Positions 1 through 64,000 of a DNA stretch of 64,000 nt are shown here, one piece after another. Below the pieces are notes generated by a model that worked only from the letters and a program-made list of their open reading frames with translations, was not told where the DNA came from and searched no databases. The position numbers and the translations under genes were made by a program. Each line of letters starts with the position of its first letter. Positions within the stretch are counted from its first letter, which is position 1. The stretch comes from Limnohabitans sp. 2KL-51 (GTDB taxonomy: Bacteria; Pseudomonadota; Gammaproteobacteria; Burkholderiales; Burkholderiaceae_C), in assembly GCF_003063645.1 (NCBI RefSeq), contig NZ_NESJ01000001.1:248001-312000 (forward strand). The letters run 5' to 3'.

Positions 1-389
1 GCGTGGAGCTGCGCCGCAACTTGCTGGGCACAGGCCGCATTTCGCTGCTAATCGAGCCCGCACAGTTGGCCACAGCCGATGCGATTCTCGACATCTTGAG
101 CGAAAACCGGGAGCAGGTGGTGGTGGGTGTGAATGCATCGGGCCAGGTGCGAGAACTCCAACTGCGATTGCGTGTGAAGTTTCGTCTGCGCACCCCGCAA
201 GGCCTGAACCTGATCGAGCCCGTCGAACTGTCGCAGCAACGCGACCTGAGCTTCACCGAAACCGCGGCGCTGTCCAAGGAAATCGAACAAGCGACCATGT
301 ACCGCGACATGCAGACCGACATCGTGCAGCAGATCATGCGGCGACTGTCGGCCGTCAAGCCCCGCGCCGCGGCGACGGCCAAACCCTGA
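1..389 (+). CDS. lptE: LPS-assembly lipoprotein LptE, C-terminal part (5' truncated)
   Basis: This is the end of an open frame that runs in from outside the window; about 128 residues are visible. The sequence (RISLLIEPAQLATADAILD, later a TMYRDMQTDIVQQIMRRL helix near the end) fits the C-terminal half of LptE, the outer-membrane lipoprotein that plugs LptD and helps insert lipopolysaccharide. The signal peptide and lipobox lie upstream and cannot be checked. The stop is 8 bp before holA, and lptE-holA is a common betaproteobacterial pair, which supports the call. The GTG at position 3 should not be read as the true start. Confidence 0.85.
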   Translation, partial: VELRRNLLGTGRISLLIEPAQLATADAILDILSENREQVVVGVNASGQVRELQLRLRVKFRLRTPQGLNLIEPVELSQQRDLSFTETAALSKEIEQATMYRDMQTDIVQQIMRRLSAVKPRAAATAKP

Positions 390-397
390 GTCTCGCC

Positions 398-1450
398 ATG
401 CAACTGGCCTTGCCCCAGCTCGGTGCGCACCTGCAAAAAGGCTTGCGCAGTCTTTACATCTTGCACGGTGACGAACCCCTGATGCAGCAAGAGGCGGCCG
501 ATGCCATCCGCGCCAGCGCCCGTAATCAGGGCTACACCGAGCGCAGTGTGCACTCCGTATCAGGTGCCCATTTCGACTGGAGCGAGGTACTGGCCGCAGG
601 CGGCTCTCTCAGCCTGTTTGCCGACAAGCAAATCGTGGAGGTGCGCATCCCTTCGGGCAAACCTGGCAAGGAGGGCAGCACCGCGATCCAGCAATTGGCC
701 GTATCCACCCAGGACAACGACAGCACCTTGACCTTGATCATGCTGCCCAAACTGGACGCGGCCACGCGCAAAGGGGCTTGGTTTGCGGCCCTGGAAAACC
801 ATGGGGTGCTGATCGCCACGGACCCGGTCGAGCGCAATGCCTTGCCCCAGTGGATCGCCCAGCGATTGCAAATGCAGGGCCAAAGCGTGGAGGCGGGTGA
901 AGAAGGCCAGCGCACGCTGCAGTTTTTTGCCGACCGTGTTGAGGGCAATTTGCTGGCTGCACACCAAGAAATCCAGAAGCTGGGCTTGCTCTACCCAGCA
1001 GGCGAACTCAGTCAGGCGCAGGTCGAGTCGGCCGTGCTTAACGTGGCCCGCTACGACGTTTTCAAGCTGTCCGAATCGGTCTTGTCGGGGCAGGTGGCCC
1101 GGGTTCAGCGCATGCTCGACGGCTTGCAGGCCGAGGGCGAAGCGGCTGTGCTGGTGCACTACACCCTCGCGGAAGACATCCGTGCCATGAAACGTGTGAA
1201 AGACGCCATGGCTGCTGGCAAACCCCTGCCCGTGGCGATGCGCGAGCAGCGCGTCTGGGGGCCGCGTGAACGCTTGTTTGAGCGCGTGCTGCCGCGCATG
1301 ACCGAGGCCCGCTTGAACGGTTTGCTCCAAGCCGCCCATCAGGTGGACGGCATCGTCAAAGGGCTCAAAGTGCCCGACTGGCCCACTGAACCTTGGCAGG
1401 CGCTGCAGCGCCTGGCCGTGCGTTTTTCGCGTTTTTGTATCGTGCGCTGA
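398..1450 (+). CDS. holA: DNA polymerase III subunit delta
   Basis: The 350-residue product matches HolA, the clamp-loader subunit that opens the beta sliding clamp. The N-terminal part carries the typical LYILHGDEPLMQQEAADAIR segment, and the AAA-like fold and collar domain fill the usual length of about 340 residues. It starts at ATG 398, 8 bp after lptE, and is probably translated from the same message. The C-terminus ends in an Arg/Phe-rich tail. Nothing in the sequence looks broken. Confidence 0.93.
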   Translation: MQLALPQLGAHLQKGLRSLYILHGDEPLMQQEAADAIRASARNQGYTERSVHSVSGAHFDWSEVLAAGGSLSLFADKQIVEVRIPSGKPGKEGSTAIQQLAVSTQDNDSTLTLIMLPKLDAATRKGAWFAALENHGVLIATDPVERNALPQWIAQRLQMQGQSVEAGEEGQRTLQFFADRVEGNLLAAHQEIQKLGLLYPAGELSQAQVESAVLNVARYDVFKLSESVLSGQVARVQRMLDGLQAEGEAAVLVHYTLAEDIRAMKRVKDAMAAGKPLPVAMREQRVWGPRERLFERVLPRMTEARLNGLLQAAHQVDGIVKGLKVPDWPTEPWQALQRLAVRFSRFCIVR

Positions 1451-1529
1451 ACGCGCCAGCGGCCAATGACCCGCCAGGCGCATGGCAGGATGGTGCCAAA
1501 GTGTCTTTGGCTTCTGCGAAAATGTACCC

Positions 1530-2810
1530 ATGACCGAACTGAACACCGCTGAACACATGCAGGCCCTGGGCCTGCAGGCCAAAACGGCCTCTGCCCTGAT
1601 GGCCAAAGCCTCGGCTGCCACCAAAAACAAGGCTTTGCGGCATCTGGCCGCCTTGCTGCGCGAGAGCACCGATGCCTTGCAGTTGGACAACGCCAAAGAC
1701 TTGGAGCGCGCCCGCGCCGCCGGATTGGCCGAGCCGATGGTGGACCGCTTGAAATTGACCCCCCAAGTGCTGGAAACCTGCGCCCAAGGCTGCGAGCAAT
1801 TGGCCGCCATGCCCGACGTGATCGGCGAAATCATCGGCATGAAGCAGGTGCCCAGTGGCATCCGCGTGGGCCAGATGCGGGTGCCCATTGGCGTGTTTGG
1901 CATGATTTTCGAGAGCCGACCCAACGTGACCATCGAAGCAGCCAGCCTCTCCATCAAAAGCGGCAACGCCTGCATCCTGCGCGGTGGCTCTGAGGCCATC
2001 GAGTCGAACAAGGCGTTGGCGCTTCTGGTGCAGAAAGCCTTGACCGACAGCGGTTTGCCTGTGCAGGCCGTGCAACTGGTGCAAACCACCGACCGCGCCG
2101 CTGTAGGCCAGCTCATCACCATGCCGCAGTTTGTGGACGTGGTCATTCCTCGTGGCGGCAAGGGCCTGATCGAGCGCATCAGCGCTGAGGCCAAAGTGCC
2201 CGTCATCAAGCACTTGGATGGCAATTGCCACACCTATGTGGACGACCCGTGCGACATCGATATGGCCGTGATCGTGACCGACAACGCCAAAACCCAAAAG
2301 TACAGCCCCTGCAACGCGAGCGAAAGCTTGTTGGTGGCGCGGGGCGTAGCTGCTGAATTCCTGCCCAAAATAGGCGCGATTTACGCTGCCAAAGGGGTTG
2401 AGATGCGCTGCTGCCCCAAGGCCAAGGCCATTTTGAGCCAGGTCTCCAAAGCCACACTCAAGGACGCCACCGAGCAGGACTGGTTCGAGGAATACCTCGC
2501 CCCCATCATCAGCATCAAGGTGGTCGAAGGCGTGGATGAGGCGATTGCCCACATCAACCATTACAGCAGCCACCACACCGATGCCATCTTGACGCGCGAT
2601 CACATTCACGCCCAGCGCTTTTTGCGCGAGGTCGACTCGGCCAGCGTCATGGTCAACACCAGCACCCGCTTTGCGGACGGCTTTGAATACGGGCTGGGTG
2701 CAGAAATCGGCATCAGCACCGACAAGTTCCACGCTCGGGGGCCGGTCGGCATCGAAGGCCTGACCTCACTCAAGTACGTGGTGCTGGGCGAGGGCGAGGT
2801 GCGCGGTTGA
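1530..2810 (+). CDS. proA: Gamma-glutamyl phosphate reductase (proline biosynthesis)
   Basis: ProA reduces L-glutamate 5-phosphate with NADPH to glutamate 5-semialdehyde, the second step of proline synthesis. The 426-residue product has the aldehyde-dehydrogenase fold signatures: [18 protein letters not shown], the glycine-rich [14 protein letters not shown] segment and a cysteine in [13 protein letters not shown] at the catalytic position. An in-frame ATG at 1482 exists, but [14 protein letters not shown] at 1530 gives the family length and is preferred. It lies 79 bp after holA on the same strand. Confidence 0.95.
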
Positions 2811-2931
2811 GTGCCGCAACTTAAGTGCACATGTACTTGGCCTGGCAGCACAGTGTCCGTTATGCGCTTGCAATGGCGCCGACCGGCCCCATATGATTTT
2901 TCTGTTTTGACCTGTTTTTGCCCGATAAAGG

Positions 2932-4233
2932 ATGCCCATGGTTCCCCATCTCGTCACCGCCCTGACCGGCCCCATCAATGAGCTGGAGCAACGCATTCTG
3001 GACTCCATGCCTGCCATTGAGCGCTGGTTCCGTCTGGAGTGGATGGAGCACACCCCGCCGTTCTATACCTCGGTGGACATCCGCAACGCCGGTTTCAAGC
3101 TGGCCCCCGTGGACACCAACCTCTACCCCGGTGGCTGGAACAACTTGACGCCTGAAATGCTGCCTTTGGCCGTGCAGGCTGCCCAAGCGGCCATCGAAAA
3201 GATCTGCCCCGAGGCCAAAAACCTGCTGATCATTCCCGAGAACCACACGCGCAATACCTTTTATTTGGCCAACGTAGTTCAGCTGCAGCGTATCTTCCAT
3301 ATGGCGGGCCTGAACGTGCGCCTTGGTTCGATCAACCCTGAAATCAAGGAAGCCACGGTCATTGAGCTGCACAATGGTGAAAGTGTGACGCTGGAGCCGG
3401 TGGTGCGCACTCAGCACCGCTTGGGCCTGAAAGACTTTGACCCCTGCACCATCTTGCTGAACAACGACCTGTCGGCTGGGGCCCCGGGCATTTTGGAAGA
3501 GCTGCACGAGCAATTTTTGCTGCCACCCCTGCATGCGGGCTGGAGCGTGCGTCGCAAAACCAAGCATTTTCAGAGTTACGAAGAAGTGGCCAAGCGTTTT
3601 GGCAAGTTGTTGGGCATTGACCCTTGGCTCATCAACCCGATGTTCAGCCAGTGCGGCGATGTGAACTTTGCCGAAGGCACGGGCATGGACTGCTTGCGCA
3701 GCAATGTGGATGCCTTGCTGACGAAAATCAAGCGCAAATACAAGGAATACGGCATCAACGAAAAGCCTTTTGTGGTGGTCAAAGCCGACAACGGCACCTA
3801 TGGCATGGGCATCATGACGGTGCGCGATGTGGCGGACTTGGACGTCCTGAACCGCAAAACCCGCAACAAGATGAACGTCATCAAGGACGGTCAGACCGTC
3901 AATGACGTGATCATCCAGGAAGGCGTGCTGACCAATGAGCGCATCAACGACGCCGTGGCCGAGCCGGTGGTGTACATGATGGACCGCTATGTGGTGGGCG
4001 GTTTTTACCGTGTGCACGCCGAGCGCGGCGTGGACGAAAACCTGAATGCCCCGGGGGCCAGCTTTGTGCCCTTGGCATTTGCCGATACGCCGCACCTGCC
4101 CCAGCCAGGTGTCAAACCCGGTGCCAGCGTGCCCAACCGCTTTTACATGTACGGCGTGATTGGCCGCCTGGCCATGCTGGCCGCCAGCTACGAGCTCGAA
4201 GCTACCGACCCCGAGGCCGAGGTGTACGACTGA
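2932..4233 (+). CDS. gshA: Glutamate-cysteine ligase, proteobacterial 433-residue type
   Basis: This enzyme makes gamma-glutamylcysteine from glutamate, cysteine and ATP, the first step of glutathione synthesis. The 433-residue product belongs to the glutamate-cysteine ligase type found in beta- and some gammaproteobacteria, which differs from the enterobacterial GshA. The whole-length match (RWFRLEWMEHTPPFYTSVDIRNAGFKLAPVD at the start, PFVVVKADNGTYGMGIMTVRD in the ATP-grasp-like centre) is the basis. An AAAGGA purine stretch just precedes ATG 2932; ATG 2938 is an alternative. The gshB partner is not next to it; kup follows instead. Confidence 0.9.
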   Translation: MPMVPHLVTALTGPINELEQRILDSMPAIERWFRLEWMEHTPPFYTSVDIRNAGFKLAPVDTNLYPGGWNNLTPEMLPLAVQAAQAAIEKICPEAKNLLIIPENHTRNTFYLANVVQLQRIFHMAGLNVRLGSINPEIKEATVIELHNGESVTLEPVVRTQHRLGLKDFDPCTILLNNDLSAGAPGILEELHEQFLLPPLHAGWSVRRKTKHFQSYEEVAKRFGKLLGIDPWLINPMFSQCGDVNFAEGTGMDCLRSNVDALLTKIKRKYKEYGINEKPFVVVKADNGTYGMGIMTVRDVADLDVLNRKTRNKMNVIKDGQTVNDVIIQEGVLTNERINDAVAEPVVYMMDRYVVGGFYRVHAERGVDENLNAPGASFVPLAFADTPHLPQPGVKPGASVPNRFYMYGVIGRLAMLAASYELEATDPEAEVYD

Positions 4234-4400
4234 AGAGACAGTTTTTGGCGTTTCGGTGACCTGAAATGTGTGATTTGGGTGATTTCAGGCCTTGCTTATT
4301 TTTTGAAGTCGTCAAAAGTTGCTGCGCTGCAACATATTTGCCAATGAGGCCATGACAAACTGGCTGGCGTGGGCGCAAAATGGGGCGCATCTCAGTCACC

Positions 4401-4429
4401 AAGCCTGACTTCTGTCAGGCTTTTTTTTT
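4401..4429 (+). terminator. Intrinsic terminator hairpin touching the kup start codon
   Basis: A perfect 9-bp stem (AAGCCTGAC, 4401-4409, with GTCAGGCTT, 4414-4422) closes a TTCT loop and runs into nine T residues (4421-4429). The last T is followed directly by GTG 4430, the kup start. It can end gshA transcription, but any transcript started upstream would also stop here before kup. Confidence 0.85.
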
Positions 4430-6298
4430 GTGTCCTCAACAAAATCCTCACTCGCCGCCCTGACCTTGGGCGCCATAGGCGTGGTTTACGGCGACATCGG
4501 CACCAGCGTGCTGTACGCCATGAAAGAGGTCTTTGGCTCCGGCCATGTGCCCTTCACACACGACAACGTGTACGGCATCCTCTCCATCTTCTTCTGGACC
4601 CTGACCACCATCGTGTCGGTCAAGTACGTGGTGCTGGTGTTGCGGGCCGACAACCATGGCGAGGGCGGTCTGGTGGCCATGCTGGCCTTGGCTTCGCAAT
4701 CGGTCAAAGACAAACCCCAGCTGCGCAAGGTGTTGCTGATCGTGGGCATCTTTGGCACCTGCCTTTTTTATGGCGACGGGGTGATCACCCCCGCCATTTC
4801 GGTGCTGTCTGCGGTGGAAGGCCTGGAGGTCATTTCACCCACGTTCAAAAAATATGTCATTCCACTCACGCTGGTGATTTTGTTTGGTTTGTTTTGGGTG
4901 CAAAAACGCGGCACTGCGGGCATTGGCAAGTTCTTTGGCCCCATCACCTTGATTTGGTTTGCCACCATCGCTGTGCTGGGGGTGTCCCACATCGTGCACC
5001 ACCCCGAAATTTTGCTGGCCATCAGCCCCCACTACGCCTTGGGCTTCATGTGGGACAACCCCGGTACCACCTTCATCATTTTGGGGGCGGTGGTCTTGTG
5101 CGTCACGGGTGGCGAAGCGCTTTACGCCGATTTGGGCCACTTCGGTAAAAAACCGATCCGCCTGGCTTGGTTCAGCGTGGTCATGCCTTGCCTGACCTTG
5201 AACTATTTTGGCCAAGGCGCTTTGCTTTTGGCCAAGCCCGAAGCCGTGAAAAACCCGTTTTTCATGATGGCCCCCGACTGGGCCTTGGTGCCCTTGGTGG
5301 GTCTGGCCACCATGGCCACGGTCATCGCTTCGCAAGCGCTGATCACCGGCGCTTTCAGCGTGACCAAACAGGTCATTCAATTGGGCTATCTGCCGCGCTT
5401 GCAGGTGCAACACACCAGCGAAACCGACACCGGACAAATCTACATGCCTTTCGTCAACTGGGGCTTGTTTGTCGCCATCGTGCTGGCGGTGGTCATGTTC
5501 AAGTCGTCGAGCAACCTGGCGGCGGCCTATGGCATTGCGGTGTGCACCGACATGCTGATCACCACGGTGCTCACCTTTTTCGTGATCCGCTACGCCTGGA
5601 AGTTGCCACTGGTGCTGTGCATTGGGGCAACGGGCTTTTTCTTTGTGGTCGATCTGGCGTTTTGGGCGTCCAACATGCTCAAATTGTTCGACGGGGGATG
5701 GTTCCCGCTGCTCATCGGCGCGGCGGTGTTCACACTGATGCTCACCTGGCACGATGGCCGTCGCATGCTCAATGACTCTTTGCGCTCGGACGCTTTGCGT
5801 CTGACGGATTTTTTGGAGGCGGTGTTCATTTCGCCGCCGGTACGGGTGGAAGGCACGGCCGTGTTTCTGACGGCTGAGTCTGGCAATGTGCCCAACGCCT
5901 TGCTGCACAACCTCAAGCACAACAAGGTTTTGCATGAGCGCAACCTGTTTGTTACCGTGCGCAGCCACGAGGTGCCGCGCATCGACGCCCACCAGCGTCT
6001 GGACGTGACACCGCTGGGGCATGACTGCTGGCAAGTCCTCGTCAACTACGGCTTCAAGGACAATCCCGACTTGCCATCGGCACTGGCCGTCATTGAGGAT
6101 GACGGCTACAAGCTCGATCCCATGACGACCAGTTATTTCTTGTCGCGCGACATCGTGATCCCGACGATCGGCGGGGGCATGGCAACTTGGCGTGAAAAAT
6201 TGTTTGCCAACATGCACCACAACGCCAGCGGTGCTGCCGCGTTTTTGAACCTGCCCACCAATGCGGTGGTCGAGCTGGGCTCCAAAATCGAAATCTGA
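4430..6298 (+). CDS. kup: Low-affinity potassium transporter Kup (KUP/HAK/KT family)
   Basis: Kup takes up K+ with protons across the inner membrane. The 622-residue product has the family N-terminus ([25 protein letters not shown]), about 12 hydrophobic segments up to residue ~430 and the cytosolic C-terminal domain ending at KIEI. The conserved motif begins only about 10 codons after GTG 4430, so no later start fits. That start has no Shine-Dalgarno sequence because an intrinsic-terminator hairpin occupies the bases in front of it, which makes expression of this gene unusual. The esterase gene follows after 6 bp. Confidence 0.95.
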
Positions 6299-6304
6299 GG
6301 CTCC

Positions 6305-6889
6305 GTGCGCACCACCCATTTGCTCTACCTGCACGGTTTCAGGTCGTCACCTCAGTCGGTCAAGGCCCAAATCATGGCCAAGTGGGTGCAGGCCCGGCAC
6401 CCCGGTGTGACCTGGTGGTGTCCGCAATTGCCCGCGTCGCCCGCGCAAGCGATTGACTTGTTGCTGCAGGGCACAGCCGCTTGGCCACGAGAGCAGATGG
6501 CGGTCATGGGCTCTTCGCTTGGCGGTTTTTATGCCGCCTGGCTGTCGGCTCATTGGGGTGTTCGTGCGGTGCTCATCAACCCGGCCGTGCACCCCTCGCG
6601 TGATCTGGCGCGCTACATCGGCGAACACCCGGTCTGGCAAGACCCGGCGCAAAGCATTTTTTTTGAGTCGGGTTATGTGCAAGAGCTCAAAGTGCTTGAA
6701 AGTCAGCCCTTGCCAACCTGCCCCGCCACGCTGGCCTTGATCGCCAAGGGCGATGAGGTGCTGGACTGGCGCGAAATGCTGGCCCGCCACCAGGCTGGGC
6801 AGGTGCGCCTGATCGAGGGCAGCGACCATGCCCTATGTGATTTTGACGAGCACTTGCCGCAAATCCTTGAATTTCTGCAGCTGGCATGA
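6305..6889 (+). CDS. YqiA-type alpha/beta-hydrolase esterase
   Basis: The 194-residue product is a compact alpha/beta hydrolase of the YqiA/UPF0227 family. LLYLHGFRSSP gives the oxyanion-side motif, GSSLGGFYA the nucleophile elbow (G-x-S-x-G, serine near residue 75), KGDEVLDWREM the acid loop and EGSDHALCDF the catalytic histidine. YqiA in Escherichia coli hydrolyses short acyl esters; the physiological substrate is not known. It starts with GTG 6305, 6 bp after kup, and runs up to the exoribonuclease gene, so the genes are probably co-transcribed. Confidence 0.85.
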   Translation: MRTTHLLYLHGFRSSPQSVKAQIMAKWVQARHPGVTWWCPQLPASPAQAIDLLLQGTAAWPREQMAVMGSSLGGFYAAWLSAHWGVRAVLINPAVHPSRDLARYIGEHPVWQDPAQSIFFESGYVQELKVLESQPLPTCPATLALIAKGDEVLDWREMLARHQAGQVRLIEGSDHALCDFDEHLPQILEFLQLA

Positions 6890-6933
6890 AGCCGAGCGGG
6901 CCGAATGGCCGGGTGGCATGGGAAAATCAAGCC

Positions 6934-8997
6934 ATGTACGTATTATTTGAAGATGCCGGCAAATTCATGGCCGGACGGATCATGGCCGAAGCCGAGGCTT
7001 CCGCGCAGGTCGAACTCGACTCCGGTAAACGGGTCAAGGTCAAATCGGCCCACATGCTGCTCAGGTTCGACAAACCGACCCCGGCAGTTTTGCTGGCCGA
7101 GGCTGGGGTGCTGAGCCAGACCATCGAGTTGGAACTGGCTTACGAATGCGCCCCGGACGAGGAGTTCGGCTTTGTCGACCTGGCCACAGACTATTTCAGC
7201 AACAACGCCACCACCACTGAGCAGGTGGCTGCCCTGCTGTGCTTGCACGAAGCACCGCATTACTTTCGCCGGGGCGGTGCCAAAGGGCGCTTTCGCAAAG
7301 CCCCTGCCGAAATCGTGCAGCAGGCCTTGCAGGCCATCGAAAAGAAAAAGCAGGTTCAGGCCCAGATCGAAGCCTGGTCGGCCGATCTGGTGGCGGGCAC
7401 TTGCCCCGAGTCGATTCGCGAGCAGCTCTACAAAATCCTGTTTCGACCCGACAAAAACACCTCCGAGTACAAGGCTGTGGTCGAGGCCAGCAAAAGCAGC
7501 CAGACAGCACCTTTGGACTTGTTGCAAAACGCTGGGGCCATCGCTTCGCCCTGGGATTTTCATTGGCAACGGTTTTTGTTTGACCTGTTCCCCAAGGGCA
7601 CGGGCTTTCCCCCCTTGCAAGCGCCTGCCATCACAGACGACTTGCCGCTGGCCCCGGTGCAGGCGTTTTCGATTGACGATTCGCACACCACCGAAATCGA
7701 CGACGCCCTGTCTCTTCAAGGATTGGGAACGGGCACGGTCACCGTGGGCATCCACATTGCTGCGCCCGGACTGGCGCTGAGCCCTGGCGGTCCGGTGGAC
7801 TTGCTTGGCCGCGCACGCCTGTCCACCGTTTACATGCCCGGCTACAAAATCACCATGCTGCCCGACAGCGTGGTGCAGGCCTACACCCTGATCGAAGGGC
7901 GTGACTGCCCGGCGGTGTCCTTGTATGTGAGCTTTAGCGAAGACAAGCTGGAGGTGCAAAGCGCTGTCACCCGTCTGGAGCGCGTGCCGATTTTGGTCAA
8001 CTTGCGCCACGACCAGTTGGACGAACGCATCACCCGCGAATGGCTGGAGGGCGAAGACCTAAGCGACCACGCCGATGTGCCGGTCAGCCGCGCCACGCTG
8101 GCGTTTTACTGGCGTCTGGCGCAAACGCTCAAGGCGCGGCGCGAAGTGGTGCGGGGCAAGCCCGAAAACTTCAACCGCCCGGACTACAGCTTCAAGCTTG
8201 AGCGGGACAGCAACGACACGCCCCCCACGGGCAACGAGACGGTGTTGATCGGCACCCGCAAACGCGGTGCGCCGCTCGATTTGATGGTGGCCGAGGCCAT
8301 GATCTTGGCCAACAGTACCTGGGGCCAGTGGATGGCCAGCTTGGGTGTGCCTGGCATCTATCGCAGCCAGGCCAGTCTGGCGCCTGGGGTGAAGGTGCGC
8401 ATGGGTACCAAGGCGTTGCCGCATGCCGGCATTGGGGTGCCCAGCTACGCCTGGAGCACTTCGCCGCTGCGCCGTTACACCGACCTGGTCAACCAGTGGC
8501 AAATCATCGCCTGCGCCAAGCATGGCGCCACGGCCGCGCTGGCCGCGCCCTTCAAACCCAAAGATGCCGAGTTGTTTTCCATCATCAGCGGTTTTGATGC
8601 AGCCTACAGCGCCTACAACAGCGTGCAGTCCAGCATGGAGCGCTACTGGACGCTGCGCCATGTGCAGCAGCACAGCATCGAGGAGCTGGACGCCAGCCTG
8701 GTTAAGGAGATGGGCGGTGGCATCTGGTTGGTGCGCGCCGACGCCTTGCCATTGATGTTCAGCGTTATGGGCGCACACAACTTGCCACGCGGTGCACGCG
8801 TGCGCGTCAAGCTGGCCGACGTGGACCTGATGGCCCTGGATGTGCGCGGCACCGTGCTCGCGCACTTGGATGCCGAGGGCCCAGGTGCGGGTGCCGAAGA
8901 AGCTGAACAAGAGGCCGAGGACGATGACAACCTTCCCGCGGGCCCGGTGACCATCGCGGTGGACCTGAACGACAGCACACCCCTCAATGCGACCTGA
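6934..8997 (+). CDS. RNase II-family (RNB domain) 3'-5' exoribonuclease
   Basis: The 687-residue product has the RNB catalytic domain. The aspartate cluster lies in FSIDDSHTTEIDDALSLQG, and the later SPLRRYTDLVNQWQ segment is the usual RNA-contact motif. It degrades single-stranded RNA 3' to 5'. An in-frame ATG at 6886 overlaps the esterase gene; MYVLFEDAGKFMAGRI at 6934 is the natural start for this beta-proteobacterial subfamily. The acidic tail (EEAEQEAEDDDNLP) follows the S1-like region. The end overlaps the tonB-like gene by 11 bp. It is smaller than RNase R and closer to RNase II. Confidence 0.88.
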   Translation: MYVLFEDAGKFMAGRIMAEAEASAQVELDSGKRVKVKSAHMLLRFDKPTPAVLLAEAGVLSQTIELELAYECAPDEEFGFVDLATDYFSNNATTTEQVAALLCLHEAPHYFRRGGAKGRFRKAPAEIVQQALQAIEKKKQVQAQIEAWSADLVAGTCPESIREQLYKILFRPDKNTSEYKAVVEASKSSQTAPLDLLQNAGAIASPWDFHWQRFLFDLFPKGTGFPPLQAPAITDDLPLAPVQAFSIDDSHTTEIDDALSLQGLGTGTVTVGIHIAAPGLALSPGGPVDLLGRARLSTVYMPGYKITMLPDSVVQAYTLIEGRDCPAVSLYVSFSEDKLEVQSAVTRLERVPILVNLRHDQLDERITREWLEGEDLSDHADVPVSRATLAFYWRLAQTLKARREVVRGKPENFNRPDYSFKLERDSNDTPPTGNETVLIGTRKRGAPLDLMVAEAMILANSTWGQWMASLGVPGIYRSQASLAPGVKVRMGTKALPHAGIGVPSYAWSTSPLRRYTDLVNQWQIIACAKHGATAALAAPFKPKDAELFSIISGFDAAYSAYNSVQSSMERYWTLRHVQQHSIEELDASLVKEMGGGIWLVRADALPLMFSVMGAHNLPRGARVRVKLADVDLMALDVRGTVLAHLDAEGPGAGAEEAEQEAEDDDNLPAGPVTIAVDLNDSTPLNAT

Positions 8998-9916
8998 GAA
9001 AAAATCACAGTCCACCAGAGTGGCTCGCCCCACTGCGGGTCGTTTGCAGCTTTCATCACACCGGGGCCTGAGTTGGGCATTGGGCCTGTCTGTGGCTGTT
9101 CATGCGGGTTTGTTGGGATTCCGGTTTGCGGCACCCGAGGCCTACAACCGTGTCTTTCAGGACACCCCGCTGGAAGTGATTTTGGTCAATGCGCGCAGTC
9201 AGGAACGTCCCCAGGAAGCCCAGGCCTTGGCCCAGGTGCGTCTGGCTGGCGGCGGCGAGGTGCCCCAGGTGCGCATGTCCAGCTCGCCCTTGCCACCTGC
9301 GATGAACGCTGACCCGGGCATGGACCTCAGCGCGACCCAAAAAAAAATTGAAGTGCTCAAAATGCAGCAGATGCGTTTGTTGACACAACTCAAGGATGAG
9401 TTGGCCGTGCTCACACGTGAAAATGCAGGCGACAAGACCGACAGCCCTGATCGTGAGGCCAAGGTGCAACGTCAGCAACAACTGGCACGCCAGTTGGCGC
9501 AAATCGAGCAACGCGTGGAACAAACCCAGGGCGCGGCCCGCAAGCGTTACATCAGCCCTGCCACGCAAGAGGTGGTGTATGCGATTTACTACGACAAAAT
9601 GCGCCGCACCATCGAGTACCGAGGCACCTTGAACTTCCCGGAAGCAGCAGGGGAAAAACTTTATGGTCAGCTGACCATGGTGATCACGGTGGACAGTCGG
9701 GGGCAGTTGCTGAGCACCGAAGTAGCCCGCTCGTCGGGCCAGCCCTTGCTCGATGAACGTGCTGTAGCCATTGTTCGCAATGCCGCACCGTTTGGCAATT
9801 TCGACACCCAAATGCGTGCCCAGGCCGATCAAATCGTGGTCGTCACGCGCTTTAACTTTTCGCGCGATGACACATTGGGAACCAAGATGATGGCGGCCGA
9901 ACAGGGCAAACCATGA
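8987..9916 (+). CDS. TonB-family energy transducer
   Basis: The 309-residue protein has a short cytosolic head, one membrane anchor (LSWALGLSVAVHAGLLGF, about residues 28-45), a PLEVILVNA segment, a coiled-coil stretch rich in Gln/Leu (KIEVLKMQQMRLLTQLKDEL) and a C-terminal TonB-like domain (YRGTLNFPEAAGEKLYGQLTMVI). It should span the periplasm and pass proton-motive force to an outer-membrane partner, but no ExbB, ExbD or receptor gene is near. It overlaps the exoribonuclease gene by 11 bp, so translation is likely coupled. Confidence 0.82.
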   Translation: MRPEKKSQSTRVARPTAGRLQLSSHRGLSWALGLSVAVHAGLLGFRFAAPEAYNRVFQDTPLEVILVNARSQERPQEAQALAQVRLAGGGEVPQVRMSSSPLPPAMNADPGMDLSATQKKIEVLKMQQMRLLTQLKDELAVLTRENAGDKTDSPDREAKVQRQQQLARQLAQIEQRVEQTQGAARKRYISPATQEVVYAIYYDKMRRTIEYRGTLNFPEAAGEKLYGQLTMVITVDSRGQLLSTEVARSSGQPLLDERAVAIVRNAAPFGNFDTQMRAQADQIVVVTRFNFSRDDTLGTKMMAAEQGKP

Positions 9917-9951
9917 CGCGTTCGAACAGACGCCACAAGGAGAAGGGTTGA
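9913..9951 (+). other. 12-codon frame coupled at both ends between tonB-like and mtgA
   Basis: ATG 9913 overlaps the tonB-like stop as ATGA, and the frame (MTRSNRRHKEKG) ends in a TGA that overlaps the mtgA ATG as TGATG. The AAGGAGAAGGG ribosome site for mtgA lies within it. It may be chance or the scar of a lost gene; I do not claim it is a functional peptide. Confidence 0.25.
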
Positions 9952-10682
9952 TGCGCGCTTTGGGACGCTGGTTGCTCTTACTGGTCATGGCGAGTGTGTG
10001 CCTGCAGCTGTTTTTTGCCCTGCGCATCTTGGGCATGAATTGGCTCGCGCCAGAGTCGACCAGTTTCCAGCGCTCGCAAGCTTGGCAAATCCTGCTGCGT
10101 CAAGGCCAACTGCCTTGGCGGCAAGAGACTGTGGCATTGCAAGCCATGTCCAAAGGCTTGCAACGTGCCGTGATCGCCTCTGAGGACGCGGCCTTCACCC
10201 AGCACCACGGCATCTGGTGGCAGTCCCTTGAAAAAGCCTGGGAGAAAAACGCCCGGGCCAAAGCGCAGGCCGAAAAACGCGCCCAGCGCCAACCCGACAA
10301 ACCAGTGGACGTCAAAATTGTGGGGGGCTCCACCATCACCCAGCAGTTGGCCAAAAACCTGTTTTTATCGGGTGAGCGCACGCTGCTGCGCAAGGGCCAA
10401 GAGATGCTGCTGGCGTTGATGCTGGAGGCCTTGCTCAGCAAAGAGCGCATTTTGGAGATCTACCTCAACAGCGTGGAATGGGGCGAGGGCGTTTTTGGTG
10501 CCGAGGCGGCTGCACAGCACTACTTTCGCAAAAGCGCCGCCCACCTGAACACTTGGGAGGCCGCGCGCTTGGCAGTCATGCTGCCGCGCCCGCGTTATTT
10601 TGAAAAGTTGGCGCAGTCGGCCTATCTGGCGCGGCGCGCCGAGACCATCGTGGCCCGAATGAACGATGTGGTACTGCCATGA
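9951..10682 (+). CDS. mtgA: Monofunctional biosynthetic peptidoglycan transglycosylase
   Basis: MtgA polymerises lipid II into glycan strands at the periplasmic face. The 243-residue product has one N-terminal membrane helix ([19 protein letters not shown]), then the GT51 domain with [15 protein letters not shown] (catalytic glutamate in ASED), [20 protein letters not shown] and [22 protein letters not shown]. No transpeptidase domain is present, as expected. The start is ATG 9951 with a strong AAGGAGAAGGG site. It overlaps ruvC by 4 bp (ATGA). Confidence 0.93.
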
Positions 10683-11257
10683 GCCTCAGCACCCCCGCCC
10701 CCGCCAGCATTCGCATCCTGGGCATCGACCCTGGCTTGCAAACAACCGGCTTTGGCGTGATCGAGATCACCGGCTCGCGACTGCAGTACGTGGCCAGTGG
10801 CGTGATCGAGACCACGCGCGGTGAGATGGGCAACCTGCCTGCCCGATTGAAAATCATCTACGACGGCGTGCGCGAAATCACCGCGCGTTACCAACCCGAT
10901 GTGGCCTCGGTTGAGATCGTGTTCGTGAACGTCAACCCGCAAGCGACCTTGCTGCTGGGGCAGGCGCGTGGCTGCGCCGTCACGGCCTTGGTGTCGTGCG
11001 ACTTGCCCGTGGCCGAATACACCGCTTTGCAAATGAAGCAATCGGTCACTGGCCATGGCCGTGCAGCCAAATCGCAAATTCAGGAAATGGTCAAGCGCTT
11101 GCTGCAGTTGCCCGTACTGCCCCGGCAAGACGCGGCCGATGCCTTAGGGATGGCCATCACCCACGCCCATGCCAGCCCTTCCATGAACAAATTGGCTGCG
11201 CAAGGCGTGCTCAACCGCAAAACCCACGGCATGTTCCGCAGCGGGCGCAGCCATTGA
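10679..11257 (+). CDS. ruvC: Crossover junction endodeoxyribonuclease RuvC
   Basis: RuvC cuts Holliday junctions with RuvAB. The 192-residue product shows the RNase H-like core: [15 protein letters not shown] (first catalytic aspartate), the glutamate in [23 protein letters not shown], and the C-terminal aspartates in [16 protein letters not shown]. It overlaps mtgA by the ATGA arrangement and converges on scpA with 10 bp between the two stops. ruvA and ruvB are not in the window. Confidence 0.94.
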
Positions 11258-11267
11258 CGGTGAGCGA

Positions 11268-12122
11268 TCAGTGGGGTGAGTAGGCCAGGCGCACATAAAT
11301 TGGCGCAAAAGCTTCGGCCTGTGTGATTTCGATCAGGGTTTCCTTGGCCAGTTCCAGCAGGGCGATGAAGGTGACGACCAGCACAGGCACGCCCAAACTC
11401 GGGTCGAACAAGTGTTCAAATTCCACAAATTTTTGTCCTTGCAGGTGCTTGAGCACGATGCTCATGTGCTCGCGCACGCTGAGCTCTTCGCGGCTGATCT
11501 TGTGGTGCTGCACCAGATTGGCACGTTTGAGGATGTCGCGCCAGGCCGATTGCAGCTCATCCATGCCCACATCGGGAAAGCGTGGTTGCAGACTTTGCTC
11601 GATGAAGACCTGGGCCTGCAGAAAGTCGCGGCCATATTGCGGGATCACGTTCAGCTGCATCGAGGCCAGCTTCATCTGCTCGTACTCGAGCAGGCGGCGC
11701 ACCAATTCGGCACGCGGGTCTTCGGCCTCATCGCCCTCAGGCGCTCTTTTGGGCGGCAGCAGCATGCGCGACTTGATCTCGATCAGCATGGCCGCCATCA
11801 AGAGGTATTCGGCGGCCAACTCCAGGTTGCGCTGGCGAATTTCGTCGACATAGCTCAGGTATTGACGGGTCACGCCCGCCATGGGGATGTCGAGGATGTT
11901 GAAGTTTTGCTTGCGGATCAGGTACAGCAGCAAGTCCAGCGGGCCTTCAAAGGCCTCCAGAAACACCTCCAACGCATCCGGCGGGATGTACAGATCGCTG
12001 GGCATGGTGAACAGCGGCTCCCCATACAAGCGCGCCAGCGCCACCTGGTCGACCACTGCAGGCATGGCCGCACTGGCCATGGCTTCGGGCAGCTGCAGGG
12101 GCTTGGGAGTGTCGGTGTTCAC
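11268..12122 (-). CDS. scpA: Segregation and condensation protein A
   Basis: ScpA is the kleisin that bridges SMC heads in the bacterial condensin complex. FLEAFEGPLDLLLYLIRKQNFNILDIPMAGVTRQYL is the family N-terminal helix region, and the winged-helix end is intact. The frame is open upstream to 12230, but GTG at 12122 (VNTDTPKPLQ) avoids a long overlap with the DUF3460 gene and gives 284 residues; an ATG at about 12074 (MASAAMPAV) is another possibility. scpB is not visible nearby. Confidence 0.9.
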   Translation of the reverse strand: MNTDTPKPLQLPEAMASAAMPAVVDQVALARLYGEPLFTMPSDLYIPPDALEVFLEAFEGPLDLLLYLIRKQNFNILDIPMAGVTRQYLSYVDEIRQRNLELAAEYLLMAAMLIEIKSRMLLPPKRAPEGDEAEDPRAELVRRLLEYEQMKLASMQLNVIPQYGRDFLQAQVFIEQSLQPRFPDVGMDELQSAWRDILKRANLVQHHKISREELSVREHMSIVLKHLQGQKFVEFEHLFDPSLGVPVLVVTFIALLELAKETLIEITQAEAFAPIYVRLAYSPH

Positions 12123-12139
12123 GGAGTGCCCAGTGAAGC

Positions 12140-12343
12140 TCAGGCTTTCGTCTGGTACACGTAGGGTTTTTGCGCCACGCGACCTTGCTTGAATTCGGCC
12201 TGAATGACCCGGTCTATCGGTTTGTCCCACAGCAGGCCTCGGCCTTGACGTTGTTCGGCTTCAAGCTCGGGGCGCTGTGCCTTGAGCTGGTCAATGAACT
12301 GGCTTGTGTCAGAGCTGTAATCGGGGCGGCGGAAAAAGGACAT
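12140..12343 (-). CDS. DUF3460 family small protein
   Basis: The 67-residue product (MSFFRRPDYSSDTSQFIDQLK at the start, then RQGRGLLWDKPIDRVIQ) matches the DUF3460 family, a small basic protein conserved in Burkholderiales and found directly upstream of scpA. Its function is unknown. The ATG at 12343 is preferred over one 9 bases further upstream because the conserved sequence starts with MSFFRRPDY. It is probably transcribed with scpA. Confidence 0.85.
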   Translation of the reverse strand: MSFFRRPDYSSDTSQFIDQLKAQRPELEAEQRQGRGLLWDKPIDRVIQAEFKQGRVAQKPYVYQTKA

Positions 12344-12421
12344 GGCAGGCAATCCGTGAGTAGCAAAAACAAAAGGGTTTTGGCAGCCTCAGAAGACCGC
12401 CAAAACCAGAATGACAGCATT

Positions 12422-14101
12422 TTAACGGGCCGGGTCTGCGCTCAGGCTGACGGCCAAGCCTATGCTGCTGCTCAGGTCGGGTTGCAGGTGTGCCCGCAGG
12501 TGTTCCACCAGACCACTGCGACGAGCCATGTCCAGTGGCTGGTGCGTCAGGCCACACACGATGAGGTGCACCTGTTTCTTGCGACAGGTCTCGACCAGGT
12601 TCATCAACGCATCGGCCCCTGACGAGTCGATGTAAATGACGTTTTTAAGGTCCAGCACCAGCGTGGGCGTGCTGATCTGGTCCTCGATGGATTCGACCAG
12701 CTTGACCGCCCCAAAAAACAGCGCACCGTACAAGCGCCAGGCCTGCACCCGGTGCTCAAATCCGGCCAGACCTGGCTGCTCAATGCGGTTCACGCCCTCG
12801 CAGCGGCTGAGGCTGGAGATTCGGTAGATGAACGTCAGGCAGGCGGCGATCAGGCCGACCTCGACCGCCACCGTCAGGTCAAACACCACGGTGAGGAAAA
12901 ACACCGCCAGCAAGGTGATGCGGTAAGGCAGGCGGTACTGGCGCAGGAGCATGAATTCGCGCCATTCGCCCATATTCCAGGCCACAAACATCAAGATGGC
13001 CGCCAGCGCCGCCAGCGGAATGTGCCCAGCCAGGGGCGCAGCCACCAGCACCACGGCCAGCAAGGTCAGCGCATGCACCATCCCCGAAATCGGGGTGGTA
13101 CCGCCGCTTTTGATGTTGGTCACGGTGCGGGCAATCGTGCCGGTGGCGGGCATGCCACCAAAAAACGGCGTGACAAAGTTGGCCAGGCCTTGGGCCATGA
13201 GCTCTTGGTTGGGGTTGTGGCGGTCGCCGATCATGCCGTCAGCAATGCGGGCGCACAGCAGCGATTCAATCGCCCCCAACAGCGTCAAGGTCAAGGTGGG
13301 CATGAGCAAAAAGCGGGCGCTGTCCCAGCTGAACTCGGGCCAGGTAAACCCGGGCAGCGAAGAGGGGATACCGCCAAACTTGCTGCCAATCGTCTCCACG
13401 GGCAGGTTCAGCAGCCAGGTGACCAAGGTGGCGAACACCAGCGCAATGATGGAGCCGGGCACCATGCTGGCCCAGCGGTAGCGGGTGTCTGTCAAGCGGC
13501 GGCTCATGCGCAGCCAGCCCACCACCAGAGACAAGGACGTCAGGGCCAACAGCAAGGCAGCCAGATTGGCCGTGTGCAGGCTCAACCACAGGGCGTTCAG
13601 GATGCCAAAGAAATCGGCCGGCATGGCGGCCACTTTCAGGCCCAGCAAGTCCTTGATTTGGGACAGCATGATCAGCACCGCGATGCCGTTGGTGAAACCG
13701 ATCACCACCGCCACCGGGATGAATCGAATCAGCGTGCCCAAGCGAAACAAACCCAACAAAAACAGCAGCACGCCCGACATGGCGGTGGCCAAAATCAGGT
13801 TGGCCAGGCCATAGCGCTCGACGATGCCGTAGACGATGACGATAAAGGCCCCGGCGGGCCCGCCGATTTGCACCCGGCTGCCCCCCAAGGCGGAGATCAA
13901 AAAGCCCGCAATGATGGCGGTAAACAGACCCGCCTCGGGTTTGAGGCCCGAGGCAATGGCAAAGGCCATGGCCAGGGGCAAGGCCACCACACCCACGGTG
14001 AGGCCAGCGCCCACGTCTTGGGAGAATCGTTCGCGGTTATAGCCGGGCAAGCAGTCCAGCAATTTAGGACGAAAAAAACGCGTGGCCTGCATCCAGTTCA
14101 T
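12422..14101 (-). CDS. SulP family inorganic anion transporter with STAS domain
   Basis: The 559-residue protein belongs to the SLC26/SulP family. It begins with the conserved DCLPGYNRERFSQDVGAGLTVGVVALPLAMAFAIASG segment, has about 10-12 membrane helices with the GFTNGIAVLI motif, and ends with a cytosolic STAS domain (about residues 430-540; VLDLKNVIYIDSSGADALMNLVETC). The substrate may be sulfate, bicarbonate or a dicarboxylate and cannot be told from sequence. The frame extends upstream to 14242, but MNWMQATRFF at 14101 is the natural start. It follows the DUF1275 gene by 28 bp. Confidence 0.9.
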   Translation of the reverse strand: MNWMQATRFFRPKLLDCLPGYNRERFSQDVGAGLTVGVVALPLAMAFAIASGLKPEAGLFTAIIAGFLISALGGSRVQIGGPAGAFIVIVYGIVERYGLANLILATAMSGVLLFLLGLFRLGTLIRFIPVAVVIGFTNGIAVLIMLSQIKDLLGLKVAAMPADFFGILNALWLSLHTANLAALLLALTSLSLVVGWLRMSRRLTDTRYRWASMVPGSIIALVFATLVTWLLNLPVETIGSKFGGIPSSLPGFTWPEFSWDSARFLLMPTLTLTLLGAIESLLCARIADGMIGDRHNPNQELMAQGLANFVTPFFGGMPATGTIARTVTNIKSGGTTPISGMVHALTLLAVVLVAAPLAGHIPLAALAAILMFVAWNMGEWREFMLLRQYRLPYRITLLAVFFLTVVFDLTVAVEVGLIAACLTFIYRISSLSRCEGVNRIEQPGLAGFEHRVQAWRLYGALFFGAVKLVESIEDQISTPTLVLDLKNVIYIDSSGADALMNLVETCRKKQVHLIVCGLTHQPLDMARRSGLVEHLRAHLQPDLSSSIGLAVSLSADPAR

Positions 14102-14129
14102 GGGTGTTTCGTGATTTTTTAGAGAGAAG

Positions 14130-14867
14130 TTATGCGGCACGCCAGCGCAGGTCGTCCAACAAGGGGCGCAGGCACAGCACCCAAAGCAGTGCTGCCAAAG
14201 GTACGGTGGTGATGTAACCCCAGTATTTAAAGCCCAATGCACCCATCAGCCCACCCAGAAAAAAGCCCAGCACCAGAACCAGATGCACCCGAAGGCGCTG
14301 GCGGTTGGCGCGCACCGGGGTGCCGGGTTGGCTCCGGTTCATGTACAAGAGTTTGCCCAGCTCGATGCCCAGATCGGTCACCAAGCCGGTGACGTGGGTG
14401 GTGCGGATTTCGGCCTTGGAGATTTTGGTGATGACCGCGTTTTGCAGGCCCATGATGAAGCACAGCAAGACCACCGTGACCGGCACAAACAGCTGAGACC
14501 AGGCCGCAATGGCCGCGCCAAACAGCCCGAAAACGAGCAAGGCCCCGGATTCGAGCAGGAGTGGCAGGGTATAGCTGCTGCGCAGTTGCTGGCGCAGGCC
14601 CCAATTCACCACCACGGCGGTGCACATGGCCCCAGCCACAAAGGCCAGCAAGCAAACGATGCCCGCCAGCGCCAGGGTGATGTTGCCCAACACCAAGTCA
14701 TCGGCCACCGATGACACGATGCCGGTCATGTGCGAGGTGTAGCTGCCCACCGCCAAAAAGCCGCCTGCGTTGGTGGCCCCAGCCACAAAGGTCAACACCA
14801 GCCCCAACCGCAGATTGGTCTCAGGGCTTCTTTGCACACCGGTCCATCCGCGGATCAGAGGGAACAT
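14130..14867 (-). CDS. DUF1275 (YoaK-like) membrane protein
   Basis: The 245-residue product has about six hydrophobic helices and the DUF1275 hallmark near its start (VLTFVAGATNAGGFLAVGSYTSHMTGIVSSVAD). Members are small inner-membrane proteins of unknown function. It lies between metG and the SulP gene on the same strand, with 25 bp after metG and 28 bp before the transporter, so the three may form one transcript. No catalytic motif is evident. Confidence 0.85.
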   Translation of the reverse strand: MFPLIRGWTGVQRSPETNLRLGLVLTFVAGATNAGGFLAVGSYTSHMTGIVSSVADDLVLGNITLALAGIVCLLAFVAGAMCTAVVVNWGLRQQLRSSYTLPLLLESGALLVFGLFGAAIAAWSQLFVPVTVVLLCFIMGLQNAVITKISKAEIRTTHVTGLVTDLGIELGKLLYMNRSQPGTPVRANRQRLRVHLVLVLGFFLGGLMGALGFKYWGYITTVPLAALLWVLCLRPLLDDLRWRAA

Positions 14868-14892
14868 GTGCAGCCTTTAAGGTGGCAAGAGG

Positions 14893-16986
14893 TCAATGGA
14901 TGCGCATGCCAGGCTTGGCACCGGGCCAGGGGTGCAGCACATAAATGCCGGCATCGGTCTTGTCATCGGCATGGCTGGCGGCCAGCACCATGCCTTCGCT
15001 CACACCAAACTTCATCTTCCGCGGCGCCAGGTTGGCCACCATCACGGTGAGTTGGCCAATCAGGTCTTCGGGCTTGTACATGCTGGCGATGCCACTGAAC
15101 ACATTGCGATGGCGTCCCTCGCCCACGTCCAGTGTTAGTCGCAGCAATTTGACCGAGCCCTCCACAGGTTCGCAGTTGACGATTTCGGCGATGCGCAGAT
15201 CGATTTTGGTGAAGTCGTCGATGCTGATCGTGGGGGCGATCTCTTCTCCGCCGGGGATGATTTTTTCTTCGACCACGGCAGGCGGCTCGAACAGGGCTTC
15301 GAGTTGCTCGGGGGTGACGCGTTGCATCAGGTGCTGGTAGGCATTGATGGTGTGGCCCGCACCCAGCAAGCTTTGCGCTTGGTCAAAGGTGAAAGGCGTC
15401 ACATTCAGGAAAGCTTCGACCTGCAAAGCCAATGCGGGCAGCACGGGCTTGAGCTGCAGCGAGAGCAAGCGGAAGGCTTCGATGCACGCGGTGCACACGT
15501 CGTGCAGGCGGGCGTCCTGGCCTTCTTTTTTGGCCAGGTCCCAAGGTTTGTTCTGGTCCACATAGCTGTTGACCTTGTCGGCCAGCAACATGACTTCGCG
15601 CAGGGCCTTGGCGTATTCGCGCTCTTCGTAAAAAGCGGCAATCGTGGGTGTGGTGCTTTGCAGTGCGGCCAGCAGTTCCTGACCGTCTGCACTCACGCTG
15701 CCCAGTTTTCCGTCAAATCGCTTGGCAATGAAGCCGGCCGAGCGCGAAGCGATGTTGATGAACTTGCCAATCAGGTCAGAGTTCACCCGCGCCATGAAGT
15801 CTTCGGCGTTGAAATCGATGTCTTCGTTGCGGCCCGACAGCTTGGCCGCCAGGTAGTAACGCAGCCACTCGGGGTTCATGCCCAGGCTCAGGTACTTGAG
15901 CGGGTCCAGGCCCGTGCCCCGGCTCTTGCTCATTTTTTCGCCATTGTTCACCGTCAAAAAGCCGTGCACGTTGACCTTGTCGGGCGTCTTGCGGCCTGAA
16001 AAGTGCAGCATCGCGGGCCAAAACAGCGTGTGGAAGGTGACGATGTCCTTGCCGATGAAGTGGATCTGTTCCAGATTCAGATTGGCCATGTAAGCGGCGT
16101 AATCTTCGCCACGCTGGTCCAGCAGGTTTTTCAGCGACGCCAAGTAGCCCACAGGTGCATCGAGCCAGACATAAAAGTACTTGCCAGGTGCGTCGGGGAT
16201 CTCGATGCCAAAGTAAGGCGCATCGCGCGAGATGTCCCAGTCGCCCAGGCCTTCGCTGGTCGTGCCGTCGGGATTGGTGCGCACTGAAAACCACTCTTTG
16301 ACCTTGTTGGCCACTTCGGGCTGCAGCTTGCCGTCTTGCGTCCATTGGCTCAAAAAGTCCACGCAGCGAGGGTCGGACAGCTTGAAGAAGAAATGCTCCG
16401 ATGTTTTGAGCTCAGGCTTGGCGCCTGAGAGGGCCGAAAACGGGTTGATCAGGTCGGTGGGGGCATAAACCGCACCGCACACCTCGCAGTTGTCACCGTA
16501 CTGGTCTTTGGCGTGGCACTTGGGGCACTCGCCTTTGATGAAGCGGTCGGGCAAGAACATGTTCTTTTGCGGGTCAAAGAACTGCTCGACCGAGCGTACT
16601 TCGATCAGCGAGCCGCCATCGGCCTCGGCAATGTCGCGCAGGTCGCGGTAAATCTGGCGGGCCAGCTCGTGGTTTTCGGGGGCGTCGGTGCTGTGCCAGT
16701 TGTCAAACTGGATGTGAAAGCCGTCTAAGTAAGGCTTGCGGCCCGCAGCGATGTCGGCCACGAACTGCTGGGGCGTCTTGCCTGCTTTCTCGGCCGCAAT
16801 CATGATCGGCGCGCCGTGTGTGTCGTCGGCACCCACAAAATTCACCTGACTGCCCTGCATCCTTTGATACCGTACCCAGATGTCGGCTTGGATGTATTCC
16901 ATGATGTGTCCGATGTGGAAGTTGCCGTTGGCGTAGGGCAGGGCCGTGGTGACGAAAAGCTGGCGGGGCGCGTTGGGGGCAGACAT
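14893..16986 (-). CDS. metG: Methionyl-tRNA synthetase
   Basis: MetG charges tRNA-Met. The 697-residue product has [23 protein letters not shown] (HIGH motif near residue 22), a four-cysteine zinc knuckle ([17 protein letters not shown]), the KMSKS loop ([15 protein letters not shown]) and a C-terminal tRNA-binding domain ([20 protein letters not shown]). [20 protein letters not shown] at 16986 is the start; the frame is open further upstream without family similarity. It is divergent from apbC with 86 bp between the two start codons. Confidence 0.96.
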
Positions 16987-17072
16987 GGTGGGGCAGTTTG
17001 TAGGGGAATCGCTGATTTTAGGGTGTATGGGCTGGCTTGTCGGTAAACTTCCGCCCATTCAAGAAAGTGACC

Positions 17073-18161
17073 ATGGCCACCACCGAACAACTTCTCCAAG
17101 CTCTGCAAGCCGTCATTGACCCGAACACGGGCAAAGATTTCGTATCCACCAAAACGCTGAAGAACCTGCAAGTCGAAGGCGGCGATGTGTCGTTTGAAGT
17201 CGAGCTGGGTTATCCGGCAAAGAGCCAAATTCCGGGCATTCGACAAGCACTGATTGCGGCCGCCAAAGGCGTGGCGGGCGTGGCCAATGTGTCGGCCAAC
17301 GTGACCAGCAAGATCACGGCCCACAGCGCTCAGCGTGGCGTGGCGCTGCTGCCGCAGGTCAAAAACATCGTGGCCGTGGCCTCGGGCAAGGGCGGCGTGG
17401 GCAAGAGCACTACCGCCGTCAACCTGGCGCTGGCGCTGGCCGCTGAGGGCGCCAAAGTGGGCTTGCTGGACGCCGACATCTATGGCCCCAGCCAGCCCAT
17501 GATGATGGGCATCGAGGGCCGCCCCGAGAGCGAAGACGGCCAGACCATGGAGCCCATGGAGAACTACGGCGTGCAGGTCATGTCGATTGGTTTCTTGGTG
17601 AGTCAGGATGAGGCCATGATCTGGCGCGGCCCCATGGCCACCCAGGCACTGGAGCAACTGCTGCGCCAGACCAATTGGAAAGAGCTGGATTATTTGATCG
17701 TCGACATGCCGCCGGGCACTGGAGACATCCAACTCACGCTAAGTCAGCGCGTGCCCATGACGGGCGCGGTGATCGTGACCACGCCGCAAGACATCGCCCT
17801 GCTGGACGCCAAAAAAGGCGTGAAGATGTTCGAGAAAGTCGGCGTGCCGATTTTGGGCCTGGTGGAAAACATGGCGGTACACGTGTGCACCAACTGCGGC
17901 CATATCGAACACATTTTTGGCGCTGACGGTGGCAAGAAAATGGCCGCTGAATACGGCATGGACTACCTGGGCGCACTGCCACTGGACATGCAAATTCGCC
18001 TGCAGGCCGACAACGGCAAACCCACCGTGGTGTCTGACCCCGACGGCGAAGTGGCCCAGATTTACAAGGCCGTGGCACGGCAGGTTGCGGTCAAGATCGC
18101 GGCCAAAGCCAAAGACTTTTCGAGCAAGTTCCCGACCATCAAAGTCAGCAAAGACACTTGA
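17073..18161 (+). CDS. apbC: Iron-sulfur cluster carrier protein ApbC/Mrp
   Basis: This P-loop ATPase of the Mrp/NBP35 family carries and transfers iron-sulfur clusters in the cytosol. The 362-residue product has an N-terminal DUF59-like region, the deviant Walker A motif SGKGGVGKSTTAVNLA (about residue 100), DADIYGPSQP, and the CTNCGH motif (CxxC) for cluster binding. ATG 17073 is chosen over an in-frame GTG 36 bases upstream. The divergent pairing with metG is common in proteobacteria. Many iron-sulfur enzymes are encoded further along the window. Confidence 0.93.
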   Translation: MATTEQLLQALQAVIDPNTGKDFVSTKTLKNLQVEGGDVSFEVELGYPAKSQIPGIRQALIAAAKGVAGVANVSANVTSKITAHSAQRGVALLPQVKNIVAVASGKGGVGKSTTAVNLALALAAEGAKVGLLDADIYGPSQPMMMGIEGRPESEDGQTMEPMENYGVQVMSIGFLVSQDEAMIWRGPMATQALEQLLRQTNWKELDYLIVDMPPGTGDIQLTLSQRVPMTGAVIVTTPQDIALLDAKKGVKMFEKVGVPILGLVENMAVHVCTNCGHIEHIFGADGGKKMAAEYGMDYLGALPLDMQIRLQADNGKPTVVSDPDGEVAQIYKAVARQVAVKIAAKAKDFSSKFPTIKVSKDT

Positions 18162-18213
18162 TTACGCTGATCAGCGTGGTCTGAACATCACGTTCATTTC
18201 GTGGATCTTGTTG

Positions 18214-18245
18214 ATGAACAAAGGGCGCAGACGCCCTTTGTTCAT
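18214..18245. terminator. Bidirectional hairpin between convergent apbC and amidohydrolase
   Basis: A perfect 14-bp stem (18214-18227 with 18232-18245; arms ATGAACAAAGGGCG and CGCCCTTTGTTCAT) closes a CAGA loop. It sits between two converging genes and can serve both strands. It lacks a long T run, so termination is inferred from position and stem strength. Confidence 0.6.
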
Positions 18246-18264
18246 TCAAGCCGAGCCATCAGCC

Positions 18265-19974
18265 CTAGCCCTTTTGGCCGGCCCGCATCAGCTGACCCGG
18301 TAGTGCTCCTGTGGCTTGCTGGTTCTCAAAGATGGGCTGGCCAGCCACCAAGGTGGCGATGTAGCCATCGCAGCGCTGCGTCAGGCGCCTTCCGCCTGCA
18401 GGCAGGTCGTAGACCATCTCGGGGGCGTACAGCCGCAGCTTGTCGTAATCGATGATGTTGATGTCGGCTTTTTTGCCCACTTGCAACGTGCCCCGGTCGT
18501 GCATGCCGTAGATGCGTGCGGTGTCATGGGTTTGGCGTTTGACCATGGCTTCTACGCTGAAGGTGTCGCCCCGGGTGCGTGAACGGCTCCAGTGCGTCAG
18601 CATGAAGGTGGGCATGCTGACGTCGCAGATGTAGTTGCAGTGCGCCCCCCCGTCCGACAGGCTGTTGACGGTCACATCGCTCTGCAGCCATTCGTGCAGG
18701 TGGTCCAGGTTGCCATACGAGTAGTTGAAGCTGGGGTAATAGAGCATGGCCATGCCCTCGCGTTCCATCATCAGGTCGTACACCACTTCGAGGCCGCTGC
18801 GGCCCTGGGCCTGCATCATGGCTTTGACGCTTTCGCTGGTTTCGGGCTCGTAGTCCGGGTTGTCGGCCAGGCGGTAGATTTTGTGGAAGTTACCAAACAT
18901 GACGCGCATGCGCTCATCGGTTCGCAGGCGCTCGCCGGTCAGGATGGCCTGGCGCACTTCGGGCTGGCGTAGCCGGGCGATGCGCTCGGGCCAGGGCAGC
19001 TTGGCGATCTCCAGATAGGCCGGGCTGACGATGAAGGGGTGCAAGCTGCTGTGCCACGAAAACAGCAGGCCCACGGGCCGGCCGCAGATGCCGCCATACA
19101 AGGGGATGTTTTGCGCATGGGCTTCCTTGAGGGTGCCCAGAATGTCTTTCCACAGGTCCGGGGCCGGGTCGGTTTGCTGCAGGTTGAACAGCACGGGCAG
19201 CTTGTTTTTGAGGGCCAAATTGCGCATCCACGGAATCTCGTGGTGCATCGAGATGTGGTTCGACGTCATCTGTAACACGCCGTGACCCACTTCACCCAAT
19301 ACCTGGCCGAGGGTGGAAATTTCTTCGCCAGTGGCAAAAGTGCCTGGTGGGTATTTGCGCTGGTCGTATTTGTGCAAAAAGGTGCGCGAGGTAGAAAAAC
19401 CATAAGCCCCGGCCTTCAAGGCTTCGCGAACGATGTTGCACATCTCGAACAGATCGTCGGGCGTGGTCTCGTCGTGCTGGATGCCGCGCTCGCCCATCAC
19501 ATAGGCCCGCACGGCCGAGTGGGGGATTTGCGTGGCGATGTCCAAGGCCTTGGGGCGACGTGACAAGGCGTCCATGTACTCGGGAAAGCTTTCCCAATCC
19601 CACTGAATGCCTTCCGACAGCACCGCGCCGGGAATGTCTTCCACGCCTTCCATGACCGAGATCAGCCAGTCGCGTTTGTCGGGCTTGACCGGAGCAAAGC
19701 CCATGCCGCAGTTGCCCATGACGACGCTGGTCACGCCGTGTGACGTGGACGGGGAGAGGTAGGGGTCCCAGGTGGCCTGGCCATCGTAGTGGGTGTGGAT
19801 GTCGATCCAGCCAGGGGTCACCATCGCGCCCTGGGCGTCCAGGGTGCGGCGGGCCGGTCCTGCTTTGCCGCCCACCTGGCTGATGACGCCTTGGTCTATG
19901 GCGATGTCGCCTGCTTGGGCTGGAGCGCCGGTGCCGTCGATGACCAGACCACCGTTGATGACTAGGTCGTGCAT
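18265..19974 (-). CDS. Amidohydrolase, N-acyl-D-amino-acid deacylase-like
   Basis: The 569-residue protein is a metal-dependent amidohydrolase. [16 protein letters not shown] is the usual N-terminal beta sandwich, [17 protein letters not shown] gives the metal-binding Hx[18 protein letters not shown] follows, and [16 protein letters not shown] contains the late metal ligand. This pattern is shared with D-aminoacylases and relatives that remove acyl groups from D-amino acids; the true substrate is unknown. It is downstream of a Bug-type binding-protein gene (38 bp), which suggests uptake and hydrolysis of an organic acid or acyl amino acid. A decayed copy of its 3' end is present near 22.9 kb. 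Confidence 0.8.
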
Positions 19975-20012
19975 TTTGAATCTCTTCTCAGTTTTTGAAA
20001 TAACTACCGGCT

Positions 20013-21011
20013 TCAGTCAAATTTGAGACCCGTTGCTTTGATCACTTGTCCCCAACGATCGTAATCTTTGCGAACAATCGCCGAAAATTCAGCAGGTGTT
20101 GTGCCACTGACTTCACTGCCTGCTTCTTCAATAAAACTTGTGACAGCTTTTTGACGTACCGCCTTTTGGAACGCCGCGGCGATCCGCTCAACAACAGCAG
20201 GATTGGTCCCAGCAGGCGCAAACAGCCCTTGCCAACCGACAATGTCAATACCCGGGACACCTTGCTCAGAGATGGTTGGCAAGTTCGGCAATACAGCTAT
20301 CCGACGGTCTGTAGCAGTACCGATGCCCTTGACCAAGCCTGCCTTGATATTCACTACTGCAGATTGGGTGCCATCGAAGATCATTGGGACGACCCCTCCG
20401 ATCAGGTCTTTAACAGCTTCAGATGACCCCTTGTAAGGAACATGGATCAGCTCAATATTGGCACTTCTTTGTAAAATTTCACCATTCAAATGTGATGTGG
20501 TCCCATTACCGTACGAACCGAAGGCAACTTTGCCTTTATTCGCCTTTGCATAAGCAACCAGCTCTTTTATGTTGTTGAAAGGGGCTTTAGGGTGAGCGGT
20601 TAAGACTGTTGCAGAGCGCACCAGTTGAGTGACGGGTATGAAATCACGAAACGGATCATAGGGAAGTTTTGAATACAGGTGGGGATTTTGTGTGTGCGTT
20701 ACGACAAACGTGTAAAGCAGGGTATGTCCGTCAGGTGCTGAGCGCTTGACATCCTCTGCGGCAATAATTGTTGACGCACCAGGTTTATTGTCAATGATCA
20801 GATTCGTTCCAAGTTCGGCGCTCACAGAATCAAACATGAGGCGAAGAGTCGTATCAAGAATGCTGGGCGGAACAGGTAAAACGATACGTATTGGCTTCCC
20901 GGATATCGGAAAGCTTTGCGCACTTGAAACCATAGGAAAGCCGCCAAGTCCAAGCCCGGCGGAAGCCGCTGCCATCATCAGACTGCGTCTATTTTTATTC
21001 AAATTTCTCAT
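20013..21011 (-). CDS. Bug-family (TctC-like) periplasmic binding protein
   Basis: The 332-residue product has a signal peptide with an NRRS motif and a hydrophobic stretch (LMMAAASAGLGLGGF) ending at SSAQ, then the Bug fold: PIRIVLPVPPSILDTTLRL, DNKPGASTIIAAEDVKRSAPDGHTLL and YDPFRDFIPVTQLV. Such proteins bind carboxylates for tripartite tricarboxylate transporters, but no TctA or TctB gene is here; Bug genes are often orphans. The gene is clearly richer in A and T than its neighbours, which hints at recent acquisition. An AGGAGA site precedes ATG 21011. Confidence 0.9.
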   Translation of the reverse strand: MRNLNKNRRSLMMAAASAGLGLGGFPMVSSAQSFPISGKPIRIVLPVPPSILDTTLRLMFDSVSAELGTNLIIDNKPGASTIIAAEDVKRSAPDGHTLLYTFVVTHTQNPHLYSKLPYDPFRDFIPVTQLVRSATVLTAHPKAPFNNIKELVAYAKANKGKVAFGSYGNGTTSHLNGEILQRSANIELIHVPYKGSSEAVKDLIGGVVPMIFDGTQSAVVNIKAGLVKGIGTATDRRIAVLPNLPTISEQGVPGIDIVGWQGLFAPAGTNPAVVERIAAAFQKAVRQKAVTSFIEEAGSEVSGTTPAEFSAIVRKDYDRWGQVIKATGLKFD

Positions 21012-21405
21012 TGAAAATGTCTCCTAGAAGTGAACACAAAATGCAAGATAACGGCTTGATAAAATACACAGTTCATTTTGACTTCGTCAGGGTTTACCAG
21101 TAATTCGAGCGTTGGTAAAAATGCCTTTTAAAGTAACCACTCTGTCGAAAATCAGCGCGAGGAAGCAAGTATTAAAGTGTGTGTCAGCGGCGCATTCTGC
21201 GCGTACTGTGGTGTGATTCCGACTATTATTTCTTCGATTTAATGGAGAAAAGAATAGGATTTTCAGGGGAAATCATTACCGATTGCGCCATTAAAACTTG
21301 AAATTATTTCCTTTGTTGAACTCTTAAAGTCAATGTAAGAGATCTCGTCAAAAAGAACAATTGCATTTTAAAATTTTTTATATAAAAAAAATTTATAGCT
21401 GGTGC
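21012..21405. other. AT-rich intergenic stretch, no gene seen
   Basis: This segment between the Bug gene and the alcohol dehydrogenase gene has no plausible coding frame. It contains the Bug ribosome site, a GGGTTTACCA sequence at 21090-21099, and a 7-bp inverted repeat (TTTACCA at 21093-21099, TGGTAAA at 21113-21119) that could be an operator for the Bug gene. Its base composition is much more AT-rich than the rest of the window. Confidence 0.4.
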
Positions 21406-22488
21406 TCAGTCGAAAACTACTATATTTCGGGCTATCCCCCCCCGTTGTAGTGCGGAAAAACCATCGTTAATTTGATCGAGCTTGAGCCGATTGGAAACCA
21501 ACTTCTCTAATTTCATGCGACCTTGCATATGAAATTCAACCAGACGGGGGATATCGAGACGAAAGTGGTTTGAGCCCATCAAAGCTCCTTGTATCCTACG
21601 TTCGCGCAGAAAATCAAACCCGTGTAGTTCTATTTTGGTCCCAAGGGGGATCATGCCAACAATGGTAGACAAACCACGCGGACGCAACATCGCGAAAGAG
21701 GCCTCAGTGGTGGACTTAAGGCCGATGCACTCAAATGCGTAGTGGACGCCACCTTGGGTCATCTCAACGATTTTGGCGACGATGTCCGGATCTTTGGCAT
21801 CCACTTCGTCGGTGGCACCGAAGATCTTGGCCATTTTCAGTTTGTTCGCATCAATGTCTATGGCGATGATGCGGGCCGCACCCGCCAAGTGCGCGGCATG
21901 GATGGTGGAAAGACCTACCCCTCCGCAGCCGAGCACGGCCACAGTGGTACCTGGTTCCATTCGGGCACTGTGAACAACCGAGCCATAGCCGGTGAGCACG
22001 CCACAGCCCAGCAGCGCCGCCAGTTCCATCGGCATGTCTTTGTGGATTTTGACCAAGGCGTTTTCGTGCACCAGCATCTGCTCGGCAAAGGACGATAGGT
22101 TCAGGAACTGGTTCAGATGCTCCCCCTTCCAGTGCAGTCTTTTAGCCTTGCCGGGAGGCATCTTGATCGCTGTGTTGCTGCATATGGTCTGGTGGCCAGT
22201 CAGGCAAAACTCGCAGTGGCCGCAGAACACCGATAGACAAGTGACGACGTGGTCGCCTGGCTTCACGTGGGTAACATCTTCACCCACCGCCTCAACCACC
22301 CCGGCAGCCTCATGACCCAGCACTGCAGGCACAGGGGTGGGGTACTTGCCCTCAATAAAATGCAGATCGCTGTGACAAAGACCACTCACGCGGGTTCGCA
22401 CCAGCACCTCATTTCGCTTGGGCTTGTCGATTTCGATATTCTCGATGGTCATTGGCTGACCAGGGCCATGAAAAACAGCGGCTTTCAA
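21406..22488 (-). CDS. Zinc-dependent alcohol dehydrogenase (class III-like)
   Basis: The 360-residue medium-chain dehydrogenase keeps both zinc sites: GLCHSDLHFIEG and GHEAAGVV for the catalytic zinc and CLSVFCGHCEFCLTGHQTIC for the structural zinc. The nucleotide-binding stretch is AVLGCGGVGLSTIHAAHLAGA, followed by an acidic residue in AIDID, consistent with NAD. The alcohol or aldehyde substrate is unknown. It lies in the same orientation as the Bug and amidohydrolase genes but is separated by 394 bp, so it probably has its own promoter. Base composition is intermediate between the Bug gene and the core genome. Confidence 0.88.
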   Translation of the reverse strand: MKAAVFHGPGQPMTIENIEIDKPKRNEVLVRTRVSGLCHSDLHFIEGKYPTPVPAVLGHEAAGVVEAVGEDVTHVKPGDHVVTCLSVFCGHCEFCLTGHQTICSNTAIKMPPGKAKRLHWKGEHLNQFLNLSSFAEQMLVHENALVKIHKDMPMELAALLGCGVLTGYGSVVHSARMEPGTTVAVLGCGGVGLSTIHAAHLAGAARIIAIDIDANKLKMAKIFGATDEVDAKDPDIVAKIVEMTQGGVHYAFECIGLKSTTEASFAMLRPRGLSTIVGMIPLGTKIELHGFDFLRERRIQGALMGSNHFRLDIPRLVEFHMQGRMKLEKLVSNRLKLDQINDGFSALQRGGIARNIVVFD

Positions 22489-22818
22489 TTGAAGATCTCC
22501 TGCAAGATAGTGTTTTTCGAGGGTGGAGGGCTGAACCGATGTGGTTGCGCCTCTTTTAAGTACTCATCAAGCGAAATACAGATTTTTATTCTCCTGTCAT
22601 GCCCGTTTCCAATGCTTTATCAAACGGCTACGTTCGTGTGTTGTCTCGAACCACAAATTAAACACCGTAAGTGCTTGCAGCTCAAGGGCTGACTCTGGTC
22701 GGGTACGCATTGGTAAACCGGAATCGATGTACCTGTTTAAATCAGCTCCAGCTAAAAAAGATAAGCCCCTGCCCTGTGTTTTGGGGCTTACGGGTCAATG
22801 AGAACGTGCTTGGCCTTT
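22489..22818. other. Intergenic stretch with decayed sequence, no gene seen
   Basis: Apart from a hairpin at 22753-22790, I see no coding or structural signal. The region is AT-rich next to the alcohol dehydrogenase start and becomes more GC-rich towards the pseudogene remnant. It probably contains the alcohol dehydrogenase promoter, whose elements I cannot place with confidence. Confidence 0.35.
22753..22790 (-). terminator. Intrinsic terminator downstream of the pseudogene remnant
   Basis: Read on the minus strand, an 8-bp stem (TAAGCCCC at 22783-22790, GGGGCTTA at 22762-22769) is followed by TCTTTTTTAGC. It lies just past the stop of the decayed amidohydrolase fragment and looks like the original terminator of that operon. 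Confidence 0.65.
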
Positions 22819-23051
22819 TCAGGCTCTTTGACCGGCCCGCATCAGCTGACCCGGCATTTCACCTGTGACTTGCTGGTTCTCAAAGATGGGGTGGTCAGCC
22901 ATCAAGGTGGCGATGAAGCTATTGCAGGGCTGCGTTAGGCGGCCTCTTGTGCAAACGCCAGGCTGCCCAGCGGCCCAATGCACAGGCTGGCTAGCAGGGC
23001 GTCAGTCTATGTACGTCTGGGTTTCAGAAACGCGTTGTGGGGTCATGTCAT
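22819..23051 (-). pseudogene. Fused remnant: Bug-gene signal peptide joined to amidohydrolase 3' end
   Basis: From 22819 to about 22940 the minus strand encodes IATLMADHPIFENQQVTGE and PGQLMRAGQ, closely matching the C-terminus of the live amidohydrolase at 18265 ([19 protein letters not shown]). From about 22940 to 23051 it encodes the start of another secreted protein: an AGGAGA site, ATG 23051, in-frame stops at codons 3 and 15, then TDALLASLCIGPLGSLAFAQ, a Bug-type signal peptide. The two join directly. This is best read as a Bug-amidohydrolase gene pair collapsed by one internal deletion. Confidence 0.75.
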
Positions 23052-23174
23052 GCAGGTCTCCTATGGGTTTTATGGGGCGCAACAGCCCGTTTGGTGCTGC
23101 ACAACATTCAGCTTAGTGCTTGTCGGAAATAAAAACAATTGCAATTAAATTAAACTTTAATAAAATATTTGCAT

Positions 23175-24143
23175 ATGTTGAATCTGCGCCGACTGAAGCA
23201 CTTGGCCGTCATTGCCGAGGAGAAATCTTTCCTCAAGGCGGCGCAGCGCCTGAACCTGACCCAGCCGGCGCTCACACGCAGCATCCAGACACTGGAAGAG
23301 TCCTTGGGCTTGCAGTTGCTCAACCGGGCGCATGAGGGGGTGAGCATGACGGACGCGGGGCAGCGGATCTTGCCCCGGGCCTTGCAAATTTTGGGGGATG
23401 CCGAGAGCCTCAAGCGCGAGGCGCAGCAACTGGTTGGGGTGGACTCGGGGCATGTGAATTTCGGCGCCGGGGTTTTCCCGGCAGAAGCTTTTCTGACCCG
23501 ACTGCTGATCGAGCAGGTGCGAGAAAAACCGGGGCTCACTGTGGATGTGGACATTGGCAATTGGCAGCGGTTGCGGGGCAAGTTGCAACGCAATGAACTC
23601 GATTTTGTGGTGGCCTTGACGCACAGCTTGCCGCCGCCAGCCGACTTTGCCGTGCACCCGTTGCCGCCGCAGCGCTTTGGTTTTTTTGTGCGACAGTCGC
23701 ATCCTTTGCTGGCGCTGGATGCATTGGCACAGCGTCAGGCTTTGCGCCAGTACAAGCTCATTGGCCCGGTTTTGCCGCATCAGGCCAGGCTGGCTCTTCA
23801 GGAGATTTATGAATTGCCCCACCACGAAGAATTGCCAGTGGGGCTGAGCTGCGACAGCGTGGCGGTGTTGCAGTCGGTGATGCTGTCCAGTGACAGTGTT
23901 TTGTTTGCCACGCACGAGGCCATGGCCAGCGTTTTGCCCAGCGGTATTTCCTCTGCACAGGGCCTTGCCTTGCCGCATGTGCAGTACGCCGCTGCACAGG
24001 CGCTGGCCACATCGGTCATCCATGCCCAAGGGCGAGTGCTGTCGCCGGCGGCTTTGTGGCTGATCGGCAAGATCGAGCAAGTGCTGGCTTCAACTGGCTC
24101 TGAAGTGAACGATTCTGTGCTGGTGGCTGAGCCTCCGGCTTGA
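23175..24143 (+). CDS. LysR-family transcriptional regulator
   Basis: The 322-residue product starts with the LysR winged helix (LNLRRLKHLAVIAEEKSFLKAAQRLNLTQPALTRSIQTLEESLGLQLLNR) and continues with a ligand-binding domain. ATG 23175 is preferred over an in-frame TTG two codons before. The upstream DNA is AT-rich and holds the divergent remnant of a Bug-amidohydrolase pair, so the regulator probably once controlled that operon. Whether it now acts on the intact copy or on the benzoate-CoA ligase gene is unknown. Confidence 0.92.
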   Translation: MLNLRRLKHLAVIAEEKSFLKAAQRLNLTQPALTRSIQTLEESLGLQLLNRAHEGVSMTDAGQRILPRALQILGDAESLKREAQQLVGVDSGHVNFGAGVFPAEAFLTRLLIEQVREKPGLTVDVDIGNWQRLRGKLQRNELDFVVALTHSLPPPADFAVHPLPPQRFGFFVRQSHPLLALDALAQRQALRQYKLIGPVLPHQARLALQEIYELPHHEELPVGLSCDSVAVLQSVMLSSDSVLFATHEAMASVLPSGISSAQGLALPHVQYAAAQALATSVIHAQGRVLSPAALWLIGKIEQVLASTGSEVNDSVLVAEPPA

Positions 24144-24205
24144 ACCTCCGTTGAAGCAGCTTTTGGTTCGCATGGCGTCCTTGTGAACGGCCTGGACGTT
24201 GGTGT

Positions 24206-25762
24206 TTAGCTGGCTTTTTCCTGCTCACGCAAGCGAAAGCGCTGGATCTTGCCTGTGGCGGTTTTGGGCAGCTCGGCCACAAACTCGATGAAGCGTGGGT
24301 ATTTGTAGGGGGCCAGGCGCTCCTTCACGAACGCTTTGATCTCCTCCTGCGTCAGGCTCTGGCCCGCCTTCAGCACGATGAAGGCCTTGGTCTTGGTCAG
24401 GCCGTCGGTGTCTTCCTTGCCGATGACGGCCGCTTCAAGAATAGCGGGGTGTTGCACCAGCGTGGATTCGACCTCAAAAGGCGACACGTAAATGCCGCTG
24501 ACCTTGAGCATGTCGTCGTTGCGGCCCGCGTAGGTGTAGTAGCCGTCGGGGTCGCGGGTGTATTTGTCGCCGCTCTTGGTCCAGACGCCCTGGAAGGTGT
24601 CGCGCGATTTCTCGCGGTTGTTCCAGTACATGAGGGCGCTGCTGGGGCCCTGGATGTAGAGGTCGCCGATTTCGTTGGGGCCGGTCACCACGCTGCCGTC
24701 TTCGTTGCGCAACTGCACTTCGTAGCCGTGCACAGCCTTGCCCGTGGTGCCGTAACGCACGTCGCCCGGGCGGTTGGACAAAAAGACGTGCAGCATTTCT
24801 GTGGAGCCGATGCCGTCGATGATGTCGCAGCCGAAATGGTCACTCCAGCGCTCTGCGATGTCACGCGGCAGCGCCTCTCCTGCTGAGGAGCACAGACGCA
24901 AAGCCACCTGGCTTTTGGCGGGCAGTTCGGGGTTGGCCAGCATGCCGCCGTAGCCGGTGGGGGCACCGTAAAACACCGTGGGCTGGTGGTCGACCAGGCG
25001 CTTGAAGGTGGCTTGCGGGGTAGGGCGCTCGGCCATCAACACCACCGTAGCCCCCACGCTCAAGGGAAAGGTGAGGGCGTTGCCCAGGCCATAGGCAAAG
25101 AACAGCTTGGCGGCCGAGAACACGGTGTCGCTTTCCTGCAGGTTCAGCACGCCTTTGCCGTACAACTCGGCCGTCCAGTACAGGTTGCCCTGGCTGTGCA
25201 CCGTGCCCTTGGGCTTGCCGGTGGAGCCCGACGAATACAGCCAGAAGGCGGGCTCATCGGCCAGGGTCTGGGCAGGCAGCACCGGGTTGTTCTGGGCCAC
25301 AAAGTCGGCCATGTTGAATTGGCCCTGTGCCAAAGCGCCGGTGGGGCGCGAGACCAACACCTGACGCACCTCGGTTTTGACCAGGTCCAGGGCGCTTTGC
25401 AGCGTGGGCAGCAGGGCGCCCGAGACCAGGGCGGCCTGGGCGCGGCTGTTGCTCAGCATGAAGGCATAGTCTTCGGCTGTGAGCAAGGTGTTCACCGCGA
25501 CCGGCACCACGCCTGCATAGAGCGCGCCCAGAAAGGCCACCACCCAGTCGCTGCTGTCTTGCATCAGCAAGAGCACGCGCTCTTCACGTTTGATCCCCAT
25601 GGCCTGCAGGCCACCGGCAAAGCGGCGGATCTGCTCAGTCAGTTCGCCATACGTCACAGCGCCGACATCGTCGATCAGCGCGGTTTTACCGCCGCGATGG
25701 GCGTTGCTGGCGATCAGGTGTTGGGCGAAATTGAAGTCAACGGGGGGGCTACTGGGGTTCAT
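24206..25762 (-). CDS. bclA: Benzoate-CoA ligase
   Basis: This adenylate-forming enzyme activates benzoate with ATP and CoA to benzoyl-CoA, the entry step of the box pathway. The 518-residue product has the AMP-binding P-loop (LYSSGSTGKPKGTVHSQG), the A5 motif region (DGIGSTEMLHVFLSN), the YTYAGRNDDMLKVSGIYVSPFEVE hinge and the late lysine in LPKTATGKIQRFRL. Its similarity to benzoate-CoA ligases and its divergent position opposite boxR support the substrate. The 277 bp up to boxR holds both promoters and TGCA operator sequences. Confidence 0.93.
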   Translation of the reverse strand: MNPSSPPVDFNFAQHLIASNAHRGGKTALIDDVGAVTYGELTEQIRRFAGGLQAMGIKREERVLLLMQDSSDWVVAFLGALYAGVVPVAVNTLLTAEDYAFMLSNSRAQAALVSGALLPTLQSALDLVKTEVRQVLVSRPTGALAQGQFNMADFVAQNNPVLPAQTLADEPAFWLYSSGSTGKPKGTVHSQGNLYWTAELYGKGVLNLQESDTVFSAAKLFFAYGLGNALTFPLSVGATVVLMAERPTPQATFKRLVDHQPTVFYGAPTGYGGMLANPELPAKSQVALRLCSSAGEALPRDIAERWSDHFGCDIIDGIGSTEMLHVFLSNRPGDVRYGTTGKAVHGYEVQLRNEDGSVVTGPNEIGDLYIQGPSSALMYWNNREKSRDTFQGVWTKSGDKYTRDPDGYYTYAGRNDDMLKVSGIYVSPFEVESTLVQHPAILEAAVIGKEDTDGLTKTKAFIVLKAGQSLTQEEIKAFVKERLAPYKYPRFIEFVAELPKTATGKIQRFRLREQEKAS

Positions 25763-25944
25763 GGTTTGTCTCCTCGGATGCTCTGATGTTGTGGTAACGA
25801 TGACTTCTTTAAAAGGGGGCTCAGAAGGAACAGGTTGTGGGCATGCAAAAAAAATTCATTTAAAGGGCCTGAGACCTCCTGTGCAATCCAACGCATGCAA
25901 CAAAAACTTTTCTTGCTGTGCAGATGGCGGTATAAACTGTTTTA

Positions 25945-25984
25945 TGCATTATTGTGCTTGGTGTTGAGTATGCATTAAAGTGCA
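25945..25984. promoter_or_regulatory. Probable BoxR operator upstream of boxR
   Basis: TGCA occurs at 25945-25948, 25971-25974 and 25981-25984; the last two are spaced TGCA-N6-TGCA. Operators of the related regulator BzdR are built from TGCA direct repeats with such spacing, so autoregulation by BoxR is a reasonable inference. Confidence 0.6.
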
Positions 25985-26006
25985 TGTTTTGTGGTGTTTA
26001 AAAAAT

Positions 26007-26020
26007 AAGGGTTTACCCTT
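26007..26020. promoter_or_regulatory. GGGTTTACCC palindrome just upstream of boxR
   Basis: AAGGGTTTACCCTT lies 20 bp before the boxR ATG. Its reverse complement recurs upstream of boxC at 26980-26993, with a shared 15-bp core ATAAGGGTTTACCCT. The binding factor is unknown. Confidence 0.5.
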
Positions 26021-26039
26021 TGTTTTGGTTGAAAGAAAA

Positions 26040-26954
26040 ATGTCCTTGCAAGATTCCACTGTCATTGAGCCGTCCGAGCCCGAAACCCGGCGCAATCCAT
26101 TTTTGGAAGCGCTGGGCGAACGCGTGCGTACTTTGCGTTCACGCAAAGGCATGACACGCCGCGCCGTGGCGGTGGCGGCCGATGTGTCCGAGCGCCATTT
26201 GGCCAACCTTGAATACGGCACGGGCAATGTGTCGGTACTGGTCTTGTTGCAGGTGGCGCAGGCCCTGCAGTGCTCGCTGGCCGAGCTGCTGGGCGATGTG
26301 ACCACCACCTCGCCCGAGTGGTTGCTGATTCGTGAATTGCTTTCCAAGCGCAGCGAGGCCGATTTGCGCCGTGCGCGTGTGCAGTTGAGCGACATGTTTG
26401 GCGAGGGTGGCAACGCGCAAGAGCGCAAGAACCGCATCGCCCTCATTGGCTTACGCGGCGCGGGCAAGACCTCGCTGGGCCAGCGTCTGGCCGATGATCT
26501 GGGCTTTCCCTTCATCGAGCTCAGCCGTGACATTGAGCAGTTTGCAGGCTGTCAGATCAGCGAAATCCACAACCTGTATGGGGCCAACGCCTACCGCCGT
26601 TACGAGCGCCGAGCCCTCGAAGAAGCCATCCAGATCTACCCCGAAGTGGTGATCGCCACGCCCGGTGGTTTGGTGTCCGACTCGGGCAATTTCAACCTGC
26701 TGTTGTCGCACTGCACGACCGTGTGGCTGCAGGCCGATGCGGCCGATCACATGGGGCGCGTGGCCGCACAAGGCGACATGCGCCCCATGGCCGCCAGCCG
26801 CGAGGCGATGGAAGACCTCAAACGCATTCTGGAAGGGCGCTCGGCTTTTTATTCGAAAGCCGATATGACCATCAACACCAGTGGACGCACCGAAGACCAG
26901 GCCTTCGCGGCTTTGCGTACTTCGGTTCGCCAGCATTTGACCTTGGGGGTATGA
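26040..26954 (+). CDS. boxR: BoxR, transcriptional regulator with shikimate-kinase-like domain
   Basis: BoxR and its anaerobic relative BzdR repress benzoate genes and sense benzoyl-CoA. The 304-residue product has an N-terminal XRE-type helix-turn-helix (about residues 15-75; LGERVRTLRSRKGMTRRAVAVAADVSERHLANLEYG), a linker, and a C-terminal domain resembling shikimate kinase with a P-loop (IGLRGAGKTSLGQRLADDLG). MSLQDSTVIE at 26040 is taken as the start; an open extension reaches 25980. TGCA-N6-TGCA sites lie on both sides of the gene, consistent with control of itself and of boxCBA. Confidence 0.93.
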   Translation: MSLQDSTVIEPSEPETRRNPFLEALGERVRTLRSRKGMTRRAVAVAADVSERHLANLEYGTGNVSVLVLLQVAQALQCSLAELLGDVTTTSPEWLLIRELLSKRSEADLRRARVQLSDMFGEGGNAQERKNRIALIGLRGAGKTSLGQRLADDLGFPFIELSRDIEQFAGCQISEIHNLYGANAYRRYERRALEEAIQIYPEVVIATPGGLVSDSGNFNLLLSHCTTVWLQADAADHMGRVAAQGDMRPMAASREAMEDLKRILEGRSAFYSKADMTINTSGRTEDQAFAALRTSVRQHLTLGV

Positions 26955-26979
26955 GGGTGAGTGGAAATTTTATGATTCA

Positions 26980-26993
26980 TAGGGTAAACCCTT
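26980..26993. promoter_or_regulatory. GGGTAAACCC palindrome upstream of boxC
   Basis: This is the inverted copy of the palindrome in front of boxR. It directly precedes a TATAAAAT stretch that could be the -10 region of the boxC promoter. Confidence 0.5.
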
Positions 26994-27009
26994 ATAAAAT
27001 GAATTAAAG

Positions 27010-27069
27010 TGCATGTTGCGGTTTTGAAAAAGATGCACTAAACTTCAACTCAACATGCACTGAAATGCA
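27010..27069. promoter_or_regulatory. Probable BoxR operator upstream of boxC
   Basis: TGCA occurs at 27010, 27034, 27056 and 27066. The last two form TGCA-N6-TGCA (27056-27069), the same spacing as in front of boxR, and end 41 bp before the boxC ATG. Confidence 0.6.
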
Positions 27070-27110
27070 TTTTTTGCCCCACATCAACCCCTTCAACGAT
27101 GGAGACAGCC

Positions 27111-28769
27111 ATGAGCACTTCACTTCAGGTCAACTATCAGACCAGCCCAGCCGAGTACAAGCACATCAACCTGGCCTTTGATGGCGAGATCGCAACTTTG
27201 TCGATCAACATCAACGAAGACGCCGGCATTCGCCCTGGCTACAAACTCAAGCTCAACAGCTACGACCTCGGTGTGGACATCGAGTTGCACGATGCATTGC
27301 AGCGCATCCGCTTTGAGCACCCCGAAGTGCGCTCGGTGGTGGTGACCAGCTTGAAGGACCGCGTGTTCTGCTCTGGTGCCAACATCTTCATGCTGGGCGT
27401 GTCCACCCACGGCTGGAAAGTGAACTTCTGCAAGTTCACCAACGAAACCCGCAACGGCATCGAAGACTCCAGCAAACACGACGGCCTGAAATTTGTGGCT
27501 GCCCTGAACGGTGCTTGCGCTGGCGGCGGCTACGAGCTGGCCCTGGCTTGCGACGAAATCGTGCTGGTCGACGACCGCTCCAGCGCCGTGTCACTGCCCG
27601 AAGTGCCTTTGCTGGGCGTGTTGCCCGGCACCGGTGGCCTGACCCGCGTGACCGACAAGCGCCATGTGCGCCACGACCTGGCCGACATCTTCTGCACCAG
27701 CGTGGAAGGCGTGCGCGGTCAAAAAGCCGTGGACTGGCGTCTGGTCGATGCGATCGCGAAGCCCGCTGTGTTCAAAGAAGCTGTGCAAGCCCGTGCCAAA
27801 AAACTGGCTGCCGACAGCATCCGCACCGCAGGCGTCAAAGGCGTGGAATTGACCCCGCTGAACCGCAGCATCGCGGCCGATGCCCTGACTTATATCAATG
27901 TCACCGTGGAGATCGACCGCGCCAAGCGCATCGCCACTTTCACCGTCAAAGCCCCTGCCACAGCTCAGCCCACCGACATCGCTGGCATTGAAGTCGCAGG
28001 CGTGAACTGGTGGCCGCTGCAGATGGTGCGCGAATTGGACGACGCCATTCTGCACATGCGCACCAACGAACTGGACATCGGCACCTGGGTGCTCAAAACA
28101 GCAGGTGACGCTGCTGCCGTGTTGGCGTCTGACGCGACCTTGCTGGCCCACAAAGACCACTGGTTGGTGCGCGAGACCATCGGCCACCTGCGCCGCACAC
28201 TGGCGCGCATAGACGTGTCTTCGCGGAGCCTGTTTGCCCTGATCGAAGAAGGCACTTGCTTTGCGGGCACCTTGGCCGAACTGGCGTTCTGCGCCGACCG
28301 CGCTTACATGCTGGCGCTGCCTGACGACGCTGACAAAGCGCCCAAGCTGCAACTGAGCGAGATGAACTTCGGTTTCTTCCCCATGGTCAACGACCAGACC
28401 CGCCTGCAGCGCCGCTTCTACGAAGAAGTGCCCGCCATGGAAGCCGCACGCGGCGCGATCGGCCAAGTGCTGGACGCCGATGCCGCTCTGGCGCTGGGCT
28501 TGGTGACAGCTGCGCCCGACGACATCGACTGGGCTGACGAAATTCGCCTGGCGCTGGAAGAGCGTTCGTCCATGTCGCCCGACGCCTTGACCGGTCTGGA
28601 AGCCAACCTGCGTTTTGCCCAGAAGGAAAACATGGCCACCCGCATTTTTGGCCGCCTGACCGCCTGGCAGAACTGGATTTTCCAGCGCCCCAACGCCGTG
28701 GGCGAAAAGGGAGCCCTGAAGGTCTATGGCAAAGGTGAAAAAGTCCAGTTTGATCTGAACCGCGTTTGA
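27111..28769 (+). CDS. boxC: Benzoyl-CoA-dihydrodiol lyase BoxC
   Basis: BoxC opens 2,3-epoxybenzoyl-CoA by hydrolysis to 3,4-dehydroadipyl-CoA semialdehyde and releases formate. The 552-residue product consists of two crotonase-like halves; the first has FCSGANIFMLG and ALNGACAGGGYELALACDEIVLVDD, the typical CoA-ester oxyanion elements. The start ATG 27111 follows a GGAGACAGCC site. It is the first gene of boxC-boxB-boxA and lies behind a regulatory region with BoxR-type sites. Length and order match known box clusters. Confidence 0.95.
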   Translation: MSTSLQVNYQTSPAEYKHINLAFDGEIATLSININEDAGIRPGYKLKLNSYDLGVDIELHDALQRIRFEHPEVRSVVVTSLKDRVFCSGANIFMLGVSTHGWKVNFCKFTNETRNGIEDSSKHDGLKFVAALNGACAGGGYELALACDEIVLVDDRSSAVSLPEVPLLGVLPGTGGLTRVTDKRHVRHDLADIFCTSVEGVRGQKAVDWRLVDAIAKPAVFKEAVQARAKKLAADSIRTAGVKGVELTPLNRSIAADALTYINVTVEIDRAKRIATFTVKAPATAQPTDIAGIEVAGVNWWPLQMVRELDDAILHMRTNELDIGTWVLKTAGDAAAVLASDATLLAHKDHWLVRETIGHLRRTLARIDVSSRSLFALIEEGTCFAGTLAELAFCADRAYMLALPDDADKAPKLQLSEMNFGFFPMVNDQTRLQRRFYEEVPAMEAARGAIGQVLDADAALALGLVTAAPDDIDWADEIRLALEERSSMSPDALTGLEANLRFAQKENMATRIFGRLTAWQNWIFQRPNAVGEKGALKVYGKGEKVQFDLNRV

Positions 28770-28859
28770 TGTTTTTGCGTTGTGCAGTGCGGTGCCCGGT
28801 GGTCCGCTCTGTAACCGAAATTTGACCCCACCGTTGCTTTTTCATTTCTGGAGACTCTC

Positions 28860-30287
<1,428 letters not shown>

Positions 30288-30303
30288 TTGATCTTCTGAT
30301 CTG

Positions 30304-30337
30304 ACTGCTGCCTCTGTTTCGTTACAGGGGCGGCAGT
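30304..30337 (+). other. 14-bp hairpin after the boxB stop
   Basis: ACTGCTGCCTCTGT (30304-30317) pairs with ACAGGGGCGGCAGT (30324-30337) around a TTCGTT loop, with two G-U pairs if read as plus-strand RNA. It begins 16 bp after boxB and shares 5 bases with the next stem, so the two cannot form fully at once. There is no T run. Confidence 0.55.
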
Positions 30338-30410
30338 TGACAGAGGAAGGGGCGGGTTCCTCATACTGGGGTACCAGAAATCGTCACCCGCCCCTTCCCC
30401 TGTCAACTGC
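30333..30410 (+). repeat. Long hairpin element, copy 1 (plus orientation)
   Basis: A 25-bp stem (30333-30357 with 30386-30410, one A-C mismatch at 30344/30399) closes a 28-nt loop. The loop bases 30359-30383 (core CATACTGGGGTACCAG) are a perfect reverse complement of 30495-30519 in copy 2. Stem sequences differ between the copies but each keeps its own pairing. Confidence 0.8.
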
Positions 30411-30470
30411 ATGAGTGCTTTAAGCGCAGAAACACCGGTAGACTGCCGAGGTTCAAACTGGCACAGAGTG

Positions 30471-30542
30471 ACGGCATGGCTTGGGGCCGGGCGCCGATTT
30501 CTGGTACCCCAGTATGAGGCGCCCGGCCCCAAGCCATACCGT
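30471..30542 (-). repeat. Long hairpin element, copy 2 (minus orientation)
   Basis: A 25-bp stem (30471-30495 with 30518-30542, one C-A mismatch at 30475/30538) closes a 22-nt loop. Read on the minus strand, the loop is the same as in copy 1, and the GC-rich inner stem is similar but changed on both arms in a compensating way. It ends 57 bp before the boxA start; 60 bp separate the two copies. Confidence 0.8.
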
Positions 30543-30598
30543 TGCGGGCCTCGCAAACCAAAAACAAATCGCCAAAGACACAACAAGTGAGCCAAGAC

Positions 30599-31912
30599 AT
30601 GAGCACAGAAGCCACGCTGATCAAACAACACCTGATTGACCCGGAAATCTGCATCCGCTGCAACACCTGCGAAGCAATTTGCCCGGTCGGTGCCATCACG
30701 CACGACTCGCTCAACTACGTCGTCAAGGCCGATATCTGCAACGGTTGCATGGACTGCATCTCGCCATGCCCCACCGGCTCGATCGATAACTGGCGCATGG
30801 TGCCCAAGGCCAAGGCCTACAGCATCGAAGAACAACTCAAGTGGTACGACCTGCCCGCAGAATTGAGTGCTCAAGAGTTGGCTGCTGCGGGCGGCGTCGC
30901 AGACACTGCACAAGAAGAAGCGCAAACCGCCGTGCAAGCGGCAGCAGCTTCCTCAGCTTCGGCGGTCAGCACCGCCACTGCTTCGGGTTTCAACTCGGCG
31001 CAGTTTGGCGCAACCCTTCCCCCTTGGTCTGCGGCCCACGCCTACACCAACCTGTATGGCCCCAAGGCGCAAGACAAAACCATCACCGCCAGCGTGACTG
31101 GCAACCTGCGCGTCACCGAGGTGGGTTTGCAAGAGGGCCAGCAAGACTATGACACGCACCACATCGTGCTGGACTTTGGCAGCTTGCCTTTCCCGGTGCT
31201 CGAAGGCCAGTCGATTGGCATCATCCCTCCCGGGCTGGACGCCAACGGCAAGCTGCACCATGCGCGCCAATACTCGATCGCCAGCCCGCGTAATGGCGAA
31301 CGGCCAGGGCACAACAACGTTTCGCTCACCATCAAGCGCGTGCTCGAAGACCACGACGGCAAAGCTGTGCGTGGCGTGGCCTCCAACTTCATGTGCGACC
31401 TGTTGGTCGGTGACAAAGTGCAGGTGATTGGGCCGTTTGGCGCGAGCTTCTTGATGCCCAACCACCCCAAGAGCAACATCGTCATGATTTGCACAGGCAC
31501 CGGCAGTGCCCCCATGCGGGCCATGACCGAGTGGCGTCGTCGCCTTCGCGCCAGCGGCAAGTTTGAAGGTGGCAAGCTGATGCTGTTCTTCGGCGCCCGC
31601 ACCCCTGCCGAGCTGCCGTACTTTGGCCCGCTCAACAATCTGCCCAAAGACTTCATCGACATCGAGTTTGCTTTCTCTCGCGAGGTAGGCAAACCCAAGC
31701 GTTATGTGCAAGACGCGCTGCGCGACCGCGCCGCCGACATCGCGCTGCAGCTCAAAGACCCGAACACCTGCTTTTATGTGTGTGGCCTCAAAAGCATGGA
31801 AGAGGGCGTGGTCATGGCCCTGCGCGACATCGCGCAAAATGGGGGGCTGGACTGGGACCATATCGGTACGGCCCTGAAAAAAGAAGGCCGCTTGCACCTG
31901 GAAACTTATTGA
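30599..31912 (+). CDS. boxA: Benzoyl-CoA 2,3-epoxidase, reductase subunit BoxA
   Basis: BoxA passes electrons from NADPH through FAD and iron-sulfur clusters to BoxB. The 437-residue product starts with a ferredoxin domain holding two 4Fe-4S motifs ([16 protein letters not shown] and [16 protein letters not shown]), then an Ala-rich linker (about residues 95-135), then a ferredoxin-NADP reductase domain with [12 protein letters not shown] for FAD and [15 protein letters not shown] for the nucleotide. [10 protein letters not shown] at 30599 is the start; the frame is open upstream into the hairpin region. The 311-bp gap from boxB contains the hairpin elements. Confidence 0.94.
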
Positions 31913-31942
31913 TTCAGGCGAATGCAGTGTTCGTTCACTTTC

Positions 31943-32020
31943 ATGTCGGACCTGAAAGTGCCGACCTGCTGAAGGTAGCGAGTGGGGCATTTTGTAGGTC
32001 GGTGGCTTCAGTCCCGACAT
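31943..32020. repeat. Pair of inverted REP-like hairpins
   Basis: TTTGTAGGTCGGTGGCTTCA begins the plus copy at 31991-32020, with GTCGG at 31998-32002 pairing with CCGAC at 32014-32018. A second, diverged copy lies inverted at 31943-31969. The GTAG head before a small hairpin is typical of REP sequences. It fills most of the boxA to formate dehydrogenase gap. Confidence 0.5.
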
Positions 32021-32074
32021 TCAGCGCTTGTTAATGGCTGCCATGAATTTTTCAAATGGATCTGACCACTAAGC

Positions 32075-33796
32075 ATGCAAACCGATTTCACTTCTGAAAC
32101 CCGCATCGGATTGAATGCCTTGCGCGAGCAGCTGCGCAAGCCCCGTTCGCAACTCAAAGGCCGGCAAGCTTCGGACGAGGCCCAAGCCGAAGTGCAGGCC
32201 CTGATCGGTGCTAAGCCTACAGAAGGCCACCGCCGCGATTTGCTGATCGAGCACCTGCATGTGCTCAACGACCATTTTCGAGGTTTGTTCGAGCGCCACA
32301 TCGTGGCGCTCGCGGCCGAGATGCGTCTGCCCGTGGTCGAGGTGTTCGAGGTGGCTTCGTTCTATTACCACTTCGAGATCTTGAAAGACGACGAAGCGGC
32401 ACCGCGCATCACGGTGCGGGTCTGCGACAGCCTGAGTTGCAGCCTTGCGGGCAGCGCCAATTTGTTGAGCCAGTTGCAAAGCGATCTACTGGACCTGAAA
32501 GTGGTGCCTGTGCCTTGTTTGGGGCGTTGCGAGCAGGCGCCTGCCGTGCAGGTGGGCCAACAGGCCGTGGCCTTCGCCACGGCGCAGGCCGTGGCCCAAA
32601 GGGTGGCCCAAAACCAGATCGCGCCCAATCCTTTGCCAGAGGCCATTCGGCTCGAGGCGTATCGGCAATCGGGCGGTTACCAGTTGGCGGTGCAAGTGGC
32701 TGCAGGTTTGAAGGACCAAGAATCGGTCATTCAGTGCTTGGAGACATCCGGTTTGCGCGGGCTGGGCGGCGCGGGTTTTCCGGCTGGGCGCAAATGGCGC
32801 ATCGTGCGCAACCAGCCCGGTCCGCGCCTGATGGCCGTGAACATCGACGAGGGCGAACCCGGTACCTTCAAGGACCGCACTTGTCTTGAGGCCGATCCCC
32901 ACCGCTTTCTGGAGGGGGTGTTGATCGCCGCCAGTGTGGTGGGCTGCGAGACTGTCTACATCTACCTGCGTGATGAGTATCACGAGGCCCGTGTTTTGCT
33001 GACTGAAGAGCTGAAGGCTTTGCAGGCCAACCCGCCTTGCGTTTTGCCGCGCATTGAGTTGCGCCGTGGCGCGGGGGCCTACATCTGCGGCGAAGAGTCG
33101 GCCATGATCGAAAGCATCGAGGGCAAACGCGGTGAGCCGCGCATGCGCCCGCCCTACATTGCCGAGGTCGGGCTGTTTGGCCGCCCCACGCTGGAGCACA
33201 ACTTCGAGACGCTTTACTGGGTGCGCGAACTCATTGAACAAGGCGCAGACAGCTTTGCATCGCAAGGGCGCCACGGCCGTCAGGGCCTGCGCCGCTTCAG
33301 TGTGAGTGGCCGCGTCCAACAGCCGGGTGTCAAGCTCGCGCCCGCGGGCATCACGTTGCGTGAACTGGTCGATGAATACTGTGGCGGCATGGCTGAGGGG
33401 CATACGCTCTATGCCTATTTGCCTGGCGGTGCCAGCGGCGGCATCATGCCCGCGCGCCTGGCCGATGTGCCGCTGGACTTTGACACCCTGCAGCCGCACG
33501 GCTGCTTCATCGGTTCGGCAGCCGTGATGGTGCTGAGCCAACACGACAGTGCCCGCGAAGCCGCGCTGAATGTGATGCGCTTTTTTGCACACGAGAGTTG
33601 CGGCCAATGCACGCCTTGCCGTGTGGGCACCGACAAGGCCGCGCAACTGATGACGGCTGAGGTTTGGGATGCCGAGACTTTGCAAGATCTTGCACAGGTC
33701 ATGGGCGATGCGTCCATCTGCGGCTTGGGGCAGGCCGCGCCTAACCCGATACGGTGTGTGCTGGATTATTTTCCGCATGAAGTAGGGGCAGCATGA
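32075..33796 (+). CDS. NAD-linked formate dehydrogenase, fused NuoE-NuoF (beta) subunit
   Basis: The 573-residue protein joins two complex I-like modules. Residues ~1-160 are NuoE-like with 2Fe-2S cysteines in VRVCDSLSCSLAG and VPCLGRCEQAP. Residues ~190-570 are NuoF-like with GLRGLGGAGFPAGRKW (FMN/NAD site), GAGAYICGEESAMIESIEGKRG and ESCGQCTPCRVG for a 4Fe-4S cluster. It passes electrons from formate oxidation to NAD. The fused form with a two-subunit enzyme resembles the tungsten-containing Fdh1/Fdw enzymes of Methylobacterium and Cupriavidus more than FdsGBA. It overlaps the alpha gene by 4 bp. Confidence 0.9.
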   Translation: MQTDFTSETRIGLNALREQLRKPRSQLKGRQASDEAQAEVQALIGAKPTEGHRRDLLIEHLHVLNDHFRGLFERHIVALAAEMRLPVVEVFEVASFYYHFEILKDDEAAPRITVRVCDSLSCSLAGSANLLSQLQSDLLDLKVVPVPCLGRCEQAPAVQVGQQAVAFATAQAVAQRVAQNQIAPNPLPEAIRLEAYRQSGGYQLAVQVAAGLKDQESVIQCLETSGLRGLGGAGFPAGRKWRIVRNQPGPRLMAVNIDEGEPGTFKDRTCLEADPHRFLEGVLIAASVVGCETVYIYLRDEYHEARVLLTEELKALQANPPCVLPRIELRRGAGAYICGEESAMIESIEGKRGEPRMRPPYIAEVGLFGRPTLEHNFETLYWVRELIEQGADSFASQGRHGRQGLRRFSVSGRVQQPGVKLAPAGITLRELVDEYCGGMAEGHTLYAYLPGGASGGIMPARLADVPLDFDTLQPHGCFIGSAAVMVLSQHDSAREAALNVMRFFAHESCGQCTPCRVGTDKAAQLMTAEVWDAETLQDLAQVMGDASICGLGQAAPNPIRCVLDYFPHEVGAA

Positions 33797-36585
33797 GCAC
33801 CGTTCAATTCACCCTTAACGGCCGATCAGTTGAAGCAGCCGCTGGAAAAAGCATTTTTAACATCGCCAAAGAATTGGGCATCGCCATCCCGCACCTGTGC
33901 CACAAAGAAGGTCTGGCCCCAGACGGCAACTGCCGTGCTTGCATGGTTGAAGTTGCAGGCGAGCGCACGCTGGCCCCCAGCTGCTGCCGCAGTGCCACGC
34001 CCGGCATGCAGGTCCGTACCGACAGTGAACGCGCAGTCAAAAGCCAGAAGATGGTGCTGGAGATGCTGCTGGCCGACCTGCCCGAACAGGGCCACAAATG
34101 GGTGGACGACCGCGCTGAAGCGCCGCATGGCGAACTAAGCCAGTGGGCTGAGCACCAGGGCGTGCAGGTGCGACCGCAACTGGCGGCATTGCGCCGAGCT
34201 GCCGTGCCCGCCGACCTGTCCCACCCCGCCATGGCCGTGAACTTGGACGCCTGCATCCAGTGCAACCGCTGCGAACGCGCCTGCCGCGATCTTCAGGTCA
34301 ACGACGTGATCGGCTTGGCTTTTCGGGGTGCGCACACCCAAGTGGTGTTTGACCTGGCCGATCCGATGGGCGGCAGCAGCTGCGTGGGCTGCGGCGAATG
34401 TGTTCAGGCCTGTCCCACGGGCGCGCTCATGCCCAAGAGCCACATGGGCCCGCAAAAGGTGGACCGCGAAGTCGATTCGGTGTGCCCTTTCTGTGGCGTG
34501 GGGTGCCTGGTGACTTTCCAGGTCAAAGATGAAAAGATCATCAGCGTCAAAGGCCGCGAAGGCCCGGCCAACGAAGGCCGCTTGTGCGTCAAGGGTCGTT
34601 TTGGCATGGATTACATCCACAGCCCAGACCGCATCACGAAACCACTGATCCGCAAAAAGGGCGTGGCCAAGGACCTGAGCCTGGTCGATGGGCAGACCGA
34701 CTGGCGCAAAGTCTTCCGCGAAGCGACCTGGGACGAAGCACTGGATTTGGCCACTGGGCCCCTGAACGCTTTGCGCCAGCAACACGGCCCCAAGTCGCTC
34801 GCCGGCTTCGGCTCGGCCAAGGGCAGCAACGAAGAAGCCTACTTGTTCCAAAAGCTGGTGCGCACTGGTTTTGGCAGCAACAACGTGGACCACTGCACGC
34901 GTTTGTGCCACGCGTCCAGCGTGGCGGCTTTGATCGAAGGCGTGGGCTCAGGGGCCGTCAGCAACCCGGTGCGCGATGTCGAGCACTCAGACCTCATCAT
35001 CGTCATCGGCGCCAACCCCACCAACAACCATCCAGTGGCCGCCACTTGGATGAAAAACGCCGCCCAGCGCGGCACCCGCATTGTGCTGGCCGACCCGCGC
35101 ATCACCGACATTGGCCGCCACACTTGGCGCAACCTGCAGTTCAAGGTCGACACCGATGTGGCCTTGCTCAACGCGATGCTGAACGTCATCGTCACCGAGA
35201 ACCTGTGCGACGAACAATTTTTGCGCGACCGTGTCGACAATGTGGCCGCACTCAAGGCCCACGTTCAGGGCTACACACCCGAAGCCATGAGCGCGGTGTG
35301 CGGCATTCCAGCCGATACCATCCGGGAAGTGGCGCGGGCCTACGCCAAAGCCAAAGCCGCCATGATCTTGTGGGGCATGGGTGTGAGCCAGCATGTGCAC
35401 GGCACCGACAACGCGCGCTGCCTGATTGCGCTGGCCAGCATCACCGGGCAGATTGGCCGGCCCGGCACCGGTCTGCACCCCTTGCGCGGTCAAAACAACG
35501 TGCAGGGCGCCAGCGATGCGGGCCTGATCCCGATGATGTACCCCAACTACCAGCACGTGACTGACCTTTCAGCGCACAACTGGTTCGAGAAATTCTGGGA
35601 CACGAAGTTGGACGACCAGCCTGGCTACACCGTGGTTGAAATCATGCACAAGGCGCTGGCCCCCGAGAGCGATCCGCACAAGGTGCGCGGCATGTACATC
35701 ATGGGTGAGAACCCGGCCATGAGCGACCCCGACCTGAACCACGCCCGCCACGCGTTGGCCAGCTTGCAGCACCTGGTGGTGCAGGACATCTTCTTGACCG
35801 AAACCGCCTGGTTGGCCGATGTGGTGCTGCCCGCGAGCGCTTGGCCTGAAAAAACCGGTACCGTCAGCAATACCGACCGTACGGTGCAAATGGGCCGTCA
35901 GGCCGTGCTGCCGCCGGGTGATGCCAAGCCCGATTTGTGGATCATCCAGCAGATCGCCCAGCGCATGGGCCTGAATTGGTCTTATGCAGGCGAGCAAGAG
36001 GGCGTGGCCCAGGTGTACGAAGAAATGCGCCAGGCCATGGCCCCAGCCATTGGCGGCATCGATTGGACGCGCCTGAACGCGGGCTCGGTCACTTACCCCT
36101 GTGTGAGCGCCGACGATCCGGGCCAGCCCATCGTCTTCCATGACCATTTCCCGACGGCAGATGGCCGTGTGCGGCTGATGACCGCCAGCCTGATTCCCGC
36201 CAACGAGCAGCCCGATGCCGAGTACCCGATGGTGCTCATCACCGGTCGACAACTGGAGCACTGGCACACCGGCAGCATGACGCGCCGCGCCACCGTGCTC
36301 GATGCGCTGGAGCCTGCGGCCACGGCCTCGCTGAACGGGCACGATCTGCAAAGGCTGGGCCTCAAGCCCGGTGACTTCGTGAACATTGCCTCGCGCCGGG
36401 GCCAAGTGCATTTGCAGGTGCGTCTGGACGACGGCACGCCGCTGGGCACGGTGTACATCCCCTTTGCCTTCCAGGAGGCAGCGGCCAACTTGCTGACCAA
36501 CGCGGCGCTGGACCCGTTTGGCAAGATCCCTGAATTCAAATACTGTGCCGTGCGGATCGAAGCGGCGACCCCGGTGAACGCATAA
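33793..36585 (+). CDS. NAD-linked formate dehydrogenase, catalytic alpha subunit
   Basis: The 930-residue protein oxidises formate to CO2 at a bis-pterin Mo or W centre. It starts with a NuoG-like 2Fe-2S domain (HLCHKEGLAPDGNCRACMVEV), then ferredoxin motifs (CIQCNRCERACRDLQ and CVGCGECVQACPTGAL), then the molybdopterin domain with CPFCGVGCLVTF. The active-site ligand is a cysteine (Cys372 in CTRLCHASS) where some formate dehydrogenases have selenocysteine. The C-terminal molybdopterin-dinucleotide domain is complete. It is translationally coupled to the beta gene and lies just after the box genes, whose product includes formate. Confidence 0.93.
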   Translation: MSTVQFTLNGRSVEAAAGKSIFNIAKELGIAIPHLCHKEGLAPDGNCRACMVEVAGERTLAPSCCRSATPGMQVRTDSERAVKSQKMVLEMLLADLPEQGHKWVDDRAEAPHGELSQWAEHQGVQVRPQLAALRRAAVPADLSHPAMAVNLDACIQCNRCERACRDLQVNDVIGLAFRGAHTQVVFDLADPMGGSSCVGCGECVQACPTGALMPKSHMGPQKVDREVDSVCPFCGVGCLVTFQVKDEKIISVKGREGPANEGRLCVKGRFGMDYIHSPDRITKPLIRKKGVAKDLSLVDGQTDWRKVFREATWDEALDLATGPLNALRQQHGPKSLAGFGSAKGSNEEAYLFQKLVRTGFGSNNVDHCTRLCHASSVAALIEGVGSGAVSNPVRDVEHSDLIIVIGANPTNNHPVAATWMKNAAQRGTRIVLADPRITDIGRHTWRNLQFKVDTDVALLNAMLNVIVTENLCDEQFLRDRVDNVAALKAHVQGYTPEAMSAVCGIPADTIREVARAYAKAKAAMILWGMGVSQHVHGTDNARCLIALASITGQIGRPGTGLHPLRGQNNVQGASDAGLIPMMYPNYQHVTDLSAHNWFEKFWDTKLDDQPGYTVVEIMHKALAPESDPHKVRGMYIMGENPAMSDPDLNHARHALASLQHLVVQDIFLTETAWLADVVLPASAWPEKTGTVSNTDRTVQMGRQAVLPPGDAKPDLWIIQQIAQRMGLNWSYAGEQEGVAQVYEEMRQAMAPAIGGIDWTRLNAGSVTYPCVSADDPGQPIVFHDHFPTADGRVRLMTASLIPANEQPDAEYPMVLITGRQLEHWHTGSMTRRATVLDALEPAATASLNGHDLQRLGLKPGDFVNIASRRGQVHLQVRLDDGTPLGTVYIPFAFQEAAANLLTNAALDPFGKIPEFKYCAVRIEAATPVNA

Positions 36586-36664
36586 TTGGCAGCTGTTTGC
36601 GCCCGTGGGCCAGTGATTCGGCTGCGTTCACGATGCGCTGTCCGATCTGGCCAAGGAGGCTGAT

Positions 36665-38155
36665 TTGAATTTGAATGTGCAAACCATCTTCTGGATGGAT
36701 GCGTTTTTGTACCTGATGCTGCATGCGGCCATCTGGTACGGGCTGGCGCGCTTTCGCAGCCCGGTGGTGGTCATGTGGAGTGTGTCGGGCATTCTCAGTG
36801 CACTGTCTTTGTGCGTGATGGGCAGTCGGGGTTGGCTCAGCACCGATGTGGTGGTGGTGGTGGGGCTGTTTCTGATGGCGGCGGGCAACTGGGGCCGCCA
36901 AGTGGCTTTGCGCTCACTCAATGGCCCGGCATCGCCCATGTGGCTGTGTGCCTCGGGTGGGGCGAACGTGGCCTTTTTGGCGCTCAGCTATGGCTTGCAA
37001 TTTTCGGGTTCACCCGAGAGCACCATCATGCTGGTGTTTTATGTTTTTTACGCCTTCAATTGTTTGGAGTACTTTTTCGCTGGCAAACGCATTGCCCTGA
37101 CCCACGACAAAAAGGGCGCAGATTCTGTGATGTGGGCAGGCTTGATTTTGTCGGTGACATTGGGCGTCAAGGCGCTGGCCATGATGGCGGGCGTTGGGGC
37201 TGAAGATCTTTACGAACACTCCTGGGATCACGCCTTGGTGTTCATCGGTCAATTCACGGCCATCATGTTGCTGTGTGTGGGGTTCATGCAGATTTTTGTG
37301 GACCAAGACCACCGCAGAAAAATCGCCACGGAGCAGCAACTGGCCCGTGAGCAAGAGCAAGCAGCTTTGTCCTTTCAACACGCCCAGGATCTGAGTGCCT
37401 TGTTGACCGAGCGCGAAGAGATCATCCGGCAGCTGACCTTGTCCAACAAGAGCGCAGGCATGGGCGCACTGGTGGCCAGTTTTGCGCACGAGTTGAACCA
37501 GCCGCTCACGGCCAACTTGCTGCACGCCGAACTCTTGCAAGCCAAATTGGAAGAGGCTCAACGTGAGCGGTCAACGCCCAATTTGGCGTTTCTTACCCAG
37601 GTGGCCAACGCCGTCGTTCATGACACCCAGCGTGCGGCAGACATCATCCGCAAACTGCGCAATTTGTTTCGCATGAGCAAAGGCGAGTACACGGCCTTGA
37701 AACTGAACGAGGTGGTGCAGGAAGTACTGGACTTGGTCCAGTCAAAAATGAAAGATGCCAACATTGGCTGCACGGTCGATTGGGATCCCCACTTGCGTGT
37801 GCATGGCGATGCTACGCAATTGCAACAAGTCGTTTTGAACCTCCTCAACAACGCCATCGATGCGCTGACCGAGTCCGGCTGTGACAAACCTGAGCTGCGC
37901 ATATCGGGTAAGGCTTTGGGTGATCAGCTGCACCTGGAGGTGGAAGACAATGGCCCAGGCATCGCACCTGAGCGTGCGGAAGATGTGTTCAACTTGTTCA
38001 AAACCTCCAAGTCGCAAGGCATGGGCGTGGGACTGTGGCTCAGCCGTTCTATCGTCGAGATGCACGGCGGTCGTTTGACCTTCCAGTCCGAGCCCGGTCT
38101 ACGCACGGTTTTCACTTTGCGTTTACCCTTGCTGAACGAAACCATGCTGGGTTGA
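36665..38155 (+). CDS. Membrane sensor histidine kinase, orphan
   Basis: The 496-residue protein has about six hydrophobic helices in residues 1-220, a coiled coil (residues ~220-265), a HisKA box with FAHELNQPLTANLLHAEL (His275) and an HATPase domain with N, G1 and G2 boxes (LLNNAIDAL, VEDNGPGIAPE, GMGVGLWLS). It starts with TTG 36665, chosen because AAGGAGG lies 5 bases before it. No response regulator is next to it. It sits between the two formate dehydrogenase loci, so sensing related to respiration or carbon source is possible but unproven. Confidence 0.88.
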   Translation: MNLNVQTIFWMDAFLYLMLHAAIWYGLARFRSPVVVMWSVSGILSALSLCVMGSRGWLSTDVVVVVGLFLMAAGNWGRQVALRSLNGPASPMWLCASGGANVAFLALSYGLQFSGSPESTIMLVFYVFYAFNCLEYFFAGKRIALTHDKKGADSVMWAGLILSVTLGVKALAMMAGVGAEDLYEHSWDHALVFIGQFTAIMLLCVGFMQIFVDQDHRRKIATEQQLAREQEQAALSFQHAQDLSALLTEREEIIRQLTLSNKSAGMGALVASFAHELNQPLTANLLHAELLQAKLEEAQRERSTPNLAFLTQVANAVVHDTQRAADIIRKLRNLFRMSKGEYTALKLNEVVQEVLDLVQSKMKDANIGCTVDWDPHLRVHGDATQLQQVVLNLLNNAIDALTESGCDKPELRISGKALGDQLHLEVEDNGPGIAPERAEDVFNLFKTSKSQGMGVGLWLSRSIVEMHGGRLTFQSEPGLRTVFTLRLPLLNETMLG

Positions 38156-38189
38156 TGAAGGGGTAAGCCCCGCTGAAAGAAAGTGCCCA

Positions 38190-38747
38190 ATGTCTGTTCA
38201 TGTGGTGTCTGAAATGGCGGTGCTGATGCGCCGCGAAGCCGTACAAGGGCCCATGGCCCGTTGGCAGTCCCACCGCTGGGTGCTGGCCGATGTGGTGCCG
38301 CATGAAGTCGGGTTTGGTGAGGCCCCGCGCTGCCTGCGCCAAACCGATGGCGAAGCCCTGTGGCTCTACCCCGCTTGGCGGCTGGAGCTGTTCAGTGACG
38401 ACGCCGAAGGCTATTGGCTCAACCTCACCTCGCCGACCCCCAGCTTCTTTGTTATGTGGCGTCTGAACGATGGGCTGCAAGGCCAGGAGGAGCAGGCCGT
38501 GCCCCAGGCCCTGAGCCTGAGTTATCACGACGCGGGCCGTTGGCTCGATGCCCAGGAAACTGTGGAAAACGTCCCCGCCTCTCCCGAAGTGGTGGCGCGG
38601 CTGCAGGCCTTCACGGACGCCTTTTATGTGCCCGAAGTCAAGCGCCGGCAGCGCCCGCAAAGCTTTCAGGGCCTGACCGACCGCTTTGGGCAGCCTGCCT
38701 CGGTCAGCACCGAAGACAAGCGCAAGGGCGGGAGGCAGGGCCCATGA
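38190..38747 (+). CDS. DUF3305 domain protein of the formate dehydrogenase cluster
   Basis: The 185-residue product has the DUF3305 pattern (MARWQSHRWVLADVVP, then WLYPAWRLELFSDDAEGYWLNLTSPTPSFFVMWR). DUF3305 and DUF3306 genes occur together in periplasmic formate dehydrogenase clusters of proteobacteria and probably help enzyme assembly, but the exact role is not known. No signal peptide is present, so it is cytosolic. It overlaps the DUF3306 gene by 4 bp and begins the maturation group of the cluster. Confidence 0.85.
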   Translation: MSVHVVSEMAVLMRREAVQGPMARWQSHRWVLADVVPHEVGFGEAPRCLRQTDGEALWLYPAWRLELFSDDAEGYWLNLTSPTPSFFVMWRLNDGLQGQEEQAVPQALSLSYHDAGRWLDAQETVENVPASPEVVARLQAFTDAFYVPEVKRRQRPQSFQGLTDRFGQPASVSTEDKRKGGRQGP

Positions 38748-39475
38748 GCGAGCACTTTTTCAGCCGATGGTCGCAGCGCAAACAGGCTGTGGCCAAGGGC
38801 GTGCCGGTGGCCGAAGCTGCCGTCCCGGCGAGTCCGGTCGATTCGTCTGAGTTGACGGGATCGTCCCAATCGTTACAGCGTTCCACGGCTGCGCCCCAAG
38901 AGATTGAGTCGGGTGCAACCGAAGCGAAGTCCAGCGAATTGCCCGCCAAGCCCTTGCCCAGTCTGGACGATGCGCGCGCCTTGACGCCGACCTCGGATTT
39001 TCAGCCTTTCATGCGGCCCGGTGTGACCGCCGATGTGCGCAATGCGGCCATGAAAAAACTGTTCACCGACCCTCATTTCAATGTGATGGACGGGCTCGAC
39101 ATCTACATCGGCGACTACAACACACCCGACCCCATGCCTGCGGGCATGTTGCAAAAAATGGTGGGCGCGCAACTGCTGGGTTTATTCGACAAACCCGATG
39201 AAGCGGCGGCAAAGACCGCGGCCACGGCCGAGCCCATGTTGACTGCGGTCAGTCCTGCTGCAGGCCCCCGTGAAAACCCTGTGCAAAGTCCTGCGGCCCC
39301 GCAAGGCTCGCCAGTTGTGGCACAGTCGCCGCCTCACCTGCCTCATTTGGCAGGACCGGTCAGCCCCGTGTTTCAGCCCCACGTCAACGCGCACCCCGAA
39401 AATGACCACCCTGATTTGCAACTGCAACCAAACCATGCCCCTGCAAGCCCAAGCTCTGGGCCAAGCACTGGGTGA
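38744..39475 (+). CDS. DUF3306 domain protein of the formate dehydrogenase cluster
   Basis: The 243-residue product begins MSEHFFSRWSQRKQAVAKG, a typical DUF3306 start, and its conserved core is PTSDFQPFMRPGVTADVRNAAMKKLFTDPHFNVMDGLDIYIGDYN. The N-terminal linker and the C-terminal tail are rich in Pro, Ala and Ser and look disordered. The function is unknown; it always travels with DUF3305 and the polyferredoxin. Its last 74 bases overlap the polyferredoxin gene in another frame, which forces the composition of the tail. Confidence 0.85.
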   Translation: MSEHFFSRWSQRKQAVAKGVPVAEAAVPASPVDSSELTGSSQSLQRSTAAPQEIESGATEAKSSELPAKPLPSLDDARALTPTSDFQPFMRPGVTADVRNAAMKKLFTDPHFNVMDGLDIYIGDYNTPDPMPAGMLQKMVGAQLLGLFDKPDEAAAKTAATAEPMLTAVSPAAGPRENPVQSPAAPQGSPVVAQSPPHLPHLAGPVSPVFQPHVNAHPENDHPDLQLQPNHAPASPSSGPSTG

Positions 39476-41552
39476 AGACCTCACGCTGCACACCACCTTG
39501 TGCCGCCGCGAAGCGGGGCAATTCCAGAAAGCCTTGAAAACCGGCGAGACCGTGGTGGTGGCCTGCACGCAAGAAAAGCGTTTGTTCAGTGAACTGGCCG
39601 AGCAAACCGAAGGCGCAATTTCGCCCATCCGCTTTGTCAACATTCGCGAAACCGGTGGCTGGGGCCGTGAAGCCGAGCACGCCACATCCAAAATGGCCGC
39701 ACTTCTGGCCGCTGCCCGTTTGCCCGAACCCGAACCGGTGGCCACCGTCACCTACAAAAGCGAAGGCCGCGTGCTCATCATCGGGGCCATCGATGTGGCC
39801 GAACGCGCCGCCAGTTTCCTGTCAGATGCGATGCAGGTCACCATTTTTGCGCAAGGCCCTGGCAACGCCGGGGGCAGCCAGGAGCGGCGCCATCCTGTGG
39901 TGGCCGGGCGCTTGCAAAGCTTGAGCGGTTGGTTGGGCGCCTTTGATGTGACTTGGGATGCCAGTAACCCGATAGACCTCGACCTGTGTACCCGCTGCAA
40001 CGCTTGCGTGGCGGCTTGCCCCGAGCAGGCCATTGGCCTCGATTACCAGGTGGACCTGTCGCGCTGCACTTCGCACCGCGACTGCGTCAAGGTGTGCGAA
40101 GCCGCAGGTGCCATCGACTTCAGCCGCGACGCCCGCCCACAAACCGAGCGCTTTGATGTGGTGCTGGACTTGCGCGGCGACAAGGCCTCGCCCACGTTCA
40201 CCTCGCACGCCTTGCCGCAGGGGTATTTCCGCTGGGATGGGCAAGACCTGCAAACTTTGCTGAAGGTGCGCGAACTGGTGGGCGAGTTTGAAAAGCCCCG
40301 CTTTTTTGCCTACAAACAAAAGCTCTGCGCCCACAGCCGCAACGAGCAAGTGGGCTGCAGCGCCTGCATCGACATCTGCTCGGCCGAAGCCGTGCGCTCG
40401 GACAAAAGCCGCCAGCAAATCGTGGTCAACCCCAACCTGTGCGTGGGCTGCGGCGCGTGCACCACAGCTTGCCCCACAGGCGCACTGACCTACGCCTACC
40501 CGCGCCCGGCAGAGCAAGGTGCCAAGATCCGCGCATTGCTCTCAGCCTACCAAGCCGCTGGCGGGCGTGATGCTGCTTTGCTTTTGCACAGCCAAGAAAA
40601 AGGCCAGGCGCTGATCGACGAGTTGGGCCGCGGTGCGCAGCTGGGCGTCATGCAGGGTGTGCCTGCCAGGGTCATGCCCGTGGCCATGTGGCACACCGCC
40701 AGTGTGGGGATGGAGCTTTGGCTCTCGGCCGTGGCCTATGGCGCACGCCAGGTCATGGTGTTGATCACCGCCGAAGAAGCGCCGCAATACCGCGCTGCGC
40801 TCATGGAACAAATGGCTGTGGCCCAAAGCCTGCTCAATGGTTTGGGTTACACCGGTGTGCATTTCCAGCTGATCGAAGCCAAAACCGCAACATCTTTGGA
40901 TGGTGATTTGCAGCGCCTGTGCGCCCGCAGCCTCAAGGCCGCAAGCTTGCCCACAGGCCCTGCCGTGGCCGCCCGGCACGCGGTGCAAGCCGAAAAGCGC
41001 AGCAACCTCGAGCTGGTCATCGACCACCTGATGGCGCAGTCGCCCGTGATGGCGATGGACGAGGCCTCGCGCCCCAAGGCGCTGGCCTTGCCTGCCGCTG
41101 GGTCGCCATTAGGCAGCATCGCGGTGGACGGCAGCAAGTGCACGCTGTGCATGAGCTGTGTGGGCGCTTGCCCTTCGTCGGCGCTGCAAGACAACCCCCT
41201 GCAGCCTGAGTTGCGTTTTGTCGAGAAAAACTGCGTGCAGTGCGGTCTGTGTGCCACGACCTGTCCCGAGAACGCGATCACGCTGCAGCCACGCCTGTCG
41301 CTGCTGGCCGAACGTACGCAGCCGCGCGTGGTGCACAGCAGCCCGCCTTACGCCTGCATCCGCTGCGCCAAACCCTTTGGCACCCTCAAGGCCATCGAGA
41401 CCATGCTGGGCCGCCTGACGGGGCACAGCATGTTCCAGGGCCCGGCCCTGGAGCGCCTGAAAATGTGCGGAGATTGCCGCGTGGTGGACATGTTCACCGA
41501 CGAGAACCAGGTGCGCATCACCGATGGCCAAGTGCCCCCCAAAACCCGATAA
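39402..41552 (+). CDS. Polyferredoxin (multi 4Fe-4S) of the formate dehydrogenase cluster
   Basis: The 716-residue cytosolic protein carries several ferredoxin motifs: CTRCNACVAACPEQAIGL, CTSHRDCVKVCEAAGAIDF, CSACIDICSAEAVR, CVGCGACTTACPTGAL, CTLCMSCVGACPSSAL and CVQCGLCATTCPENAI. This is enough for six or more clusters. Such proteins accompany DUF3305/3306 and formate dehydrogenase genes and may feed electrons or clusters during maturation, or link the enzyme to cytosolic donors. MTTLICNCNQTMPLQ at 39402 is the start, inside the DUF3306 gene. The chaperone gene follows with no gap. Confidence 0.88.
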   Translation: MTTLICNCNQTMPLQAQALGQALGEDLTLHTTLCRREAGQFQKALKTGETVVVACTQEKRLFSELAEQTEGAISPIRFVNIRETGGWGREAEHATSKMAALLAAARLPEPEPVATVTYKSEGRVLIIGAIDVAERAASFLSDAMQVTIFAQGPGNAGGSQERRHPVVAGRLQSLSGWLGAFDVTWDASNPIDLDLCTRCNACVAACPEQAIGLDYQVDLSRCTSHRDCVKVCEAAGAIDFSRDARPQTERFDVVLDLRGDKASPTFTSHALPQGYFRWDGQDLQTLLKVRELVGEFEKPRFFAYKQKLCAHSRNEQVGCSACIDICSAEAVRSDKSRQQIVVNPNLCVGCGACTTACPTGALTYAYPRPAEQGAKIRALLSAYQAAGGRDAALLLHSQEKGQALIDELGRGAQLGVMQGVPARVMPVAMWHTASVGMELWLSAVAYGARQVMVLITAEEAPQYRAALMEQMAVAQSLLNGLGYTGVHFQLIEAKTATSLDGDLQRLCARSLKAASLPTGPAVAARHAVQAEKRSNLELVIDHLMAQSPVMAMDEASRPKALALPAAGSPLGSIAVDGSKCTLCMSCVGACPSSALQDNPLQPELRFVEKNCVQCGLCATTCPENAITLQPRLSLLAERTQPRVVHSSPPYACIRCAKPFGTLKAIETMLGRLTGHSMFQGPALERLKMCGDCRVVDMFTDENQVRITDGQVPPKTR

Positions 41553-42188
41553 ATGCTTGCCATGAGCCAAGACCTGAACCTGTCGAACAGCAGCCACGCG
41601 CTGGACGAAGAAACCGCCCGCGCCGAGGTGTATGGTCTTCTGTCGCAGCTTCTTTATGCCGCCCCTTCGGTCGATTTGCTGGACCAATTGCAGGTGGCTG
41701 TGACCGAGGCCCCCGATGCCGGTGGCTTTTTGGAAGAGCCTTGGCGCAACCTGGTGGCCAGCGCCCGCAGTCTGAACCACGATCAAGTGGTGGCCGAATA
41801 CAACCGACTGTTTGGTGGCGTGGGCAAGCCCGAGGTTTACCTTTACGGCTCGCACTACCTAAGCGGCTTTTTGAACGAAAAACCACTGGTCAAGCTGCGC
41901 GACGACCTGGCAGCCTTGGGCCTGGGCAAAGGCGAGGGCATGTCCGACACCGAAGACCATGTGGCTTATGTTTTTGAAGTCATGCGCTACCTGATTGCCG
42001 GGGACGATGTGGCCGTGGCCAACCTCACGCACCAAATGGCATTTTTCAGCCAGCATCTGCAGCCGTGGGTGCCGCAAATGTGCCAAACGCTGCAGGCGCA
42101 CCCGGCTGCCGTTTTTTATGCCCGCTTGGCCGCATTCACCGAAGCTTTCCTGAGCGTAGAAACGCAGGGCTTCGATTTGGTGGATTGA
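41553..42188 (+). CDS. TorD-family molybdoenzyme chaperone
   Basis: The 211-residue product (208 if it starts at ATG 41562) has the all-helical TorD/DmsD pattern, with YGLLSQLLYAAPS near the start and VVAEYNRLFGGVGKPEVYLYGSHYLSGFLNEKPL and EDHVAYVFEVMRYLI in the core. These chaperones bind the Tat signal of a molybdoenzyme and hold it until the cofactor is loaded. The client is most likely the Tat-exported FdhA at 46601. ATG 41553 follows the polyferredoxin stop directly. The TRAP transporter separates it from the enzyme genes. Confidence 0.88.
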   Translation: MLAMSQDLNLSNSSHALDEETARAEVYGLLSQLLYAAPSVDLLDQLQVAVTEAPDAGGFLEEPWRNLVASARSLNHDQVVAEYNRLFGGVGKPEVYLYGSHYLSGFLNEKPLVKLRDDLAALGLGKGEGMSDTEDHVAYVFEVMRYLIAGDDVAVANLTHQMAFFSQHLQPWVPQMCQTLQAHPAAVFYARLAAFTEAFLSVETQGFDLVD

Positions 42189-42242
42189 ATGAAATTTTCA
42201 ACATTTCAACATTTCAATTTGAAATTAATGACGAGGTGACCT

Positions 42243-42284
42243 AGGGTTTTCACTGACGAGTGAGCCTTTGGTGCGCTGCATAAT
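42243..42284 (+). promoter_or_regulatory. Probable promoter of the TRAP operon
   Basis: AGGGTTTTCACT at 42243-42254 is repeated exactly before the formate dehydrogenase Tat-peptide gene at 46239-46250. A CATAAT that could be the -10 box lies 24 bp further at 42279-42284, and a similar box lies 26 bp after the second copy. Confidence 0.5.
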
Positions 42285-42342
42285 CAAAAACCAGGCGGTA
42301 ATTTTTCGCGCTTGAAAGTTCAACCACGATTGGAGATTCACT

Positions 42343-43476
42343 TTGTCAGACAACAAAACCCCACGCCGTCGTCATCTTCTCAAAGGCGCAGCTGTCGCCG
42401 CAGGTGCAATCTCTGCACCCATGATCGCCACGGCCCAAACCGGCCCGATTTCCATGCGCTGGCAGAGCACTTGGCCTGCCAAGGACATCTTCCACGAGTA
42501 CGCACTGGATTACGCCAAGAAGGTCAACGACATGACCGGTGGTGATCTGAAGATTGAAGTGCTGCCTGCTGGTGCTGTGGTGCCTGCATTTGGTTTGCTT
42601 GAAGCGGTCTCCAAAGGCACTTTGGACGGTGGTCACGGTGTGTTGGGTTACCACTATGGCAAGCAAAACGCTTTGGCATTGTGGAACTCTGGCCCGGCTT
42701 TCGGCATGGACGCCAACATGATTTTGTCTTGGCACAAGTACGGCGGCGGCGCTGAGCTGCTGGCCAAGCTGTACGCGTCGATTGGCGGCAACGTGCAGTC
42801 GTTCCTGTACGGCCCCATGTCTACCCAGCCACTGGGCTGGTTCAAAAAGCCGATCACCAAGTCGTCCGATTTCAAAGGCTTGAAGTTCCGCACCAACGGT
42901 TTGGCCATTGACTTGTTCACCGCCATGGGCGCTGCTGTGAACGCCTTGCCAGGCGGCGAGATCGTGCCAGCCATGGACCGTGGTTTGCTGGACGGCGCTG
43001 AGTTCAACAACGCCACCTCTGACCGTATTTTGGGCTTCCCCGATGTCTCCAAAGTGTGCATGCTGCAAAGCTACCACCAGAGCGCTGAGACTTTTGAGAT
43101 CATGTTCAACAAGACCAAGTACGACGCCTTGCCTGCCAAGCTGAAGGCCGTGATCGCGGGTGCCACAGAAGCCGCTTCGGCCGACATGTCCTGGAAAGCC
43201 ATTGACCGTTACTCCAAGGATTACATCGAGTTGCAGACCAAAGACAAGGTCAAGTTCTACAAAACACCCGATGCGATTTTGCAAGACCAACTGAAAATCT
43301 GGACTGAAATTGTTGAAAAGAAGTCTGCGGAGAATCCATTGTTCAAAGAGATCGTGGAATCCCAACGCGCCTTCGCACAACGTGCGGTCAAATGGGACCA
43401 GGACACCAACATCAGCCGTCGCATGGCTGTGAACCATTTCTTCGGAGCCAAAGCGGCACCCGCGAAAAAAGGTTGA
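42343..43476 (+). CDS. TRAP transporter substrate-binding protein DctP, Tat-exported
   Basis: The 377-residue product has a twin-arginine signal (RRRHLLKGAAVAAGA, residues ~8-22) and then a DctP-type fold (MRWQSTWPAKDIFHEYALDYAKKVNDMTGGDLKIEVLPAGAVVPAFGLLEAV). The close group includes TakP, which binds 2-oxo acids, so an organic acid ligand is likely; the exact one is unknown. The start is TTG 42343, with GGAG 7 bases before it, since the Tat signal follows at once. A strong hairpin after the stop separates it from the permease genes. Confidence 0.9.
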   Translation: MSDNKTPRRRHLLKGAAVAAGAISAPMIATAQTGPISMRWQSTWPAKDIFHEYALDYAKKVNDMTGGDLKIEVLPAGAVVPAFGLLEAVSKGTLDGGHGVLGYHYGKQNALALWNSGPAFGMDANMILSWHKYGGGAELLAKLYASIGGNVQSFLYGPMSTQPLGWFKKPITKSSDFKGLKFRTNGLAIDLFTAMGAAVNALPGGEIVPAMDRGLLDGAEFNNATSDRILGFPDVSKVCMLQSYHQSAETFEIMFNKTKYDALPAKLKAVIAGATEAASADMSWKAIDRYSKDYIELQTKDKVKFYKTPDAILQDQLKIWTEIVEKKSAENPLFKEIVESQRAFAQRAVKWDQDTNISRRMAVNHFFGAKAAPAKKG

Positions 43477-43494
43477 TTTTCATTTGACAGTTCC

Positions 43495-43525
43495 ATCAGC
43501 CATCCAGGTCTCCTGGATGGCTGAT
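43495..43525 (+). other. Hairpin between dctP and dctQ
   Basis: A perfect 14-bp stem (43495-43508 with 43512-43525) closes a TCT loop. It has no T run. In binding-protein operons such a hairpin usually protects the 3' end of the binding-protein message, giving more of it than of the permeases. Confidence 0.6.
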
Positions 43526-43544
43526 TCATTTATGCGGTTCCCTT

Positions 43545-44168
43545 ATGCAAAATCTCTTACTCCTTATTGACAAAGTCAGTACTTGGATTGGTCAATTTTT
43601 TTCCTGGCTGATCGTGGCGTTGACCTTCATGATCTCTTGGGAGGTGTTCTCTCGGTATGTGCTGGACAGCCCTCACGCCTGGGCCTTTGACGTGATGAGC
43701 ATGATGTATGGATCTCTGTTCATGATGGCGGGTGCCTACACCTTGTCCAAGAATGGCCATGTGCGCGGCGATGTGCTGTATGGCTTTTTTCCGCCCCGCC
43801 TGCAGGCCTGGTTGGACTTGACGCTGTACATCGTGTTTTTCATTCCGGGTGTGGTGGCTTTGGCTTATGCCGGCTATGGTTTTGCTGCCGAGTCTTGGGC
43901 CATCAACGAACACTCCAACGTGACGGCCGACGGTCCGCCCATCTACCCGTTCAAAACCATTTTGCCGATTGCGGGTGCTTTCCTGTTGGCTCAAGGTTTG
44001 GTTGAAATTGTGCGGTGCATCGTGTGCATCAAGCAGGGGGAGTGGCCAAAGCGTGGCGATGACGTGGACGAGGTCGATGTCGAAAAACTCAAGCAAATGG
44101 TCAATGTGAAAGACGAAGACATAGCCAAGTTGGGCGAGTTGGTGACTGCCAAGGGAACGCAAAAATGA
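43545..44168 (+). CDS. TRAP transporter small permease DctQ
   Basis: The 207-residue membrane protein has four hydrophobic helices and the DctQ pattern (LTFMISWEVFSRYVLDSPHAWAFDVMSMMYGSLFMMAGAYTLSKNGHVRGDVLYGFFPPRLQAWLDL). It pairs with DctM to form the sodium-driven membrane part. The charged C-terminal tail (EVDVEKLKQMVNVKDEDIAKL) is longer than usual. It overlaps dctM by 4 bp. Confidence 0.92.
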   Translation: MQNLLLLIDKVSTWIGQFFSWLIVALTFMISWEVFSRYVLDSPHAWAFDVMSMMYGSLFMMAGAYTLSKNGHVRGDVLYGFFPPRLQAWLDLTLYIVFFIPGVVALAYAGYGFAAESWAINEHSNVTADGPPIYPFKTILPIAGAFLLAQGLVEIVRCIVCIKQGEWPKRGDDVDEVDVEKLKQMVNVKDEDIAKLGELVTAKGTQK

Positions 44169-46126
44169 AAAAAGAAGTCTGGTTTGGCCTGACGATCATG
44201 GCCTTGGTCGTGTTGTCGGCCTTTGTTTTGCTGCCTGCTCCTGCCGATATGTCCAATGGGCATTTGGGACTGTTAATGCTGGCCTTGGTGGTGGTGGCGA
44301 TCATGTTGGGTTTTCCCACAGCGTTCACCCTCATGGGCATGGGCATGATCTTCGCCTGGATTGCTTACCGAAGCTCCAACCCCGATCTGGCGGTTCAACA
44401 AACGCTCGACCTGATGGTTCAGCGAGCCTTCTCGGTCATGTCCAACGACGTGCTGATCTCGATCCCCTTGTTCGTGTTCATGGGCTACCTCATTGAACGC
44501 GCCAACTTGATTGAGAAATTGTTCAAGAGCATGCACCTGGCCATGGCCCGTGTGCCGGGTTCCTTGGCGGTGGCCACCATCGTGACCTGCGCTATTTTTG
44601 CCACGGCCACAGGCATCGTGGGCGCGGTGGTCACGCTCATGGGCTTGCTGGCGTTGCCCGCCATGCTGCGGGCTGGTTACAGCGTGCAGCTGTCGGCAGG
44701 TGCTATCACCGCAGGCGGTTGTCTGGGTATTCTGATTCCTCCCTCGGTCATGCTGATCGTCTATGGCGCGACGGCAGGTGTGTCGGTGGTCAAGTTGTAC
44801 GCTGGGGCATTTTTCCCGGGCATCATGCTGGCCACTTTGTATGTCCTCTACGTGGTCATCATTGCCAAAATCAAGCCCAGCATGGCGCCGCCCATGTCGG
44901 CCGAAGACCGCATCGTACCCTTGCCAGCGTTTGCCCAAGTGGTGTCCAAAGACATCAGCAACAACGTGCTACCCGGTTTGATCGGTGCGATGAAAGGCAA
45001 GCGCAATGCATCCGTGCCCATGCGTGACTTGCTCAACCACTTGGTCATTGCTTTGCTGCCGCTTTTGGCCGTCGCAGCGATCATGGGGACCATTTACTTC
45101 AAAGTCACTGCACCACTGCCCGTCGAGACGGTGGAAGGCGTGGTGGCCATGGGCGGCGAGTTGGCTGATTCGGCCGAAACAGAAGAAGCCTCCAGTGTCA
45201 GTGGTCTGGCTGAACCCGAAGCCGATGGCTTGCAAACACCACCCGGTTCGACCGAAGTCGCCAAAGCAGATGCGGCACCCGCCGCAGAGCCAGCCAAAGC
45301 AGATGCACCTGGTCCTGCCGGTGCTGCAGTGACGGTTGCTGCGGAAACACCAGCAGCCGATGCCGAGCGCTTGCCCGCACCACTGTCTTTCTGGATCGGC
45401 TTGGCCAGTTGTGCGGTGGCCTTGGCCCTGTTCTATGCCTACTTCAGCTTTGCGCGCCTTGAAATTTTCAAGATGCTGCTGGGTTCGTTCTTCCCTCTGG
45501 CCATCATGATTTTGGCCGTGCTGGGCACCATCGTCTTCGGTCTGGCCACTCCGACCGAAGCGGCGGCCATGGGTTCGCTCGGGGGCTTGTTGCTAGCCGC
45601 AGCTTACCGACGCCTGAACTACGCAGTGCTGCGCGAGTCGGTGTACCTGACGGCCAAAACCAGCGCCATGGTGTGCTGGTTGTTTGTGGGCTCCAGCATT
45701 TTCTCGGCAGCCTTTGCGTTGCTGGGTGGCCAAGAGATCATCAACACCTGGGTGCTGGGCATGGACCTGACGCCGGTGCAGTTCATGATCCTGGCGCAAG
45801 TGGTCATCTTCTTGTTGGGCTGGCCTTTGGAATGGACCGAGATCATCGTGATTTTCATGCCGATCTTCATTCCCTTGCTGCCCCACTTTGGCATCGACCC
45901 GCTGTTCTTCGGCTTGTTGGTGGCCTTGAACCTGCAGACCGCTTTCCTCAGCCCACCTGTGGCGATGGCCGCGTTCTATTTGAAAGGCGTGAGCCCACCG
46001 CACGTCACGCTGAACCAGATCTTTGCGGGCATGCTGCCTTTCATGGCGATTCAGGTCTTTGCCATCGTGCTGCTTTACATGTTCCCCTCCATAGGCTTGT
46101 GGTTGCCTGAAGTTCTTTACAAGTAA
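44165..46126 (+). CDS. TRAP transporter large permease DctM with an inserted linker
   Basis: The 653-residue protein has the DctM pattern (GLLMLALVVVAIMLGFPTAFTLMGMGMIF, later GGCLGILIPPSVMLIVYGA and TPTEAAAMGSLGGLLLAAAYRR). A standard DctM is about 425 residues. The extra length comes mainly from an extended region: a membrane helix near residue 300, then a low-complexity segment of Ala, Glu and Pro (about residues 315-405) and another helix. Long DctM variants of this kind exist, but the function of the segment is unknown. It is the last gene of the TRAP operon. Confidence 0.9.
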   Translation: MKKEVWFGLTIMALVVLSAFVLLPAPADMSNGHLGLLMLALVVVAIMLGFPTAFTLMGMGMIFAWIAYRSSNPDLAVQQTLDLMVQRAFSVMSNDVLISIPLFVFMGYLIERANLIEKLFKSMHLAMARVPGSLAVATIVTCAIFATATGIVGAVVTLMGLLALPAMLRAGYSVQLSAGAITAGGCLGILIPPSVMLIVYGATAGVSVVKLYAGAFFPGIMLATLYVLYVVIIAKIKPSMAPPMSAEDRIVPLPAFAQVVSKDISNNVLPGLIGAMKGKRNASVPMRDLLNHLVIALLPLLAVAAIMGTIYFKVTAPLPVETVEGVVAMGGELADSAETEEASSVSGLAEPEADGLQTPPGSTEVAKADAAPAAEPAKADAPGPAGAAVTVAAETPAADAERLPAPLSFWIGLASCAVALALFYAYFSFARLEIFKMLLGSFFPLAIMILAVLGTIVFGLATPTEAAAMGSLGGLLLAAAYRRLNYAVLRESVYLTAKTSAMVCWLFVGSSIFSAAFALLGGQEIINTWVLGMDLTPVQFMILAQVVIFLLGWPLEWTEIIVIFMPIFIPLLPHFGIDPLFFGLLVALNLQTAFLSPPVAMAAFYLKGVSPPHVTLNQIFAGMLPFMAIQVFAIVLLYMFPSIGLWLPEVLYK

Positions 46127-46144
46127 AAAAAAATTCCGTTCACG

Positions 46145-46185
46145 CACACGAAACCTAGTGTTTTGTTCGTGTGGGCGGTTTTTTT
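46145..46185 (+). terminator. Terminator of the TRAP operon
   Basis: CACACGAA (46145-46152) pairs with TTCGTGTG (46166-46173), and seven T residues follow shortly after (46179-46185). It lies 18 bp after the dctM stop. Confidence 0.7.
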
Positions 46186-46213
46186 CCGACCGTTATGGTT
46201 TGGCTTGTCACCT

Positions 46214-46250
46214 GATTGACGCAAATCAATCGGGACTAAGGGTTTTCACT
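46214..46250 (+). promoter_or_regulatory. FNR/CRP-like box and AGGGTTTTCACT motif before the fdh operon
   Basis: GATTGACGCAAATCAATC (46214-46231) is an inverted repeat matching the TTGAT-N4-ATCAA consensus of FNR-type regulators at 9 of 10 positions. AGGGTTTTCACT follows at 46239-46250, as before the TRAP operon. A possible -10 is CATAAC at 46277-46282, placing the FNR box near -66. Confidence 0.55.
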
Positions 46251-46350
46251 TGGGAGGTCGGCTGGTCAGGTAGTAACATAACTTATGCAATTTTTTGCCT
46301 AGGTTGTATGTTTTATTGAACCTTCGCCTTGTCCCTTTCAGGAGTCTTTG

Positions 46351-46557
46351 ATGTCTTCCAAAACTTCCGCTCTTTCGCGTCGCAGCCTGTTCTCGGGTGC
46401 TGCCACGGTGGGTGTTGTGGCTGCAGCCACCGCCGTTTTGCCGAGTGTGGTCAAGCAGGCCGCGCCAGTGGCCACAGCCTTGCCCAAGCCCACACGTGGC
46501 GGAGGCTACACCCTGAGCGAACACGTTCAGCAGTACTACAAGACCACCCGCGTCTGA
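46351..46557 (+). CDS. Formate dehydrogenase region Tat-target peptide
   Basis: The 68-residue product has a Tat signal (SRRSLFSGAATVGVVAAATAVL) and a short conserved end (PKPTRGGGYTLSEHVQQYYKTTRV). It matches the small Tat-target family found directly upstream of formate dehydrogenase alpha genes. Its role is unknown; an assembly or chaperone-like role at the membrane has been suggested by its fixed position. ATG 46351 follows an AGGAG site. It is the first gene of the transcript with fdhA, 43 bp before it. Confidence 0.88.
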   Translation: MSSKTSALSRRSLFSGAATVGVVAAATAVLPSVVKQAAPVATALPKPTRGGGYTLSEHVQQYYKTTRV

Positions 46558-46600
46558 CCTTCCGTCCCTCTTCCCTGTTCCTCCCCAACTGGAGTCTTCC

Positions 46601-49561
46601 ATGTTGCTGACCAAAAAATCCTCCGGCACCTCCGGTGCCACGTCATCCCCCTTCATTCACAGCTTGCGCCGTGGTTTGTCGCAGGCTTTGCCCACACTCG
46701 ATCGCCGCAGCTTTTTGCGCCGTTCGGGTTTGGGTGTGGGCGTGGGCCTGGCCGCATCACAGTTGAGCCTGGTGCAAAAAGCACAGGCAGCTACTGCCAA
46801 GTCCATCACGGGCGCGGGTAAGGTCGAAGTCAAACGTACCATCTGCACCCACTGCTCGGTGGGTTGCGCTGTCGACGCCGTGGTCGAAAACGGTGTTTGG
46901 GTGCGCCAAGAGCCTGTATTCGATTCGCCCATCAACCTCGGTGCGCATTGCGCCAAGGGTGCGGCCATCCGTGAGCACGGCCACGGTGAGTTTCGCCTGC
47001 GCTACCCCATGAAGCTGGTCAACGGCAAGTACGAGCGCATCAGCTGGGACGTGGCCCTCAACGAAATCAGCGCCAAGATGCTGGATCTGCGCAAGTCCAG
47101 TGGTCCAGACAGCATTTATTACGTGGGCTCCTCCAAGCACAACAACGAACAAGCCTATTTGCTGCGCAAGTTCGTGAGCTTCTGGGGCACCAACAACTGC
47201 GACCACCAAGCCCGTATTTGCCACTCCACCACGGTGGCCGGTGTGGCCAACACATGGGGTTACGGCGCCATGACCAACTCGTACAACGACATGCAAAACA
47301 GCAAGGTCGCTTTGTACATCGGCTCCAACGCGGCCGAAGCCCACCCCGTGTCCATGCTGCACATGCTGCACGCCAAGGAAAACGGCTGCAAGATGATCGT
47401 GGTCGATCCACGCTTCACCCGCACCGCCGCCAAAGCCGACGAATTCGTGCGCATTCGCTCGGGCACCGACATTCCTTTCCTGTTCGGTTTGATTTATCAC
47501 ATCTTCAAGAATGGTTGGGAAGACAAAAAGTACATCAACGACCGCGTGTACGGCATGGAGGCTGTCAAGGCCGATGTGATGGCCAAGTGGACGCCCGACA
47601 AGGTGGAAGAGGCTTGCGGCGTCAAAGAACCGCAGATGTTCAAGATCGCCAAGATGCTGCACGACAACAACCCGGGCACCATCGTCTGGTGCATGGGTCA
47701 GACCCAGCACACGATCGGCAACGCCATGGTGCGTGCATCTTGCATCTTGCAGCTGGCGCTGGGCAACGTGGGCAAGACCGGCGGCGGCACCAACATTTTT
47801 CGTGGCCACGACAACGTGCAAGGCGCGACCGACGTCGGCCCCAATCCCGATTCCTTGCCCGGCTACTACGGCTTGGCCGAAGGCTCGTGGAAGCATTTCG
47901 CGAACACCTGGGGTGTGGACTTCGAGTGGATCAAAAAGCAGTTTGCCAGCCCCGCCATGATGGGTAAAAACGGTATCACCGTGTCCCGCTGGATCGACGG
48001 TGTGCTGGAGAACAACGAGCTGATCGACCAAGACAGCAACCTGCGCGGTGTGTTCTATTGGGGCCATGCCCCCAACTCGCAAACCCGTGGTCTGGACATG
48101 AAGCGCGCCATGGACAAGCTGGACTTGTTGGTGGTGGTCGACCCGTACCCATCGGCCACAGCGGCCATGGCTGCCATGCCCGGCAAAGCCGAAGACCTGA
48201 ACCCCAACCGCGCGGTGTACCTGTTGCCCGCAGCAACTCAGTTTGAGACCAGCGGTTCTTGCACCGCCTCCAACCGCTCCTTGCAGTGGCGCGAGAAGGT
48301 CATTGAGCCCCTGTGGGAGAGCCGCTCGGACCACATGATCATGCACCAGCTGGCCGAAAAACTCGGTTTCGCCAAAGAGCTGTCCAAGAATTACAAAATG
48401 CAAAAAGTTGGCGGCATGGACGAGCCCGTGCCCGAGGACATCCTGCGAGAGATCAACAAGTGCGTCTGGACCATTGGCTATACCGGCCAAAGCCCAGAGC
48501 GCCTGAAGGCCCACATGAAGAACATGAACCTGTTCGACGTGAAAACCCTTAAGGCCAAGGGCGGCAAAGACAAGGAAACCGGTTACGACTTCACGGGCGA
48601 TTACTTCGGCCTGCCATGGCCTTGCTACGGCACGCCCGAAATGAAGCACCCCGGCTCGTCCAATTTGTACGATACCTCCAAGCACGTCATGGACGGCGGT
48701 GGCAACTTCCGCGCCAACTTCGGTGTGGAGCGCGATGGCAAGAGCCTGCTGGCTGAAGACGGTTCGCACTCCATGGGCGCGGACATCACGACCGGCTACC
48801 CGGAGCTTGACCACATTTTGCTCAAGAAATTGGGCTGGTGGGATGAGCTGACCGAGGCCGAAAAAGCCAAGGCCGAAGGCAAAAACTGGAAGACCGATTC
48901 GTCGGGCGGCATGATCCGCGTGTTCATGAAAGGACACGGCTGCCACCCTTTCGGCAACGCCAAGGCCCGAGCCGTGGTCTGGAACTTCCCAGATCCCATT
49001 CCTCAGCACCGCGAGCCGCTGTACGGCACCCGTCCGGACTTGATGGCCAAGTACCCCACCCACGACGACCGCAAGGCTTTCTGGCGTCTGCCCACCTTGT
49101 TCAAGACCGTGCAGGACAAGAACATCGCCGACAAGGTCCACGAAAAGTATCCACTCATCCTGACCTCTGGACGTTTGGTCGAGTACGAAGGCGGTGGCGA
49201 GGAAACCCGCGCCAACCCCTGGCTGGCCGAGTTGCAGCAAGAGGCTTATGTCGAAATCCACCCCAAAACGGCGGCCGATCGGGGCATTCGCAACGGCGAC
49301 CGCGTCTGGTTGACCGGTGCCACGGGTGCGCGACTGGACGTGCAGGCCATGGTGACCGAGCGGGTGGACACCGCCACGGTGTGGATGCCTTTCCACTTCT
49401 CGGGTCGTTGGCAAGGCGCCGACATGCTGGCGCACTACCCCAAGGGGGCTGCACCCATCGTGCGCGGCGAGGCGGTCAACACCGCCACCACCTATGGTTA
49501 TGACAGCGTCACCATGATGCAAGAGACCAAGACCACCATCTGCAACATCGAAAAAGCCTAA
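46601..49561 (+). CDS. fdhA: Periplasmic formate dehydrogenase, catalytic alpha subunit
   Basis: The 986-residue protein has a Tat signal (RRSFLRRSGLGVGVGLAASQLSL, about residues 35-57), a 4Fe-4S motif (CTHCSVGCAV with a later cysteine in GAHCAKGAA) and the full molybdopterin fold. The metal ligand is Cys207 (QARICHSTTVAG) instead of selenocysteine. It oxidises formate outside the membrane and sends electrons through the beta subunit and the cytochrome b subunit to quinone. Its likely chaperone is the TorD-like protein at 41553, and FdhD at 52043 sulfurates its cofactor. The gene is complete and has core-like composition. Confidence 0.94.
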   Translation: MLLTKKSSGTSGATSSPFIHSLRRGLSQALPTLDRRSFLRRSGLGVGVGLAASQLSLVQKAQAATAKSITGAGKVEVKRTICTHCSVGCAVDAVVENGVWVRQEPVFDSPINLGAHCAKGAAIREHGHGEFRLRYPMKLVNGKYERISWDVALNEISAKMLDLRKSSGPDSIYYVGSSKHNNEQAYLLRKFVSFWGTNNCDHQARICHSTTVAGVANTWGYGAMTNSYNDMQNSKVALYIGSNAAEAHPVSMLHMLHAKENGCKMIVVDPRFTRTAAKADEFVRIRSGTDIPFLFGLIYHIFKNGWEDKKYINDRVYGMEAVKADVMAKWTPDKVEEACGVKEPQMFKIAKMLHDNNPGTIVWCMGQTQHTIGNAMVRASCILQLALGNVGKTGGGTNIFRGHDNVQGATDVGPNPDSLPGYYGLAEGSWKHFANTWGVDFEWIKKQFASPAMMGKNGITVSRWIDGVLENNELIDQDSNLRGVFYWGHAPNSQTRGLDMKRAMDKLDLLVVVDPYPSATAAMAAMPGKAEDLNPNRAVYLLPAATQFETSGSCTASNRSLQWREKVIEPLWESRSDHMIMHQLAEKLGFAKELSKNYKMQKVGGMDEPVPEDILREINKCVWTIGYTGQSPERLKAHMKNMNLFDVKTLKAKGGKDKETGYDFTGDYFGLPWPCYGTPEMKHPGSSNLYDTSKHVMDGGGNFRANFGVERDGKSLLAEDGSHSMGADITTGYPELDHILLKKLGWWDELTEAEKAKAEGKNWKTDSSGGMIRVFMKGHGCHPFGNAKARAVVWNFPDPIPQHREPLYGTRPDLMAKYPTHDDRKAFWRLPTLFKTVQDKNIADKVHEKYPLILTSGRLVEYEGGGEETRANPWLAELQQEAYVEIHPKTAADRGIRNGDRVWLTGATGARLDVQAMVTERVDTATVWMPFHFSGRWQGADMLAHYPKGAAPIVRGEAVNTATTYGYDSVTMMQETKTTICNIEKA

Positions 49562-49579
49562 GCGCTCCAGGAGAACACG

Positions 49580-50182
49580 ATGGCACGAATGAAATTTATT
49601 TGCGATGCAGAGCGCTGCATCGAATGCAACGGCTGCGTCACAGCTTGCAAAAACGAGCACGAAGTTCCTTGGGGCGTGAACCGCCGCCGCGTGGTCACGC
49701 TCAATGATGGTGTACCCGGCGAGAAGTCGATCTCGGTGGCCTGCATGCATTGCTCTGACGCACCTTGCATGGCGGTCTGCCCAGTCAATTGCTTTTACAA
49801 AACCGAAGAAGGCGTGGTGCTGCACGACAAGGACATCTGCATTGGTTGCGGCTACTGCTCTTATGCCTGTCCGTTTGGCGCACCGCAGTTCCCGTCCAAC
49901 GGCACCTTTGGCTTGCGCGGCAAGATGGACAAGTGCACCTTCTGCGCAGGTGGCCCCGAAGAGCATGGCAGTCAGGCCGAGTTTGAAAAATACGGCCGCA
50001 ACCGCCTGGCCGAGGGCAAACTGCCCGCCTGTGCGGAAATGTGCTCAACCAAAGCTTTGCTGGCGGGCGACGGCGATGTGGTCGCCGACATTCTGCGCGG
50101 TCGCGTGCTGGCCCGGGGCAAAGGCGCCGAAGTTTGGGGCTGGGGCACCGCTTACGGTAACCAAGCCAAGCCAGGAGCCTGA
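49580..50182 (+). CDS. fdhB: Formate dehydrogenase iron-sulfur beta subunit (FDH3 type)
   Basis: The 200-residue protein has four 4Fe-4S motifs: CIECNGCVTACKNEHEVPWG, CMHCSDAPCMAVCPVNCF, CIGCGYCSYACPFGAPQ, and CTFCAGG with a distant CAEMCSTKAL. It links FdhA to the membrane cytochrome. It has no signal of its own and should be exported together with FdhA. It lacks the C-terminal membrane helix of FdnH, which places it in the shorter FDH3 beta group. It follows fdhA by 18 bp. Confidence 0.93.
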   Translation: MARMKFICDAERCIECNGCVTACKNEHEVPWGVNRRRVVTLNDGVPGEKSISVACMHCSDAPCMAVCPVNCFYKTEEGVVLHDKDICIGCGYCSYACPFGAPQFPSNGTFGLRGKMDKCTFCAGGPEEHGSQAEFEKYGRNRLAEGKLPACAEMCSTKALLAGDGDVVADILRGRVLARGKGAEVWGWGTAYGNQAKPGA

Positions 50183-50184
50183 GC

Positions 50185-50412
50185 ATGAAAAAAACCATCT
50201 TTATCATCGGGTGCGCCGCTTTGCTCGTGGCGTGTGGTGAAACTTCGCAAGACAAACCGGGTGCGCGTTCTGACAAGCCCGTGCAAAACGGCACCGGTGT
50301 GGCGGTCTACACCGCGTCGGGCTGGAAAGCCGGTGACAAAGATGGCTGGGCCAACCACCTCAAAGCCCGCGCCAGTTATGGTCAAGACGACCACGCCCGT
50401 GCTCCCAAGTGA
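50185..50412 (+). CDS. Small lipoprotein in the formate dehydrogenase operon
   Basis: The 75-residue product has a lipoprotein signal (MKKTIFIIGCAALLVACGE, cysteine near residue 17) and a short mature part of mixed polar residues (KPVQNGTGVAVYTASGWKAGDKDGWANHLKARASYGQDD). I do not recognise a named family. It lies 2 bp after fdhB and overlaps a possible GTG start of the next gene, so it is firmly part of the operon and should sit in the periplasm near the enzyme. Confidence 0.75.
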   Translation: MKKTIFIIGCAALLVACGETSQDKPGARSDKPVQNGTGVAVYTASGWKAGDKDGWANHLKARASYGQDDHARAPK

Positions 50413-50429
50413 GCCACAAGGAGAAGTTC

Positions 50430-51623
50430 ATGCGTCGCTTCTTACTGAGCATCGGTCTGGCCCTGTGGACCGTGGGCGCTGTGGCCCAAACGCAGGCCCC
50501 GGCCTCTGCGACCCCACCCACTGCCGCTGCTCCTGCCGCCGCAGCTGACAACAGCTTGGGCGTGAAAAGCGCCAACATCTTCCAGATTGCGCCGGGTGCC
50601 GACGCCGATCCGAAGTACAAGGACCAGACCAACGCCGAACGCGGCCAGGTTCAACCCGGCAACAACGCGCCCATGTGGCGTTCGGTGGGGCAGGGCGTGA
50701 CCGGCTACACCAGCCTGCCCAAAAGCCAAGCGCCTGAAGCAGGCAACCTGATCCAGCCTTTTGTGCAATACCCCGGCTCGCGTCTGGCCTCGGCGGGCGA
50801 GTCTTGGCGTCAGGTGCGCAACAACATCATCATTCCGTATGGCGCAGCCTTGTTGCTGATCGCCGTGGGTGCGATGGCGCTGTTTTATTTCTCCAAGGGC
50901 ACGATCGAGCTGCATGGTCAGGAAACTGGTCGCAAGATCGAACGATTCACGCCGTTTGAGCGCTCAGCCCACTGGGCCAACGCCATTGCTTTTGTGTCGC
51001 TGGCCATCTCGGGCATCGTCATGGCCTACGGCAAATACTTCTTGCTCCCCATTTTGGGTGGCACGCTGTTTGGTTGGCTGAGCTATGCCCTGAAAAACCT
51101 GCACAACTTTGCAGGGCCCTTGTTTGCGGTGTCTTTGGTGGTGGTCTTCATCACCTTCCTCAAGGACAACCTGCCCAGCAAGGACGATGTGGTCTGGATG
51201 CTCAAAGGCGGCGGTTTGTTCTCGGGCACCGAAGTGCCTTCACACCGCTTCAATGCCGGTGAAAAGGTGGTCTTCTGGGGCGGTGTGTTGTTCCTTGGTT
51301 TGATCGTGGTCGGATCGGGCCTGGTGCTCGACATGCTGATCCCCGGTCTCATTTACGAACGCGGCACCATGCAAATCGCCAACATGATCCACGGCGTGGC
51401 GGCCTTGTTCATGATGGCCATGTTCATCGGCCACATTTACATGGGCACCATTGGCATGCGCGGTGCCTACAAAGCCATGCGAACAGGCTATGTGGACGAA
51501 ACCTGGGCCAAGGAACACCATGAGTTGTGGTACGACGATGTGAAGTCGGGCAAGATCCCAGCCCACCGTTCAGCCACTACGACCCCCCCCGCCGCCTCGA
51601 ATGCTTCCACCGCTTCGGCTTGA
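50430..51623 (+). CDS. fdhC: Formate dehydrogenase cytochrome b556 (gamma) subunit
   Basis: The 397-residue protein has a signal peptide (MRRFLLSIGLALWTVGAVAQ), a long periplasmic N-terminal part (about residues 20-130) and then about four to five membrane helices. Haem-ligand histidines fit ERSAHWANAIAFVSLAISG, LHNFAGPLFAVSLVVVF and ANMIHGVAALFMMAMFIGHIYMG. It takes electrons from FdhB to quinone. ATG 50430 with AAGGAGA before it is preferred over GTG 50409. The Ala/Thr-rich tail is probably unstructured. Confidence 0.92.
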   Translation: MRRFLLSIGLALWTVGAVAQTQAPASATPPTAAAPAAAADNSLGVKSANIFQIAPGADADPKYKDQTNAERGQVQPGNNAPMWRSVGQGVTGYTSLPKSQAPEAGNLIQPFVQYPGSRLASAGESWRQVRNNIIIPYGAALLLIAVGAMALFYFSKGTIELHGQETGRKIERFTPFERSAHWANAIAFVSLAISGIVMAYGKYFLLPILGGTLFGWLSYALKNLHNFAGPLFAVSLVVVFITFLKDNLPSKDDVVWMLKGGGLFSGTEVPSHRFNAGEKVVFWGGVLFLGLIVVGSGLVLDMLIPGLIYERGTMQIANMIHGVAALFMMAMFIGHIYMGTIGMRGAYKAMRTGYVDETWAKEHHELWYDDVKSGKIPAHRSATTTPPAASNASTASA

Positions 51624-51638
51624 GCCTGGAGAAACTTC

Positions 51639-51974
51639 ATGAAAAAAACCCTGCTTGTTTTGTCCGCACTGGCCATTGGCTTCAGCGCTGCCGCCAAACT
51701 ACCCGCCCCCAGTGAGGAGGCCAAGGCCAAAGCCGCCGAGGCTGCGGCCAAAACCGCGCATGGCAACAAAGTGGCCGACTTCCAGTTGTGCAAGTCCCGA
51801 GAAAAAGTGGCGGCACACTATTACAAAACCAACGGCAAAGGCAAGGCCGCACCTGCTGCCACGCCCGCTTGCGTGGACCCTGGTGCCTACAAGCCTGCAG
51901 AAACGACGGCCGCTGCTCCCGCAGCAGCCCCAGCAGGGGCCAAGCCTGCAGCTGCACCTGCCAAAAAAGGCTGA
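51639..51974 (+). CDS. Small secreted Ala/Pro-rich protein of unknown function
   Basis: The 111-residue product has a signal peptide (MKKTLLVLSALAIGFSAAA), a central conserved-looking part with two cysteines (KVADFQLCKSREKVAAHYYKTNGKGKAAPAATPACVDPGAY) and an Ala/Pro-rich tail ending in AKKG. I recognise no named family. It follows the cytochrome subunit by 15 bp and precedes the operon terminator, so it belongs to the formate dehydrogenase transcript. The two cysteines could form a disulfide in the periplasm. Confidence 0.7.
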   Translation: MKKTLLVLSALAIGFSAAAKLPAPSEEAKAKAAEAAAKTAHGNKVADFQLCKSREKVAAHYYKTNGKGKAAPAATPACVDPGAYKPAETTAAAPAAAPAGAKPAAAPAKKG

Positions 51975-51994
51975 TCCTTTTTTGCATCCCACTG

Positions 51995-52026
51995 AAAAAT
52001 CCCCCGTCTTGTCGCGGGGGATTTTT
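51995..52026 (+). terminator. Terminator of the formate dehydrogenase operon
   Basis: AAAAATCCCCCG (51995-52006) pairs with CGGGGGATTTTT (52015-52026) around an 8-nt loop. The A and T ends make it work on both strands. It lies 16 bp before the fdhD start, so fdhD must be transcribed by read-through or from its own promoter. Confidence 0.85.
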
Positions 52027-52042
52027 ACGTTAGGCTCAAGCC

Positions 52043-52951
52043 ATGTCTGTTGTTCTGAACGCCCCCGAGGCCGCATCGGCCCCTCTCAAGCCCCACATCA
52101 CCCGAGCGCGTGCACCCCTGACCCGCAGTGTGCCCGTGTGCAACGAATTCGGTGAGTCCTCCGAGACGCAAATCCCCGCTGAGCGTGCTCTGACCATTTA
52201 CCTGGATAAAAAAGAGCTGGTGACCTTGATGACTCTGGGCGCCGAGCCCGAGTGGCTGGTGCTGGGTTTCTTGCGCAACCAGCGTCTGATTGATTCCGTG
52301 GCCCAGATCGAATCCATCACCGTGGACTGGACGATTGGAGAAGGAGAACTGGGCGAGCCCGGCGTGGCTGCCGTCAAAACCCGCCCTAACGCCAACGTCG
52401 TGGTCGAGCGCAGCGCCGAGCGCGTGGTGACCACCGGCTGCGGCCAAGGCAGCGTATTTGGCGATTTGATGGCCCACATCGAAGAGATCGAACTGCCGCC
52501 CGCGCAAATCACCCAAAGCCAGCTTTATGGTGTGGTCAACGCCATTCGCTTGCAAGAAACCACCTACAAATCATCGGGCTCGGTGCACGGCTGCGCCTTG
52601 TTTCAGGGTGAAGACATGCTCATGTTTGTGGAAGACGTGGGGCGTCACAACGCGGTGGACACCGTTGCCGGCTGGATGTGGATGCACGACGTGAACGCCC
52701 AGGACAAGGTGTTCTACACCACCGGGCGCTTGACCAGCGAAATGGTCATCAAGTCGGCGCAAATGGGCGTGCCCGTGGTCGTCTCGCGCAGTGGCATCAC
52801 CCAAATGGGGCTGGACGTGGCCAAGCGCTTGGGCCTCTGTGCGATTGGTCGCGCCACCAACAAACGCTTCTTGTGTTTCAGCGCGCCCGAGCGCCTGGTT
52901 TGGCAGCCTGAGCTGCTGACGCCAGCCAACGGATTGAACGACAGGGGTTGA
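52043..52951 (+). CDS. fdhD: Formate dehydrogenase accessory sulfurtransferase FdhD
   Basis: FdhD moves sulfur from IscS to the molybdenum or tungsten cofactor, which formate dehydrogenases need for activity. The 302-residue product has PAERALTIYLDKKELVTLMTLGAEPEWLVLGFLRNQRLI, the GCGQGSVFG loop with its cysteine, SGSVHGCALFQGEDMLMFVEDVGRHNAVDTVAG, and a nucleotide-site segment TGRLTSEMVIKSAQMGVPVVVSRSG. The usual CxxC in the loop is reduced to one visible cysteine. It could serve both formate dehydrogenases of the window. Confidence 0.92.
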   Translation: MSVVLNAPEAASAPLKPHITRARAPLTRSVPVCNEFGESSETQIPAERALTIYLDKKELVTLMTLGAEPEWLVLGFLRNQRLIDSVAQIESITVDWTIGEGELGEPGVAAVKTRPNANVVVERSAERVVTTGCGQGSVFGDLMAHIEEIELPPAQITQSQLYGVVNAIRLQETTYKSSGSVHGCALFQGEDMLMFVEDVGRHNAVDTVAGWMWMHDVNAQDKVFYTTGRLTSEMVIKSAQMGVPVVVSRSGITQMGLDVAKRLGLCAIGRATNKRFLCFSAPERLVWQPELLTPANGLNDRG

Positions 52952-53056
52952 TCGCCCACAGGGGTGGGCTCCCACAAATGCGCGGCGCTCGGTCCACCAA
53001 CTGGGGCTATGCTTTGTAGGAGCGCACCCCGTGCGCGATGGGCGTGGCACACGCCC
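52950..53056. repeat. Inverted pair of REP-like elements
   Basis: A plus copy at 53012-53056 reads TTTGTAGGAGCGCACCCCGT onward, with stem GCGCAC/GTGCGC, and an inverted copy at 52950-52980 has stem GCCCAC/GTGGGC. The GTAG or GTGG head before a hairpin is the mark of REP sequences mobilised by RAYT-type transposases. A third copy lies at 59890-59935. Confidence 0.7.
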
Positions 53057-53106
53057 TGATCACCATCTCACCAAAGTCTGGACACGGGCCCAATGGCCCA
53101 AGTGTC

Positions 53107-53886
53107 TCAGCCGTGGATGAACTTGGGGACGCGTTTGTTCAAAAAGGCGTCCATGCCTTCTTTTTGGTCGGCGGTGGCAAACAAGCCGTGAAACAGGCGG
53201 CGCTCGAACATCACACCGTCGCTCAGCCCACTTTCAAAAGCGCGGTTCACGCTTTCTTTGGCCGCCATGGTCGCCAGTTGGCCATAGCCACAAATCATCA
53301 AAGCAGCGCCCAGTGTTTCATCCATCAACTTGTCCAGCGGCACTACACGGCTGACCAAGCCACCGCGCTCGGCCTCAGCCGCGTCCATCATGCGGCCTGT
53401 GAGCACCAAGTCCATCGCCTTGGACTTGCCCAAGGCCCGCGGCAAGCGCTGTGTGCCGCCTGCGCCGGGGATGATGCCGATCTTGATTTCGGGCTGGCCG
53501 AACTTGGCGTTGTCAGCGGCGATGATGAAGTCGCACATCATGGCCAGCTCGCAACCACCGCCCAAGGCAAAGCCGCTGACGGCCGCGATCACGGGTTTGC
53601 GGATGCTGCGGATGGTTTCCCAGTTGCGCGTGATGAAGTCGTTTTTGTAAACGTCGTGGAAATTGAACTTCGCCATGGCCGAGATGTCGGCCCCGGCAGC
53701 AAAGGCTTTCTCGCTGCCGGTGATGACGATGCAGCCAATGGCCTCGTCGGCGTCAAACGCCTTCAAGGCGGCGCCCAGCTCGTCCATCAGAGCGCCGTTC
53801 AGCGCATTCAGCGCCTTGGGGCGGTTGAGGGTGATGATGCCGACTTGCCCGCCTTCGGTGCGGACTTCAATGTTTTCGTAGGTCAA
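53107..53886 (-). CDS. Enoyl-CoA hydratase, PaaF-like
   Basis: The 259-residue crotonase has the oxyanion motif [15 protein letters not shown], and both catalytic glutamates fit [45 protein letters not shown]. It hydrates 2,3-enoyl-CoA. Its position, divergent from paaG with a PaaR-like operator in the original gap, suggests it is the hydratase of phenylacetate degradation (paaF), but general fatty-acid enoyl-CoA hydratases look alike. The insertion sequence now lies between it and paaG. Confidence 0.88.
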
Positions 53887-53980
53887 GTGCTGTCTCCTGT
53901 GTGAGCGTCAAACGGAATGAATGGGCTCACTATACCCAAGGCGCTGACCGAGGGGTTTCAAGCCCTGATGGCTCCAAAAC

Positions 53981-53993
53981 CTAGGGAAAACCC
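53981..53993. promoter_or_regulatory. GGGAAAACCC palindrome in the former paa divergent promoter
   Basis: CTAGGGAAAACCC lies 95 bp upstream of the enoyl-CoA hydratase start and touches the left target duplication of the insertion sequence at 53993. It is of the same GGG-N4-CCC type as the sites around boxR. Confidence 0.45.
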
Positions 53994-54007
53994 AAGGAAA
54001 CAATTAA
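53993..54007. repeat. Target-site duplication, left copy
   Basis: CAAGGAAACAATTAA occurs here and again at 55384-55398, flanking the insertion sequence. The 15-bp direct repeat shows one intact insertion event with no later rearrangement. Confidence 0.9.
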
Positions 54008-55383
54008 TGTCGGGAACAAATAGGTTGTCCGGTTTTTAGCAAGTAATCTGTCCGGTTTGGGGAGTGCGATGCAAGACGCACCGATCAGCCGGACTCGCTA
54101 CATGCAGGAGAACCGGAAGATGAGATTCGAACAGGCATATGTTGGCTGGAATGAAGGCAGGCTGAATCAGAGCGAGGCCGCTGAGCTGCTGGGCCAATGC
54201 GAGCGCAGTTTTCGCCGTCACGTCCAGCGTTATGAGGCTGACGGGCTGCAAGGGCTATTGGACAGGCGACTGAGCCAAATCTCCAAGCGCCGAGCCAGCG
54301 CAGCCGAGGTGGACCAGGTGGTTGAGCTGTACAAAACCAGTTTTGCAGGCTGGAATCTGAGCCATTTCCACAGCAAATACAAGGCTGAATTCAAAGGCTT
54401 GCGTAGCTACAGTTGGCTCAAAAGCGTGCTCCAAGGAGCGGGTGCGGCCAAAGTTCACAAGGCGCGTGGCAAGCACCGCATCAAGCGCGACAGGGCACCG
54501 CTGGCGGGGATGATGATCCACCAAGATGCCAGCACTCACCGCTGGGTTGATCAATCGGTGTGGGATTTGGTGGTCACGATGGACGATGCAACGGGCGAGC
54601 ACACGTCCATGTTCTTTTGTGAACAAGAAGGCAGCGCCTCCAGCTTTCACGGGATTGGTCAAACGATCGCCCGCTATGGGCTATTTGCAAGCCTGTACAC
54701 CGATCGCGGGGCGCATTACTTCACCACACCCAAGGCCGGTGGCAAAGTCGACAAAGTCAACCTCACGCAGCTTGGGCGGGCCCTCAAGCAACTGGGGATT
54801 GGTCACATTGCAGCCTACTCGCCCCAGGCGCGCGGGCGCAGCGAGCGGGCCTTTCAAACGCATCAGGGCCGTTTGCCACAAGAGTTGGCGCGAGCGGGTA
54901 TCACAGACATACAGGCGGCCAACCGCTATCTGGAGGAGGTGTATCGCCCAGGGCACAACCGAGAGTTTGGGGTGGCCAGCCGCTGCGAGGGGACAGCTTA
55001 TGTGCCGTTCATCAGCGGCAATCTCCCTGATATTTTGTGTGAGCAGCACGAGCGCACGGCAGACAACGACAACTGCGTCAGCTTTGAAGCAATGCAGCTA
55101 CAGATCCCGACGGACGAGTTCAGGTATCACTATGTGCATACGCGCTTGAGGGTGCATCGGTATGTGGATGCGACGCTGGCTGTGTTTCATGGGCCGCGCA
55201 GGCTCGCTTGTTATGACGCGAAGGGGCAGCAGCGCCAAGACCCAGGAAAGGAGCAAAGGCTGGCCGCATGAAGCCAGTCAAAAGACGGACCGCTTACTTG
55301 CTCAAAAGCAGCTCATGAGTGCAAGCAAGAAAAGCGGACAATTAACTTGCTACGAAACCGGACAGTTCTATTTACTGCCGACA
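54008..55383 (+). mobile_element. Insertion sequence, ISNCY/IS1202-type, 1376 bp
   Basis: The ends are inverted repeats (TGTCGGGAACAAATAG left, TGTCGGCAGTAAATAG right), with similarity continuing for about 50 bp and including two TGTCCGGTTT-like repeats on each side. It carries one transposase gene. The 15-bp target duplication fits the group of IS1202-related elements with 15-18 bp duplications. The element looks intact and could be active. Confidence 0.88.
54069..55271 (+). CDS. ISNCY-family DDE transposase
   Basis: The 400-residue product has an N-terminal helix-turn-helix (LNQSEAAELLGQCERSFRRHVQRYEADGLQGLLDRRLSQ) and an rve-type catalytic core with the DDE residues in MIHQDASTHRW, LYTDRGAHYF and RGRSERAFQTHQGRLPQELA. 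It is a full-length relative of transposases labelled ISNCY in Burkholderiales. The start may be ATG 54069 or, by family comparison, the internal ATG 54102 (MQENRKMRFEQAY). No frameshift is seen. Confidence 0.92.
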   Translation: MQDAPISRTRYMQENRKMRFEQAYVGWNEGRLNQSEAAELLGQCERSFRRHVQRYEADGLQGLLDRRLSQISKRRASAAEVDQVVELYKTSFAGWNLSHFHSKYKAEFKGLRSYSWLKSVLQGAGAAKVHKARGKHRIKRDRAPLAGMMIHQDASTHRWVDQSVWDLVVTMDDATGEHTSMFFCEQEGSASSFHGIGQTIARYGLFASLYTDRGAHYFTTPKAGGKVDKVNLTQLGRALKQLGIGHIAAYSPQARGRSERAFQTHQGRLPQELARAGITDIQAANRYLEEVYRPGHNREFGVASRCEGTAYVPFISGNLPDILCEQHERTADNDNCVSFEAMQLQIPTDEFRYHYVHTRLRVHRYVDATLAVFHGPRRLACYDAKGQQRQDPGKEQRLAA

Positions 55384-55398
55384 CAAGGAAACAATTAA
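55384..55398. repeat. Target-site duplication, right copy
   Basis: CAAGGAAACAATTAA matches 53993-54007 exactly. Its last four bases are also the first four of the operator at 55395-55418. Confidence 0.9.
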
Positions 55399-55418
55399 CC
55401 AACCGATTGGTCGGTTAA
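55395..55418. promoter_or_regulatory. Probable PaaR-type (TetR family) operator before paaG
   Basis: TTAACCAACCGATTGG continues into TCGGTTAA as a 24-bp near-perfect palindrome containing the ACCGA-TTGGTCGGT core used by TetR-family regulators of phenylacetate genes. It ends 28 bp before the paaG ATG. The regulator gene is not in the window. Confidence 0.6.
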
Positions 55419-55446
55419 TGGTACATTTTCGCATTCGGAGATTTTC

Positions 55447-56250
55447 ATGACTGATCCATCATCATCCACTGTTTTGTATGAAGAACACGGCCCTGTGGCG
55501 GTGGTCACGCTCAACCGGCCTGCTGCGCTGAACAGTTTTGACCGTCAAATGCACCACGATCTGTGGGCGGCTTTTGACCAGGCCGAAGCCAACGCCCAGA
55601 TTCGCGCCATGGTGCTGACCGGCGCCGGGCGAGGTTTTTGCGCCGGTGCCGATTTGTCGTCCTTTGATTTCACGCCGGGTCCTGACCGCGTGGCTCGGGC
55701 CGATCCTGGGCCCATCATTGATCAGGCGTTCAACCCCACCACACGGCGCATCCAATCCTTGCGCATGCCCATTGTGGCCGCTGTGAACGGGGTGGCTGCA
55801 GGTGCAGGCGCTTCGGTGGCCATGGCCTGTGACATCGCCATTGCGGCCCCTCAGGCCAGCTTTATTCAAGCCTTCAGCAAAATCGGATTGATCCCGGATG
55901 CAGGCAGCAGCTGGTTGTTGGTCGAGCGCTTGGGGCTGCCGCGGGCGCTGGCCTTGGCCATGACGGGCGACAAGTTGCCGGCCCAGCAGGCCAAGGAATG
56001 GGGTTTGATTTGGGACGTGGCCGACGACCCCTTGGCCGCTGCCTTGACCTTGGCGCAGCGTTTGGCGAGCATGCCCACCCAAGCCTTGGTGGCCACCCGG
56101 GCGTTGTTGCAAGGCGCCACCACCCGCAGTCTGTCTGAACAGCTGGATCTGGAGCGAGACATGCAGTCGGCGATGGGCCGCACGCACGACTATTTCGAGG
56201 GGGTGCAGGCCTTCCTTGAAAAACGCGCACCCCAATTCAAAGGCGAATGA
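55447..56250 (+). CDS. paaG: PaaG, ring-1,2-epoxyphenylacetyl-CoA isomerase
   Basis: PaaG isomerises the epoxide of phenylacetyl-CoA to an oxepin for ring cleavage, and also shifts double bonds later in the pathway. The 267-residue crotonase has GRGFCAGADLSSFDF and AAVNGVAAGAGASVAMACDIAIAAPQASFIQAFSKIGLIPDAGSSWLLVERLG; the aspartate in PDAGSSW replaces the hydratase glutamate, as in PaaG. It overlaps paaI by 4 bp and has a TetR-type operator 28 bp upstream of its start. Confidence 0.88.
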   Translation: MTDPSSSTVLYEEHGPVAVVTLNRPAALNSFDRQMHHDLWAAFDQAEANAQIRAMVLTGAGRGFCAGADLSSFDFTPGPDRVARADPGPIIDQAFNPTTRRIQSLRMPIVAAVNGVAAGAGASVAMACDIAIAAPQASFIQAFSKIGLIPDAGSSWLLVERLGLPRALALAMTGDKLPAQQAKEWGLIWDVADDPLAAALTLAQRLASMPTQALVATRALLQGATTRSLSEQLDLERDMQSAMGRTHDYFEGVQAFLEKRAPQFKGE

Positions 56251-56681
56251 TGAGCGACCCCCAAGCACTGGCCCGGTTGGTGGGCGAGACGATGTTCGCT
56301 GTCGACGTGGCTTCCAAAGACACCATGGGCATGGAACTGCTGGTCTGCGAACCCGGCCGCGCCTTGATGCGCATGACGGTCAAAGCGCTGCACCTGAATG
56401 GACACCAAATTTGCCATGGCGGTTTCATCTTCACGCTGGCCGATTCGACCTTTGCCTTTGCCTGTAACAGCTACAACAAGAACGCGGTGGCTGCGGGTTG
56501 CAGCATCGAATTTTTGAAGCCCGGCAAGTTGGACGATGTGCTGACCTGTGAAGGCATTGAGCAAACGCTCAGCGGACGTCACGGCATCTACGACATGAAA
56601 GTCACCAACCAAAACGGTGAAGTCATCGCCATGTTCCGTGGCAAAAGCGCGCAGATCCCGGGCACCGTCATCCCCGAATAA
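56247..56681 (+). CDS. paaI: PaaI, hydroxyphenylacetyl-CoA thioesterase
   Basis: PaaI removes CoA from dead-end phenylacetyl-CoA derivatives and so protects the CoA pool. The 144-residue hotdog-fold protein has LNGHQICHGGFIFTLADSTFAFACNSYN, with the conserved glycine-rich turn and the aspartate on the central helix, and a closing segment NGEVIAMFRGKSAQIPGTVI. The double ATG at 56247 and 56250 overlaps the paaG stop, so the two are coupled. Confidence 0.9.
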   Translation: MMSDPQALARLVGETMFAVDVASKDTMGMELLVCEPGRALMRMTVKALHLNGHQICHGGFIFTLADSTFAFACNSYNKNAVAAGCSIEFLKPGKLDDVLTCEGIEQTLSGRHGIYDMKVTNQNGEVIAMFRGKSAQIPGTVIPE

Positions 56682-56692
56682 GTTTATGAATT

Positions 56693-56720
56693 GGGGGACA
56701 GGTCTTCAGCCCTGTCCCCC
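56693..56720. repeat. Hairpin between paaI and paaK, REP-like
   Basis: GGGGGACAGG (56693-56702) pairs with CCTGTCCCCC (56711-56720) around TCTTCAGC. There is no T run. The CTTCAGCC loop resembles the hairpin at 32.0 kb. Confidence 0.5.
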
Positions 56721-56741
56721 GCTGATCAAGTGGAGATTTGA

Positions 56742-58043
56742 ATGAGTCAAAAAGCCTTCCCCCTCGAGCCGATTGAAAAGGCCAGCATCGACGAGCTGCG
56801 CAGCTTGCAGCTCAAGCGCCTGCAGCAAACGCTGCAGCACGCCTATGCCAACTCGCCCGTGTACCGGGCCAAGTTCGACGCCGCAGGCGTGCACCCGGAC
56901 GATTGCAAAACGCTGGCCGACATCGCCAAGTTTCCGTTCACCACCAAGTCAGACCTGCGCGACAGCTACCCCTTTGGCATGTTTGCCGTGCCCCGTGAAA
57001 ACTGCGCCCGCATCCACGCGTCCAGCGGCACCACCGGCAAACCCACCGTGGTGGGCTACACCCTTAAAGACATCGACACTTGGTCCACCGTGGTGGCCCG
57101 CAGCATTCGCGCTGGCGGTGCCAAGCCCGGCGACATGGTGCACATCAGCTACGGCTACGGTCTGTTCACCGGCGGCATGGGCGCGCATTACGGCGCAGAA
57201 AAATTGGGCCTCACGGTCGTGCCTTTTGGCGGCGGCCAAACCGAGCGCCAGGTGCAGCTGATCCAGGATTTCAAGTCCAACATCATCATGGTCACGCCCA
57301 GTTACATGCTGGCGATTGCCGACGAGTTCGAGCGCCAAGGCATCGACCCCAAAACCAGCTCGCTGCGCATCGGCATCTTCGGCGCAGAGCCCTGGACCAA
57401 TGACATGCGCGCTGCGATTGAAAAGCGCATGAACATCGACGCGGTCGACATCTATGGCCTGTCTGAAGTGATGGGGCCGGGTGTGGCCAGTGAATGCATC
57501 GAGACCAAAGACGGCCCGACCATCTGGGAAGACCACTTCTACCCCGAGATCATCAACCCCGAGACGGGCGAGCCAGTGGCCGATGGCGAAATGGGCGAGT
57601 TGGTATTCACCAGCCTGACCAAAGAAGCGCTGCCCATCATCCGCTACCGCACGCGCGACCTGACGCGCCTGCTGCCCGGCACCGCCCGAAGCATGCGGCG
57701 CATGGAAAAAATCACCGGCCGCAGCGATGACATGATGATCATCCGGGGCGTGAACGTGTTCCCCAGCCAGATCGAAGAGCTGATCTTGAAGCGCGCCGAG
57801 CTGGCCCCGCACTACCAATGCGTCCTGACCCGTGAAGGCCCGATGGACGACCTCAAAGTGCTGATCGAAACCAAGCCCGGCGTGTCGCCCGACAGCATCG
57901 AGGCGCGTGCGGCGGCCAAGCAGCTGCAGCACGAGATCAAGGTCTACATTGGCTCGAGCGTGGCGATCGAGCTCAAGGCCGAAGGCGGCGTGGAGCGCAG
58001 CCAGGGCAAGGCCAAACGCGTGGTGGACTTGCGCGGCAAGTGA
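56742..58043 (+). CDS. paaK: Phenylacetate-CoA ligase
   Basis: PaaK activates phenylacetate with ATP and CoA, the first step of the pathway. The 433-residue product has the family AMP-binding motif HASSGTTGKPTVVGYT, GLSEVMGPGVASECIE, TRDLTRLLPG and GRSDDMMIIRGVNVFPSQIEELI. Its length is right for PaaK and shorter than acetyl-CoA-synthetase-type ligases. It is last in paaG-paaI-paaK; the oxygenase genes paaABCDE are not nearby. It ends 1 bp before the convergent M61 peptidase gene. Confidence 0.94.
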   Translation: MSQKAFPLEPIEKASIDELRSLQLKRLQQTLQHAYANSPVYRAKFDAAGVHPDDCKTLADIAKFPFTTKSDLRDSYPFGMFAVPRENCARIHASSGTTGKPTVVGYTLKDIDTWSTVVARSIRAGGAKPGDMVHISYGYGLFTGGMGAHYGAEKLGLTVVPFGGGQTERQVQLIQDFKSNIIMVTPSYMLAIADEFERQGIDPKTSSLRIGIFGAEPWTNDMRAAIEKRMNIDAVDIYGLSEVMGPGVASECIETKDGPTIWEDHFYPEIINPETGEPVADGEMGELVFTSLTKEALPIIRYRTRDLTRLLPGTARSMRRMEKITGRSDDMMIIRGVNVFPSQIEELILKRAELAPHYQCVLTREGPMDDLKVLIETKPGVSPDSIEARAAAKQLQHEIKVYIGSSVAIELKAEGGVERSQGKAKRVVDLRGK

Positions 58044-58044
58044 A

Positions 58045-59829
58045 TCAGACCGCAGGCCACTGATCGGCCGGGCGGTCCTTGAGCACGCTCAGCTGCCAGT
58101 GGCTTGCCTGCGCAGGCACCTTGAGCGGCAAGCGCAGCAGGCGTTTGTCGCGTGAGACCAGGGCGGTCAATTGGCGCTCTTTGCCCAGCAAGGCGCTCAG
58201 TTCGTCGAGTTTGCCCAGACGCCAGCTGCCGCCTTGCCCCTTGGCCCCTACGTCCAGGCCCAGCCATTCGTCACCCGCAGCCAGGCCCGCGGCTTCGCCC
58301 GCGCCGCCGCGCAGCACCACTTTGACCTGCACACTGCCTGCGGCTTCGCTCACGCGCAAGCCCAAGCGCTGCGCCATGCCCGAGGTCTCGGCCTCTACCC
58401 CGATGCCATGCGCCGTGAGCAGTTCCCGCAGCGGCAGCTCTTGCGTGCTGTGCGCCCAGCGCTGGATCTCGCCCGCCCAGCTGCGGCCGGTCACGGCCTG
58501 CAATTCGTCCAGCAAGTCCTGCTCGCGCAGGGGTCCGGCCTTGCAGCGTTTCCACAGGCCGCGCATCACGGTGTCGAGCGTGTAGCCTTCGGTTTTGAAT
58601 TCGCGGCGCACCGTCAGGTCCAGGCACAAAGCCACCAGCGCGCCCTTGGTGTAATAACTCACGGTGGCGTTGATGGTGTTTTCGTCCTGGCGGTAGTACT
58701 TGACCCAAGCGTCAAAGCTCGACTGCGCGACGCTTTGCACATGGCGGCCCGGCGTTTGCTGCACCTGCGCGATGGTCTTGCCCAGCAGTTCGATATAAGT
58801 GGCGTCGTCAATCAGCCCTGCGCGGCGCAGCAAGATGTCGTCGTAATAGCTGGTAAAACCCTCAAAAAACCACAGCAACTGCGTGTAGTTCTCCTGGCTG
58901 TAGTCGTAGCGGGCAAAGGCATCGGGGCGCAGTTGCTTGACGTTCCATGTGTGAAAGTACTCGTGGCTGATCAGGCCCAGCAGCGTGGTGTAGCCCTCTG
59001 GCTTGCGCGGGCTGGCGGACAGGCCGTTGTGGCGTGGCAAATCATCGCGTTTGCAAATCAACGCGGTGCTGTTGCGGTGCTCCAGACCGCCGTAGCCGTC
59101 GTGCACGGCGTTGAGCATGAAAAGGTAGTTGTGATGAGGCGTTTTTTTGCCCGCTGCCTTGCTCGATCCGTGCCAAAAACCAATGGCGGCCTCGCAGATT
59201 TTTTGTGTGTCGGCCAACAACCGGTCACCGTCAAAGGAGGGCAGAGCCCCCGCCACCACAAAGCGGTGCGGCACGCCGCAGGCGTTGAAGCTGCCGCTCC
59301 AGAACGCGCCTAACTCCACCGGGCAGTCCACCAGTTCGTCGTAGTTTGCGGCTTCGTAAAGGCCAAAGCCTTTTTTGTCGGTTTTGAGCGGTGCCAGGCC
59401 CGTGGCGGCCTGCCAACTGGGTTGGCTCTTCACAGCTTGCAGCTGCAGCTGATGCGGCGCGTGTTCTTGCCCGTGCACCCGCAGGCACAGGCTCGTGCCA
59501 TTGAAAAAGCCGCGTTGGCTGTCCAGCCAGGCGGTGCGCACCGAGTTGTCAAAAGCATAGACCTCGTAACTCAGCACCAGGGGCTGCCCGCTATTGCAAG
59601 CAATGGCCCAGCTGCACTTGTCTTGCTGCTGTGTGGGCAAACTGCGGCGGCCTTGTTTGGCGCTCAGGTTTTGCAGGTTTTTGGAGAACTCGCGCACCAG
59701 ATAACTGCCCGGAATCCACACCGGCAGCGACACGGTTTGCTGCGCTGCGGGTTCAGTGATGGTGAGCGTCACCCGAAACAAATGGGCGTGCAGGTCGGCG
59801 GCTTCAACGGTGTAGTGGATGGCGGTCAT
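58045..59829 (-). CDS. M61-family metallopeptidase with PDZ domain
   Basis: The 594-residue protein resembles glycyl aminopeptidases of family M61. The N-terminal beta domain (IHYTVEAADLHAHLFRVTLTI) is followed by the zinc motif LISHEYFHTWNVKQLRPDAF, with the downstream glutamate in WFFEGFTSYYDD, and a C-terminal PDZ-like region (VSEAAGSVQVKVVLRGGAGEAAGLAAGDEWLGL). No signal peptide is seen, so it is probably cytosolic. It hydrolyses peptides with N-terminal glycine in the characterised member. Confidence 0.9.
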   Translation of the reverse strand: MTAIHYTVEAADLHAHLFRVTLTITEPAAQQTVSLPVWIPGSYLVREFSKNLQNLSAKQGRRSLPTQQQDKCSWAIACNSGQPLVLSYEVYAFDNSVRTAWLDSQRGFFNGTSLCLRVHGQEHAPHQLQLQAVKSQPSWQAATGLAPLKTDKKGFGLYEAANYDELVDCPVELGAFWSGSFNACGVPHRFVVAGALPSFDGDRLLADTQKICEAAIGFWHGSSKAAGKKTPHHNYLFMLNAVHDGYGGLEHRNSTALICKRDDLPRHNGLSASPRKPEGYTTLLGLISHEYFHTWNVKQLRPDAFARYDYSQENYTQLLWFFEGFTSYYDDILLRRAGLIDDATYIELLGKTIAQVQQTPGRHVQSVAQSSFDAWVKYYRQDENTINATVSYYTKGALVALCLDLTVRREFKTEGYTLDTVMRGLWKRCKAGPLREQDLLDELQAVTGRSWAGEIQRWAHSTQELPLRELLTAHGIGVEAETSGMAQRLGLRVSEAAGSVQVKVVLRGGAGEAAGLAAGDEWLGLDVGAKGQGGSWRLGKLDELSALLGKERQLTALVSRDKRLLRLPLKVPAQASHWQLSVLKDRPADQWPAV

Positions 59830-59889
59830 GGGGCAAGGTTTGGGTTGAGTGGCTTGGGGCTGGGCTTGTAGTGCTGGGTTTGGCTTTGA

Positions 59890-59935
59890 GGGCGTGTGCC
59901 ACGCTCATCGCCCACGGGGTGGGCTCCTACAAAAG
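59890..59935 (-). repeat. REP-like element, single copy
   Basis: On the minus strand it reads TTTTGTAGGAGCCCACCCCG onward and matches the element at 53012-53056, except that the stem GCGCAC/GTGCGC is GCCCAC/GTGGGC here. Both arms changed together, so pairing is kept. Confidence 0.7.
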
Positions 59936-59955
59936 AGCGTCTCGGGTGCTGTTGC

Positions 59956-60423
59956 TTACGTTGCACCAGCGGCCAAAAAACAGCTCATGCTGGCCACGAT
60001 GGTCAGTTGCAAGCGCATGGGCAACCAAGGGGCCAGGCCCGCAGCGGGCCAAGTGCGGCGGTCCATCACATAGCAGCCGATCAGCACAAAGCCCAGCAGA
60101 GGCAAGCCTGCAAAGGCGGGCATCATCACGCCCACCCAGGCCAGCAGGGAGGGCGCGACACCCCAGGTGAAGTGGATGCGAGGTGCTTCAGGGGTGATCA
60201 ATGCGTTGCGAAAGCCCACGCCCCAGTGGATGCCGCCCAAAAACGACACGATCACCGCGCCATAGCCTTGCATGGCCAGGGCCACATAGGGGTGCAGTTC
60301 GGGGCCAACCAACCACAGGCACAGGGCCAAAAACACAAAGGGAATCAGCCCGGCGTAACCCAAGCGGCGGATCAGCCGCCAGGTCGGGTCTTCGGTCATG
60401 GGATGCGGCAGTGTGGATGTCAT
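59956..60423 (-). CDS. DUF3429 family membrane protein
   Basis: The 155-residue product has about four hydrophobic helices and matches DUF3429 (LGYAGLIPFVFLALCLWLVG, MQGYGAVIVSFLGGIHWGVGF). The function is unknown. The start at 60423 overlaps the dsbC-like stop by 4 bp (ATGA), which supports it over the internal ATG at about 60399. It is probably transcribed with the dsbC-like and UbiH-family genes. Confidence 0.85.
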   Translation of the reverse strand: MTSTLPHPMTEDPTWRLIRRLGYAGLIPFVFLALCLWLVGPELHPYVALAMQGYGAVIVSFLGGIHWGVGFRNALITPEAPRIHFTWGVAPSLLAWVGVMMPAFAGLPLLGFVLIGCYVMDRRTWPAAGLAPWLPMRLQLTIVASMSCFLAAGAT

Positions 60424-61136
60424 TTGATCTCGGTGAGCATTTTTTCAACTTGAGCCATGGGCACGGCACCGGGGACACGAGAGCCATCGGCAAACAAGAG
60501 CAGGGGTGTGCCGGTGATGCGGTTTTTCTGCCCAAAGGCCACGATCGAGTCAATGGCCGAGGCATCACAGTTGATGGCGGGGGGTGTGGTGCCGTTGATC
60601 ATCCAGTCGTTCCAGACCTTGGCCTTGTCTTTGGCGCACCAGATGTTTTTGGTTTTGGTCTTGGAGTCCTCGCCCAGGATGGGGTAGAGGAAGTGGTAAA
60701 TGGTCACGTTGTCCAGCTTTTGCAAGTCTTTTTCGAAGCGCTTGCAGTAGCCGCAGTTGGGGTCGGCAAACACGACCAGCTTGCGTTTTCCGTTACCGCG
60801 CACTTGGGTGAAAGCATTTTTGATGGGCAACTGGTCAAACGGGATGACCGAGAGTTTGTCCACGCGCTCTTCGGTCAGGTTGCGCTTTTGTTTCGTGTCG
60901 ATGAGTGCGCCCTGAATCAGGAAGTTGCCTTCGGCATCGCTGTACATCACGTCGTTGCCCAAGCGGATTTCAAACAGCCCATTCATTGGGGTTTTACTCA
61001 CCTCGTCGATCTTGGGCAGGTTGGGCAGGCGCTCGCTCAGATTTTTGCGGATGACCGCTTCTTGCGCCAAAACATGACCACAGGTCAAGGCGATGGTGGC
61101 CACGATCAGGACCAGTTTGGAGAGAGAGAACTTCAT
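60420..61136 (-). CDS. dsbC: DsbC-family periplasmic disulfide isomerase
   Basis: The 238-residue product has a signal peptide (MKFSLSKLVLIVATIALTCGHVLAQ), an N-terminal dimerisation part and a thioredoxin fold with the active site DPNCGYCKRFEKDL (CGYC). A second cysteine pair (NIWCAKDKAKVW and INCDASA) matches the structural disulfide of DsbC. The C-terminal cis-proline loop is ITGTPLLLFADG. It reshuffles wrong disulfides in the periplasm. ATG 61136 is chosen because it begins the signal peptide. Confidence 0.9.
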   Translation of the reverse strand: MKFSLSKLVLIVATIALTCGHVLAQEAVIRKNLSERLPNLPKIDEVSKTPMNGLFEIRLGNDVMYSDAEGNFLIQGALIDTKQKRNLTEERVDKLSVIPFDQLPIKNAFTQVRGNGKRKLVVFADPNCGYCKRFEKDLQKLDNVTIYHFLYPILGEDSKTKTKNIWCAKDKAKVWNDWMINGTTPPAINCDASAIDSIVAFGQKNRITGTPLLLFADGSRVPGAVPMAQVEKMLTEIK

Positions 61137-61173
61137 GACAGAGGCTTTCGGAATCAAGTAAAAGAAGGACAAA

Positions 61174-62355
61174 TCAGTTTGTGGCCTTGGCAGGGTTGGG
61201 CGGAGTGCTTTGGCCCATGGCCCGTTGCGTCATCCAGTGTTTGAGTGGGCCGCTGCGGTCAAAGCCGCGCATGCCCCAGTTGCGCAGGTTTTGCCAGATC
61301 GGGCCGGGCTGGGCAAACAGCCGCTGTAGGCCATCGGTCACGAAACCCATGGCTTGCACATCGGCCTGGCGTGCGCGCTCGTAGCGGCGCATCAGTTTGA
61401 GGTCGTGCAGCGGCCGCCAAAATTCTTTGGCGCGGATCACGCTGACCAGTTCCGCCACATCCGCCAGGCCCACGTTCAGGCCTTGACCGGCCAGCGGGTG
61501 CAGGGCATGGGCCGCATCGCCCGCCAATGCAAAGGCTTGTTTGTTTTGCCCCGGCATGGTGCCGATCCAGCGTTCGGCGCGCGCCAGTTGCAACGGCCAT
61601 ACGGCACGCTCGGCCGACAACTGCATGCCGCCCAGGGCATGGCCGCAGGCTTGGGCCAGTGCAGCGGCAAAGTTTTCGGGCGGCATGGTCATCAATTCTT
61701 GCGCCCGCAGCGGGTGAACCGACCAGACCAGCGCGACTTCGCGCCCGCCTTCGCCGCCCAAGGGCAGCAGGGCCAGCACTTCGGCTTGCGGCTGCGCCAG
61801 GCCGGACGCGGGGCTCCAGCCAAACCATTGCCGGGCGATGCCCTCATGCACTCGGTCGCACATCAGGCGGGTGGCCAGGGCGTGTTGCTCGTAATGCGTG
61901 ATGTCAAAGCCTACGCCCAGCTCGGCGCGGGTCTGGCTGGCACGGCCTTCACACACCACCGTGAGCGGCGCGGACAACGGGGCCTGTACCACTTGAATCT
62001 GGGGCTGAAACTGCACGGCTTGCGCCAGCAGCGCTTGCAACACAGGCACATCTACCATCCAGTTGAGCTCACCCACGCCCTGATCGCCGGCACCGAAATT
62101 GAGCTTGCCGCCATCGTCGCCCCAGACCTGCATCTGGTGCACGGGCGTGACGGCGGGGGCCTCAGGCCAGCAGCGCAGGTCTTGCAGCAAGGCCTTGGCC
62201 GCGCCGTTGAGCGAATAGGCGCGCACGTCAGGGGCCGTGTTGGGCTGGGGTGAATCGACCAAAGCCACGTTCAGCCGTTCGCGGGCCAGCAGCAAAGCCA
62301 AAGTGCGGCCAACAATGCCAGCGCCACGGATGCAAATATCGGGAGAGTTAGCCAT
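61174..62355 (-). CDS. UbiH/Coq6-family FAD-dependent hydroxylase
   Basis: The 393-residue flavoprotein has the N-terminal GAGIVGRTLALLLARERLNVALVD dinucleotide fold and the late FAD motif GDAAHALHPLAGQGLNVGLADVAELV. This group hydroxylates the ubiquinone ring (UbiH, UbiF, UbiI or UbiM); the position it attacks cannot be told from sequence. MANSPDICIRG at 62355 is taken as the start, with ATG 62364 as a near alternative. It precedes the dsbC-like gene by 37 bp. Confidence 0.88.
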   Translation of the reverse strand: MANSPDICIRGAGIVGRTLALLLARERLNVALVDSPQPNTAPDVRAYSLNGAAKALLQDLRCWPEAPAVTPVHQMQVWGDDGGKLNFGAGDQGVGELNWMVDVPVLQALLAQAVQFQPQIQVVQAPLSAPLTVVCEGRASQTRAELGVGFDITHYEQHALATRLMCDRVHEGIARQWFGWSPASGLAQPQAEVLALLPLGGEGGREVALVWSVHPLRAQELMTMPPENFAAALAQACGHALGGMQLSAERAVWPLQLARAERWIGTMPGQNKQAFALAGDAAHALHPLAGQGLNVGLADVAELVSVIRAKEFWRPLHDLKLMRRYERARQADVQAMGFVTDGLQRLFAQPGPIWQNLRNWGMRGFDRSGPLKHWMTQRAMGQSTPPNPAKATN

Positions 62356-62645
62356 GGTCTGCATTGTAGGTGTGCGCTTGTGTGCACTGTGTGGACATGG
62401 CGCCTGAAGACCCTTTGCGGCATGGGCAAGTCCTTGTGCTGCATTGACGCCGTTTGACCTGTGAACCACAGGTTGCTGACCGACTTCAACGAGACCGCGC
62501 CATCGCTTATGCCGCGCACCCGCCCGGTGCGCCCTTGCAGAACTTTGCGCTCAATCTGAAGCCTTAATTTTTTCGTTAAAATTTGTTATTGTGGATTTTT
62601 AGGCGATTTTTTCAATTTAAAGTCAATTTTTTTATGGAGTTTCAA

Positions 62646-63212
62646 GTGAACTATTTAGGCAAAACAGTACTGATATTGAGTTGTGTTGGATTGATTTCTT
62701 GCAGCGCGGTCCCCGTCGTCACCCAGCAAACGCAACCCACGGGTGCCACGTCGCAAGCCATCCACAGCGCCACGACAAAGTCATTGGTCTGTGTCGTACA
62801 CCCAGGCGACCAAGCCCACGGACAAGAAAAATACCCCGGCAGCGGTGCGGAAATTGGCCAACGGGTTGAGAAGGCCGTTCAACAGGCGGGATGGCAGACG
62901 GTCGCGATCAAAGTCGATGCAGGTCAGTCGGCTGCAGAGTGCACGCGTCGCGGTGGCACCCATTTGCTGGAAACCCGTGTTACGCACTACGAAGACAATC
63001 TCACGGGTTGGACGCTCAACCCCGACCGGATTGAACTTCAACTGCGCTTGAGTCCTGCTTCTCAACCCGCACAAGTCAGGCAAGTCAGCTACGAGGCCAG
63101 GTCCAATTTGTTGGCCAGTGCTATTGTAGAGTGGGGCAATGCCAAACCAGTCAGTCTTTTGAAGGGCGATTTTGACAGTCTGGTGAGCCGCCTTTTAAGT
63201 GATGCCCGCTGA
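62646..63212 (+). CDS. Lipoprotein, DUF4823-like
   Basis: The 188-residue product has a lipoprotein signal (VNYLGKTVLILSCVGLISCS, cysteine about residue 19) and a mature domain (GSGAEIGQRVEKAVQQAGWQTVAIKVDAG, CTRRGGTHLLETRVTHYEDNLTGWTLNPDRIELQLRL) resembling DUF4823. GTG 62646 is chosen because GGAG lies 5 bases before it, while ATG 62634 has no ribosome site. The upstream DNA is AT-rich and probably holds its promoter. The function is unknown. Confidence 0.75.
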   Translation: MNYLGKTVLILSCVGLISCSAVPVVTQQTQPTGATSQAIHSATTKSLVCVVHPGDQAHGQEKYPGSGAEIGQRVEKAVQQAGWQTVAIKVDAGQSAAECTRRGGTHLLETRVTHYEDNLTGWTLNPDRIELQLRLSPASQPAQVRQVSYEARSNLLASAIVEWGNAKPVSLLKGDFDSLVSRLLSDAR

Positions 63213-63561
63213 TTAAGCGTCAGTGGCGGTCGGAGCATCTTGGCCGCACCAACTGGCCTCACCTTCGTTTTGATGGGTGGGGCCCGCATGGGCTTGACTT
63301 GCGCGTATCGGTTCTTCGTGCGAGCTTGTCACGCGGCCCTGCCGTCTCTCGCAGGCCGCATCAGCAGGTGTTTGGTGATCAGTACAATCACCGGCATTCG
63401 CCCCAGGACAAAACTCGGACATCCAACGCGCGTCTAGCGCGTTTTTTGACGGCATACCCTGCACTTTGGCCACAACTTAACTGCGCATGTCGGGCATCTC
63501 GAACGCGCCAGTGTTGGGCTCGACAGTGCAACTGGGGTCTTGATTTATAAGGACTTTTTCC
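63213..63561. other. Intergenic region before ychF with a terminator-like hairpin
   Basis: No gene is seen. A 7-bp stem (AACGCGC at 63425-63431 with GCGCGTT at 63437-63443) runs into six T residues (63442-63447), like an intrinsic terminator. A TACAAT at 63383-63388 could be a -10 box without a clear -35. The region may encode a short terminated leader. Confidence 0.45.
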
Positions 63562-64000
63562 ATGAGCCTCAAATGCGGCATCGTGGGTCTGCCCAATGTG
63601 GGCAAATCCACCCTTTTCAACGCCCTGACCAAAGCCGGCATTGCCGCTGAAAACTACCCTTTTTGCACCATCGAGCCCAACACCGGCGTGGTCGAGGTGC
63701 CCGATCTGCGCTTGCAGCAGTTGTCTGCAATCGTCGAGCCCGAGCGCATCGTGCCGGCCATTGTGGAGTTCGTGGACATTGCCGGCCTGGTGGCTGGTGC
63801 CAGCACGGGCGAAGGCCTGGGTAACAAATTTTTGGCGCACATCCGTGAAACCGACGCCATCGTCAACGTGGTGCGCTGCTTTGAAGACGACAACGTCATC
63901 CACGTCGCCAACAAGGTGGACCCGATTGCAGACATCGAAGTCATTCAGACCGAGTTGTGCTTGGCCGATTTGGCCGCTGTTGAAAAAGCCATTCATCGCG
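63562..64000 (+). CDS. ychF: Redox-regulated ATPase YchF (3' end outside the window)
   Basis: The first 146 codons encode [23 protein letters not shown] (P-loop), the [11 protein letters not shown] switch and [40 protein letters not shown], all typical of the Obg-like ATPase YchF, which prefers ATP and binds ribosomes. The usual neighbour pth is not upstream here. ATG 63562 follows an AAGGAC site. The remaining two thirds of the gene lie beyond the window. Confidence 0.95.

Follow-up and report, generated by a model that had tools for sequence, protein, structure and literature searches.

What are the two hairpins that face each other between boxB and boxA in Limnohabitans sp. 2KL-51: a switch belonging to these two genes, or copies of a wider family? 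The window, the whole stretch of DNA analysed, comprises 64 000 nt, and positions below are counted from its first letter. From the letters alone an original prediction had proposed, among other readings, a mobile hairpin family and an RNA kissing-loop switch that sets BoxA against BoxB.

Structure of the boxB-boxA hairpins

The flanking ORFs, both on the plus strand, match curated NCBIfam models, TIGR03225 upstream (28860–30287, E = 4.4e-268) and TIGR03224 downstream (30599–31912, E = 7.6e-216), which bears out their naming as boxB and boxA. Hairpin 1 (30333–30410) folds from the minus strand and hairpin 2 (30471–30542) from the plus strand. The arms of hairpin 1 are 25 nt each and 96% complementary, and hairpin 2 has one mismatch among 25 stem positions on the plus strand, so the predicted 25-bp stems with a single mismatch are found in both copies. 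The 25-nt loops (30359–30383 and 30495–30519) are exact reverse complements, again as predicted. Both hairpins fold far better than shuffled sequence; RNA folding gives −61.3 kcal/mol for hairpin 1 (minus strand, z = −10.8) and −61.3 kcal/mol for hairpin 2 (plus strand, z = −9.2), and none of 200 shuffles equalled either. Read along its folded strand, each hairpin consists of stem, C, GATTT, CTGG-TACC-CCAG, TATGA, G and stem, the core GATTT-CTGG-TACC-CCAG-TATGA occupying 30361–30382 (minus) in hairpin 1 and 30496–30517 (plus) in hairpin 2. Below the closing C-G pair hairpin 1 has GA/GA mismatches and hairpin 2 is fully paired.

A third hairpin 3′ of boxB (30304–30337, plus strand) also folds (RNA fold z = −7.4) and shares 30333–30337 with hairpin 1, the five bases for which the two had been said to compete; by eye, a similar CTGC-rich inverted repeat lies 3′ of boxB in relatives. 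The spacer of the doublet (30411–30470, no strand assigned) contains TAGACT at 30439–30444. Of the 26 orthologous gaps that exceed 250 nt, 25 retain this motif, which may belong to a boxA promoter; no sigma-70 promoter match was found in the boxB-boxA region. The predicted absence of a T-run terminator holds, with no intrinsic terminator (hairpin plus T run) in 30250–30640. Rfam 15 gives no match at gathering score in the window, and below threshold only miRNA-type matches and one aspS match.

A fixed internal loop, a covarying stem and a preferred strand

Copies agree in one part, the internal loop C-GATTT / YATGA-G, read on the complement of the strand given in the original prediction. What had been called the loop combines this internal loop with an apical hairpin of 4 bp; the description 'conserved loop, variable stem' was thus correct in placing the constant part inside, but the constant part is the internal loop and not the whole 25 nt. 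GATTY and YATGA are kept in all 38 hairpins taken from covariance-model matches in which the core letters were not required (five further rows, the same hairpins on the other strand, were left out). The apical hairpin changes: a variant set hand-picked from model matches includes CTGG-TACC-CCAG, CTG-CTCG-CAG, CTG-GGCCTTTGA-CAG and others. In a genome from another family of the order (locus L309, genome G427) the same core surrounds an apical structure of 107 nt. One way to draw GATTT / YATGA is with tandem G.A pairs, U.U and U-A. Directly beneath the closing C-G pair, roughly half of the copies have two mismatched positions, G.A/A.G.

The stem is conserved as a pairing. Exact-core copies number 203 distinct sequences, 200 of them with enough flank, and a stem is present in 193 of these 200 before any choice based on pairing. 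For the covariation analysis 76 rows were chosen for pairing and for identity below 80%; in this alignment 93.9% of cells are paired, both partners vary in 27 of the 29 pairs, two-sided changes occur in 731 cells (183 in shuffles), and the covariation score is 0.877, where shuffles give 0.176 and a slid alignment never exceeds 0.158. Pairing reaches ≥90% at the majority of positions up to about 26. The compensating changes noticed between the two window copies therefore extend across aligned copies of the family, where the proposed test of stem covariation supports them. The element is a long stem nearly free in sequence around a short, fixed internal loop.

Which strand folds can be read from the mismatches. 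On the strand written in the original prediction, with no wobble allowed, 266 A.C mismatches face 62 G.T, which places G.T/U on the other strand; the hairpins had been recognised correctly, but it is the complement of the written strand that folds. On the folded strand, 57 non-redundant stems have 86 G.T/U and 11 A.C, and 42 hairpins favour G.T against 2 that favour A.C (p = 1e-10). A wobble-tolerant scan gives 313:31, and the ratio is much the same for either direction of the neighbouring gene (112:8 one way, 89:8 the other). Strand choice thus belongs to the element, and read-through transcription cannot be the cause of the bias. Hairpin 1 of the window, with G.T on its folded strand, agrees with the family, and hairpin 2, with A.C, is an exception. 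With DNA parameters both strands fold about equally well. RNA and single-stranded DNA alike tolerate wobble better than A.C, so the bias by itself does not pick the molecule. Since it ignores the direction of transcription, and since hairpins nest in hairpin loops and insert into genes (below), single-stranded DNA is favoured over RNA, though not decisively.

Distribution, doublets and insertion sites

The loop core searched for in the window's own genome and in relatives is found in further copies in both. The own genome has six loop-pattern copies (≤1 mismatch) and at least 17 matches to a covariance model, R1, built from 76 copies (per-genome copy numbers from R1 are lower bounds). The loop pattern with ≤2 mismatches occurs in 14 of 200 genomes of the window's family, and R1 in 71 of 349 genomes of that family, which fall in 42 of 141 genera, in four of 250 genomes of the order (three of the four in the same family) and in two of 369 genomes of the class (both in the family); the own genome is included in each of the family, order and class counts. 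The sole R1 match outside the family in these sets is that in G427, from another family of the order, which is weak to moderate (E = 2e-9). Among the matches listed, Rhodoferax, Limnohabitans, Polaromonas and Comamonadaceae make up most of the named records, and one genome titled Polaromonas has 61 loops and 28 distinct doublets. Titles outside Comamonadaceae account for seven of 119 matches listed. Three of these (L041, L083, L098) have no stem. In the other four (L040, L057, L077, L144), titled Akkermansia, Cryomorphaceae and Singulisphaera, the stem is present, and these are probably mis-binned Limnohabitans or Comamonadaceae-like DNA. Plasmids gave four weak 26-nt matches, in Sinorhizobium plasmids, phages none and viral contigs one pattern match without a stem; mobile plasmids and phages were on this count rejected as carriers. 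A search of the open-access literature found no description of this hairpin element.

The unit is an inverted pair of hairpins, sometimes a single hairpin. Close neighbours number 47; 43 of them are inverted, all with one sense, at distances of 105–274 nt, and the four direct ones are all in three-hairpin loci. In the Polaromonas-titled genome partners lie 153–155 nt apart with a partly conserved spacer, and across its 28 doublets conservation drops at the outer stem bases, some copies sharing longer flanks. By our own gene caller 283 of 299 distinct hairpins are intergenic; of the 299, 19 have a gene start on either side and 50 a gene end on either side, and 20–50 nt 3′ of a stop codon is a common distance. 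Between two distant hairpins at L108 there are, by eye, ordinary genes including a DNA methyltransferase-like ORF. In tandem contexts, single hairpins have the strand of the original prediction in the sense of the preceding gene in 36 cases against 25, a mild bias that counts against a mobile element or leaves room for a function in cis. A common regulon was considered and rejected: neighbour proteins share no theme, the 84 searched (the longer 84 of 153 listed) match 123 Pfam families, and among the 25 families listed none has more than three members.

Orthologous sites differ in occupancy. For boxB-boxA, 60 genomes were searched, 55 matched and the best 30 were compared, the BoxB end being readable in 29. 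Hairpin 1 is present in 28 of the 29 gaps, and 24 of the 26 complete gaps have both hairpins; an extra hairpin occurs in 12 loci of the 29, and one gap (L199) has no hairpin at all. That both are kept in 24 of 26 gaps could mean a function. The BoxB of one genome (G211) is 99% identical to that of the window. Identity of the two loops is less general than their presence, being found in six of 24 orthologous gaps and, elsewhere, in 27 of 92 distinct doublets. At a second site, between genes for an acyl-CoA dehydrogenase and a CoA-transferase (11 of 13 strong matches readable), five relatives have both cores, the stem being degraded in one of them, three have hairpin 1 only and three have neither; in the hairpin-free gaps the genes are only 5–38 nt apart. 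This polymorphism fits insertion and loss alike. In three of these gaps (L255, L257, L260) a classical GTAG repeat, GTAGGTCGGAGCTTCAGCTCCGACAT, is inserted between the two hairpins.

The remaining 16 of the 299 hairpins are intragenic, 13 in uvrA of four other genomes, one in leuS and two in a weak ORF call. In the own genome (L367:333–6806) four hairpins lie in frame in a fused UvrA of 2158 aa, so that in-frame uvrA hairpins are known from five genomes (the others at L241, L249, L239 and L243), at loci hand-picked from lower-scoring matches and not a random sample. They are translated as linkers such as SSYGGGTPKSSPS or DDFGVPPPYEEP, and lie before about profile position 450 of UvrA or between the fused copies. 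The leuS hairpin (L248:2–994) is also in frame, in a stretch of 331 aa that covers only 289 profile positions.

Relation to RAYT, candidate explanations and known systems

In one genome titled Limnohabitans (G384), TTAATTGGGGTCAGATCAACATTAATT-type repeats flank the gene for RAYT, the transposase of REPINs, and the TTAATTGGGGTCAGATCAACATTAATT-type palindrome occurs five times with a short loop (short REPINs) and seven times with one of the present hairpins as its loop; once a REPIN occupies the place of the hairpin loop. Such REPIN-type arms enclose 29 of the 299 distinct hairpins, and the loops occur either way round. A Y1_Tnp match is present in nine of the first ten genomes. A RAYT homologue is found in 29 of 30 hairpin genomes and equally in 30 of 30 hairpin-free genomes, the one hairpin genome that lacks it being rated 100% complete; no hairpin lies within about 1.5 kb in 13 loci with RAYT or Y1_Tnp matches; and the RAYT genes of hairpin genomes are flanked by a different repeat. 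At L302 and L161–L169 RAYT is flanked by TTAATTGGGGTCAGAT-type repeats, and in some of the flanks inspected by eye a gltB-like start comes next. GTAG near the 5′ base of the stem is not enriched (15 of 276 hairpins, 28 in the control stretch), and CGTC near the stem base was counted, with no control stretch, in 20 of 276. RAYT was accordingly rejected as the obvious mover, and no autonomous partner or transposase was found for the hairpins. The original prediction had set them apart from REP sequences; the missing GTAG tag agrees with this, but the layout is REPIN-like.

We judge it somewhat probable that the boxB-boxA hairpins are a non-autonomous, strand-specific, REPIN-like mobile element of Comamonadaceae. 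The mobile hairpin family of the original prediction is upheld by the many further copies, the constant loop in a covarying stem, the filled and empty sites and the in-frame uvrA insertions. The moving unit would be the inverted pair, each hairpin folding from one specific strand with a stem of 25–30 bp, topped by the closing C-G pair, the invariant GATTT / YATGA and a small, changing apical hairpin. As the internal loop is invariant, a putative trans-acting factor may recognise it on the folded single strand, and such recognition may be how the element moves. The boxB-boxA doublet would then be an old, retained insertion and any effect on BoxA or BoxB levels secondary. Its retention and the A.C mismatch of copy 2, together with the negative search for a partner transposase, count against mobility or leave room for a function in cis. 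More tentatively, the identity of the element may lie in its fold and not in its sequence, an invariant loop in a stem that is rewritten, recognised as a single strand by a putative enzyme other than TnpA_REP and moving as inverted doublets and into hairpin loops.

The kissing-loop switch has in its favour the exact complementarity of the two window loops; this follows, however, from their being two inverted copies of one element, the loops differ in most gaps and doublets although the hairpins persist, and the same doublets stand beside unrelated genes with no common theme. A conserved switch was rejected on these counts, and we regard this explanation as most improbable. That the folded strand is transcribed, and acts as a G.U-tolerant RNA hairpin that binds a protein or protects or processes the RNA, is unlikely but deserves more weight: the tandem-GA-like internal loop and the excess of G.U over A.C, roughly 10:1 on one strand, resemble selection on RNA, and intergenic copies are commonly close behind stop codons, but the bias is the same for either direction of neighbouring transcription, and neither a promoter at boxB-boxA, an Rfam family at gathering score nor a theme among the 84 neighbour proteins was found. 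A divergent REP/REPIN class moved by the resident RAYT (TnpA_REP) is a doubtful alternative; the inverted doublets, intergenic spread and stem mismatches would fit, as would the seven hairpins within RAYT's own REPINs, the REPIN-type arms and the homologue in nearly all hairpin genomes, but the homologue is as frequent in hairpin-free genomes and missing from a complete hairpin genome, GTAG is rarer at the stem base than in the control stretch, and the repeats beside RAYT are of another type. Template switching between the arms is known to correct long inverted repeats, and the hairpins might be old palindromes kept perfect mainly by such mutation, with no current mobility or function. At one locus the stems of relatives do show several linked changes in both arms, but such mutation by itself does not account for the invariant internal loop, the strand bias or the dispersal, and we consider it improbable.

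Small palindromic repeats are usually defined by a conserved sequence; here the internal loop and the folding strand are fixed instead, which provides a handle for finding a strand-specific factor that binds or moves hairpins in freshwater Comamonadaceae, and the covarying stems form a natural series for comparing recognition of single-stranded DNA and RNA. The complementary loops of two inverted repeats should not be taken as regulatory kissing.

Among known systems, IS200/IS605 elements and the miniature elements derived from them resemble the present family in their partly mispaired terminal hairpins. In those elements both hairpins are on one strand, whereas 43 of 47 close neighbours in the present family fold from opposite strands. 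Integron attC sites share the folding of one strand, the imperfect stem and the variable terminal structure; in the hairpins described here the conserved part is internal. The BRE repeats of Polaromonas, Rhodoferax and other Comamonadaceae are reported in PMC3110155 to be about 90 bp, GC-rich and inter- or intragenic, as are the hairpins in the same genera. They are described there as tandem repeats aligned by sequence, 'hairpin' and 'stem-loop' not being applied to them in the main text, whereas only four of 47 neighbouring hairpins are direct; on this comparison, by description only, BRE could overlap with the hairpin family. The closest likeness in layout is to REPINs/BIMEs with TnpA_REP, which according to PMC3733652 and PMC8266576 are likewise inverted hairpin pairs in many copies, mostly intergenic with in-frame intragenic copies, the folded strand not being equivalent to its complement. 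Unlike REP/REPIN stems of 5–13 bp (PMC3733652), the stems here are about 25–30 bp; the hairpins have neither the GTAG tag nor an association with RAYT, and their identity resides in the internal loop while the stem covaries freely.
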